From assembly GCA_017471925.1 (NCBI GenBank), contig JAFURM010000050.1, forward strand, positions 1 to 40,045: a DNA stretch of 40,045 nt. Reading direction: 5' to 3'. Under the pieces are notes generated by a model that made no database searches, was not told the DNA's origin, and saw only the letters and a program-made list of their open reading frames with translations. The stretch comes from Bacteroides sp. (GTDB taxonomy: Bacteria; Bacteroidota; Bacteroidia; Bacteroidales; Bacteroidaceae). Positions 1 through 40,045 of this stretch are shown in pieces (the first letter of the stretch is position 1; every line of letters begins with the position of its first letter). A program made the translations under genes and the position numbers.

Positions 1-408
1 ATATATAATATTATATATATTATAATACTTTCTATGTCTCCTCTCTTTTTCGCCCCCGGTGAGGTGTATGTGTGCCTCCTTAAATTGATATTTTGATAAA
101 TTGATTAATTGATACGGGGTGTGAAAACGGGGATTGGACGGACGTTTTTCGGCAGAGGTCTGAGAAAAATTCGGGGAGGACAGGGGAGGATTTTTATAGT
201 TGATAAGGTCAGCGAAGCTAAATCCGTGTTTTTAATCCGTGTCATCCGTGCCTGAAATTTTCAAGCGTGATGAAAAATGTGTACAGGAAGGAGGCTGTGG
301 TGTGTTAAATGGTCCGCCATGTGGAGTGGGGGAATCGGGGCTGTAGGGGTGTGTAGGGGCGTTTTGGGCGGAGGGAATTGTTAATCGGAGGGGATGAGGG
401 GTGAAAGG
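1..408. other. Gene-free left flank
   Basis: I see no convincing gene here. The first 30 bases are alternating A/T. There is a loose TTGAT-rich stretch near 83-115, and one copy of a dispersed intergenic motif, ATCCGTGTCATCCGTGCC, near 235-252. That motif recurs at several other gene borders in the window. The rest is G-rich and has no long reading frame. Confidence 0.6.
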
Positions 409-441
409 CTTGACAGGCCGGGGCTGGGAAGGGTATATTTG
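409..441 (+). promoter_or_regulatory. Bacteroidetes-type promoter of the HU-like gene
   Basis: CTTG at 409-412 and TATATTTG at 434-441 are separated by 21 bp. This matches the Bacteroidetes primary-sigma form (TTTG, 19-21 bp, TAnnTTTG). Transcription would start near 447, leaving a leader of about 110 nt before the ATG at 560. Confidence 0.6.
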
Positions 442-559
442 CAGCGTAAGTGATGCTTGGCCAAGCGCGAATGATGAACTTTTTTTCTTAACCCATAGGG
501 TCTGTCATCGGATGCGTTCCGCTTTTTGATGCGGACTCTAAAAAAAACGATTTACTATT

Positions 560-1063
560 ATGGCAATCAATCTGAAAGCAAAGGAGTGCCTGCAGTATGT
601 GGGCAAGTATGCGGGTAGTTATCGCTATGTGATGACTCCGGAGATTTACAGCCGGCTGACGGAGCGCAAGGTGCTCAACGAGGCGGCCATGCGAAGCGGC
701 ATCAGCCAGGGCACCATCAATGCGGCCTGGAGTGCCATCGGCGAGGTGATCAAGGCGTGGGCCACCGAGGGCCACAGCGTGGCCATCCCGGGACTGGGCA
801 CGATGAGATTTGGCGTGAGGGCCACCAGCGTGGAGAGCGTGGCCGACGTGAGCAGCTCCCTCATCACCTGCCGACGCGTCATCTTCACTCCCTCTACCGA
901 CATCAAGAACGAGCTGGCCAACACGGGCATCAACATCACCTGTTATGACCGCGACGGCAACGTGGTGAAGCAGGTGGCCAGTGATGACGACACCTCCGTG
1001 GAGGACGGTGAGGACGCGGGCGGCGACTCCGGAACGGAGAACGGCGACAATCCGCTGGTGTGA
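560..1063 (+). CDS. HU-like DNA-binding protein
   Basis: This 167-aa protein resembles the Bacteroidetes HU-related DNA-binding family. Residues about 1-125 carry the HU-like fold: helical N-terminal part, then the segment IPGLGTMRFGVRA, corresponding to the HU beta-arm entry. The tail from about residue 140 is acidic and low in complexity (many D, E, G), unlike housekeeping HU. The start is the ATG after a clear promoter, and there is no Shine-Dalgarno site. In Bacteroides such genes are often followed by a 'smalltalk' gene and an amidase gene. Here the smalltalk gene follows at 1264 but no amidase is seen. The role is inferred as nucleoid or regulatory DNA binding. Confidence 0.85.
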   Translation: MAINLKAKECLQYVGKYAGSYRYVMTPEIYSRLTERKVLNEAAMRSGISQGTINAAWSAIGEVIKAWATEGHSVAIPGLGTMRFGVRATSVESVADVSSSLITCRRVIFTPSTDIKNELANTGINITCYDRDGNVVKQVASDDDTSVEDGEDAGGDSGTENGDNPLV

Positions 1064-1069
1064 CGGTTT

Positions 1070-1256
1070 AGTTGATAGTTGATAGTTGATAGTTTTTTGG
1101 CACGGATGACACGGATGAAAACACGGATTGGGGGGTTATCAATTTTATCAAGTTATCAAAATATCAATTTAAGAAAACCATCAATTGTCAACTATCAACT
1201 GTCAATTGTCAACTGTCAACTGTCAATTATCAATTATAAGAAACTATCAATTATCA
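1070..1256. repeat. Heptamer tracts in inverted arrangement with dispersed motif
   Basis: After the HU-like stop codon there is a tract of YARTTGA heptamers (1070-1094). At 1181-1256 there is a longer tract of the complement, TCAAYTR, ending just before the smalltalk ATG. Between them lie GGCACGGATGACACGGAT (1099-1116) and its variants. The two tracts can pair into a long hairpin. The same heptamer appears at eight other gene borders in this window. Confidence 0.8.
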
Positions 1257-1263
1257 AAAAGAA

Positions 1264-1362
1264 ATGGCAAAGAAAGATGTTTGGAAGCTGGTGGTACAGA
1301 CGCTGATTACGATTCTGACCGCCATTGGAACGAGCCTGGGTGTAGTGGGCTGCACCATGTAG
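1264..1362 (+). CDS. Smalltalk family small protein
   Basis: A 32-aa ORF begins MAKKDVWKLVVQTLITIL and ends in GCTM. It has the features of the Bacteroides 'smalltalk' family: a charged start with a W, one hydrophobic helix (about residues 8-27) and a Cys near the end. Its position after an HU-like gene is also typical. The function of the family is not known to me; a single membrane helix is likely. The usual downstream N-acetylmuramoyl-L-alanine amidase gene is absent. Confidence 0.8.
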   Translation: MAKKDVWKLVVQTLITILTAIGTSLGVVGCTM

Positions 1363-1369
1363 CGGGGCG

Positions 1370-1476
1370 AACGGCTGCACTGTGAGAGGCTGCACGGGCT
1401 GCACTGCGAAACGGTTGCACGGGCTGCCATGAGAACGGCTGCACGGGCTGCACGTCGAAACGGCTGCACGGGCTGT
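1370..1476. repeat. GC-rich tandem repeat, period about 25 bp
   Basis: Five copies of a unit like ACGGCTGCACGGGCTGCAC begin near 1370, 1386, 1411, 1435 and 1460. The last three are 24-25 bp apart. The unit itself contains the repeated word GGCTGCAC. No reading frame covers it convincingly. Confidence 0.75.
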
Positions 1477-1782
1477 AGAGAGGAGAGAGAGGGTGTGTGT
1501 GAGAGAGAGAGGGTTGCGTCTGCCACCGGCAGCGCGGCTCTCTCTCTACTTTTCTGATTTCCTCGCTCCAGGCATGGGGAGCCTACAGGACATCGTATGC
1601 CATGAGGGGGGGGGGAAATATGGTTCATCCGACATTTCGAGTGATACATTGTCGGATTAACGAAGAAAAATATCTCGAAAAGACTCCTCATGGAAAAGGC
1701 GGAATAATTTCAAAAAACAGTTTCTTAAAATGGCGATATAATCAGTGTATATCCGTGTCATCCGAGCCTGAAATCCGATATC
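1477..1782. other. Gene-free stretch with hairpins and a G10 run
   Basis: An imperfect hairpin pairs GAGAGAGAG-rich sequence near 1496-1513 with CTCTCTCTCT near 1538-1550; it could end the smalltalk transcript. A 10-G run lies at 1606-1615. ATCCGACA (1627-1634) and TGTCGGAT (1650-1657) form a perfect 8-bp inverted repeat. Half a MITE-like element follows (listed separately), then ATCCGTGTCATCCGAGCC at 1751-1768. No gene is seen. Confidence 0.6.
1667..1726. mobile_element. Half copy of the 174-bp MITE-like palindrome
   Basis: This stretch matches the reverse complement of the left arm of the element at 29350-29523. Shared words include AAAATATCT, GAAAAGACTC, AAAAGGCGGAATAA and TTTCAAAA. The other arm is missing, so this is a decayed or partial copy. 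Confidence 0.7.
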
Positions 1783-2682
1783 TCAGAGATTGGCTGCCAG
1801 GTATTTCTGCATGACGGGCAGGGGGAGGCCGCGCCTGCGGGCATAGTCTTCCAGCTGGTCGCGGCCGATGCGGCCGATGCTGAAGTAGCGGGCGGCAGGA
1901 TGGGCGAGCATCAGGCCGCAGGTGGAGGAGTGGGGGTGCATGGCACCGTTTTCGGTGAGGGTGATGCCTATCCGTTGCAGGCAGAGCAGGCGGTCGATGA
2001 GGAAGCTGACCGACTGGTCGGGCAGGGAGGGATAGCCCACGGCGGGGCGTATGCCCTGAAACTTCTCTTGCAGCAGTTCGGGGATGGTGAGCTGTTCATC
2101 GGGCGCATATCCCCAGGCTTCGCGGCGCACGTGGAGGTGCATCCTCTCCACGGCCGCTTCGGCCAGTCGGTCGCACAGGGTCTGCACCAGCAGGTGCCTG
2201 TAGGGGTCGTCCTTGTAGCGCGCTTCGGCCGTGGTGGCTGCGGAGGAGGCGAAGAATCCCACCGTGTCCCGCTGTCCGGAGGAGGCGGGGCGCACGAAGT
2301 CGCTCAGGCAGAGGAAGGGTGCGCCGTCGGCCTGGACCGTCTGTTGCCTCAGGAGGGGAAAGCGGAGCGGGCCTTCCTGGGTGCTGACCATCAGGTTGTC
2401 TCCATCGCTGTTGGCCGGGAAGAGGCGGAAGAGGGTCTGCACCTCGGTCTCCCCCTCCATGAGCTGCAGCATGCGCAGTGCCTCCTTGTGGAGCTGCATG
2501 GCTTCGGCGGCCTTGGCCCGCTCTGTCTCGGGAAAGGAGGCTATCCACATGGCCCGGCAGGCGTCGCAACCGTGCAGGCCGGCAATGGTGGCAAAGCGTG
2601 GCTGGAAGCCCCAGGCGTGGAAGAAGTAGACCCAGTTGATGTACGCCGTGAGGCCGCTTGTGGTCCATCTCTCCCTGCTCAT
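1783..2682 (-). CDS. Standalone MetH-type B12-dependent methionine synthase activation-domain protein
   Basis: This 299-aa protein resembles the C-terminal activation (S-adenosylmethionine-binding) domain of cobalamin-dependent methionine synthase. Near the start it has YINWVYFFHAWGF, where MetH has its YIDWTPFF-like segment. In the middle is RPAVGYPSLPDQS, the SAM-binding RPxxGYP motif, and near the end SIGRIGRDQLEDYARRRG, which resembles the FxVGKIGxDQxxDYA segment. No methyltransferase, folate or B12-binding modules are present. The start is the ATG at 2682, which overlaps the dihydroorotase stop as ATGA; the frame stays open further upstream but only inside pyrC. It is co-transcribed with pyrC. 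The likely role is reductive reactivation of a separately encoded MetH core. Confidence 0.85.
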   Translation of the reverse strand: MSRERWTTSGLTAYINWVYFFHAWGFQPRFATIAGLHGCDACRAMWIASFPETERAKAAEAMQLHKEALRMLQLMEGETEVQTLFRLFPANSDGDNLMVSTQEGPLRFPLLRQQTVQADGAPFLCLSDFVRPASSGQRDTVGFFASSAATTAEARYKDDPYRHLLVQTLCDRLAEAAVERMHLHVRREAWGYAPDEQLTIPELLQEKFQGIRPAVGYPSLPDQSVSFLIDRLLCLQRIGITLTENGAMHPHSSTCGLMLAHPAARYFSIGRIGRDQLEDYARRRGLPLPVMQKYLAANL

Positions 2683-4025
2683 CGTTCGAAGCGGAGCTCT
2701 TCGCCCCGGTAGTTCTCGTCCACGGAGTGCCCGTCGTAGATAAGGTGTCCGTTGGCAAAGGTCTTTTCCACTTTCCAGTCGAAGGTGCGGCCTTCCAGCG
2801 GGCTCCAGCCGCACTTGCTGAGGACGGTTTCGGCAGTGAGCTGCCAGGGCGAGTCGGGGCGCACCAGGACGAGGTCGGCCCGGTAGCCTTCGCGGATGTA
2901 GCCGCGCTCGTGGATGTGGAAGAGGGTGGCCGGGGCGTGGCACATCTTCTCCACCACCTTCTCTATGCTGAAGAGGCCTTCGCTGACCAGCTGCAGCATG
3001 CTGACGAGGGAGAACTGTATCATGGGCATGCCCGACACGGCCTTCAGTGCGCCGCCCGCCTTCTCGCCCAGCAGGTGGGGGGCATGGTCGGTGGCGATGA
3101 CGTCTATCAGGCCGGTGGCTGCGGCCCGTCGCAGGGCATCGCGCTGGACGCGGTTCTTGATGGAGGGGTTGCACTTGATGCGGGTGCCGAGGGTGGTGTA
3201 GTCGCGCTGGTAGAAGAGCAGGTGTCCCACGCAGACTTCGGCGGTGATTCGCTTTTCGTCGCTCAGGGGACGGTCGCTCAGGAACTCCAGCTCGCGGGCG
3301 GTGGAGACGTGCAGCAGGTGGAGGCGGGCGTTGGTCTCCCGGGCCAGCCGTATGGCGAGGGCCGAGGAGGTGTAGCAGGCTTCGATGGAGCGGATGGTGG
3401 AGTGCTTGTTCACGGGGACATCCTCGCGCTTGGCAAAGATTTGCTTGAACCGCTCCGCATTCTTCCGGATGATTGCCTGGTCTTCACAGTGGGCGGCTAT
3501 CGGGAGGTCGGTGCCCGAGAAGATGCGGACAAGGCTGTCCATGTTGTCCACCAGCATGTTGCCCGTGCTGGAGCCCATGAAGAGCTTGATGCCGCAGACG
3601 CGCCGGCTGTCCAGGCGGGTGAAGTCGCGGTAGTTCTCGTTGGTGGCACCATAGTAGCAGGAGTGGTTCACGATGCAGTTGCGGCCCATCAGGTCCATCT
3701 TCTCCTGCAGGGCTTCGATGGTGGTGGTCTGTGGCTGCGTGTTGGGCATGTCCATGACGGAGGTCACTCCGCCTGCGGCTGCCGCGCGGCTTTCGCCCAG
3801 CATGTCGGCCTTGTGGGTGAATCCCGGTTCGCGGAAGTGCACGTGGTCGTCTATCACGCCGGGCAGGAGGTAGCATCCCGTGGCATCTATGGTTTCGTCG
3901 CAGGGGGCGGAGAGTGGCTTGCCGTGGGTCAGCACTTCCGCTATGCGGCCGTTCTCTATGACTAAGGAGCCCCGGACGGATGCTCCTTCATTGACTATCG
4001 TCGCGTTGTGTATGAGGGTGCGCAT
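2679..4025 (-). CDS. pyrC: Dihydroorotase
   Basis: This 448-aa amidohydrolase catalyses reversible ring closure of carbamoyl-aspartate to dihydroorotate in pyrimidine synthesis. Visible motifs are DDHVHFREPGFTHKADM (metal-binding HxH and substrate REPG, residues about 59-75), GVTSVMDMPNTQPQT, GIKLFMGSSTGN, AAHCED, LLHVSTARE and ATDHAPH (metal-binding Asp region) near the C-terminus. The length and motifs fit the multifunctional/AllB-like class. I chose the ATG at 4025 because MRTLIHNATIV matches the usual N-terminus; the 13 extra residues upstream are encoded by heptamer repeats. Its stop overlaps the start of the MetH activation-domain gene. Confidence 0.95.
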   Translation of the reverse strand: MRTLIHNATIVNEGASVRGSLVIENGRIAEVLTHGKPLSAPCDETIDATGCYLLPGVIDDHVHFREPGFTHKADMLGESRAAAAGGVTSVMDMPNTQPQTTTIEALQEKMDLMGRNCIVNHSCYYGATNENYRDFTRLDSRRVCGIKLFMGSSTGNMLVDNMDSLVRIFSGTDLPIAAHCEDQAIIRKNAERFKQIFAKREDVPVNKHSTIRSIEACYTSSALAIRLARETNARLHLLHVSTARELEFLSDRPLSDEKRITAEVCVGHLLFYQRDYTTLGTRIKCNPSIKNRVQRDALRRAAATGLIDVIATDHAPHLLGEKAGGALKAVSGMPMIQFSLVSMLQLVSEGLFSIEKVVEKMCHAPATLFHIHERGYIREGYRADLVLVRPDSPWQLTAETVLSKCGWSPLEGRTFDWKVEKTFANGHLIYDGHSVDENYRGEELRFER

Positions 4026-4133
4026 ATGTAGTTGACAGTTGATAGTTGATAGTTTTTTAGGCACGGATTGAATACGGATTCAAAACACGATTTTTTTTAC
4101 GGATTTTTTCTCTGCGTAAACCTGTGCTTTGCA
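4026..4133. repeat. Heptamer tract and dispersed motif before pyrC
   Basis: Read on the coding strand, TCAAYTR heptamers (4028-4055 region) end directly at the pyrC start codon. Next to them is a degenerate run of CACGGATT words (4060-4080 and beyond). The same pairing of heptamers with this motif occurs at 1070-1120 and 24368-24411. Confidence 0.75.
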
Positions 4134-4880
4134 TTATTTCCCTTTTCTTTTCTTCTTGTGGAAGAGGCTGTTCCACTTCAGCTGTATCACGCCGAAGAGG
4201 GCTTCGCCGAAGATGCTGCTGTTCATCTTGGAGGTGCCCAGCTCGCGGTTGATGAAGATGACGGGCACTTCCTTGATGCGGAAGCCCCATTGATGGGCGG
4301 TGAACTTCATCTCTATCTGGAAAGCATAGCCCTTGAAGCGTATGGCATCCAGGTCGATGGTCTGCAGCACCCGGCGGCGGTAGCAGACGAAGCCGGCGGT
4401 GGTGTCGTGTATGGGCAGGCCGGTGATGATGCGCACATAGCGGGAGGCAAAGTAGGACATCAGCACGCGCCCCATGGGCCAGTTCACCACGTTCACGCCG
4501 CTGACGTAGCGCGAACCGATGCTCACGTCGGCTCCCTCCTCGCTGCAGGCCCTGAGGAGCCGGGGCAGGTCCTGGGGGTTGTGGCTGAAGTCGGCATCCA
4601 TCTCGAAGACATACTCATAGCCGTGGGCCAGCGCCCACCGGAAGCCGGCGATATAGGCGGTGCCCAAGCCCAGCTTGCCGCTGCGCTCCACCATGTGCAG
4701 GCGGTCGGCAAACTCCTGCTGCAGGCTCTTCACGATGGCCGCCGTGCCGTCGGGCGAGCCGTCCTCTATGACGAGGATGTGGAAGCCATGCTCCAGGGCG
4801 AATACAGCCCTGATGATATTCTCTATGTTCTCCCGCTCGTTATAGGTGGGAATGATGACAATGCTATCCGATTTCTGCAT
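4134..4880 (-). CDS. Polyprenol-phosphate mannosyltransferase-like GT2 enzyme
   Basis: This 248-aa family-2 glycosyltransferase resembles dolichol/polyprenol monophosphate mannose synthase. It begins with VIIPTYNERENIENII, then LVIEDGSPDGT (nucleotide-sugar binding, residues about 36-46) and FEMDADFSHNPQDLP (metal-binding DxD-type site, about 92-105). GSRYVSG and HDTTAGFVCYRR follow, typical of DPM1-like enzymes. There is no C-terminal membrane domain, so it is the soluble short type with a lysine-rich tail (KKKRKGK). It would transfer mannose from GDP-mannose to a lipid carrier at the inner membrane. ATG 4880 is preferred; a GTG two codons upstream is also possible. It heads the operon with pyrC. 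Confidence 0.9.
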   Translation of the reverse strand: MQKSDSIVIIPTYNERENIENIIRAVFALEHGFHILVIEDGSPDGTAAIVKSLQQEFADRLHMVERSGKLGLGTAYIAGFRWALAHGYEYVFEMDADFSHNPQDLPRLLRACSEEGADVSIGSRYVSGVNVVNWPMGRVLMSYFASRYVRIITGLPIHDTTAGFVCYRRRVLQTIDLDAIRFKGYAFQIEMKFTAHQWGFRIKEVPVIFINRELGTSKMNSSIFGEALFGVIQLKWNSLFHKKKRKGK

Positions 4881-4902
4881 ATTCACTTTGCTGTATTTGC
4901 GG

Positions 4903-4934
4903 CAAAAATAGTCAGTTCTTCAGAAAGTAACAAA
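4903..4934 (-). promoter_or_regulatory. Promoter of the glycosyltransferase-pyrC operon
   Basis: On the minus strand, TTTG (4934-4931) is followed after exactly 20 bp by TATTTTTG (4910-4903). This is a close match to the Bacteroidetes primary-sigma promoter. It lies 23 bp before the ATG at 4880, so the leader is very short. It suggests that these genes are transcribed apart from the nuo operon. Confidence 0.7.
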
Positions 4935-4967
4935 TTTCGGAGGATTTTGCTTTGATTTTCGTGCCTC

Positions 4968-6410
4968 CTACATGCCGAAGGCATACTGCCCGATGCCCTC
5001 ATAGACGGCGGAGACGAGGCCCAGCGCCACGACACCCAGCGTGCACAGGAGGAGCGCCGCACGGGTGTAGCCGTCGCTGCGGAAGGGCGCGATGGGGTTG
5101 TCCGCCGGGCAGATGTACATGGCCTTCACCACACGCAGGTAATAGTAGAGCGAGAGCACGGTGTTCACCAAGGCAATGAACACCAGCAGGTGCCAGCCCC
5201 CCTGGAAGGCTGCGGCAAAGATGAAGAACTTGGAGAAGAAGCCGGCAAACGGCGGAATGCCCGCCAGCGAGAAGAGGGCCAGCGTCAGCAGGAAGGCGAT
5301 GCGCGGATTGGTCTTGTAGAGCCCGTTATACTCCTCCACCGTGAAGCGATGGCTGCGCAGGGCCACGATGGTGATGACGGTGAACACCGAGAGGTTGGCA
5401 AAGAGGTAGATGAGCACATAGCAGATGAGCGACGTCATGCCCTGGGCCGTGCCGCTGATGACGCCCAGCATGATGTAGCCCGCCTGCGAGATGCTGCTGA
5501 AGGCCATCAGACGTTTCAGGTTCTCCTGGCGCAGGGCAAAGAGGTTGGCCAGCGTGATGGAGGCGATGATGACCCAGCAGAGCACCTCCTGCCAATGCTC
5601 CACCATCGGGGCGAAGACCTTGTAGAGCAGGGTCATCAGCACAAAGGCGGCAGCTCCCTTGGAGACCACGCTGAGGTAGGCCGTCACCGTGCTGGGGGCT
5701 CCCTGATAGACGTCGGCCGTCCAGAGGTGGAAAGGCACCAGCGAAATCTTGAAGCCCAGGCCGGAGAAGAGGAAGACGAAGGCCACCACCTGCATGGCAT
5801 TGCCGCTGAGCCGTCCGGGCAGGTCGATAAAATAGAGCGTGCCCGTGGTGCCGTAGATGAGCGACAGGCCATAGAGCAGCAGGCCGCTGGAAAAGAGGGC
5901 CGTCAGGATGTACTTCGCGCCGGCCTCGGCCGAGTGGTGACGGTATTTGTCGAAGGCCACGAGGGCGGCCATCGGGATGCTGGCCATCTCCAGGCCGATG
6001 TAGAACATCAGGAAGTGTCCGGCACTGATCATGAAATACATGCCCAGCAGCGTGCAGAGGGTGAGGAAGTAGAACTCGCCCTGCTTGTGGAACGTGTCGG
6101 GCAGCTTCATCCACTCGTGGGCCATCAGGAAGACGATGAGGGTGCCCACACTGAGGATGGACTTCACGATGCTCTGCACGGGCGCGTTCTGATACATGCC
6201 GCCGAAGGCTGCGTCCTCGGGCCCGGGCACGATGGTGATGATTGTGTGTATCAGCATCAGGAGCACGGGAAACATGGTGTTCAGCACCGGCTTGCCGTCC
6301 TTCTTGTGGGCGTCGGGGCTCAGGAAGAGCAGGTCGGACACGAAGAGGATGATGATGACGGCTATCAATGAAAGCTCTTCTTTCAGAATAAGGAATTGAG
6401 AATAATCCAT
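4968..6410 (-). CDS. nuoN: NADH-quinone oxidoreductase subunit N
   Basis: This 480-aa protein is an antiporter-like membrane subunit of complex I with about 14 transmembrane helices. The family pattern is visible in [40 protein letters not shown] (the conserved Lys/His region of the proton channel) and [17 protein letters not shown] chose the ATG at 6410 ([13 protein letters not shown]); residues encoded further upstream come from the heptamer repeats. It is the last gene of the nuo operon. Confidence 0.95.
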
Positions 6411-6481
6411 ATCGAATTTGGAAATTTTTGAATTATCAACTATCAATTATCAACTGTCAATTATCAACTGTCACCTGTCAA
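6411..6481. repeat. TCAAYTR heptamer tract between nuoM and nuoN
   Basis: About seven consecutive heptamers of the form TCAAYTR fill 6432-6481 and run up to the nuoM stop codon. One unit carries a variant (TCACCTG). The tract sits inside an operon, so it will be in the mRNA. Confidence 0.8.
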
Positions 6482-7963
6482 CTATCTGAACAGGTCCGTT
6501 ATCGGCACTACACTCTCGCCAATCATGTCGCTGACCCACCACGGGGCAAGGCCCAGGGCAGCCACGCAGGCGATGAGGATGATGACAGCCGTGCGCTCGT
6601 CCCACGTGGCATCGCTGAGGGTCAGGTGGTGCTTGTCGGTGCAGGTGCCATAGAGAATCTTGCCCACCAGGCGGAGGATATAGACCGCCGTAATCACGAT
6701 GGAGCAGCAGGCAATGACCGTCCAGGCCCGATGGAAGGTGTCGGCATGCTGGAAGGCACCGTTGAAGATGGTCATTTCGGCCACGAAGCCGCTCAGCCCG
6801 GGCAGCCCCAGGTTGGCCAGGCCGGCAATGACATAGCAGACAGCGAGGAAGGGCATCACCTTCATCAGCCCCGACAGCTCACGCACGTCGCGCGTGTGGG
6901 TGCGTCCGTAAATCATGCCGATGAGGGCAAAGAAGAGGGCCGTCATCAGCCCGTGGCTCAGCATCTGCAACACGGCACCCGTGCAGGCCGTGCGGTTCAT
7001 CATCAGGATGGCGAAGAGCACCAGGCCGCAATGGCTCACGGAGCTGTAGGCGTTGATATACTTCAGGTCCGTCTGCACGCAGGCCGAGAAGGCACCATAG
7101 ACCACCGAAATGCCCGTCAGCACCAGGAAAATCCATCCCAACTCGGCAGCAGCCTGGGGCATGAGGTACATGGCAATGCGGAAGCAGCCGTAGCCCCCCA
7201 GCTTCATCAGCACGCCGGCATGAAGCATGGAGACCGCCGTGGGAGCCGAGGCATGACCGTCGGGGCTCCAGGTGTGGAAGGGAAACAGGGCACCCAGCAC
7301 GCCGAAGCCCAGAAACGTCAGGGGAAACCAGATGCGCTGCTGCTCCACGGGGATATTGCCCTTGGACGCTATCTCCAGCAGGTTCATCGTGTCGGCACCA
7401 CTGCCGTAGTAGATGCCCAGGATGCCTATCAGCAGGAAGGCCGAGCCCCCCATCAGCATCAGCGTCAGCTTCATGGCCGAATACTCCTTCTTGCCGCTTC
7501 CCCACACCCCGATGAGCAGATACATGGGGATGAGCGCCACCTCGTAGAACATGAACATGGTGAAGAGGTCGGTGGAGATGAAGAACCCGAACACACCCAT
7601 GGAGAGCAGCGTGAACCACAGGAAATACTCCTTGGTCAGCGGCCGCAGCTTCCACGAGGCGAACACACCGGTGAAGACGATGATGGCCGACAACAGCAGC
7701 ATGGCTACCGAAATGCCATCCACGCCCACCGAATAGCTGATGTGCAGGGCTGGATACCAGGTTACGGAATCGGTGAAGAGCATCTCTGCGTCGGCACCGC
7801 CGGAGCGGGCCTGCAGGTAAGCAACGGTGAGCCAGGCGGCACCGAGCAACAGTGCCGACGCACCGCACACCATCACGGCACGTATCCACTTGAGGCCGCG
7901 TGCCATCCACAGGGCACCGAGCATCAGCAAAGGAATGAGTACGAATAGACTAAGTATGTTCAT
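6482..7963 (-). CDS. nuoM: NADH-quinone oxidoreductase subunit M
   Basis: This 493-aa antiporter-like complex I subunit has about 14 helices. Clear family segments are FTLLSMGVFGFFISTDLF, MFYEVALIPMYLLIGVWG (with the conserved channel Glu), GVLGALFPFHTWSPDGHASAPTAVSMLHAGVLMKLGGYG and YSSVSHCGLVLFAIL. It forms one of the proton channels driven by quinone reduction. The start at 7963 (MNILSLFVLIPLL) gives the usual N-terminal helix. It is separated from nuoL by a 69-bp heptamer-rich gap. Confidence 0.96.
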   Translation of the reverse strand: MNILSLFVLIPLLMLGALWMARGLKWIRAVMVCGASALLLGAAWLTVAYLQARSGGADAEMLFTDSVTWYPALHISYSVGVDGISVAMLLLSAIIVFTGVFASWKLRPLTKEYFLWFTLLSMGVFGFFISTDLFTMFMFYEVALIPMYLLIGVWGSGKKEYSAMKLTLMLMGGSAFLLIGILGIYYGSGADTMNLLEIASKGNIPVEQQRIWFPLTFLGFGVLGALFPFHTWSPDGHASAPTAVSMLHAGVLMKLGGYGCFRIAMYLMPQAAAELGWIFLVLTGISVVYGAFSACVQTDLKYINAYSSVSHCGLVLFAILMMNRTACTGAVLQMLSHGLMTALFFALIGMIYGRTHTRDVRELSGLMKVMPFLAVCYVIAGLANLGLPGLSGFVAEMTIFNGAFQHADTFHRAWTVIACCSIVITAVYILRLVGKILYGTCTDKHHLTLSDATWDERTAVIILIACVAALGLAPWWVSDMIGESVVPITDLFR

Positions 7964-8040
7964 CTGAATTTTGAATTATCAATTTATCAATTTATCAAAT
8001 TATCAATTTTATCCACTGTCAACTGTCCACTGTCAAATCA
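7964..8040. repeat. Heptamer-like tract between nuoL and nuoM
   Basis: ATCAATTT words followed by TCAACTG-type heptamers fill 7974-8040 and run into the last codons of nuoL. Confidence 0.7.
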
Positions 8041-10111
8041 ACAGCAGCAGAATCAGCGCCAGCGTGCCGAGCAGGAAGACGAAGACATACTGTTGCACCC
8101 GTCCGCTCTGCAGGCTGCGGATGCTGTCGCTGGCGGCATTGGCACTCCAGGCCAGGAAGTCGAAAGCACCGTCCACCACATGGCGATCCCACCAGGCAAT
8201 GGGGCGGCTGATGCATCCGAAGATAATCCGGTGAGTGACAAACTGGTAGACTTCATCGATATAGAAGCGGTGGTAGGCCGCTTTCCACAATCCGCTGAAA
8301 CGGCGCTGCAGGGCATCGGCCACGGGCTGCTTTTCGCCCTTATAGATATAGGTGGCCAGCAAGATGGCACCCGCTGCCACAGCGATGCTGGTGGCGGCCA
8401 CGCCCCAATCCAGATGGATGTCATAGGCCGTGCCGTCGGCAGTGGTGAAGTGTCCGAAGGGGATGAATCCGGCCACGCAGGTGACGGCGGCCAGGAATAT
8501 CAGAGGCAGAGACATGGGGAGGGTATCTCCGAGCCTCTCCCTAACCCTCCCCCGAGGGGAGGGAACAGAGTAAGAATGCTCAGTATCTCCAAGCCTCTCC
8601 CTAACCCTCCCCCGAGGGGAGGGAACAGCGTAAGAATGCTCAGTATCTCCAAGCCTCTCCCTAACAGCGTAGGAATGCTCAGTATCTCCAAGCTCCCCCT
8701 CGGGGGGAGTTGAGGGGGCTCCGGGGGGAGTTGAGGGGGCTCCGTACACAGATGTTTTCCCCCAGAAAATGCCATAATAAAGGCGGAACATATAGAAAGC
8801 CGTCATGCCGGCAATCAGCGTCATGGCTCCTCCCATGACGGGGCTGAACCGGAAGCAGGCAGTCAGAATCTCGTCTTTGGAGAAGAAGCCCGAGAAGGGC
8901 GGTATGCCCGCAATGGCCAGGCAGGCGATGAGGAAGGTCCAATGGGTGACGGGCATATACTTGCGCAGGCCGCCCATGGCCGACATCTCGTTGCTGTGTA
9001 CGGCATGGATGATGCTGCCCGCTCCCAGGAAGAGCAGGGCCTTGAACATGGCATGAGTGAAGAGGTGGAACATGGAGGCCATGTAGCCCAGCCCCCCGTG
9101 GTGCGGGTCGTCGCCGGTGCATACCCCCAGCGCCACCATCATGAATCCGATTTGAGAAATGGTGGAGAAGGCCAGCACACGCTTGATGTCGCTCTGCACG
9201 CAGGCCACCGAGGCGGCATAGAAGGCGGTGAAGACCCCCACGTAGGCCACGATGTGGAGCACGTCGGGCGCATAGCCGATGAAGAGCGGAAACATGCGGG
9301 CCACTAAGTAGACACCTGCCACCACCATCGTGGCGGCATGAATCAGGGCACTGACCGGCGTGGGGCCCTCCATGGCGTCGGGCAGCCAGATGTGCAGGGG
9401 GAACATGGCACTCTTTCCCGCACCGCCGATGGACATCAGCCCCAGGGCGACGGGCAGCAGGCGGGCACCCTCGGCAGGCACGGAGGCCGCTTCACCGAAG
9501 AAACTGTAGGTGCCCGTATAGTAGCCGTAGACCAGGATGCCGATGAGGAATCCCAGGTCGGCGAAGCGCGTCACGATGAATGCCTTCTTGGAGGCGGCGA
9601 TGGCAGCCTGCCTGGTGTAGTAGAAACCGATGAGCAGGTAGGAAGAGACACCCACCAACTCCCAGAAGAGGTACATCTGGAAGATGTTGGTGGCCACCAC
9701 CAGTCCGAGCATGGACATGGTGAAGAGCGAGAGGAAGGCATAGTAGCGCTGGAATCCGCGCTCGCCCTTCATGTAGCCGAAGGAGTAGATGTGTACCATC
9801 AGGCTGACGGTAGAGATGACCACGAGCATCATCACCGAGATGGGGTCGAGCAGGATGCCCAGGTCGATGCTCAGCGTCTCCGTGAAGGGCAGCCAGCGGA
9901 AGTTGCAGGGGATGAGTGTCCCGAAGGTGCCGTCGGCCAGGCGTGGCATGGTGAAGTATTGCCCTGCCGTGAGCCACGACAGCACCGTCACGGCTCCCAA
10001 CGATACCGTGCCGATGAGTCCCGCCGTGCGATGGCCCATCCATTTGCCTCCCAGGCCCAGCGTGAGAAACGAGAGCAGCGGAAGCAGAAGTATCAGAATT
10101 GTATAGTCCAT
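8033..10111 (-). CDS. nuoL: NADH-quinone oxidoreductase subunit L with internal repeat insertion
   Basis: This 692-aa complex I subunit is the distal antiporter-like protein with the long lateral helix at its C-terminus. Family segments include FWELVGVSSYLLIGFYYTR, SAMFPLHIWLPDAMEGPTPVSALIHAATMVVAG and FSTISQIGFMMVALG. It is about 70 residues longer than usual. The excess lies at residues about 455-532, between a helix ending YYGIFWGK and the next helix beginning LPMSLPLIFLAA. It consists of repeated PSPRGRVRERLGDTEHS and GAPSTPP units encoded by DNA repeats (listed separately). The reading frame is intact across the insert, so the protein may be functional if the loop tolerates it. Confidence 0.95.
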   Translation of the reverse strand: MDYTILILLLPLLSFLTLGLGGKWMGHRTAGLIGTVSLGAVTVLSWLTAGQYFTMPRLADGTFGTLIPCNFRWLPFTETLSIDLGILLDPISVMMLVVISTVSLMVHIYSFGYMKGERGFQRYYAFLSLFTMSMLGLVVATNIFQMYLFWELVGVSSYLLIGFYYTRQAAIAASKKAFIVTRFADLGFLIGILVYGYYTGTYSFFGEAASVPAEGARLLPVALGLMSIGGAGKSAMFPLHIWLPDAMEGPTPVSALIHAATMVVAGVYLVARMFPLFIGYAPDVLHIVAYVGVFTAFYAASVACVQSDIKRVLAFSTISQIGFMMVALGVCTGDDPHHGGLGYMASMFHLFTHAMFKALLFLGAGSIIHAVHSNEMSAMGGLRKYMPVTHWTFLIACLAIAGIPPFSGFFSKDEILTACFRFSPVMGGAMTLIAGMTAFYMFRLYYGIFWGKTSVYGAPSTPPGAPSTPPEGELGDTEHSYAVRERLGDTEHSYAVPSPRGRVRERLGDTEHSYSVPSPRGRVRERLGDTLPMSLPLIFLAAVTCVAGFIPFGHFTTADGTAYDIHLDWGVAATSIAVAAGAILLATYIYKGEKQPVADALQRRFSGLWKAAYHRFYIDEVYQFVTHRIIFGCISRPIAWWDRHVVDGAFDFLAWSANAASDSIRSLQSGRVQQYVFVFLLGTLALILLLLI
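8521..8744. repeat. In-frame tandem repeats inside nuoL
   Basis: A 60-bp unit starting near 8521, 8581 and 8641 contains CCCTCCCCCGAGGGGAGGG, a palindromic word. The third copy lacks 21 bp of that palindrome. A fourth partial unit follows at about 8680. Then a 21-bp unit (GGGGGGAGTTGAGGGGGCTCC form) occurs twice, about 8702-8743. All lengths (60, 21, 21) are multiples of three, so nuoL stays open. Confidence 0.9.
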
Positions 10112-10145
10112 ATATGTTTTTTTAAAATGTTGGTTTTACTGTTTC

Positions 10146-10454
10146 CTACCACTTCAGCTCGTCCAGCTTGTTCACCTGGATGCTGCGCAGGTTGCGGTAG
10201 ATGTTGATCATGATGGCAATGGCCACGGCCGTCTCTGCCGCCGATATGGCAATGGAGAAGAGGGCGAAGAAGTAGCCCTCCATGCTTCCCGGGAAGAGAA
10301 AGCGGTTGAACACGGCAAAGTTGATGTCCGTGGCGTTCAGAATCAACTCCACGCTGATCAGGATGGCCAGCGTGTTGCGTCGGGTGAAGAAGCCATAGAT
10401 GCCGGCAAAGAACATGATGGCCGAGAGGATGAGGTAATATTCGATATGAATCAT
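10146..10454 (-). CDS. nuoK: NADH-quinone oxidoreductase subunit K
   Basis: This 102-aa subunit has three transmembrane helices. It matches NuoK in ISVELILNATDINFAVFNRF (with the conserved membrane Glu) and in AAETAVAIAIMINIYRN (second conserved Glu). The start is ATG 10454 (MIHIEYYLIL); the frame is open further upstream but only as a shadow of nuoJ. It forms part of the proton path next to NuoJ. Confidence 0.95.
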   Translation of the reverse strand: MIHIEYYLILSAIMFFAGIYGFFTRRNTLAILISVELILNATDINFAVFNRFLFPGSMEGYFFALFSIAISAAETAVAIAIMINIYRNLRSIQVNKLDELKW

Positions 10455-10510
10455 AGTGCGGATGATGGTTTTGGAGTTTTTGCAGCTTTGGGGGAATGGT
10501 TTGCGTCGCT

Positions 10511-11017
10511 TTATCTCTTCCGGGCGATGAGGATGCCGCCCACGATGCAGGCCAGCAGCAGTACGCTGACAGCTTCGAAGGGAAGCAGGTAGCCATATTT
10601 CTCGCCCGAGAGCATCTGTTGTCCGATGAGTGAAATGTTTATCTCGGTGGGCTTCAGGTCGGCGGGCGAGAGGAACTTGTGCTTCAGGGTGACGATGAGC
10701 ACGATGATCACTCCCACCATGGTGGCTCCCAGTCCGGCCCATATCCTGCTGCGTTTCAGGGCTTCGATGCGGTCGCCCTTGTCGCTTGTCAGCAGGATGG
10801 AGAAGACGTAGAGCACCACGATACCTCCGGCATACACCATCATCTGGACGGCTCCCAGGAAGGTGTAGCCCAGCAGGAAGTAGATGCCTGCCGTGCCGAA
10901 GAGCACGAAGAGCAGGTAGGTGGCCGAGCGCACGGTGTGCTTGGTGGTCACGGTCAGCACCGAGAATGCTGCGATGAAGGCAGCCAGGATGAAGAATACG
11001 ATTGTTTCGAGAGACAT
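10511..11017 (-). CDS. nuoJ: NADH-quinone oxidoreductase subunit J
   Basis: This 168-aa membrane subunit has five predicted helices. The family signature is TYLLFVLFGTAGIYFLLGYTFLG followed by MMVYAGGIVVLYVFSILL, with the region where NuoJ forms a pi-bulge helix. The start at 11017 lies 14 bp after the nuoI stop. Confidence 0.95.
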   Translation of the reverse strand: MSLETIVFFILAAFIAAFSVLTVTTKHTVRSATYLLFVLFGTAGIYFLLGYTFLGAVQMMVYAGGIVVLYVFSILLTSDKGDRIEALKRSRIWAGLGATMVGVIIVLIVTLKHKFLSPADLKPTEINISLIGQQMLSGEKYGYLLPFEAVSVLLLACIVGGILIARKR

Positions 11018-11031
11018 GTGTATAAAGGTGT

Positions 11032-11502
11032 TTAGTGGGTGATGTTGGGATGTTCGCAGGGTTGTGCCAGGTCAATGATGAGCTTGCTGCGGTCGAACAC
11101 GGCGTTCTCGAACTCCTGGTCGAAGGTGATGGCCCCGTGCGGGCAGGCATTCGTGCAGAGCTGGCAGAAGATGCACGAGCCGAGGTTGTACTCATAGGCC
11201 GTGAGCAGTTTTTTCTTCTTGCCCTCTTCGGTGGTTATCGTTTCGCTGGCAATGCGGATGGTGCCGTTGGGGCAGGCCATCTGGCAGAGTCCGCAGGCCA
11301 CGCACTTGTGTCGTCCCTCTTCGTCGTGGGGCATGGTCAGGCGGCCACGGAAGCGGTCGGGCAGGACGAGTGTCCGGCGGTTTTCGGGATACTGTTCGGT
11401 CACCTTCCGGGTGAAGAACTCGCGCAGGGTGGTCTTCAGTCCTGTGCCCAGGCTCACGATGGCCTGGACGATGGTGCCGGGATATGTCTTTTGGTCTTTC
11501 AT
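11032..11502 (-). CDS. nuoI: NADH-quinone oxidoreductase subunit I
   Basis: This 156-aa ferredoxin-like subunit carries two [4Fe-4S] clusters. The binding motifs are CVACGLCQMACP (residues 67-78) and CIFCQLCTNACP (110-121). It passes electrons along the peripheral arm to NuoB. Because NuoEFG are missing in this operon, NuoI is the likely entry point for electrons from a soluble donor such as ferredoxin or flavodoxin (inference). A 40-bp gap with heptamers separates it from nuoH. Confidence 0.96.
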   Translation of the reverse strand: MKDQKTYPGTIVQAIVSLGTGLKTTLREFFTRKVTEQYPENRRTLVLPDRFRGRLTMPHDEEGRHKCVACGLCQMACPNGTIRIASETITTEEGKKKKLLTAYEYNLGSCIFCQLCTNACPHGAITFDQEFENAVFDRSKLIIDLAQPCEHPNITH

Positions 11503-11542
11503 ATTCTTTAATTATGAATTATCAACTATCAACTGTCAACTG
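11503..11542. repeat. Heptamer tract between nuoH and nuoI
   Basis: Four TCAAYTR heptamers (about 11520-11545) fill most of this short gap and run to the nuoH stop codon. Confidence 0.75.
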
Positions 11543-12619
11543 TCAGAAGTGCAGGCCGAAGGTGGCTATCAGCGCCATCAGCAGCAGGTTTACCATGGAG
11601 ATGGGCACCAGGAACTTCCACTCTAAGGTCAGAATCTGGTCTATACGCAGGCGTGGGAAGCTCCAGCGCATCCACATCATGAGCCACACGACGAAGAAGG
11701 CTTTGCCGAAAAACCACAGGAAGCCGGGTATGCAGTCCATCACGCCGTTGAATCCCTCCCAGCCCGCGATGTGCAGGGGCATCCATCCGCCCAGGAAGAC
11801 GGTGGCGGCGATGGCGGCCACGATGAAGAGGTTCAGGTATTCGGCCAGGTAGAAGAAGCCGAAGCCCATGCCGCTGTATTCGGTGTGATAGCCGGCCGTC
11901 AGTTCGCTTTCGGCTTCGGGCAGGTCAAAGGGGCCGCGGTTGCACTCGGCGTTGCCGGCAATCAGGTAGATGACGAAGGCGATGAGCGCGGGCACGTGTC
12001 CCTTGAAGATGAACCAGGCGTCGGCCTGTCCCTCCACGATTTCGCTCATCTGCATGGTGCCGGCCAGCACAACCATCGTCAGGATGCTCATCCCGACGGA
12101 GAGTTCATAGCTCACGATCTGCGCTCCGCTTCGGATGGCACCGATGAGGGAAAACTTGTTGTTGCTGCTCCATCCGGCCAGCAGGATGCCCACCACGCCG
12201 ATGCTCGACGCCGCCAGGATGAAGAAGACGCCCACGTTGAAGTCCAGCACCTCCAGCCCCTTGGAGATGGGCAGGCAGGCAAAGGTGAGAAACGAGGCCA
12301 GCAGTATCATGTAGGGCGCCAGGCGGTAGAGCACCTTGTCCACGCCCTTGGGGGCGAAGATTTCCTTGGTCAGCATCTTCAGCACGTCACAGATGACCTG
12401 CAGGCTTCCCCACGGGCCCACGCGCATCGGGCCCAGGCGGCATTGGAAGAAGGCGCACACTTTGCGCTCCATATAAATGAGGATGATGGCCAGCAGGGCA
12501 TAGAGCAGGACGATGCCCACTCCCACGGCCACGCACTCCAGAAAAACGGCCAGTCGCTCGGGCATGGCCGAGACGAGCCATTGGTGTATACACTCTGTCA
12601 TGTCATTAAAGTCGTACAT
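11543..12619 (-). CDS. nuoH: NADH-quinone oxidoreductase subunit H
   Basis: This 358-aa membrane subunit with about eight helices lines the quinone chamber. Conserved segments are [52 protein letters not shown] and [21 protein letters not shown] (the acidic quinone-site loop). The start at 12619 lies 3 bp after the nuoCD stop, so the two are probably translationally coupled. Confidence 0.96.
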
Positions 12620-12622
12620 AGC

Positions 12623-14218
12623 TTATCTGTCTATATCGGGTACTACATAATCCAACGTGCCGCCGATGGCTATCAGGTCGGCAATCTTCTGTCCGCGGGT
12701 GATGGTGTCCACAACCGATACTAACGGCAGCCCCGTGCTGCGATAGTGCAGGCGGTAGGGGTATTTGTCGCCACGGCTTTCCAAGTAGACGCCGAACTCG
12801 CCCCGGCTGCCCTCCACGGCTGCATAGTAGGCACCTTCGGGCACACGGATGACGGGCTTCATCTTCTCCTGTATGGGGCCTTCGGGGATGTTGTCGATGA
12901 GCTGCTCCAGGATGTGCAGGCTCTCCTCAATCTCCTCCATGCGCACCATGTAGCGCGCCATGCAGTCGCCCCCCTTGCGGAGCACTTCGCGGAACTCCAC
13001 ACGGTCATAGGCGGCATAGGGATGACGCTTGCGCACGTCGCACTTCCATCCGCAGGCCCGTCCGGTGCCGCCCGTCGCTCCGAAGCCGATGGCATCCTTG
13101 CGGCTCAGGAATCCGGTGCCCGTCAGCCGGCGGCGGGCAATGATGTTGCCCGTGAAGATGTCGTGATACTCCTTCATCTGGCGGCGCAGGTAGGGAATCA
13201 GCCGCTTCACCCGTCGCTGGAAGTCGGGGTGGAGGTCGGCCTGCACGCCGCCTATGGTGTTGTAGTTCAGGATGAGCCGTCCGCCGCAGGTCTCCTCGAA
13301 GATGTCCAATACGTGCTCGCGGTCACGGAAGCCATAGAGGAAGGCGGTGGTGGCCCCCATGTCCTGACACAGGCAGGAGAAGAAGAGCAGGTGGGAGTCG
13401 ATGCGCTGCAGCTCGTCCATGAGGGTGCGGATGACCTTTACGCGGTCGCTCACCTCCACCCCCATGGCCTGCTCGATGCACATGCACAGGGCGTGGCGGT
13501 TCTGCATGGCGCCCAGGTAATCCAGCCGGTCGGTCAGGGCCAGTGTCTGCGGATAGGTCAGGCTTTCGTTCATCTTCTCTATGCCCCGGTGGATGTAGCC
13601 GCAGTTCACGTCTGTCTTGCGTATGTTCTCTCCCTCTAACGAGACGCGGAAGCGCAGCACGCCGTGGGTGGCCGGATGTTGCGGGCCTATGTTCACCACG
13701 TACTCCTCGGGCTGGAAGAGCAGGTGTGTCCTCTCTTCCAGGGTGCCGTCTTCACGCTTGTGATAGCTGTGGGTGAGGTCGCTGGTCTCTTCGTTGGTCA
13801 TGCGCAGGGGGTTGTCGGCTTCGGGCTTGTTGTCCTTGCGCAGGGGGAATCCCTGCCAGTCGTGGCGCAGGTAGAGGCGGCGCATGTCGGGATGTCCCAG
13901 GAAGCGGATGCCGAAGAAGTCATAGACTTCGCGCTCCTTCAGCAGGGCGGCCGGAAAGATGTCGCTGACGCTGGGCAGCAGGGCTTGCACGCGGTCGCAG
14001 GTAGCCGTGCGCACCGTGATGCTCTCGCGGGTGACGGTGGATTCCAGCAGGTAGACCACTCCCAGACCGCATGCCACTTCAGCAGGGTCGGCTCCATCCG
14101 CTGCCGGCTCTCCCCAATCCATGCCGATGAGGTCAATGAGGTAGTCCATCTCCTCTGCCTCGCGCAGGCGGGTCATCTCCTCATGCAGTTTTTCGGGGGC
14201 TATATATATTGTTTCCAT
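12623..14218 (-). CDS. nuoCD: Fused NADH-quinone oxidoreductase subunits C and D
   Basis: This 531-aa protein joins NuoC and NuoD. The C part (about 1-150) shows LLKEREVYDFFGIRFLGHPD and MRRLYLRHDWQGFPLRKD. The D part starts near 165 and shows IGPQHPATHGVLRF (quinone-site His and following Thr/His), GYIHRGIEKM, RLDYLGAMQNRHALC and GGVQADLHPDF. It ends with GTLDYVVPDIDR, the usual NuoD end. The fusion is common in Bacteroidetes and some other lineages. It lies 12 bp after nuoB. Confidence 0.95.
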   Translation of the reverse strand: METIYIAPEKLHEEMTRLREAEEMDYLIDLIGMDWGEPAADGADPAEVACGLGVVYLLESTVTRESITVRTATCDRVQALLPSVSDIFPAALLKEREVYDFFGIRFLGHPDMRRLYLRHDWQGFPLRKDNKPEADNPLRMTNEETSDLTHSYHKREDGTLEERTHLLFQPEEYVVNIGPQHPATHGVLRFRVSLEGENIRKTDVNCGYIHRGIEKMNESLTYPQTLALTDRLDYLGAMQNRHALCMCIEQAMGVEVSDRVKVIRTLMDELQRIDSHLLFFSCLCQDMGATTAFLYGFRDREHVLDIFEETCGGRLILNYNTIGGVQADLHPDFQRRVKRLIPYLRRQMKEYHDIFTGNIIARRRLTGTGFLSRKDAIGFGATGGTGRACGWKCDVRKRHPYAAYDRVEFREVLRKGGDCMARYMVRMEEIEESLHILEQLIDNIPEGPIQEKMKPVIRVPEGAYYAAVEGSRGEFGVYLESRGDKYPYRLHYRSTGLPLVSVVDTITRGQKIADLIAIGGTLDYVVPDIDR

Positions 14219-14230
14219 ATACCTTGGTTA

Positions 14231-14812
14231 TTATGATTCTTTTTTCTTCTTGTTGATTCCACCCAGAAACTTCTCCACCTTCACCTTGCGCTGCAGTTGC
14301 ATCATGCCATACAGGAAGGATTCGGGGCGCGGAGGACAGCCGGGGATGTAGACGTCCACCGGCAGAATCTGATCCACACCCTGCACCACGTGGTAGGACT
14401 TGCGGAAGGGACCTCCGCTCACGGCACAGCCGCCTACGGCGATGACATACTTGGGGTCGGCCATCTGGTCATACAGGCGTCGCAACACGGGGGCCATCTT
14501 GTGGGTGATGGTGCCGCTCACCAGGATGACGTCGGCCTGTCGGGGACTGTTTCGCGTCACCTCAAAGCCGAAGCGGGCAATGTCATATCGTGCGGCACAG
14601 ACAGCCATGAACTCAATGCCGCAGCAGCTGGTGGCGAAGGTCAGCGGCCACAGGGAGTTGCTGCGCCCCCAGTCGATGAGGTCGTCCAGCGCACCGACCA
14701 CCACGTTGGTGCCGCCGGCGTTCAGCTCTCTGACCAGTTGCTCCAGTGTCTCGTTGTCCTTGAACTCCTCATAGGGGACGGACTTGATTTTGGGACGTTT
14801 CAGGCTTTCCAT
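14231..14812 (-). CDS. nuoB: NADH-quinone oxidoreductase subunit B
   Basis: This 193-aa subunit holds the terminal [4Fe-4S] cluster N2. The ligands are Cys63 and Cys64 in [10 protein letters not shown], Cys129 in [11 protein letters not shown] and Cys159 in [10 protein letters not shown] chose ATG 14812 ([10 protein letters not shown]), which overlaps the end of nuoA by 13 bp; the longer open frame upstream is a shadow of nuoA. A lysine-rich tail ends the protein. Confidence 0.95.
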
Positions 14813-15153
14813 TCCAACGCTCCTTTCCTCCAGGCATAGGCAAGGCCCAGAACCAGTATGATGAAAAAGAACAGGATGCCCAGCAGCCCGGCTCCGCCGA
14901 GCTGGCGAGTCACCACGGCCCAGGGAAAGAGAAACACGGTTTCCACTTCGAACATCAGGAAGAGGATGGCAAACAGGTAGTAGCCCACCCGAAACTGCAT
15001 CCAGGAATGCCCGCGGGTGGGGATGCCACATTCATATGGCTCCAGCTTCTGGGCATTGCTGCTGTGGGGCGCAATCAGGCGTGACAGCACGTTGACGATA
15101 CCCACAAAGGTGATGGCCGTCACGATGACGGTCACAAGCATAGTAAAGTTCAT
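14800..15153 (-). CDS. nuoA: NADH-quinone oxidoreductase subunit A
   Basis: This 117-aa subunit has three helices. It matches NuoA in [36 protein letters not shown] (the conserved Cys loop) and in FLFPWAVV. It is the first gene of the nuo operon. I find no canonical promoter in the 131 bp upstream, so transcription may begin at or before the small secreted-protein gene at 15659. Confidence 0.95.
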
Positions 15154-15284
15154 GTGATTGAGATAATATGAGTTTTAATGTGCACTGTTTCTGTACGTTG
15201 GCCCTATGACGGGCCATTCTCCCGCACCGGCCTCGTTTCCGATGGGCGGGCAGGGGGCCTTCCGGCGTAGGAGAGTCAGTTTTG

Positions 15285-15659
15285 TCAACACAGGATTTTC
15301 CTCAGGCCGTAGATGTAGTAGCCCAAGGGGTCGCTCGGGGGCGGACAGGGGAGTATGGTGCAGGCGTACCCTTGCTGTGCCAGGGGGGCACGCAGCAGTT
15401 TGGCGCGGGTGGCAGGCAGGCGCATATACTTGCTCTTGAAGCTCTGTGCGCTGTCCGTCATGTTCAGGGCATTCGTGTGCGAGGAGATGTACTTGTAGAA
15501 GTCGTCCAGCAGTTGCTGCATGGTCGGCGCTTGCGACAGGCTGCATTGCTCGCTTGCATCGGCGGGGCAGGCACAGCCGTTGCTTTCACCCTCCGTTGCG
15601 CTTGCGTGCAGCAGGAGAATCAGCAACATCAACGATATCATCTTTATGCACTGCTTCAT
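15285..15659 (-). CDS. Small secreted cysteine-rich protein of unknown function
   Basis: This 124-aa protein has a good signal peptide (MKQCIKMISLMLLILLLHASA). The mature part has six cysteines (NGCACP, EQCS, YACTILPCPPP and a final KILC) that could form disulfides in the periplasm. Its middle is helical (MQQLLDDFYKYISSHTNALN). I do not recognise the family. I chose ATG 15659, which places the signal peptide at the N-terminus. It lies upstream of nuoA on the same strand. On the minus strand a TACATTTG box (15698-15691) could serve as a -7 element. Confidence 0.6.
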   Translation of the reverse strand: MKQCIKMISLMLLILLLHASATEGESNGCACPADASEQCSLSQAPTMQQLLDDFYKYISSHTNALNMTDSAQSFKSKYMRLPATRAKLLRAPLAQQGYACTILPCPPPSDPLGYYIYGLRKILC

Positions 15660-15749
15660 GTTTCCCGGCTCGTTTTCTTGTTTTAGGCTGCAAATGTATA
15701 ACAAAAAATGTTAGGTTGTCTTTCTTGCCGACAAGAATTTACCTCTTTT

Positions 15750-15923
15750 AGAGTCTGTTTTAAATTTATTCAGTCTTTTTATGAGGAGTCTTTTCGAGAG
15801 TTTTTGTTCGCTCTTTCAAGGAGCATAGCGGGCTATGTGACGAGAAAGAACGGGCAGAAGAGCCGAAAAGAGACTCATGGAAAGCGAATAATAAAAGGAT
15901 GGAATAAATTAAAAACAGACTCT
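15750..15923. mobile_element. MITE-like 174-bp imperfect palindrome, copy 1
   Basis: The ends are AGAGTCTGTTTTAAATTTATT and its near complement AATAAATTAAAAACAGACTCT. Most of each arm can pair with the other. The centre is CATAGC-GG-GCTATG (15824-15837). It matches 29350-29523 along its full length with scattered differences, and both copies are 174 bp long. It carries no gene. It ends 5 bp beyond the histidine kinase stop codon. I see no clear target-site duplication. Confidence 0.85.
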
Positions 15924-15928
15924 AATAG

Positions 15929-16894
15929 TCACTTGAATAGCAGGGTGAAGCAGGTGCCGCCTTCGGGGCTGGACTCCACGGTGATGTTGCCGCCGTGGCG
16001 GGTCATGATTTGTCGGCAGAGGCTGAGCCCGATGCCTGAGCCGCAGGGCTTGGTGGTGAAGAAGGGCACGAATACCTTGTCCTGCACCTCGGGCAATATG
16101 CCGCAACCGTTGTCGCTCACGGTTATCAGGCACTCCCACGCTATAGAGGCATGCATCGTCACCTCTATACGTGGGTGCGCTTGCCTGCTACACGCTTCGC
16201 GCGCGTTCTTTATAAGATTGATGAGCACCTGTTCCACTTGCGTGCGATCCATCATGACGATGCGGTCGCTGTGGGGGATGGAGATGTGGATGTCGCTTTC
16301 GGGGTATAGCTCCTGCAGGTCGCTGAAGAGGGCGCGTATGGACTCGGGCCGCAGGGTGGGGGCGGGCAGACGGGTCAGCTTGCGGTAGTTCTCCACAAAC
16401 TCCAGCAGCCCCTTGCTGCGCCGGTGTATGGTCTGCATCCCTTGGCGCATGACGGCACTGTCTTCCTCTCCCATCTTCCTTTCGCTCAGGGTTTCGGAGA
16501 GGGAGATGATGGGGGTGATGGAGTTCATGATTTCGTGGGTCAGCACACGGATGAGCTTCTGCCAGGCCTCCATCTCGTTGTGCTGCATGGTGCGGGTGCG
16601 GAAGTTGTGCATGGCCAGAGAGAGCTCTTGCACCATCTCTTCGATGGCGGGGTTCTTGTAGGGGGTGCGGAAGGAGAGCATCATGTTGTCGTGGCGCAGG
16701 CTTTCGGCCAGGTGGTGCATCATGCGCACCTGCATCATCTGCAGGTGATAGAGGTGGAAGGCTGTCCCTGCCAGGAGCAGCAGGGCAATGACTGCACTGA
16801 ACCACAGCTCTCCTTGCAGCAGCAGGCAGATGCCGGCAGCCAGCAGGGCGATGGCGATGACGTGCAGGGCAACGATGAGTGAATAGCGTTTCAT
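15929..16894 (-). CDS. Sensor histidine kinase, likely intramembrane-sensing
   Basis: This 321-aa kinase has two N-terminal helices (about 5-26 and 32-50) joined by only a few residues (QGELW), so there is no periplasmic sensor domain. The H-box is VLTHEIMNSITPI with His120. The N-box is LINLIKNAREA, and the ATP lid has SDNGCGI, VFVPFFTTK and GSGIGLSLC. Its start overlaps the stop of the response regulator by ATGA. It would phosphorylate that regulator. The near-absent periplasmic loop suggests it senses within the membrane, perhaps through the neighbouring transporter (inference). Confidence 0.93.
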   Translation of the reverse strand: MKRYSLIVALHVIAIALLAAGICLLLQGELWFSAVIALLLLAGTAFHLYHLQMMQVRMMHHLAESLRHDNMMLSFRTPYKNPAIEEMVQELSLAMHNFRTRTMQHNEMEAWQKLIRVLTHEIMNSITPIISLSETLSERKMGEEDSAVMRQGMQTIHRRSKGLLEFVENYRKLTRLPAPTLRPESIRALFSDLQELYPESDIHISIPHSDRIVMMDRTQVEQVLINLIKNAREACSRQAHPRIEVTMHASIAWECLITVSDNGCGILPEVQDKVFVPFFTTKPCGSGIGLSLCRQIMTRHGGNITVESSPEGGTCFTLLFK

Positions 16895-18273
16895 AATCCC
16901 ATTTTTTCGAGTTTGCGGTAAAGGGCGAAGCGGGTGATGCCCAGGTATTCGGCCGCCCGTGTCAGGTTGCCTTCGCTCAGACGCATGGCCCGTTCAATGG
17001 CCGAGCGTTCTATCTGCTCGAGGTTCAGCAGCGGCTCTTCCTCCTTCCGGTGGCTGCGCGAGGCGGTGGGTGACTGCAGCAGGAAGTTTTCGGGGCGCAG
17101 CAGGGAGCCGTCGCCCAGTATGACGGCCCGCTCCATGGTGTGCTGCAGTTCGCGCACGTTTCCTGGCCAGGCATACTTCAGCAGTTTGTTCTTGGCTTCG
17201 CGCGTCAGGCCTCTCATCTCCTTCTGATATTTGCGGGCATAGCGTTGCAGGAAGTGTTCGGCCAGGAGCAGGATGTCGTTTCCGCGCTCACGCAGGGGCG
17301 GTATGTGCAGTTCGATGGTATTGATGCGATACAGGAGGTCTTGCCTGAAGTTTCCCTCCTCCACCAGCCGGTGGATGTCGGCATTTGTGGCACAGATGAG
17401 TCGCACGTCTATCGCGATGTCGTGTGTGCTTCCCAAGCGGGTAATCTTCCGTTTCTCGATGGCGGTCAGCAGTTTGGCCTGCATGGGCAGGGAGAGGTTG
17501 CCTATCTCGTCCAGGAAGAGGGTGCCTCCCGTGGCCACCTCCATGCGTCCGGCCTTGGGCTTGCGGGCATCAGTGAAGGCACCCTTCTCGTAACCGAAGA
17601 GCTCGCTTTCGAAGAGTTGTTCGGGGATGCTGCCCAGGTCTATGTTGACGAAGGGTTTTCCGCAGCGTGGCGAGTGTCGGTAGAGCAGGCGTGCAATGAC
17701 GTCCTTGCCCGTGCCGTTTTCGCCCAGGATGAGGATGTTGGCATCGGTCGTGCTCAGTTTCTCCACGGTGGAGAAGACCTCCTGCATGGCAGGGGAGTCG
17801 CCGATGATTTGTTCGTCGGGGCTGCCGGTGGTGCCGTTGCTCAGCACCTCCACCTGCTCTTTCAGCAGGTTCACCTCGCGTTGTGAGCTGCGCAGCTTCA
17901 TGCCCGAGGAGAGCGTGGCCAGCAGTTTCTCCTTTTCCCAGGGTTTGGAAATGAAGTCGGTGGCTCCCGCCTTGATGGCTTTCACCGCCTTGTCAGTGTC
18001 GGCATAGGCTGTCATGAAGATGACGACGGCCTGCGGGTCGATGTCCAGAATCTGCTTCAGGCTGTCGAAGCCCTCCTGTCCGCTGATGGCGTCGCGGCTG
18101 AAGTTCATGTCTAACAGCACGATGTCCGGTTCGAAGGTGGTCATGAAATGGGTGATGCGGTCGGGCCTGGTGGTCACCTTCACCTTTTCGGCATAAGGCT
18201 CCAGGAGGAGGTTCAGTGCGAAGAGCACATCCTCGTTGTCGTCCACGATAAGAATTTTGCCAAGTGCTTTCAT
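16891..18273 (-). CDS. NtrC-type sigma-54 response regulator
   Basis: This 460-aa protein has a receiver domain (1-115) with acidic pocket DD at 11-12, phosphoacceptor Asp55 in LLDMNF and Lys110 in ISKPW. The AAA+ domain (about 155-390) has Walker A GENGTGKD (184-191), GAFTDA in place of the usual GAFTGA loop (231-236) and Walker B TLFLDEI. A C-terminal Fis-type helix-turn-helix ends in GNLTRAAEYLGITRFALYRKLEKMGL. It would activate sigma-54 RNA polymerase. Divergent from it lies the efflux operon with a sigma-54-like promoter. Confidence 0.95.
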   Translation of the reverse strand: MKALGKILIVDDNEDVLFALNLLLEPYAEKVKVTTRPDRITHFMTTFEPDIVLLDMNFSRDAISGQEGFDSLKQILDIDPQAVVIFMTAYADTDKAVKAIKAGATDFISKPWEKEKLLATLSSGMKLRSSQREVNLLKEQVEVLSNGTTGSPDEQIIGDSPAMQEVFSTVEKLSTTDANILILGENGTGKDVIARLLYRHSPRCGKPFVNIDLGSIPEQLFESELFGYEKGAFTDARKPKAGRMEVATGGTLFLDEIGNLSLPMQAKLLTAIEKRKITRLGSTHDIAIDVRLICATNADIHRLVEEGNFRQDLLYRINTIELHIPPLRERGNDILLLAEHFLQRYARKYQKEMRGLTREAKNKLLKYAWPGNVRELQHTMERAVILGDGSLLRPENFLLQSPTASRSHRKEEEPLLNLEQIERSAIERAMRLSEGNLTRAAEYLGITRFALYRKLEKMGL

Positions 18274-18302
18274 GGGTTGTCAATGTTATGGGGTATCCGC
18301 GG

Positions 18303-18310
18303 CAAAGGTA
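18303..18310 (-). promoter_or_regulatory. Possible -7 box of the regulator-kinase operon
   Basis: On the minus strand TACCTTTG fits TAnnTTTG and lies 30 bp before the regulator start. I see no good -33 box. Dyad 1 (18334-18347) would lie just upstream, so the regulator could control its own gene. Confidence 0.35.
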
Positions 18311-18333
18311 CGCATTATATTCATGTGTTGTAT

Positions 18334-18368
18334 GTGCGATTGCGCACTATTTTCGTGCATAATCGCAC
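18334..18368. promoter_or_regulatory. Two matched dyads, candidate activator-binding sites
   Basis: GTGCG-ATTG-CGCAC (18334-18347) and GTGCA-TAAT-CGCAC (18355-18368) share the form GTGCR-N4-CGCAC. Their centres are exactly 21 bp apart, two turns of the helix, so dimers would bind on the same face. They lie 56-90 bp upstream of the sigma-54-like box, where NtrC-type activators usually bind. Confidence 0.65.
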
Positions 18369-18423
18369 GCTGTTTTTCGCTGTGTTTCTCACTTATATTT
18401 TTGAGTATCAGTTATTTGTATGT

Positions 18424-18440
18424 TTGGCATGGTTTTTGAA
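18424..18440 (+). promoter_or_regulatory. Sigma-54-like promoter of the efflux operon
   Basis: TTGGCATGGTTTTTGAA has TGGCA, then correct spacing to TTGAA, against a consensus of TGGCAC-N5-TTGCA. The -12 element has GA instead of GC, so it may be weak. Transcription would start near 18450, 17 bp before the ATG. A primary-sigma box, TATTTTTG at 18396-18403, is a possible alternative. Confidence 0.6.
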
Positions 18441-18466
18441 ATATGATTTGCATAAAAAACGTCATT

Positions 18467-19924
18467 ATGCAAACGAAGAACTATCTGATAGGCCTGGCCT
18501 GCCTCCTGTGGCAGAGCCTTCCTGCCCAAGAGCAGCCGATGGAGCTTACCCTGACGCAGGCCATTGAGCAGGCCCGCCTGCAGTCGCCCGACGCGCAGAC
18601 GGCCCGCCACACCTTCCGCTCGGCCTATTGGAACTACAAGTATCACAAGGCCAACTACCTGCCCTCGCTGACGCTCACCTCCACTCCCTACCTGAACCGT
18701 GCCATCAACAAGGTGACCCTGGGCGACGGCAGCGTGAAGTTTGTGGAGCAGAACCTGCTGGCCACCGACCTCACCCTGAGCCTGACGCAAAACGTCCCTC
18801 TGACGGGAGGCACCCTCTTCTTAGAGACATCGGCCCAGCGCATTGACCTCTTCAGCGATGACACCTCCTCGTGGCAAACCTCGCCCGTGAACTTCGGCTA
18901 CAGACAGTCGCTCTTTGGCTACAACAGCCTGAAGTGGGACCGTCGTATCGAACCTTTGCGCTATCGCGAAGCCCGCAGGAGTTATGTGGAGACGCTGGAG
19001 CTGGTGGCAGCACGGGCCACTTCGCTCTTCTTCGACCTGGCCAGGGCACAAAGCGACTACGAGACCGCCACCCAAAACTATGCTCATGCCGACACCTTAT
19101 ATAAATACGCCAAGGGACGCTATGACATCGGCACCATCAGCGAGAACGAGATGCTGCAGTTAGAGCTGAACAGGCTGAACGAAGAGACCAACAGCATGAA
19201 TGCCCGCATCGAGATGGAGAACTGCATGCAGGCCCTGCGCTCCTACCTGGGCATCAGGCAGGAGGTGGAGCTGCAGGTCAGGATAGAGGAAAAGCTGCCC
19301 GACCTGCACGTGGACGCGAGTACCGCCCTGTTGCTGGCCAACCAAAACAGCCCCGACGTGCTGAACATGCAGCGCCGCAAGCTGGAGAGCGACAGCAAGG
19401 TGGCCAGTGCCCGTGCCAATGCCGGACTGAAGGCCGACCTCTACCTGCGCTTCGGCCTCACGCAGACGGCTGCCACTCTGAAGGAGGCCTATCGCGACCC
19501 CTTGGATCAGCAGTATGTCACCCTGGGCATCACCCTCCCCATCCTGGATTGGGGCAGGGGAAAGGGGCAGGTGCGTGTGGCACGCTCCAACCGCGACCTC
19601 ACCTACACACAGGTGGAGCAGGACAAGACCGACTTTGACACAAATGTGCGCAAGCTCGTCAGCCAGTTCAACCTGCAGTCGAGACGGGTACGCATTGCTG
19701 CACGCACCGATGAGACCGCCCGCCGCCGTGCTGAAGTGGCCCGTCGGCTCTACCTGCTGGGAAAGTCCAACGTGCTGGACCTCAACGCTTCCATCACCGA
19801 GAAAGACACCGCCCGGCGCAACTACATCACCGCCCTCTATGACTATTGGAGCCTCTACTATACCTTGCGCAGCATGACGCTCTACGATTTCGAGCACTGC
19901 CGCTTGCTGGAGGAGAACATATAA
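18467..19924 (+). CDS. TolC-like outer-membrane efflux protein
   Basis: This 485-aa protein has a signal peptide (MQTKNYLIGLACLLWQSLPAQ) and two repeats of the outer-membrane efflux (OEP) domain. Recognisable parts are MELTLTQAIEQARLQSPDA at the mature start and KSNVLDLNASITEKDTARRNYITALYDYW in the second repeat. Between them lie long coiled-coil helices. It forms a trimeric channel across the outer membrane and periplasm. ATG 18467 is chosen over an upstream ATG because it puts the signal peptide at the start. It is first in the operon, 15 bp before the fusion protein gene. Confidence 0.93.
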   Translation: MQTKNYLIGLACLLWQSLPAQEQPMELTLTQAIEQARLQSPDAQTARHTFRSAYWNYKYHKANYLPSLTLTSTPYLNRAINKVTLGDGSVKFVEQNLLATDLTLSLTQNVPLTGGTLFLETSAQRIDLFSDDTSSWQTSPVNFGYRQSLFGYNSLKWDRRIEPLRYREARRSYVETLELVAARATSLFFDLARAQSDYETATQNYAHADTLYKYAKGRYDIGTISENEMLQLELNRLNEETNSMNARIEMENCMQALRSYLGIRQEVELQVRIEEKLPDLHVDASTALLLANQNSPDVLNMQRRKLESDSKVASARANAGLKADLYLRFGLTQTAATLKEAYRDPLDQQYVTLGITLPILDWGRGKGQVRVARSNRDLTYTQVEQDKTDFDTNVRKLVSQFNLQSRRVRIAARTDETARRRAEVARRLYLLGKSNVLDLNASITEKDTARRNYITALYDYWSLYYTLRSMTLYDFEHCRLLEENI

Positions 19925-19939
19925 ATAACCGTACACACA

Positions 19940-21202
19940 ATGGATATTCAACTGAAAAAAAGACCGTGGTACATCCGTTACCGCTACTACCTGTTGGCAG
20001 GAGCCGCCTTTGCGGGCTTCCTGGCCTATGTCGTAAACCTCTCCCTGAGCCCCGACCGCCTGCGCATCCGGGCGGACAAGGTACAGATAGCCGAGGTGAA
20101 GGAGGGAGACTTCATGGAGTATGTGGACGTGGAGGGCATCATACAGCCCATCCTCACCATCAAGGTCAACACCCGCGAGGAGGGCAGTGTGGAGCGCATC
20201 GTGGCCGAGGAGGGTAGCCTGCTGCATCGGGGCGACACCATCCTGCTGCTGAGCAACCCCGACCTCCTGAGAAGCATCGAGGAGCAGCGCGACGAGTGGC
20301 AGAAGCAGGCCGCCTCCTTCCGCGAGAAGGAGATTGAGATGCAGCAGCAGAGCATCACCCTGCAGCAGCAGAGCCTGCAGACAGACTATGACCTGAAACG
20401 CTTGCAGAAAAGCTATGAACTGGACAAGGAGGAGTTTCGGATGGGCATCAAGAGCAAGGCCCAGCTGGAGGTCTCCGAAGACGAATACCGCTTCAAACTG
20501 CAGAGTGCCCGCCTGCAGCGCGAGAGCCTGCGCCACGATTCGGCCGTCAGCATCATCCGGCGCGAGATGTTGCGCGATGACCTGTCGCGTGAGCGCAAGA
20601 AGTTCGAGCGTGCCCGCGAGCGGGTGGAGCACCTGGTGGTGAAGGCTCCCATTGACGGACAGCTCAGCTTCGTGGGCGTCACCCCCGGCCAGCAGGTGGC
20701 CTCCAATCAGGCCATTGCCGAAATCAAGGTGCTGGATCACTACAAGGTGCACACCTCGCTCAGCGAATACTACATTGACCGCATCACCGTGGGCCTGCCT
20801 GCCACCATTGACTATCAGGGGCGCAAGTATCCCCTGAAAATCTCCAAGGTGGTTCCCGAGGTCAAAGACAGGACTTTCGACGTAGACCTCGTCTTTACGG
20901 CCGACATGCCAGACAACGTGCGCCTGGGCAAAAGCTTCCGCGTGCAGGTGGAGCTTGGACAACCCGAGCAGGCTCTCATCATACCTCGGGGCAACTTCTA
21001 TAACGCCACGCTGGGACAGTGGATTTACAAGGTGGATGCCGGGCGCACCAAGGCCGTGAGGGTGCCGCTCAGCATCGGCCGTCAGAATCCACGCCAGTAT
21101 GAAGTCACGGCAGGCCTGCAACCCGGAGATTTGGTCATTACTACAGATTATGATACCTTTGGCGATGCGGAGGAACTGATTTTGGATGGAATGAAGGAAT
21201 AA
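19940..21202 (+). CDS. HlyD/MacA-like periplasmic adaptor
   Basis: This 420-aa adaptor has one N-terminal membrane anchor (about 14-33), a lipoyl/barrel-sandwich half (EGIIQPILTIKVNTREEGSVERIVAEEGSLLHRGD), a coiled coil rich in Gln, Glu, Arg (about 105-230), the second lipoyl half (VKAPIDGQLSFVGVTPGQQVASNQ) and a beta-barrel (YYIDRITVGLPATIDYQGRKYPL). It would join the ABC permease in the inner membrane to the TolC-like channel. Confidence 0.93.
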   Translation: MDIQLKKRPWYIRYRYYLLAGAAFAGFLAYVVNLSLSPDRLRIRADKVQIAEVKEGDFMEYVDVEGIIQPILTIKVNTREEGSVERIVAEEGSLLHRGDTILLLSNPDLLRSIEEQRDEWQKQAASFREKEIEMQQQSITLQQQSLQTDYDLKRLQKSYELDKEEFRMGIKSKAQLEVSEDEYRFKLQSARLQRESLRHDSAVSIIRREMLRDDLSRERKKFERARERVEHLVVKAPIDGQLSFVGVTPGQQVASNQAIAEIKVLDHYKVHTSLSEYYIDRITVGLPATIDYQGRKYPLKISKVVPEVKDRTFDVDLVFTADMPDNVRLGKSFRVQVELGQPEQALIIPRGNFYNATLGQWIYKVDAGRTKAVRVPLSIGRQNPRQYEVTAGLQPGDLVITTDYDTFGDAEELILDGMKE

Positions 21203-21245
21203 GAAAATCAAAACAGTTTCTTATAGACATCTATACGAAAGAGAT

Positions 21246-23612
21246 ATGAAGACACTGACCTATGCTGCACGCTTTCTGATGCGTGCCCGACACTACACTT
21301 GGATCAACCTGCTGGGGCTGGCGCTCAGCCTGGCCTGCTGCATCGTCCTGATGCGTTACCTCCATCGTGAGACTACGGTGGACAGCCATGCCATCCGTCC
21401 ATACGAGGTGGTGACACCCCTGCGCGACATTGCAGGCAACGTCTTTCCCTGTTCTTCCAACTACATGGATTCAGCCTATGTGCAGCCCGGTGAAATCGTG
21501 GAGCTGTGCGAATTCATTTCCTTGCCTCAGAGCAATGTCACCATAGACAAGACTCACCACGAGGCCGACATCCTGGTGACAGACAGCCTCTTCTTCCATT
21601 TCTTCCGCTTTGAACTGCTGGCGGGAGAGGCCCGCTTAGACGCGCCCGAGGACGTGGTGCTGACGGAGGCGTTTGCCCGCCGCCTTTTCGGCGATGCCAA
21701 TCCCGTGGGGCGTAGCATCGGTTTCCGCAAGGGCAAGAACTTCGTCGTGCGTGGCGTGCTGAAGGAGCCTGCCTGCAAGACCACCCTGCGCTTCGACCTG
21801 CTGTGCAATGCCACGATGGAGAAACGCTGGGGCCGCCTGCCCGGTGCATTCATCCGCCTGCAGCCCGGAGTGTCGCCCGAGCGGCTGAACGAGGCTGCCT
21901 ACGTCTACCGTCAAGGCTCGAATGGATTGGAGCGCTATCATTTCCTTCCCCTGAAGGAACTCTATTGGGAAAACACCATTCGTCCCGACGGCACCCTGAC
22001 CCGGCACGGCAACCGCTCCCACCTCTACATCCTGGCGGGTGTCTGCCTGCTGATGCTTCTGACGGGTGTCATCAACTTCGTGAACCTCTACATGGTGCAG
22101 ATGATGAAACGCTCGCGCGAGTATGGCATCAAGAAGATATTTGGGGTGCAGGGACGCCGCCTCTTCATGCAGTTGTGGACAGAGAATGTCCTGCTGGTCA
22201 GCGGGGCGTTGTTGGTGGCCTGGTTCCTCATTGAGGTGACGGCTGTGCCCGTCGCCCGCTTGCTCTCCGGCGAGGTGGCTCATCCTGCCTTCGACCTCCT
22301 GCTCACGGTGGCCATCTGGCTGTTGCTGCCTCTGCTCACCAGCCTCTATCCTTACGTGAGATACAACTATCTCTCGCCCATGGTGAGCATCCGACGGGTG
22401 GGCACAACCAAGGGCGGCGTGGCTTTCCGCATGGGTTTCCTCTTCGTGCAGTGTGCCATCACCTTTCTGCTCATCATCCTCTCCCTCTACTTTGGCCGTC
22501 ACCTCACCTTCCTGCTACACACCGACCCCGGCTTCCGAACGGATAACATCCTCGTGGCCAACATCATGCAGGAGAATGACTACTATGAACTCTCGCCCGA
22601 GGAGAAGAAGCAGGCGGATGCCCGCAGGCAGGAGGTGAAGCAGGCTCTGGATGCCTGTCCGCTCATCACCCACTGGATGCCCGTGCGCAACGACATCCTG
22701 GGTCACACCTCCACCTCCGTGTTGCTCAATGAGCGGGGAGACAAGGTGAACATGCGCAGCTACTGGGTGGCGCCCGACTTCTTCGAGGTCTATGGCCTGA
22801 AGGTGTTGCAGGGTGCCCTGCCTGCCGCTCCCACCCAGAGATTGAACTACACACACATGGTGCTGAACGAGAGCGCCATGAAAGCCTTTGGCTATACCTT
22901 CTGCGAGGAGGCTTTTGTGCGCTCCGAGACGCCCTTATGGATAACGGTCAGCAGCAACGGAGAGGTTGTGAGGGGCGGCATGGAGTTGATGCCGGTGGCT
23001 GCAGTGGTGAAGGACTTCTATCCGGGCCACCTCACCCGGGGCGGTGCACCCATGTACTTCATGGTGGGCAACGATGGCGGTTCGCAGGTGCAGATGGTGT
23101 GTCGGCCGGGCAAGGAGCAGCAGTTGCTGCAGTGGCTGAAGGCACTGGAGATGAGGCTCTACCACACGGAAGAGTTCGACTATCATTGGGTGAACGACAG
23201 CGTGGAGGCTCTCTACAGCGAAGACCGTCGCCTTACCGGAGTCTACATCACCTTTGCTGCCATAGCCATTGTCGTCTCCTGCCTGGGGCTCTTCGGCCTC
23301 TCGCTCTATGACATCCGGCAGCGCTACCGCGAGATAGGCATCCGCAAGGTGAACGGTGCCCGCCTGAGGGACATCTACCGCCTGCTCTATCGCAAGTATC
23401 TGCTGGTGTTGCTGGCCGCCTTTGCCGTCTCCGCACCCCTGGCCTGGCTTTGCATCCGTCACTACACGGCCACCTTTGTGCTGAAAGCTCCCTTGGGCAT
23501 CGGCATCTTCCTGATAGCTTTCCTGCTGGTACTGTTCATCGCCATGGGCACCCTCTTCTGGCAGGTCAGGAAGGCCGCAGGAATCAATCCGGCAGAGGTG
23601 GTGAAGGAATGA
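21246..23612 (+). CDS. MacB/FtsX-type ABC permease 1
   Basis: This 788-aa permease has a repeated layout: helix 1 near 20-40, a periplasmic MacB-PCD-like domain, three helices (about 260-370), then a second copy ending with IVVSCLGLFGLSLYDIRQRYREIGIRKVNGA and two more helices. IGIRKVNGA is a typical FtsX end motif. Its 3' end has NPAEVVKE. There is no ATPase domain; the separate gene at 23648 supplies it. Mechanotransmission rather than channel-type transport is likely, as in MacB (inference). Confidence 0.92.
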   Translation: MKTLTYAARFLMRARHYTWINLLGLALSLACCIVLMRYLHRETTVDSHAIRPYEVVTPLRDIAGNVFPCSSNYMDSAYVQPGEIVELCEFISLPQSNVTIDKTHHEADILVTDSLFFHFFRFELLAGEARLDAPEDVVLTEAFARRLFGDANPVGRSIGFRKGKNFVVRGVLKEPACKTTLRFDLLCNATMEKRWGRLPGAFIRLQPGVSPERLNEAAYVYRQGSNGLERYHFLPLKELYWENTIRPDGTLTRHGNRSHLYILAGVCLLMLLTGVINFVNLYMVQMMKRSREYGIKKIFGVQGRRLFMQLWTENVLLVSGALLVAWFLIEVTAVPVARLLSGEVAHPAFDLLLTVAIWLLLPLLTSLYPYVRYNYLSPMVSIRRVGTTKGGVAFRMGFLFVQCAITFLLIILSLYFGRHLTFLLHTDPGFRTDNILVANIMQENDYYELSPEEKKQADARRQEVKQALDACPLITHWMPVRNDILGHTSTSVLLNERGDKVNMRSYWVAPDFFEVYGLKVLQGALPAAPTQRLNYTHMVLNESAMKAFGYTFCEEAFVRSETPLWITVSSNGEVVRGGMELMPVAAVVKDFYPGHLTRGGAPMYFMVGNDGGSQVQMVCRPGKEQQLLQWLKALEMRLYHTEEFDYHWVNDSVEALYSEDRRLTGVYITFAAIAIVVSCLGLFGLSLYDIRQRYREIGIRKVNGARLRDIYRLLYRKYLLVLLAAFAVSAPLAWLCIRHYTATFVLKAPLGIGIFLIAFLLVLFIAMGTLFWQVRKAAGINPAEVVKE

Positions 23613-23647
23613 AATTAAAACTATCAATTATAAAACTATCAACTATT
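23613..23647. repeat. Short heptamer-like tract before the ATPase gene
   Basis: ACTATCAATTATAAAACTATCAACTATT contains degenerate TCAAYTR units and ends directly before the ATG at 23648. Confidence 0.65.
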
Positions 23648-24322
23648 ATGATCAAGACAGAAAACTTACAGAAGATTTTTCAGACAGAAGAAGTGCAAAC
23701 GTGGGCATTGAACAATGTCAGCCTGGAGGTAAAGAAAGGCGAATTTGTGGCCATTATGGGACCTTCGGGATGTGGCAAGTCCACCCTGCTGAACATCCTT
23801 GGCCTGCTGGACAACCCCACGTCGGGCACGTACTGGCTGAATGGGACAGAGGTGTCCCGCTACACCGAGTCGCAGCGCACCGAACTGCGCAAGGGAGTCA
23901 TTGGCTTCGTCTTCCAGAGCTTCAACCTCATTGACGAACTGAACGTCTACGAAAACATCGAGCTGCCCCTGCTTTACATGGGTATTCCTTCGGGCGAACG
24001 CCGGCGCAGGGTAGAGGCCGCCATGGAGCGTATGGCCATCACGCACCGTGCCAAGCACTTCCCCCAACAACTCTCCGGCGGACAGCAGCAGCGCGTGGCC
24101 ATTGCGCGTGCCGTGGTGGCCAACCCCAAGATGATTCTGGCCGACGAACCCACCGGTAATCTTGACTCCAAAAACGGTAAGGAGGTGATGGAACTGCTGA
24201 GCGAACTGCACCGGGACGGCACCACTATCGTCATGGTGACCCACTCCCGACACGATGCCGGCTATGCCGACCGCATCATCAACCTCTTCGACGGACAGGT
24301 TGTGGATACGGCAGTCATGTGA
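23648..24322 (+). CDS. MacB/LolD-type ABC ATPase
   Basis: This 224-aa protein is a complete nucleotide-binding domain: Walker [10 protein letters not shown] (residues about 40-48), Q-loop VFQSFNLI, signature LSGGQQQR, Walker [13 protein letters not shown] and switch His in VTHSRH. It belongs to the family that serves FtsX-type permeases. ATG 23648 ([11 protein letters not shown]) matches the usual start. One ATPase serves three permease genes here. Confidence 0.95.
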
Positions 24323-24367
24323 TTTCATTTATTGATTCGCTTCGTCCCACTGATTTGCGCAGAGAAA

Positions 24368-24411
24368 ATCCGTGTCATCCGTGCCTAAAATTATCAACTA
24401 TCAATTATCAA
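24368..24411. repeat. Dispersed motif plus heptamer tract before permease 2
   Basis: ATCCGTGTCATCCGTGCC (24368-24385) is followed by TCAAYTR heptamers that end at the ATG of the next gene. Confidence 0.75.
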
Positions 24412-26853
24412 ATGTTACAGCATTACCTGAAAATAGCAGTAAGAAACCTGTTGAAGCACAAGGTACAGACGGCGGTGAGCCTTATGGGCTTGGCCATCGG
24501 GCTATCTTTTTTCCTCTTCGGCCTGCACTGGTATCGCTTCGAGACCGGCTATGACTCCTTCTATCCGAAGTCCGACCGCACCTATATCGTCAGGGAAGAC
24601 GGGGAGGACAAGCAGACCTGGACACCCTATGTGGTGCAGAGCTTCTTCGAGCAGTTCTGTCCGGAGGTGGAGAGAAGCACGGTCAGTTTCACCAGCGGCT
24701 CCATGAATTATGCGACCGACGGCATCTGCATGAAGCAACCCGACTTCTGCTATGTAGACAGTAACTTCGTTCACATCTTCCCCCAGCAGATACGCTATGG
24801 GCGCAGTGTGGAGGGCGAACTGGAGGCCATCATCAGCGAGTCCCTGGCCCGCAAGTATTGGAAGAACCCGCAGGAGGCCGTGGGGCAGACGCTCACCCAA
24901 CAGTCGGCCTACGAGCGCATTCACCTGCAGTCGGCACAGGTCATCACCGTTGTGGGTGTGATGGCCGATATGCCGGCCAACTCCAACTTCCTATACGAGG
25001 GCTATGTGCAGCAGACACCTCCGAAACAGGGGGTATACGACAAGAAAGCGTGGCGCATGGCGGCCAGTGAAATCCACCTGACCCTCACCGAACAGGGCCG
25101 CCCTGAGGAGGTGGTCCGTAAACTCAACGACTTTGTAAGGACCCATGTCTATGAAAAGGAGGATGTGGGCTTTGTGCTCACCTCTCTGTCCGAAAAGCAT
25201 TTCTTCTTTGCCGACAAGGGCTCCTTCAGCTATTCGGCCATCCTGCTGTTTGCCCTGGCCTCGCTGATGCTGCTCTGTTGCGTCATGTTCAACTACCTGA
25301 ACCTCTCGATGAACCGCTACTATGCCCGTGTGCGCGAGATGAAGCTGCGTAAGGTGCTGGGAGCCGCTTTTTCCGGCCTGATGGTACAACTGATGGTAGA
25401 GGTGATGGTGGGCTGGTTGGCTGCCTCCCTGCTGGGCGGCATGCTGACGGAGCTCTTCATCCCTGCCTTTCGGCACCTCTTCCTCATCCCGATGGCCGAC
25501 AGCCGGCACATCTGGACGGAATACCTCGGTGTGGCGACGCTTGTCCTGCTGTTTATGGAACTGGTCTCCGGCTTGCTGATGGGCCATTTCATCCGCACGG
25601 CTACCGGTCGTGCGCTGACAGTGAAACCCCTGACGGCACGCTATGCCCGCGTACGCCGTTTCAGCCTGGTGACCCAGCTGGCCGTCTGCCTGCTCTTCAT
25701 CAGCATGACCGTGGCCTTCTTCCGGCAGCTCCATTTCATGCGCCACAGCGACTATGGTTTCGACACCGACCACATCGTGGAGCTTTATGCAGAGCCGATA
25801 GACGACAAGACCTCCACATTGCTGGACGAACTGAACCGCCTGCCGATGGTGCACTGCCACACTCAGGTGCAGCACCATCCGATGGTCAGGAAGCAGCCGG
25901 GCATCCTGATGGCCAATGTGGAGTGGGAGGGACAGACACCCGACGAGAAGAGCGGCATCTCCTTCTTGCAGATGGCAGTGACGCAGGATGCCGACAGCGT
26001 GTTTCGTTTCCGTCTGAAGGAGGGACGTTTCTTCTCGGAGGAAGACTGGGCCACGGATGACTCCATGACCAAGAACGCCTATGGAGAGACACTGCTCAAC
26101 AAGGTGCTGCTGAGCGAGAAGGCGGTGGAGGTCATGCGCCTGGAGCATCCCGTGGGCAGCATCATCCGCATCCCGATGCATACCTACCGCAGGGGTGAAC
26201 TGCAGACTTATTACTATGACTACGAGGTGATAGGTGTCATTCGCGAACTGCATGTTCAGGGCATGAAGGAGTCCACCATCCCCACCATCCTCTCACAGTC
26301 CTCCTATCTGCCCTCTTGGAACTATTGGCGTGTGCTTCCGGGCACGGAGCGGCAGGCACTGCGGGCTTTCCATGACGTGGCGGCCCGTTGCGGATGGGAC
26401 TTCCATCAGGGGCGCAATCGACCGCCGGTACTCCTCAGCGACAACGTGGAGGAAATCAACAAGTCGGAGACCGCCCTCTATCGCCTGTTCGTGTGTCAGA
26501 CCGTTGCCTGCCTCCTGATTTCCCTCTTCGGACTCTACTCCATCTCGTTCACCATGTTGGAGCAGCGGCGCAGGGAGGTTGCCATTCGCAAGGTGATGGG
26601 TGCTTCGTCGGCCGAGGTGATGCGTCTCTTCCTCAGCGAATACCTCCTGCTCCTGCTGCTGGCGGCACTGATAGCCTTCCCCTTGGCCTACGTGGCCATC
26701 TCCCGTTGGCTGCAGGGCTATGCCTCGCGCGTCGAGGTGGGCAGTGGCATGTTCCTCCTGCTACTGGCCGTGACCGCCTTGATGGTGATGCTCACGGTGC
26801 TCCATCAGGTTTCTCGGGCAGCCCGCCGCCATCCGGCAAGAAACCTGAATTGA
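24412..26853 (+). CDS. MacB/FtsX-type ABC permease 2
   Basis: This 813-aa permease starts MLQHYLKIAVRNLLKHKVQTAVSL, nearly identical to the start of permease 3, which suggests tandem duplication. It has the same 4+4 helix plan. Periplasmic segments lie near 50-290 and 470-690. The middle has MKLRKVLGAAFSGLMVQLMVEV and the C-terminal half EVAIRKVMGASSAEVMRLFLSEYLLLLLLAALIAFPLAY. I chose ATG 24412 because it follows the heptamers and matches the paralogue; longer frames upstream are not conserved. Confidence 0.92.
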   Translation: MLQHYLKIAVRNLLKHKVQTAVSLMGLAIGLSFFLFGLHWYRFETGYDSFYPKSDRTYIVREDGEDKQTWTPYVVQSFFEQFCPEVERSTVSFTSGSMNYATDGICMKQPDFCYVDSNFVHIFPQQIRYGRSVEGELEAIISESLARKYWKNPQEAVGQTLTQQSAYERIHLQSAQVITVVGVMADMPANSNFLYEGYVQQTPPKQGVYDKKAWRMAASEIHLTLTEQGRPEEVVRKLNDFVRTHVYEKEDVGFVLTSLSEKHFFFADKGSFSYSAILLFALASLMLLCCVMFNYLNLSMNRYYARVREMKLRKVLGAAFSGLMVQLMVEVMVGWLAASLLGGMLTELFIPAFRHLFLIPMADSRHIWTEYLGVATLVLLFMELVSGLLMGHFIRTATGRALTVKPLTARYARVRRFSLVTQLAVCLLFISMTVAFFRQLHFMRHSDYGFDTDHIVELYAEPIDDKTSTLLDELNRLPMVHCHTQVQHHPMVRKQPGILMANVEWEGQTPDEKSGISFLQMAVTQDADSVFRFRLKEGRFFSEEDWATDDSMTKNAYGETLLNKVLLSEKAVEVMRLEHPVGSIIRIPMHTYRRGELQTYYYDYEVIGVIRELHVQGMKESTIPTILSQSSYLPSWNYWRVLPGTERQALRAFHDVAARCGWDFHQGRNRPPVLLSDNVEEINKSETALYRLFVCQTVACLLISLFGLYSISFTMLEQRRREVAIRKVMGASSAEVMRLFLSEYLLLLLLAALIAFPLAYVAISRWLQGYASRVEVGSGMFLLLLAVTALMVMLTVLHQVSRAARRHPARNLN

Positions 26854-26863
26854 AAGACCTGAA

Positions 26864-26898
26864 TTGTCAATTATCAACTATTAACTATTAATTATAAA
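26864..26898. repeat. Heptamer-like tract before permease 3
   Basis: TGTCAATTATCAACTATTAACTATTAATTA contains degenerate TCAAYTR units and lies just before the ATG at 26899. Confidence 0.65.
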
Positions 26899-29232
26899 AT
26901 GTTACAGCACAACCTGATAGTAGCAGTAAGAAACCTGCTGAAGTATAAAATGCAGACACTGGTCAGCGTGGTGGGCTTGGCCATAGGATTCACCTGTTTT
27001 GCCCTGTCGCTCATGTGGATACGTTATGAGACCGGCTACGACAGTGCCTATGAAGGGGCAGACAGAATGTATCTCATCTACAGCAAAAGCAATTTTGAGG
27101 AGAGTGGCTATGGCACCCATACAGCCTATCCGATTTCTACCTCCCTGAAGGAAGACTTTCCCGAGGTGGAGGCCGCTTGTGCCTTCCTTCATCATGATGG
27201 CGAAAAGGTGAGAGTGGAGGAAAATCCCCAAGCGGAGATTATGGCGGTGGGGGGCGACTCCTGCTTCATGCAGCTGTTTGATATAGAGTTGCTGGCCGGT
27301 AACCTGAACTTCCTGTATCGTAACGAGGAGGTGGCCATTACGGAGAGGGCTGCCAAGCGACTCTTTGGCACGACCGATGTCCTGGGGCGGGAATATAAGG
27401 AATGCATCGGAGAGAAACCGCGCACCATCTGTGCCGTGCTGAAGGATTTGGAACACAGCAACTTCTCCTTCGATGTGTGGAGGGATGGCGCCTATGTCCG
27501 TCAGTGGCACACCAACTGGTACAATGGCAGCTTCAATGTGTGCGTGAAGCTGCGCAAGGGGGTAGACCCTGTGGCCTTCCAGCAAAAACTGAATGCCAGC
27601 GAGAAGGATATGCCCGTGGACTTTCCGCAAAAGCTCTATCAGGGGCTGATGCTAAAACCGCTGAAGGCCTACCGCTACTCGGATTTGAACAAAGAGCGCA
27701 ACATCAAGCTGGAATACCTGGTGCTCTTCTCGGTGGCGGGTGGTCTTGTGATACTTTGCTCCCTGTTCAACTATCTCTCCCTCTTCATCACCCGCATGGG
27801 CATCCGTCGTCGGGAGATGGCGCTGAGGCGTGTCTGCGGCTCTTCGGGTTGGGGAGTGTTCGGCCTGCTGCTCACGGAATATCTGCTGATGCTGCTGGCC
27901 TCGGGTCTGCTGGGCATGTCGCTGCTCGAATTGTGTCACGACACTTTCTGCCGCCTCAGTGGGGTGGAGGGAGGCATCTACCACAGTTCGCTGCTCTATT
28001 TTGCCGGAGTGCTGGCGGTGTCGCTGCTGATGCTGCTGCCTTTTGTGAGGAGGCCGCTCAAGACGGCCGGACAGGGCAACCGCCACACGATGCGTCGCCT
28101 GGCCATCTTCTTCCAGCTGACAGTGGCCATGCTGTTCATCTTCTGCATGAGCGCCATCATGAAGCAGGTGTACTTCCTGCGCACCACCGACCTGGGATGG
28201 GAACGTAAGGGATTGGCCGCCTTCACCTTTGTCTATCCGCATAAGATTTTCGACGAACTGGCCGACAAGGTGGCCGCCATGCCCTTTGTCCGTGAGGTGC
28301 TTCCCCACAAGTGGGGGCTGCTCCCTGCCGGTGCACAGATGTCCCTGAGATTGGTCGAATGGGACGACAAGCCCGAAGGTGCGGCCGACGTGAGTCTCCC
28401 TCTCTTTCCCTCGGACGGCTCGGTGACCCGCTTCTACGGCATCCGCCTGGCCGATGGCGAACATATAGACATGGAGAAGCACAAGAACGGCGTTGTGCTC
28501 AATGAAACGGCAGTGAAGGCCCTGGGCCTGACCGACCCCGTAGGCAAACACCTCCGGACGGAGGGCATGCAGAAGAACGGCACCTCCTTGGAGATTGTGG
28601 GGGTGGCAAAGGACTTCCACATCCTGCCGCCCACGATACCCGTGCGCCCTATGGGCTTCATCGGTGCGAAGAATGAGGCGGTGAGCTTCTACTTTGGTGG
28701 CGCGGGACATCTGTTGGTGAAGTTTCATGAGGGCGAGTGGCCGAAGTTAGAGGCAGCCGTGGCCGACCTCTTTGCCCGTGAATATCCGGAGGGCTACTGT
28801 CGCCTGGTGCATGTGGAGGAGGTATATGACAACTACCTGAAGTCGGAAACCCTCCTGCTGAAACTGCTGAGTTTCATGGCACTGGTGTGCATCCTGATTT
28901 CGGCCTTCGGCATCTTCTCCTACGTCACCCTGAGCTGTGAACAACGCCGCAAGGAGGTGGCCATCCGCAAGGTGAACGGTGCCAAGGTGGGCGACATCCT
29001 GCGCATGTTTGCCCGCGAATATCTCCTGTTGCTGCTCATGGCTTCGGCTGTGGCTTTTTCCGTGGGTTATGTCCTGATGAGGCGTTGGTTGCAGGACTAT
29101 GTGGAGCGCACCTCCCTCAGCCTTTGGCTTTTCCTCTCCATCTTTACCGGTGTGGCGCTGGTGGTTGCCCTCTGCGTAGGCTGGCGTGTGTGGCGTGCAG
29201 CCACTCAGAACCCTGCCGGAAATCTGAACTGA
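26899..29232 (+). CDS. MacB/FtsX-type ABC permease 3
   Basis: This 777-aa permease begins MLQHNLIVAVRNLLKYKMQTLVSV, like permease 2. It has the usual helix plan, with MALRRVCGSSGWGVFGLLLTEYLLMLLASGLLG in the middle and EVAIRKVNGAKVGDILRMFAREYLLLLLMASAVAF near the end. It is the last gene of the efflux operon; a strong terminator follows. Confidence 0.92.
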   Translation: MLQHNLIVAVRNLLKYKMQTLVSVVGLAIGFTCFALSLMWIRYETGYDSAYEGADRMYLIYSKSNFEESGYGTHTAYPISTSLKEDFPEVEAACAFLHHDGEKVRVEENPQAEIMAVGGDSCFMQLFDIELLAGNLNFLYRNEEVAITERAAKRLFGTTDVLGREYKECIGEKPRTICAVLKDLEHSNFSFDVWRDGAYVRQWHTNWYNGSFNVCVKLRKGVDPVAFQQKLNASEKDMPVDFPQKLYQGLMLKPLKAYRYSDLNKERNIKLEYLVLFSVAGGLVILCSLFNYLSLFITRMGIRRREMALRRVCGSSGWGVFGLLLTEYLLMLLASGLLGMSLLELCHDTFCRLSGVEGGIYHSSLLYFAGVLAVSLLMLLPFVRRPLKTAGQGNRHTMRRLAIFFQLTVAMLFIFCMSAIMKQVYFLRTTDLGWERKGLAAFTFVYPHKIFDELADKVAAMPFVREVLPHKWGLLPAGAQMSLRLVEWDDKPEGAADVSLPLFPSDGSVTRFYGIRLADGEHIDMEKHKNGVVLNETAVKALGLTDPVGKHLRTEGMQKNGTSLEIVGVAKDFHILPPTIPVRPMGFIGAKNEAVSFYFGGAGHLLVKFHEGEWPKLEAAVADLFAREYPEGYCRLVHVEEVYDNYLKSETLLLKLLSFMALVCILISAFGIFSYVTLSCEQRRKEVAIRKVNGAKVGDILRMFAREYLLLLLMASAVAFSVGYVLMRRWLQDYVERTSLSLWLFLSIFTGVALVVALCVGWRVWRAATQNPAGNLN

Positions 29233-29301
29233 AGAAACTAAGGATAGATGTAAAACATTTGTGATAATATTAAAGAACATGAATTACCCTCTTCGTTAGA
29301 G

Positions 29302-29345
29302 CGCCCCAGTTGGGAAGAAATTTTTCCCCAACTGGGGCGGAAAAT
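29302..29345 (+). terminator. Terminator of the efflux operon
   Basis: CGCCCCAGTTGGG (29302-29314) and CCCAACTGGGGCG (29327-29339) form a perfect 13-bp stem. The loop is A/T-rich and extends the pairing by a few bases. It lies about 70 bp after the permease 3 stop. The T run after it is weak (GAAAATTTT). Confidence 0.8.
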
Positions 29346-29349
29346 TTTC

Positions 29350-29523
29350 AGAGTCTGTTTTGAATTTATTCCGCCTTTTTATGAAGAGTCTTTTCAAGAT
29401 ATTTTGTTTGTTCTTTCAAGGAGCATAGCGGGCTATGTGACGAGAAAGAACGGGCAAAAGAGCCGAAAAGAGACTCATGGAAAGCGAATAATAAAAGAAT
29501 GGAATAAATTCAAAACAGACTCT
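29350..29523. mobile_element. MITE-like 174-bp imperfect palindrome, copy 2
   Basis: The ends are AGAGTCTGTTTTGAATTTATT and its complement AATAAATTCAAAACAGACTCT. The centre GGAGCATAGCGGGCTATGTG is identical to copy 1 at 15750. It carries no gene. It sits directly after the efflux terminator. Confidence 0.85.
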
Positions 29524-29656
29524 CATAGTAGGGAAGGAGGTTTGGAGCAGTGATAGGCATCGGATGAGAAGATTGCTATTCAGATGCTTGTAAAGGAAAA
29601 GTATTGTTCCCTTGTAATTGTTAATGCGTGTTGGCAGAAGTTTGTTGGGGTGGATT

Positions 29657-29686
29657 TTTGTTTCTTGATAAATATTCATATATTTG
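29657..29686 (+). promoter_or_regulatory. Bacteroidetes-type promoter for a putative RNA
   Basis: TTTG at 29657-29660 and TATATTTG at 29679-29686 are 18 bp apart, one base short of the usual 19-21. Transcription would start near 29693, exactly where the inverted repeat CTTCACGCCGATA begins. Confidence 0.5.
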
Positions 29687-29692
29687 CAAAGT

Positions 29693-30035
29693 CTTCACGC
29701 CGATACTTCGGATAGAAGTGTGGGAGGTGGGGATGGACATATAGATAATGGCGTATTCATACGCTTTGGTTTTGACTGCTCGAAGTCCTGAGAAAACTTT
29801 CAATCAATGTCAAGAACAAAGCAACGGAAGACGCACGTTGGGTATGTTTATATAAATGGCTCTTCAATGTACTCATTGAACTGTGGCTTATTGGTGTCAC
29901 AGATGATAGGTGTACATAAGGAAGAGGTTATATTCATATCGGCGTGAAGTTCTGAGTTGCTCGTTTCGACATTGATGGGCAATTCTCAGGCGCCTTGAGC
30001 AGTGAAGCGAGCGACGAGTAGGCTTCACGTTTTTT
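29693..30035 (+). ncRNA. Candidate structured RNA or leader with alternative helices
   Basis: The 3' half of a hairpin, TATCGGCGTGAAG (29937-29949), can pair with CTTCACGCCGATA at the 5' end (29693-29705) or with CTTCACG at 30023-30029. The second pairing encloses a stem CTGAGTTGC/GCAATTCTCAG and is followed directly by six Ts, like an intrinsic terminator. The two pairings exclude each other. A conserved-peptide gene starts 74 bp downstream. I do not recognise an Rfam family. An invertible DNA segment is the alternative reading. Confidence 0.4.
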
Positions 30036-30108
30036 GTTTATGTGCCCTGATATTCTTTTTATTTGTAAACTTCGATGCGAAGCCCCATCGTATTAAAACG
30101 ATGTGTGT

Positions 30109-30231
30109 ATGAACTGTAAAGAAATGATTGACTATGAACCTCCCGTAGTAGAGGTTATCGAGGTGGAAGTGAAGAAGGGTTTTGCCGCTTCTATGGAAAC
30201 TCCAAGAGAGGGTGAAACTACAGATTGGTAA
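30109..30231 (+). CDS. Short conserved peptide, copy 1
   Basis: This 40-aa ORF has the core MIDYEPPVVEVIEVEVKKGF followed by AAS. A paralogue at 39072 has MENYEAPRVEVVEVEVERGY followed by ADS. Both end in a short polar tail and both sit 10-20 bp before a fimbrillin-like lipoprotein gene. There is no signal peptide. The strong match between two diverged copies supports that it is a real gene. Function unknown; a role linked to the lipoprotein is inferred from the pairing only. Confidence 0.75.
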   Translation: MNCKEMIDYEPPVVEVIEVEVKKGFAASMETPREGETTDW

Positions 30232-30251
30232 ACTTTAAATCAAGAGTACAA

Positions 30252-31586
30252 ATGAAGAAGAATTTAATACCGATGTTGCTGCTTGCAATATGGGCAAGCA
30301 GTTGTTCGCAAGACGAACTGGTGAACGAAGAACAAACAGCCTTGCAACAAGGCAGAGTGTATACTGCCTCTTTTGAAGAAAGCGATACGCGTACTTATGT
30401 GAACGAAGAGGGTAAACTCCGTTGGACTGCGGACGATAGGATTTCCATCTTTGAATGCAATACTTACAACCGTGAATTTAAGTTTAATGGTGAGACTGGT
30501 GCCAATAGTGGCGATTTCTCTCCTCTCGGAACATCCTATTCAACTGGTAATAAGTTGACCGCTACTTATGCGGTATATCCGTATAACGAGACTACCGCAA
30601 TCTCTGACGATGGTGTATTGACTGTGACTTTCCCCTTCCGGACAGGCTTATGCGGAAAACTCTTTCGGCTTGGGAGCCAATACGATGGTGGCTGTAACGA
30701 AAGATACCGAGGATACCTTCTTGGGCTTTAAAAACGCTTGCGGCTATTTGAAATTGCAGCTATACGGAACGAATGTTTCCATTCAATCCATTACATTGAC
30801 AGGTAATGACAACGAGCCGATAGCAGGTACGGCTACACTCACAGCAGCTTATAGTGAAGACCCTGCCGTTGCAATGGCTTCCGGCAATACGTCTACTTCC
30901 ATTACACTTGATTGCGGAGAAAAAGGCATAACCATTGGTGCATCAGAAGCCGAGGCTACTGCTTTTTGGATTGCTGTTCCCCCTACTAAGTTTGCAAGCG
31001 GTTTTACTATCACGGTAACGAATACGAGCGGTGCTACATTTACCAAATCAACGGCCAAGGAGTTTGAAATTGTTCGTAATGTCATCAAACCTATGACAGC
31101 CATTGAGGCTGAAGGATTGAGTATTCCTACTTATCATGTAGAAACTGCAGGGACACTTTCCACCTTAATCTCTGAAGAAGAGAAAAATAGCATAGCTTCC
31201 ATGAAACTTACTGGATATTTGAATGGAGATGATATTTCTTTTATCCGTGCGATGGCTGATAAATGGAGCGGAAAATTGAAGTTTCTTGATTTGTCGGACT
31301 CTTTTATCGTAGAAGGTGGAGGGCATATTACAGCTCTTATTACACATCAAATGATGTCATTGGAGAATTTATGTTCGCTTCCTGTGGCTTTAGCAAGATT
31401 GTTTTGCCCGAAAGTGTGAAGTCAATAGGATATGGCGCATTCTATCTTAGCTACTTGAAATCAGTTGTCATATCATCTAATGTAGAATCAATAGATAGAG
31501 AAGCATTTAGTGCTTGTACCAAATTGTCATCTGTCACTATTCCTGATAAACTGGAATCAATAAGTTTATCGACCTTTAGCGGTTGA
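30252..31586 (+). pseudogene. Fimbrillin/BspA-like lipoprotein, broken by two frameshifts
   Basis: The start encodes a lipoprotein signal (MKKNLIPMLLLAIWASSCSQDE, Cys at the lipobox). The N-terminal part looks like a fimbrillin-family beta domain (RTYVNEEGKLRWTADDRISIF). A +1 shift occurs at the CCCC run at 30632-30635; with one C less the frame would read TFPSGQAYAENSFGLGANT. The second frame runs to about 31320. A second shift of net -1 near GGTGGAGGG (31315-31323) restores the first frame at AYYSSYYTSNDVIGEFMF. A BspA-type leucine-rich segment follows (VLPESVKSIGYGAFY). It stops early at 31586. Sequencing error at one site cannot be ruled out, but two shifts plus early stop suggest decay. 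Confidence 0.75.
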
Positions 31587-31614
31587 TGGCACTATCTTTC
31601 ATCCTGATGAAGAA

Positions 31615-31875
31615 ATGAAAGAACCGGATTTCTTTGATACGGAGATTCCCCGTAACGTCAAGTGCAGAGGCACACGTAATGGTGCCATTCTATTGTATAA
31701 AGAATTTTGGGTTAAGAAAAAGGCGTTGAGGAAGATTATAATCCGTACCCATGATATAGGGTATTTTGAAAAGGTGGAAAAACAGTTGAGAGTATTGTTG
31801 ATTAGTAATGGGTATGACGCAAACTTGTCCATAGAACGGACAAAAAGTTTTCAGTATTTGGAAACCAAGAAATGA
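31615..31875 (+). CDS. Orphan ORF of unknown function, probable gene fragment
   Basis: The frame is open from 31564; the first ATG gives 86 aa (MKEPDFFDTEIPRNVKCRGT). Residues upstream in the same frame (AVDGTIFHPDEE) look as if they belong to the same protein, so the ATG may not be the true start. The protein is basic and lysine-rich (WVKKKALRKIII). It is not a leucine-rich repeat, so it is not the continuation of the broken lipoprotein. I do not recognise the family. It is probably the 3' end of another gene joined here by recombination. Confidence 0.35.
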   Translation: MKEPDFFDTEIPRNVKCRGTRNGAILLYKEFWVKKKALRKIIIRTHDIGYFEKVEKQLRVLLISNGYDANLSIERTKSFQYLETKK

Positions 31876-31903
31876 ACAGACCACTTCCCTTAAGTATTGA
31901 CTT

Positions 31904-31955
31904 ATTCCCCTTGCTCTCATTCCGTTGTAAACAGTCACTTGTGAGCAAGGGGAAT
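31904..31955 (+). terminator. Terminator-like hairpin
   Basis: ATTCCCCTTGCTC (31904-31916) and GAGCAAGGGGAAT (31943-31955) are a perfect 13-bp inverted repeat with a 26-nt loop. Few Ts follow. It lies 29 bp after the orphan ORF. The rest of the stretch to the tex stop at 32172 shows no gene. Confidence 0.55.
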
Positions 31956-32171
31956 TTGTAATTCCATTGTCAACACCATTCCCCCCGTTTAAGGTCCTGA
32001 AAGAAGATGGAAGCAAATTACATGCATATAATTCGGATTCCATTGTCGCTGATGGGCGCTTGCCTGTGCCTTGTTTTCGGTGCAAATATCAGGAATATCA
32101 GGGCTGTAGCCAAACGTTGCTTCCTCCGCTGTTGAAACCTGCCGTTTTCTGTTTGAATTGTCCGTTTGGCC

Positions 32172-34298
32172 CTACAAACCCTTCATCGTGAGTTGTATGC
32201 GCTTGCGCTCCTTGTCCACGCTGAGCACCTTGACACGCACGTGCTGATGGATGGAGACCACTTCGTTGGGGTCGGTGATGTAGCGGTCGGCCATCTGTGA
32301 GAGGTGAATCAGTCCGTTCTCCTTGATGCCGATGTCGGTGAAGGCTCCGAAGTTGGTGATGTTGGTCACGATGCCGGGCAGCTCCATGCCGGGACACAGG
32401 TCATCTATGGTGCGGATGTTCTTGTCGAACTCAAAGACTTTGATGGGGCCTCGCGGGTCGCGTCCGGGTTTCTCCAGCTCCTGCAGGATGTCTTTCAGAG
32501 TGGGCATACCTATGCGCTCCGTGAGGTATCGCTCGGGCTGTATTTTCAGGCGAAGCTCCTTGCTGGCCAGCAGTTGGGAGATGTCGCATCCCAGGTCTTT
32601 GGCCATCTGCTCCACGATGGGGTAGCTTTCGGGATGCACGGCCGTGTTGTCCAAGGGGTTCTTTGCTCCCGGTATGCGCAGGAAGCCGGCACACTGCTCG
32701 AAAGCCTTGGCACCCATGCGCGGCACCTTGAGTAGTTCGCGGCGCGAGGTGAAGGCGCCATGCTCGGCACGGTAGGCCACGATGTTTTGCGCCAGTTGGG
32801 GACCGAGCCCCGAGATATAGGTCAGCAGGTGGCTGCTGGCCGTGTTCAGGTTCACGCCCACGAGGTTCACACAGTTCTCCACCGTCTGGTCGAGCGAACG
32901 CTTCAGCTTGCCCTGGTCTACATCGTGCTGGTATTGTCCCACGCCGATGGACTTGGGGTCAATCTTCACCAGTTCGGCCAGGGGGTCCATCAGTCGGCGG
33001 GCTATGGAGACGGCTCCGCGCACGGTAACGTCGTGGTCGGGAAACTCTTCGCGGGCAATCTTGGAGGCCGAGTAGATGGAGGCTCCCTGTTCGCTCACCA
33101 CGAAGACCTGCACGTCGTGCCCTATGCTTTCGCGTTTCAGGAACTCCTCGGTCTCGCGGCTGGCCGTGCCGTTGCCTATGGCGATGGCCTCGATGCGGTA
33201 GGCCTCCACCATTTTGCGCACCTTGGCGATGGCCTCCTTGGGCTTGTTCACGGGCGGGTGAGGATAGATGTTCTCGTTGTGGAGCAGGTTGCCCTGGGCA
33301 TCGAGGCACACCACCTTGCAACCCGTGCGGAAACCCGGGTCGATACCCATCACCCGCTTCTGTCCCAAGGGGGAAGCCAGGAGCAGCTGGCGCAGGTTTT
33401 CGGCAAACACACGGATGGCTTCGTCATCGGCCTTCTCCTTGCTCTGTGTGGCAAACTCGCTCTCTATGGAGGGCTTCAGCAACCGTTTGTAGGCATCCTG
33501 AACGGCATCGGACACCTGCTCGCTGCAGGCACCCCGGCCGTGCACGAACTGGCGCTGCAGCCGTTCGGTGCACTCCTCGTCATCGGGACTGAGGCTCACA
33601 CGCAGCACTCCCTCGGCCTCTCCGCGACGGATGGCCAGTAGCCGGTGGGAGGAACAGCGCTTCAGAGGCTCCTGATGATCGAAGTAGTCGCGGTATTTCA
33701 GGGCTTCCTCCTCCTTGCCCTTTACCACCTTGGCGGTGAGCATAGCCTGCCGGCCGAAGGCGTTGCGCACGCTGTTGCGTGCCCGCTCATCCTCGCTTAC
33801 CCGCTCGGCAATGATGTCGCGTGCTCCCTTCAGCGCCTCTTCGGCATCTTTCACGTCGCCCTTCGCGTAGCGGGCAGCCTGCACTTCGGGATGAGGGTCG
33901 CGTTGCATCATCAGCAGGTTGGCCAGCGGCTCCAGCCCACGCTGGCGGGCCGCTTCGGCCCGTGTCTTCCGCTTCGGCTTATAGGGCAGGTAGATGTCCT
34001 CTATTTGGGTGCTGTCCCAGGTCTCGTCAATGCGTTTCTGCAGTTCGGGGGTCATCTTGCCCTGCTCCGTGATGGTGCTGCAGATGGTCTCCTTGCGCTT
34101 GGCGGTCTCCGTGAGTTTTTCGTGCAGGTTCTTGATTTGTTCTATCTGCACCTCGTCAAGTCCTCCGGTGGCCTCCTTGCGGTAGCGGCTGATGAAGGGG
34201 ATGGTGGCTCCGTCTTGCAGGAGAGCCAATGTCTGTGCCACTTGCCTCTCCGTGAGGTTCAGGGCGGTGGCTATCATGGGGTGAAAAGGATGTGTCAT
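32172..34298 (-). CDS. tex: Tex-family RNA-binding transcription accessory protein
   Basis: This 708-aa protein follows the Tex plan. The N-terminal helical domain has ATIPFISRYRKEATGGLDEVQI. The YqgF/RNase H-like domain has VMGIDPGFRTGCKVVCLD. A helix-hairpin-helix pair follows (ISGLGPQLAQNIVAYR and LLKVPRMGAKAFEQCAGFLRI), and a C-terminal S1 domain has LPGIVTNITNFGAFTDIGIKENGLIH. It binds nucleic acid and acts in transcription or RNA handling. ATG 34298 (MTHPFHPMIATALN) is preferred over the far-upstream ATG 34370, which lies upstream of the -7 box. Confidence 0.95.
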   Translation of the reverse strand: MTHPFHPMIATALNLTERQVAQTLALLQDGATIPFISRYRKEATGGLDEVQIEQIKNLHEKLTETAKRKETICSTITEQGKMTPELQKRIDETWDSTQIEDIYLPYKPKRKTRAEAARQRGLEPLANLLMMQRDPHPEVQAARYAKGDVKDAEEALKGARDIIAERVSEDERARNSVRNAFGRQAMLTAKVVKGKEEEALKYRDYFDHQEPLKRCSSHRLLAIRRGEAEGVLRVSLSPDDEECTERLQRQFVHGRGACSEQVSDAVQDAYKRLLKPSIESEFATQSKEKADDEAIRVFAENLRQLLLASPLGQKRVMGIDPGFRTGCKVVCLDAQGNLLHNENIYPHPPVNKPKEAIAKVRKMVEAYRIEAIAIGNGTASRETEEFLKRESIGHDVQVFVVSEQGASIYSASKIAREEFPDHDVTVRGAVSIARRLMDPLAELVKIDPKSIGVGQYQHDVDQGKLKRSLDQTVENCVNLVGVNLNTASSHLLTYISGLGPQLAQNIVAYRAEHGAFTSRRELLKVPRMGAKAFEQCAGFLRIPGAKNPLDNTAVHPESYPIVEQMAKDLGCDISQLLASKELRLKIQPERYLTERIGMPTLKDILQELEKPGRDPRGPIKVFEFDKNIRTIDDLCPGMELPGIVTNITNFGAFTDIGIKENGLIHLSQMADRYITDPNEVVSIHQHVRVKVLSVDKERKRIQLTMKGL

Positions 34299-34339
34299 CT
34301 TTGCGCTTATATATATAATAGGTGTAAGGGTTATGTCTG

Positions 34340-34371
34340 CAAAGATAGGGGAAAGATTCAGCTTACGCAAG
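34340..34371 (-). promoter_or_regulatory. Promoter of tex
   Basis: On the minus strand CTTG (34371-34368), 20 bp, then TATCTTTG (34347-34340). It places the transcription start near 34333, 35 bp before the chosen ATG. Confidence 0.65.
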
Positions 34372-34430
34372 CATTCTTCGGCTGCTCCTTGCCCCCGTTG
34401 CTGATTTTTCTTGCAAAATAGTTCGTGCTA

Positions 34431-34463
34431 TTTAGAAAGATTCCAAACTATTCCTTATCTTCG
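34431..34463 (+). promoter_or_regulatory. Promoter of the His-rich gene/TonB receptor locus
   Basis: TTTA (34431-34434), 21 bp, then TATCTTCG (34456-34463), close to TAnnTTTG. Start near 34470, 14 bp before the ATG at 34484. Confidence 0.5.
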
Positions 34464-34483
34464 CGCCTTCAAAACAGTGAAGA

Positions 34484-34675
34484 ATGAAGATAAAGGACGT
34501 GAAGACATATCGCCCCTTCGTGACGGCTTTCTGCCTGTTGCTGCTCTTTATATCCTATCAGGGCAGCATCATGCTCTTCACACACGTCCATTATGTGAAT
34601 GGTGTGCTGATTACCCATTCCCATCCTTTTCATGAGCAGCATACGCACTCCAATACCGAGCTGCTGGTCATTGAC
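34484..34675 (+). pseudogene. His-rich membrane protein gene, truncated at a junction
   Basis: The first about 64 codons encode a protein with a hydrophobic helix (FVTAFCLLLLFISYQGSIM) and a His-rich part (FTHVHYVNGVLITHSHPFHE, then HTH). Similar short proteins precede TonB-dependent receptor genes in Bacteroidetes. After TELLVID the frame continues only as a shadow of the receptor gene, to 34972. I infer that the 3' part of this gene and the 5' part of the receptor gene were deleted. The His pattern suggests metal or haem binding. Confidence 0.6.
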
Positions 34676-36914
34676 CGGTGTGCTTGGGGCTGTCAATCCC
34701 ATCAAAGAAGGCAACATGATTTCCGGCCATGTTATAGAAAGAGGTACGGAAAACGATATTCCCTATGCCGCCATCCTCATTGTGGACAATGGACAGGGCA
34801 CAGTAACCAACGAGCAGGGAGAGTTCTCCTTCCGCCATCTTCCTGCCGGCAACTATCGGCTGAGGGTCTCCGCACTGGGCTACAAGACTCAGGAGAAGGT
34901 GGTGACCGTGAGCAAGGACTTTACGGCCGTGGTGCATTTCCAGATGGTGGAAGAGAGTTTCATGACCGATGAGGTGGTGGTTTCGGCCAACCGCAACGAG
35001 GTGAGCCGTCGCGAGGCTCCTGTGGTGGTGAATGTCATGGGGTCGAAACTCTTCGAGACGGTCAACTCTCCCGACTTGGCCAAGTCGCTCAACTATCAGT
35101 CGGGCCTCCGCGTGGAGAACAACTGCCAGAACTGCACCTTCCCCCAGGTGCGCATCAACGGACTGGAAGGCCCCTATTCACAGATTCTCATCAACAGCCG
35201 CCCCATTATGAGTGCCCTGAGCGGTGTCTATGGCCTGGAGCAGATTCCCGTGAACATGATTGAGCGCATCGAGGTGGTGCGTGGCGGTGGTTCGGCTCTC
35301 TTTGGTGCCAATGCCGTGGCAGGCACCATCAATATCATCACCAAGGACCCCGTGAGCAACTCCTTCCAGGTGAGCAGCAATTTCTCCTGCATGGACGGCG
35401 AGTCGTGGGAGCAATACATGGGGGCCAACGCCTCGCTGGTCTCCAAGGACAATACCTATGGCATTGCCCTCTATGAGACCTACCGCAACCGCAATCCTTA
35501 CGACCGCGACAACGACACCTTCTCGGAGGTGGGCAAACTGAATGCCAACACCTTCGGCATGAGGGCCTACTACCGTCCCTCCCACTATGGCCGCATCAGC
35601 GTGGAGTATCACACGACCAACGAGTTCCGCCGTGGCGGCAACAAGTTCGACCTGCAGCCCCATGAGAGCGACATCACCGAGCAGACACGCCACATCATCA
35701 ACAGCGGTGGCATCACCTACGACCAGTACTTCAGGGAGTACAAGCACAAACTCTCCCTCTTCTCCTCCGTTCAGCACGTGGATCGCCAGAGCTACTACGG
35801 TGCCGAGCAGGATCCCTATGCCTATGGCAAGACCGATGACCTGACGTGGATGGCCGGTGCCATGTATGTGGGCAATTACGACAAGTGCCTGTTTGCCCCC
35901 TCGGTCTTCACGGGCGGCCTGGAGTATCAGAACAACTCCTTGCACGACGTGATGACCGGCTACAACCGCGACATGAAGCAGGATGTCCGCATTGCCAGTG
36001 CCTTCGTGCAGAACGAATGGAAGGTGGGGCGACTCACGATGCTGGTGGGTGCCCGCCTGGACAAGCATAACCTGATAGACGACCTCATCTTCAGTCCCCG
36101 CGTGAACTTCCTCTACAAACCGAGCGAGGCCCTGCAGGCCCGACTGACCTGGTCCACCGGCTTCCGTGCACCGCAGGCTTATGACGAAGACCTCCACCTG
36201 ACGGCCGTGGGCGGAGAAAACGTGCAGACCGTTTTGGCCGACGGACTGAAGGAGGAACGCTCCAACAGCTTCAGCGGCTCCATCGACTGGACTACCCATC
36301 TGGGACACTGGCAGGCCAACCTCCTGGTGGAGGGCTTCTATACGGATCTTAGCGACGTGTTCGTCATCGAGAGCATCAGCGATGCCATACAGGAACGGCG
36401 CAACGGCGACGGAGCCAGGGTCTACGGCGTGAACCTTGATGCCAAGATGGCCCACGGCAAGGAGGCCTCCTTCCAGCTGGGATTCACCGCACAGCGCAGC
36501 CGATACAAGAGTGATGAGGCTTGGACCATCGTGGACGGACGGGAACTCACCACCCGCCGCATGACGCGCACACCCGACTATTATGGCTACTTCACCTTCT
36601 CCTCGGCACCGCTCAAGAACTTCGATTTCTCCCTCTCCGGCATCTATACGGGCAAGATGATTGTCCCCCACTTTGCCGGATACATTGAGCAGGACCGCAT
36701 GGAGCATACGCCCGACTTCTTCGAGCTGAACTTGAAGCTGAACTACACCTTCGTGCTGAAGGAGCACCTGAAACTGCAACTCAGCACCGGGGTGCAGAAC
36801 ATCTTCGACCAGTTCCAGCGCGACCTGGACAAAGGCACTTTCCGCGATGCCGGCTACTTCTATGGCCCCACCGCACCGCGCACCTTCTTCCTGGGATTCA
36901 AGATCATGAATTGA
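34632..36914 (+). CDS. TonB-dependent outer-membrane receptor, signal peptide missing
   Basis: The frame encodes 760 aa. A carboxypeptidase-regulatory-like domain (ISGHVIERGTENDIPYAAIL) comes first, then DEVVVSANR, a plug domain (APVVVNVMGSKLFETVNSP to AVAGTINIITKDP) and a 22-strand type barrel ending RTFFLGFKIMN. The plug has NNCQNC, found in receptors of this subgroup. No signal peptide is present: the residues before the domain (SLTGVLGAVNPIKEG) look like the last few residues of one. The real upstream end was probably lost with the tail of the His-rich gene. As it stands, the protein would not be exported unless translation shifts frame from 34484. The likely substrate is a metal chelate or haem (inference). 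Confidence 0.8.
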   Translation: MSSIRTPIPSCWSLTGVLGAVNPIKEGNMISGHVIERGTENDIPYAAILIVDNGQGTVTNEQGEFSFRHLPAGNYRLRVSALGYKTQEKVVTVSKDFTAVVHFQMVEESFMTDEVVVSANRNEVSRREAPVVVNVMGSKLFETVNSPDLAKSLNYQSGLRVENNCQNCTFPQVRINGLEGPYSQILINSRPIMSALSGVYGLEQIPVNMIERIEVVRGGGSALFGANAVAGTINIITKDPVSNSFQVSSNFSCMDGESWEQYMGANASLVSKDNTYGIALYETYRNRNPYDRDNDTFSEVGKLNANTFGMRAYYRPSHYGRISVEYHTTNEFRRGGNKFDLQPHESDITEQTRHIINSGGITYDQYFREYKHKLSLFSSVQHVDRQSYYGAEQDPYAYGKTDDLTWMAGAMYVGNYDKCLFAPSVFTGGLEYQNNSLHDVMTGYNRDMKQDVRIASAFVQNEWKVGRLTMLVGARLDKHNLIDDLIFSPRVNFLYKPSEALQARLTWSTGFRAPQAYDEDLHLTAVGGENVQTVLADGLKEERSNSFSGSIDWTTHLGHWQANLLVEGFYTDLSDVFVIESISDAIQERRNGDGARVYGVNLDAKMAHGKEASFQLGFTAQRSRYKSDEAWTIVDGRELTTRRMTRTPDYYGYFTFSSAPLKNFDFSLSGIYTGKMIVPHFAGYIEQDRMEHTPDFFELNLKLNYTFVLKEHLKLQLSTGVQNIFDQFQRDLDKGTFRDAGYFYGPTAPRTFFLGFKIMN

Positions 36915-37007
36915 TGCATCAAATCATGGATATCATCGGCACGGATTTTTCTCGTTCGGATTAGACTCTTATACCTTGGGGTATAGAACACTGGGAATAA
37001 TCCGTGT
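36915..37007. other. Convergent gap with terminator-like palindrome and dispersed motif
   Basis: TATACC-TTGG-GGTATA (36970-36985) is a short palindrome. GGCACGGAT (36938-36946) and AATCCGTGTCTATCCG (36999-37014) belong to the dispersed intergenic motif; the second supplies the stop codon of the AAA ATPase gene. Confidence 0.55.
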
Positions 37008-38288
37008 CTATCCGTATTGTGCTATAATCTCCGACAGGTTCCAAGCCTGTATGTGCTTGATACCATCCCGCAAAGGAAGGGAGAGATCGTCCAACGAGAC
37101 AACTATCTTCTCATAGTTATCTGCGATGGCTTCTAACGGAGCATATTCACGTTCCACCGTCTGCTCATCGGCCAGGATATAAGTGCTTTGGATATAAATG
37201 GTACGGTCATTTTTCATGGCTACAAAATCCACTTCTTTGTCCTTTATGCTTCCTACATACACTTGATATCCGCCTCTGACCAATTCCAAATACACCAGAT
37301 TCTCCAATAAATACCCGATCCCATAGCCCACTCCACTATACAGATAATTTTTGAAGGACAAATCGTTCATGTAATATTTATAGGCACCCGAAATGGTCTC
37401 CTTGCCTCGAATGTTATATCTTTCCGCCCGATGAGCCAGAAAGGTTTCCTCGATATAGCCAATATAGGTAGCCACCGTTTCATAGCTTGTCTTCCTGCCT
37501 TTGCTCTTGAAATAGTTGGTAATGTTGTGAATGGAAAGAAGATTGGAGGCGTTGTTCACCAGATAGGCAAACAAATCCTCCAGCAAACGTACATCTTTGA
37601 TGGTATATCTGCGAATGACATCTTTCAGGAGCACGGTATCTTTCAGGGCTGAAATATAATTCCGTTTGATTTCCTTGCCCGACAAGTTCAGCAGCTCCGG
37701 GAAAGCGCCATCCTGCATATACGCCATATAACTTTGCTTGCCAAGAGGTAATTTCCGAAACGAGGCATACTCCTGATAAGAAAGTGGATAAACGGTGAAC
37801 TCCACATAACGTCCGGAGAGTAAGGTGGACAGTTCACCCGAAAGCATTTGGGAGTTCGAACCGGTTATGAACAGTTCATATTCTGCCGTATAATCCTGAG
37901 AATAGGAGTTGATCACCTTCTCCCATCCTTCAATGTCCTGCACCTCATCAATGAAAAGATAGATTCTGCCTTGAGGTTTCAGCGAATCCAAATAGAGGTG
38001 TATCAGCTCTTCCAAATCCTTGTAGGTTTGTAGAAAATCAAATGCTGTCAGTTCCCGGTTGATAAAGAGAATGTTCTCTGCATTTACTCCCCGTTCTATC
38101 AGCTTCATCGCTACCTGCCGCAAGATGTAGCTTTTTCCCGAGCGCCGCTGACCGACAAGCACCTTCACCAACCGATTACCTATATAAGCTGCTATACGTT
38201 CCATGTATAAAGAACGCTCATAGCCTATTTCCAAACCTTTCCCTTTCCAAGGATTATACTTCCGAAGTAAATCAATTCTTTCGTCCAT
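37008..38288 (-). CDS. AAA ATPase with DUF4143 domain
   Basis: This 426-aa protein has Walker A VGQRRSGKS (residues about 45-53), Walker B IYLFIDEVQD (about 109-118) and a sensor region FITGSNSQML, as in the AAA_14 family. The C-terminal DUF4143 domain has KEVDFVAMKNDRTIYIQST, like a PD-(D/E)xK nuclease core. Members of this family are common in Bacteroidetes and other bacteria and their role is unclear; defence or toxin-like roles have been suggested. Codon use is more AT-rich than the core genes nearby, which suggests transfer. It stands alone on the minus strand. Confidence 0.9.
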   Translation of the reverse strand: MDERIDLLRKYNPWKGKGLEIGYERSLYMERIAAYIGNRLVKVLVGQRRSGKSYILRQVAMKLIERGVNAENILFINRELTAFDFLQTYKDLEELIHLYLDSLKPQGRIYLFIDEVQDIEGWEKVINSYSQDYTAEYELFITGSNSQMLSGELSTLLSGRYVEFTVYPLSYQEYASFRKLPLGKQSYMAYMQDGAFPELLNLSGKEIKRNYISALKDTVLLKDVIRRYTIKDVRLLEDLFAYLVNNASNLLSIHNITNYFKSKGRKTSYETVATYIGYIEETFLAHRAERYNIRGKETISGAYKYYMNDLSFKNYLYSGVGYGIGYLLENLVYLELVRGGYQVYVGSIKDKEVDFVAMKNDRTIYIQSTYILADEQTVEREYAPLEAIADNYEKIVVSLDDLSLPLRDGIKHIQAWNLSEIIAQYG

Positions 38289-38290
38289 AC

Positions 38291-38410
38291 TCTAAAACTT
38301 TGCGCAAATATACAAAAGTTTCGGGCACACTCTAAACTTTTCATCAAATAATTCAAAATTTCGGGTATGTTCTAAACTTTTCATCAGGTAATTTGGGTGT
38401 GCCAAAGTTG
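38291..38410. repeat. 40-bp tandem repeat, three copies
   Basis: Copies start at 38291, 38331 and 38371, each with TCTAAA(A)CTTT. The first two end in TTTCGGG plus five or six bases. The third diverges after 20 bp. The repeats cover the promoter of the AAA ATPase gene. Confidence 0.75.
38305..38336 (-). promoter_or_regulatory. Promoter of the AAA ATPase gene within tandem repeats
   Basis: On the minus strand TTTA (38336-38333), 20 bp, then TATATTTG (38312-38305). The start would be near 38298, leaving about 10 nt before the ATG. It lies within the 40-bp repeats. Confidence 0.5.
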
Positions 38411-38500
38411 TTATCTGATTGTTGATAATTCTGCTTTCTTAAATGATGCTTGTTGAAGTGGTTGCAATTTTGCTTTATTTACATTATTTGAAATGCCATA

Positions 38501-38573
38501 GGCAATCGCCCCGTTTCTCACTGGCAATCGGGGTGTTTCTCACTGGCAATCGACCCGATTGCCAGTGAGAAAC
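38501..38573. repeat. 22-bp direct repeats ending in a perfect 18-bp hairpin
   Basis: GGCAATCG-N4-GTTTCTCACT occurs at 38501-38522 and 38523-38544, then GGCAATCG again at 38545. GTTTCTCACTGGCAATCG (38535-38552) is followed after ACC by its exact complement (38556-38573). The N4 words CCCC and GGGT can also pair. No T run follows. The flanks 38411-38500 and 38574-38800 show no gene. Confidence 0.85.
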
Positions 38574-38804
38574 TGAACGCTTACTTTGTTGTTTTTGTAA
38601 TGTGTTGATTATTAGATTATTACGAAATCCCCGTTTTTAAAGAAAAAAACGTACTTGTTTAAGCCGATTTTGTGGCATTGTAAGAGAACTGATGTTTATA
38701 TTTATCTGCTATTTATCCGTCTGTCAGATGCCTAAAGAGTCTTTCAAGAAACAAACGGTGCCGAAAAAAACGCTTCCCCCACGCCCGATATTTCCGGAGA
38801 TTTC

Positions 38805-38814
38805 TATAATTTTG
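38805..38814 (+). promoter_or_regulatory. Possible -7 box for the downstream peptide-lipoprotein operon
   Basis: TATAATTTTG contains TAATTTTG, which fits TAnnTTTG. I see no good -33 box. It would give a leader of about 250 nt before the peptide gene at 39072. Confidence 0.35.
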
Positions 38815-38843
38815 CAACGAGAATTTAACGAAACAAAAACAAT

Positions 38844-38945
38844 ATGCAACAGCTCTATCGGCCACATACCCCATCCCTTGTGCAAAGTCTCGCGTATAAC
38901 GCATTGGAGGCCAGTGTGTTGTGTCTAAACAATCGGGGGGGGTAA
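38844..38945 (+). CDS. Possible leader peptide
   Basis: A 33-aa ORF (MQQLYRPHTPSLVQSLAYNA to CLNNRGG) begins 30 bp after the -7-like box and ends in a G8 run just before a terminator hairpin. It has no recognised similarity. Position between promoter and terminator suggests a leader peptide; it may also be a chance frame. Confidence 0.3.
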   Translation: MQQLYRPHTPSLVQSLAYNALEASVLCLNNRGG

Positions 38946-38990
38946 AACGGGCCTCCCGCCAAGAAAACGGCTCAGAGCGGCTGCAAAACG

Positions 38991-39036
38991 TGCCATCCGC
39001 TGCATCATTTCGTGATGCGGCGGGTGGCATTTTTTT
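38991..39036 (+). terminator. Intrinsic terminator or attenuator before the peptide gene
   Basis: TGCCATCCGCTGCATCA (38991-39007) pairs with TGATGCGGCGGGTGGCA (39013-39029) with few G-T mismatches. Seven Ts follow (39030-39036). The next gene starts 36 bp downstream on the same strand, so it could attenuate transcription into it. Confidence 0.8.
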
Positions 39037-39071
39037 GTTTCCCTGATTATTAACGTTAACAACAAGCAAAG

Positions 39072-39221
39072 ATGGACAAAAAAGCATTCACCTGTATGGA
39101 AAACTATGAGGCTCCCCGCGTGGAGGTCGTGGAAGTGGAAGTAGAACGCGGTTACGCAGACTCTTTAAGCGGTACAGCCTCAGACACTGGCGATGATTAT
39201 GAATTTGGAGAACGTTCTTAA
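39072..39221 (+). CDS. Short conserved peptide, copy 2
   Basis: This 49-aa ORF has the core MENYEAPRVEVVEVEVERGY then ADS, shared with the peptide at 30109. The tail is acidic and Gly/Ser-rich (GTASDTGDDYEFGERS). It lies 10 bp before a lipoprotein gene, so the two are very probably co-transcribed. It follows a terminator-like hairpin. No signal peptide is seen. Function unknown. Confidence 0.75.
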   Translation: MDKKAFTCMENYEAPRVEVVEVEVERGYADSLSGTASDTGDDYEFGERS

Positions 39222-39231
39222 CCGATGGCTT

Positions 39232-40045
39232 ATGAAGAAACATGCTGAACTCAACTTGTTGCTGGCAGCCGTTGTGTTTGCCGCTTGCAGCAACAACGAC
39301 ATCCTGCCCGATACCCCTGCCGTAGGGCGTCACCTGCTTTTCAACGGAAGTGCGGGCAACGACAATGCCGCCACACGTGCCATGTGGGAGGACTACAACA
39401 ACGGCAAGCTCACCTTTGCGTGGGAGTATGACTCTACGGCCACAACGTCCGAGCTGAAGATGGCATTTACCAAAACAGACGGTAGTTATTTGAAGACTAT
39501 CAAGGGTAATCCGGTTGCAGACATGAGGATTCTGCGACACAGCGATTCTGAGAAAGCCGGTGACAGCCATTGGGCAGAATTTGAGGACATAGAAGGCTTT
39601 GACCCCACTATGCCCGACAGTTACTATGACGGCCACACCGTCCATGCCGTCACACCTATTAACGATGTCAACGACTCAGAGGCAAATGTTACCGTTGGCG
39701 ATGATAATAAAGGTACCTTCACCGCCACCCTCAAGATGCCGACCACCTTCACCCAGTCGGGAAAGAACAACTTGAAGCACTTGAGCGACTATCTGTATAT
39801 GTATGCCGAGAGTGTCCTTGCCAATGGTACGGCATCGCTCACTTTCGAACACCTTGCAGCATACGTCCGCTTCAAGGTCCAGAACAAGCGAGAAGATTAC
39901 GCCGATCTCTATACTGTGAAAATGGAGGTGGTGGATGCCGAGAACAATGCCGCGCCTGCTTCGGGTATCAGTGCCGCTTACACTGCTGACGGCTTTACCT
40001 ACACCCCGGCAACAGCCGGTACCGGCATAGAGGTGAAAATTACCG
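39232..40045 (+). CDS. Fimbrillin-like lipoprotein, 3' end cut by window
   Basis: The frame is open for 271 codons to the window end. It begins with a lipoprotein signal peptide MKKHAELNLLLAAVVFAAC, with SNND after the Cys, compatible with surface export. The body has the layout of fimbrillin/Mfa-like proteins: RAMWEDYNNGKLTFAWEYD, then LSDYLYMYAES and ASLTFEHLAAYVRFKVQNK, which match the conserved strands of the family (TLSHLCSYLRF-like). Minor fimbrial tip or surface lipoprotein is likely. Confidence 0.75.
   Translation, partial: MKKHAELNLLLAAVVFAACSNNDILPDTPAVGRHLLFNGSAGNDNAATRAMWEDYNNGKLTFAWEYDSTATTSELKMAFTKTDGSYLKTIKGNPVADMRILRHSDSEKAGDSHWAEFEDIEGFDPTMPDSYYDGHTVHAVTPINDVNDSEANVTVGDDNKGTFTATLKMPTTFTQSGKNNLKHLSDYLYMYAESVLANGTASLTFEHLAAYVRFKVQNKREDYADLYTVKMEVVDAENNAAPASGISAAYTADGFTYTPATAGTGIEVKIT

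Follow-up and report, generated by a model that had tools for sequence, protein, structure and literature searches.

Introduction

The question raised by this locus is how an array of palindromic repeats came to lie, in frame, within nuoL, the gene for a subunit of respiratory complex I, on a contig of a Bacteroides draft genome (the stretch of 40,045 nucleotides that was analysed is referred to below as the window). The answer that appears probable from the evidence assembled here is that a short mobile palindromic element has settled in the gene in frame, and that this copy is a non-autonomous relative of a family of elements that carry a DUF559 nuclease and would spread in a homing-like manner. 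The features on which the argument depends are as follows.

8033..10111, minus strand: nuoL, NADH-quinone oxidoreductase subunit L of 692 aa, bearing the insert; an open reading frame matched by NCBIfam NF005141 (E 9.7e-179) and TIGR01974, both above cut-off
8521..8744 (borders approximate), minus strand: in-frame insert of about 74 residues (GAPSTPPGAPSTPPEGELGDTEHSYAV...PSPRGRVRERLGDT), comprising a palindromic element plus tandem duplications
8523..8582, minus strand: 60-bp unit, copy 1 (the last on the coding strand)
8583..8642, minus strand: 60-bp unit, copy 2
8643..8681, minus strand: third copy, 39 bp, without 21 bp that include the hairpin (spacing 39; TRF row 8624-8700)
8545..8563, no strand assigned: palindrome CCCTCCCC-CGA-GGGGAGGG of copy 1, occurring again at 8605-8623, as read from the sequence
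8693..8719, minus strand: left terminal unit GCCCCCTCAACTCCCCCCGAGGGGGAG, which recurs in the genome and resembles the termini of DUF559 elements
8701..8742, minus strand: 21-bp tandem pair, the duplicated start of the element, encoding GAPSTPP twice

Structure of the nuoL insert

The initial annotation had reported units of 60 bp and 21 bp repeated inside nuoL, with every change in length a multiple of three, including the loss of 21 bp from the third copy, and closer study bore this out. The two 60-bp copies were 97% identical (TRF score 272) and differed by substitutions, the third was shortened, and the 21-bp pair was exact (8701-8721 and 8722-8742); the resultant lengths of 60, 39 and 21 are all divisible by three, and the frame of 692 aa remains open throughout. 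The palindrome that had been noted in the 60-bp unit was confirmed, and a second one, CTCCCCCTCGGGGGGAG, was located in the insert at 8693-8709. When read on the coding strand, the insert is composed of two hairpin units, a left one (GCCCCCTCAACTCCCCCCGAGGGGGAGCTT) and a right one (CCCTCCCCTCGGGGGAGGGTTAGGGAGAGGCT), with a spacer (GGAGATACTGAGCATTC...) between them; the portion on the right is repeated and the first 21 bases are doubled, and the peptide APSTPPEGELGDTEHSYAV would form part of this NuoL. Since hydrophobic stretches (YYGIFWG and MSLPLIFLAAVT) flank the insert on both sides, it probably occupies an inter-helix loop, as had been proposed. The window also gave some weak Rfam matches, among them whalefall-1 (E 0.071), which fell far below the relevant gathering scores and were dismissed.

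NuoL in related genomes

A match to NuoL was obtained in 82 of the 119 genus-group genomes searched, and the protein was aligned with 29 loci fetched from those 82 genomes, one of which (L035) was frameshifted. The loop between GIFW and MS/MT comprised 82 residues in this NuoL as against 17-38 in 28 relatives of the genus. The loop usual among these relatives, for example KENKELHAEHTPHESP and typically of the form GKENKELHAEHTPHESP, is unrelated to the nuoL unit. In G025, which is the nearest relative (N-terminal part 89% identical), the place of the insert contained AAPSTPTHRGRVREG, which corresponds to the start plus the end of the present insert; this in-frame remnant of 14 residues (APSTPTHRGRVREG) would most simply represent the same insertion shortened in frame. 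The estimate of about 75 added residues given in the initial annotation holds for the insert as such (about 74 residues), but not for the net gain over the NuoL of G025 (626 aa), which is just 66 residues. The frame has thus been kept while the length differs between species, and the difference is again a multiple of three. At the level of the order, the N-terminal part of NuoL was matched in 259 of 392 genomes (relatives of NuoL included); among the matches listed, no frame exceeded 666 aa other than that under study (700 aa), and no DUF559 domain was seen inside nuoL among the order-level open frames listed.

Recurrence of the unit within the genome

Fourteen exact copies of the core CTCCCCCTCGGGGGGAG were present in this genome, always within open reading frames. 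With up to three mismatches allowed, 58 matches were recorded over the two strands compared with 7 for a reversed control, the 58 reducing to 41 distinct places, since the core almost matches its own complement; the 25-base unit gave 17 matches compared with none for its control. Core and unit therefore recur more often than chance would allow. This recurrence is confined to the 21/27-bp unit: the CCTCTCCCTAACCCTCCC sequence of the 60-bp unit was found in this genome solely in nuoL.

Five other genes were found to carry the unit in frame, namely those for LeuS (at four sites), two ABC-F ATPases, a DUF3987-like protein of 894 aa, and a glutamate-synthase fusion identified by family search as a dihydroorotate dehydrogenase/glutamate synthase fusion. 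The unit was also present at the ends of RecQ (near the N-terminus, where the copy may precede the true start) and PhoH (as a C-terminal extension). When copies with up to two mismatches were grouped and the stretches that held them scored, ten clusters in addition to that in nuoL all lay in open frames with coding flanks, a count from which one two-mismatch core (C57:19659) was left out as being without a flanking unit. Since a coding-scored open frame covers all ten clusters, the unit is mainly located in genes in this genome. Some of the copies with three mismatches (on C18, C48 and C7) looked intergenic.

Occurrence and reading frame of the unit in other species

The 25-base unit was detected in 16 of the 118 other genomes of the genus (17 of 119 with the present one), the control giving none. 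Of the sites scored, a coding-scored open frame (score >20) covered 1 of 23 in G054, 3 of 19 in G025 (one of the three being merely upstream of a gene) and 6 of 8 in G076, the sites in G054 and G076 being those contained in 20 and 5 fetched stretches drawn from totals of 35 and 14 unit matches, respectively. The unit is thus mostly intergenic in the first two species and mostly in genes in the third. The proposal that an intergenic-type repeat had entered nuoL is supported by these counts, although in the present genome the unit lies mainly in genes. Most of the copies displayed from G054 (16 of 20) were near-identical inverted pairs with AT-rich ends, and 4 of the 18 displayed from G025 shared with nuoL the joining of a left unit to an TTAGGGAGAGGCT-type right unit.

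A consistent use of reading frame was apparent in 16 genes from four genomes. Forward units began at the first codon base in 7 of 7 instances with GCCCCCTCAACT and 9 of 9 with GCCCCCTCTAACT, and the reverse units matched were all in one phase; although the numbers of stop-free frames were three, two and two respectively, just one reading frame was used in each orientation. Phase was scored with each unit's own variant, the other variant giving double matches one base off (9 and 4), and neither copies within one gene nor paralogues count as independent in these totals.

DUF559 elements in housekeeping genes

In addition to a nuclease-free element, the LeuS of G054 contained a DUF559 domain in frame, which matched Pfam PF04480 at E 2.3e-30. 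Searches for this domain gave matches in 31 of 119 genomes of the genus (38 rows, 7 of them in open frames of at least 500 aa once a natural Vsr-methylase fusion is set aside) and in 167 of 392 genomes of the order (26 of the best 150 rows in such frames). A scan of named genomes yielded 80 DUF559 loci, 49 of which lay in frame inside a long open frame, a share that is inflated relative to the HMM listings, since most of the domains in the query alignment came from within genes.

Hosts identified with Pfam and NCBIfam included LeuS, IleS, ValS, MetG, RecG, MetH, CCA tRNA nucleotidyltransferase, acetate-CoA ligase, adenine deaminase, an alpha-xylosidase, a SpoIID-like protein, N6 methylases including HsdM, and an epimerase; the 29 entries so named include one Vsr-methylase fusion, one nuclease-free ValS and some genes twice, and hosts of the remaining loci were assigned from flanking sequence. 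Across Bacteroidota, certain sites recurred among the 80 loci: ten loci lay in LeuS ahead of a TTRPDT-type motif, nine in MetH ahead of ATVKGDVHDIGKN, six in IleS ahead of FPADFIAEGVDQTRGW, four in RecG and three in MetG. A search for out-of-frame insertions showed that in none of the 31 remaining loci was the nuclease enclosed by both halves of a protein from among the 49 hosts, a test that recognises those 49 hosts alone and in which the one both-halves match (L296) lay away from the nuclease.

As a sequence profile, DUF559 matched PDB 3hrl (E 6.9e-33) and PDB 3r3p, a 'Mobile intron protein' (E 2.2e-6) of the I-Bth0305I kind. A DUF559 protein of Caulobacter is described as Vsr-like in one report (PMC12907096). 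Comparison of 12 loci with Rfam and of 10 DUF559 proteins with intein families gave no match, and the in-gene elements are apparently unspliced. Comparison of 14 pairs of DUF559 domains gave pN values of 0.04-0.23 and pS values of 0.41-0.91; dN/dS could be estimated in seven pairs, amounting to 0.05-0.08 for the six that lay in genes and to 0.20 for the one that did not, most dS values being near saturation. The in-gene domain is thus under purifying selection, and is therefore translated and kept.

Palindromic repeats around DUF559 and their relation to the nuoL unit

The flanks of DUF559 proved to be related to one another as inverted repeats. In 58 of 79 loci (one of the 80 being too short) the left flank matched the reverse-complemented right flank with a score of at least 24, compared with 1 of 74 windows taken 800 bp away and 23% of comparisons between flanks of different loci. 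Perfect 8-bp hairpins occurred at 2.81 per kb within 150 bp of the domain, at 0.25 from 150 to 300 bp, and at 0-0.31 in the bins beyond; within 300 bp they were found on either side in 44 of the 80 named loci, on both sides in 26 and on neither in 36. Among unnamed loci, from which short ones were excluded so that 23 and 27 of 30 were used, a hairpin on either side was recorded in 20 of 23 from the genus and 15 of 27 from the order, compared with 2 of 30 for a NuoL control in which none lay within 150 bp.

The nuoL unit itself resembles these terminal repeats. Units of the nuoL type (up to six edits) were 35-fold denser within 250 bp of DUF559, where 65 matches at 39 of the 80 loci were recorded, than in the baseline beyond 500 bp (23 matches in 501,671 bp); they were missing near DUF559 in the other 41. 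In LeuS and ValS, moreover, elements with and without the nuclease shared a site. The position in LeuS that precedes FTIFTTRADT was empty in 26 of the 28 loci L202-L229 of the genus and in six others that were fetched; it was occupied by DUF559 in two genomes (G054 and G098) and by a nuclease-free element in the present one, and DUF559 was also found at this place in other families. At the ValS site before VATTRPET, G076 had a nuclease-free element and G380 had DUF559, both proteins scoring above the NCBIfam cut-off for ValS, and the right end of the G380 element (AGCTCCCCCTTCGGGGGAGTTGAGGGGGCT) nearly equals the nuoL-type unit.

Several observations point the other way. No match to DUF559 was obtained in the present genome, which is 89% complete, and the nuoL copy could therefore only be a nuclease-free relative. 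Across the 119 genomes of the genus, the unit (17 genomes) and DUF559 (31) coincided in 3, compared with 4.4 expected by chance, and by hand count one of the three has just a weak partial DUF559 match. The 16 DUF559 genes of the genus with displayed flanks appeared by eye to be bounded mostly by other palindrome families. The codon phase of the left end varied among the elements (9, 7 and 4 of 20) while that of the right end was mostly fixed (17 of 21), and the variation at the left speaks against a strict frame-lock of the full element. These results, together with the 41 loci at which the unit is missing, leave room for another mover, and we infer with moderate confidence that it is a DUF559 nuclease which mobilises the nuoL-type unit.

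Proposed origin of the insert

The sequence comparisons are best accommodated by a scheme in which an element made up of two hairpin units, the left one (GCCCCCTCAACT plus CTCCCCC/GGGGGAG) separated from the right one by a spacer, would have entered nuoL once, in an ancestor common with the sister species G025. Tandem duplication (of the 60-bp and the 21-bp unit) would later have lengthened the copy in the present lineage, and the copy of G025 would have become shorter, in each case by steps of three bases. In the full form of the family, a DUF559 endonuclease (Vsr-type, PD-(D/E)XK) would lie between such units as terminal inverted repeats, both between genes and in frame at recurrent sites in housekeeping genes, where it would be translated with the host protein and left unspliced. 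The nuclease, made within a host protein or from intergenic copies, would most likely cut the empty site, into which repair would then copy the element in the manner of homing. The nuoL insert, presumably translated as part of NuoL, and the other copies that lack the nuclease would be non-autonomous derivatives spreading in trans, or relics, and selection would remove all inserts except those that are in frame, stop-free and placed in tolerant loops.

Extended to the phylum, the same scheme would define a class of mobile element in Bacteroidota in which DUF559 lies between palindromic terminal repeats, is translated in frame inside essential genes without splicing, and occupies homing-like sites, small palindromes of the nuoL kind being its nuclease-free offspring; this broader generalisation is put forward tentatively, with a little less than even confidence.

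The principal alternative is that the unit is an ordinary REP- or MITE-type palindrome moved by an unrelated transposase, either of the RAYT (Y1) type or from an insertion sequence acting in trans, the association with DUF559 being coincidental or secondary. The existence of REPs inside genes, as described in a published survey (PMC3733652), the lack of genome-level co-occurrence in the genus, and the resemblance of the intergenic inverted pairs of G054 to classic MITE/REP dimers all lend it some weight; yet it accounts neither for the occupation of common LeuS and ValS sites by elements with and without DUF559 nor for the enrichment of both the unit and inverted repeats around the nuclease, and we consider it unlikely. 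A RAYT mover in particular was rejected, the transposase family searched (PF01797) giving no match in this 89% complete genome when the same search was positive in 5 of 14 control genomes. A purely local origin, through slippage or tandem duplication of sequence native to nuoL and with no mobile element involved, might be suggested by the tandem 60-bp and 21-bp copies and by a loop that varies in length within the genus anyway, but the presence of the unit both inside and between other genes, in this genome and in further ones, and its lack of relation to the usual loop of the relatives, largely refute it and render it very unlikely; slippage may nevertheless have contributed to secondary lengthening.

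Less probable still is the removal or skipping of the insert as an intron, an intein or a ribosomal bypass element. Palindromes in genes are typical of the bypass elements of fungal mitochondria, and the RNA of the nuoL insert folds somewhat better than shuffled sequences (z -2.10; 5 of 200), an excess so mild that no RNA function is claimed for it; against this stand the failure of the 12 loci and 10 proteins mentioned above to match any Rfam or intein family, the absence of stops through insert and host, and the purifying selection that indicates translation of the in-gene nuclease domain. An assembly artefact or mis-joined contig is equally improbable: repeats are prone to mis-assembly and the genome is a draft of 59 contigs, but substitutions distinguish the 60-bp copies, the unit is present in several other genes, and a remnant of the insert survives in the nuoL of another species.

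Comparison with known systems

The non-autonomous relative of DUF559 elements that we favour shares properties with several established systems. In-frame palindromes in genes are already known from Rickettsia and from CGTC/GTAG REPs (PMC3733652 and PMC10969869), and the nuoL insert belongs with them as a further variant: like RPE and the intragenic CGTC/GTAG REPs, the short palindromic unit lies in frame in unrelated protein genes, here nuoL, five others and two gene ends. According to the same papers, intragenic palindromes often form dimers or groups and are found in, among others, tRNA synthetases and repair genes (PMC3733652; PMC10969869). The sequences differ, however, for by eye the nuoL unit GCCCCCTCAACTCCCCCCGAGGGGGAG has neither a CGTC nor a GTAG tag, and thus neither the CGTC-tagged end of RPE (PMC3733652) nor the GTAG tag of REPs; GGTGGTAGGT does occur beside other DUF559 flanks. 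The 2013 survey treats CGTC repeats as apparently lacking a dedicated transposase (PMC3733652), whereas in the DUF559 elements a nuclease is found between inverted repeats of like architecture.

A search of open-licence PubMed Central, limited to titles and the starts of abstracts, revealed nothing that connected DUF559 with palindromic repeats or with its insertion in frame into housekeeping genes. The significance of the present results lies in a candidate enzyme located between repeats of like architecture and at the same gene sites. If the link is genuine, the palindrome family would have a testable mover, a selfish nuclease would have a route by which to survive unspliced within essential genes, the proline/glycine-rich insertions of housekeeping proteins such as tRNA synthetases would find an explanation, and the element would constitute a source of new protein loops.

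The arrangement also recalls REP/RAYT systems (REPtrons), in which palindromes flank the gene of a DNA-cutting enzyme and many enzyme-free copies exist, although the enzyme here is DUF559 and not a Y1 tyrosine transposase. The nuclease-free copies resemble MITEs in being short and numerous, in having terminal inverted repeats and in coding for no enzyme of their own, but the parent appears to be a nuclease element and not an insertion sequence. Insertion borders were compared at the protein level. With I-Bth0305I and the Vsr-like homing endonucleases (PDB 3r3p) the elements share a related nuclease domain and recurrent sites in conserved genes; they differ in that no intron or intein was found around DUF559 in the loci and proteins searched, and in that the domain is translated within the host frame and bounded by palindromic terminal inverted repeats.

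The recurrence of sites was reflected in the relationships of the nuclease domains themselves. In a tree of the 80 DUF559 domains, based on 118 columns and with many forks open, the host-site labels required 28 changes compared with 45.8 in shuffles, none of 200 being as low; RecG and MetG each formed one group, and LeuS, MetH and IleS several.

Inserts in LeuS and ABC-F ATPases

The LeuS of G064 (L230) carries an in-frame repeat of a GTRGQGNE unit, flanked by EGIVCNS and LNGLTV, at the same site as the second of the four elements in the own-genome LeuS; LeuS seems to be a hot spot for inserts. LeuS frames exceeding 1000 aa were also recorded in G045, G079 and G096, their inserts being located in part.

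The element was likewise present in ABC-F ATPases of the own genome (L007:3071-5479 and L009:2475-4211) and of its nearest relative, G025 (L081:2979-4703), in each case at one shared site between the two ATPase halves; the C32 copy was longer.

Outlying DUF559 domains

Among the 80 named loci, the sole MetH-inserted DUF559 outside Bacteroidota was that of L259, whose contig is short and belongs to a metagenome bin of Candidatus Nitrotoga. In the tree of 80 domains this DUF559 grouped with Flavobacteriaceae, and either mis-binning or transfer is therefore possible. In G106 (L149:1141-2964), a Vsr nuclease is naturally fused to a C-5 cytosine methylase, a different arrangement, which likewise gave a weak DUF559 match.

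Lipoprotein-like genes and tandem arrays

In G076 (L095:2194-5022), the reverse unit was found in two lipoprotein-like genes, directly after a lipobox-like cysteine (ACTQEESSPSGGVEGA, ACTQDELSSPTGGVEGA). On own-genome contig C18, an apparently intergenic array of three units with a period of 54 bp (L015:4320-4480) lies upstream of a 1079-aa ORF.

Tandem-repeat searching (TRF) of the window itself returned the following:

1176-1237, 6431-6486 and 7976-8009, tandem repeats with units of 7 to 8 bp (TCAACTG / TATCAAC / TTATCAAT type)
1373-1475, tandem array, 25/49 bp
38289-38393, tandem array, 40 bp

The short-unit repeats at 6431-6486 and 7976-8009 adjoin complex I genes.
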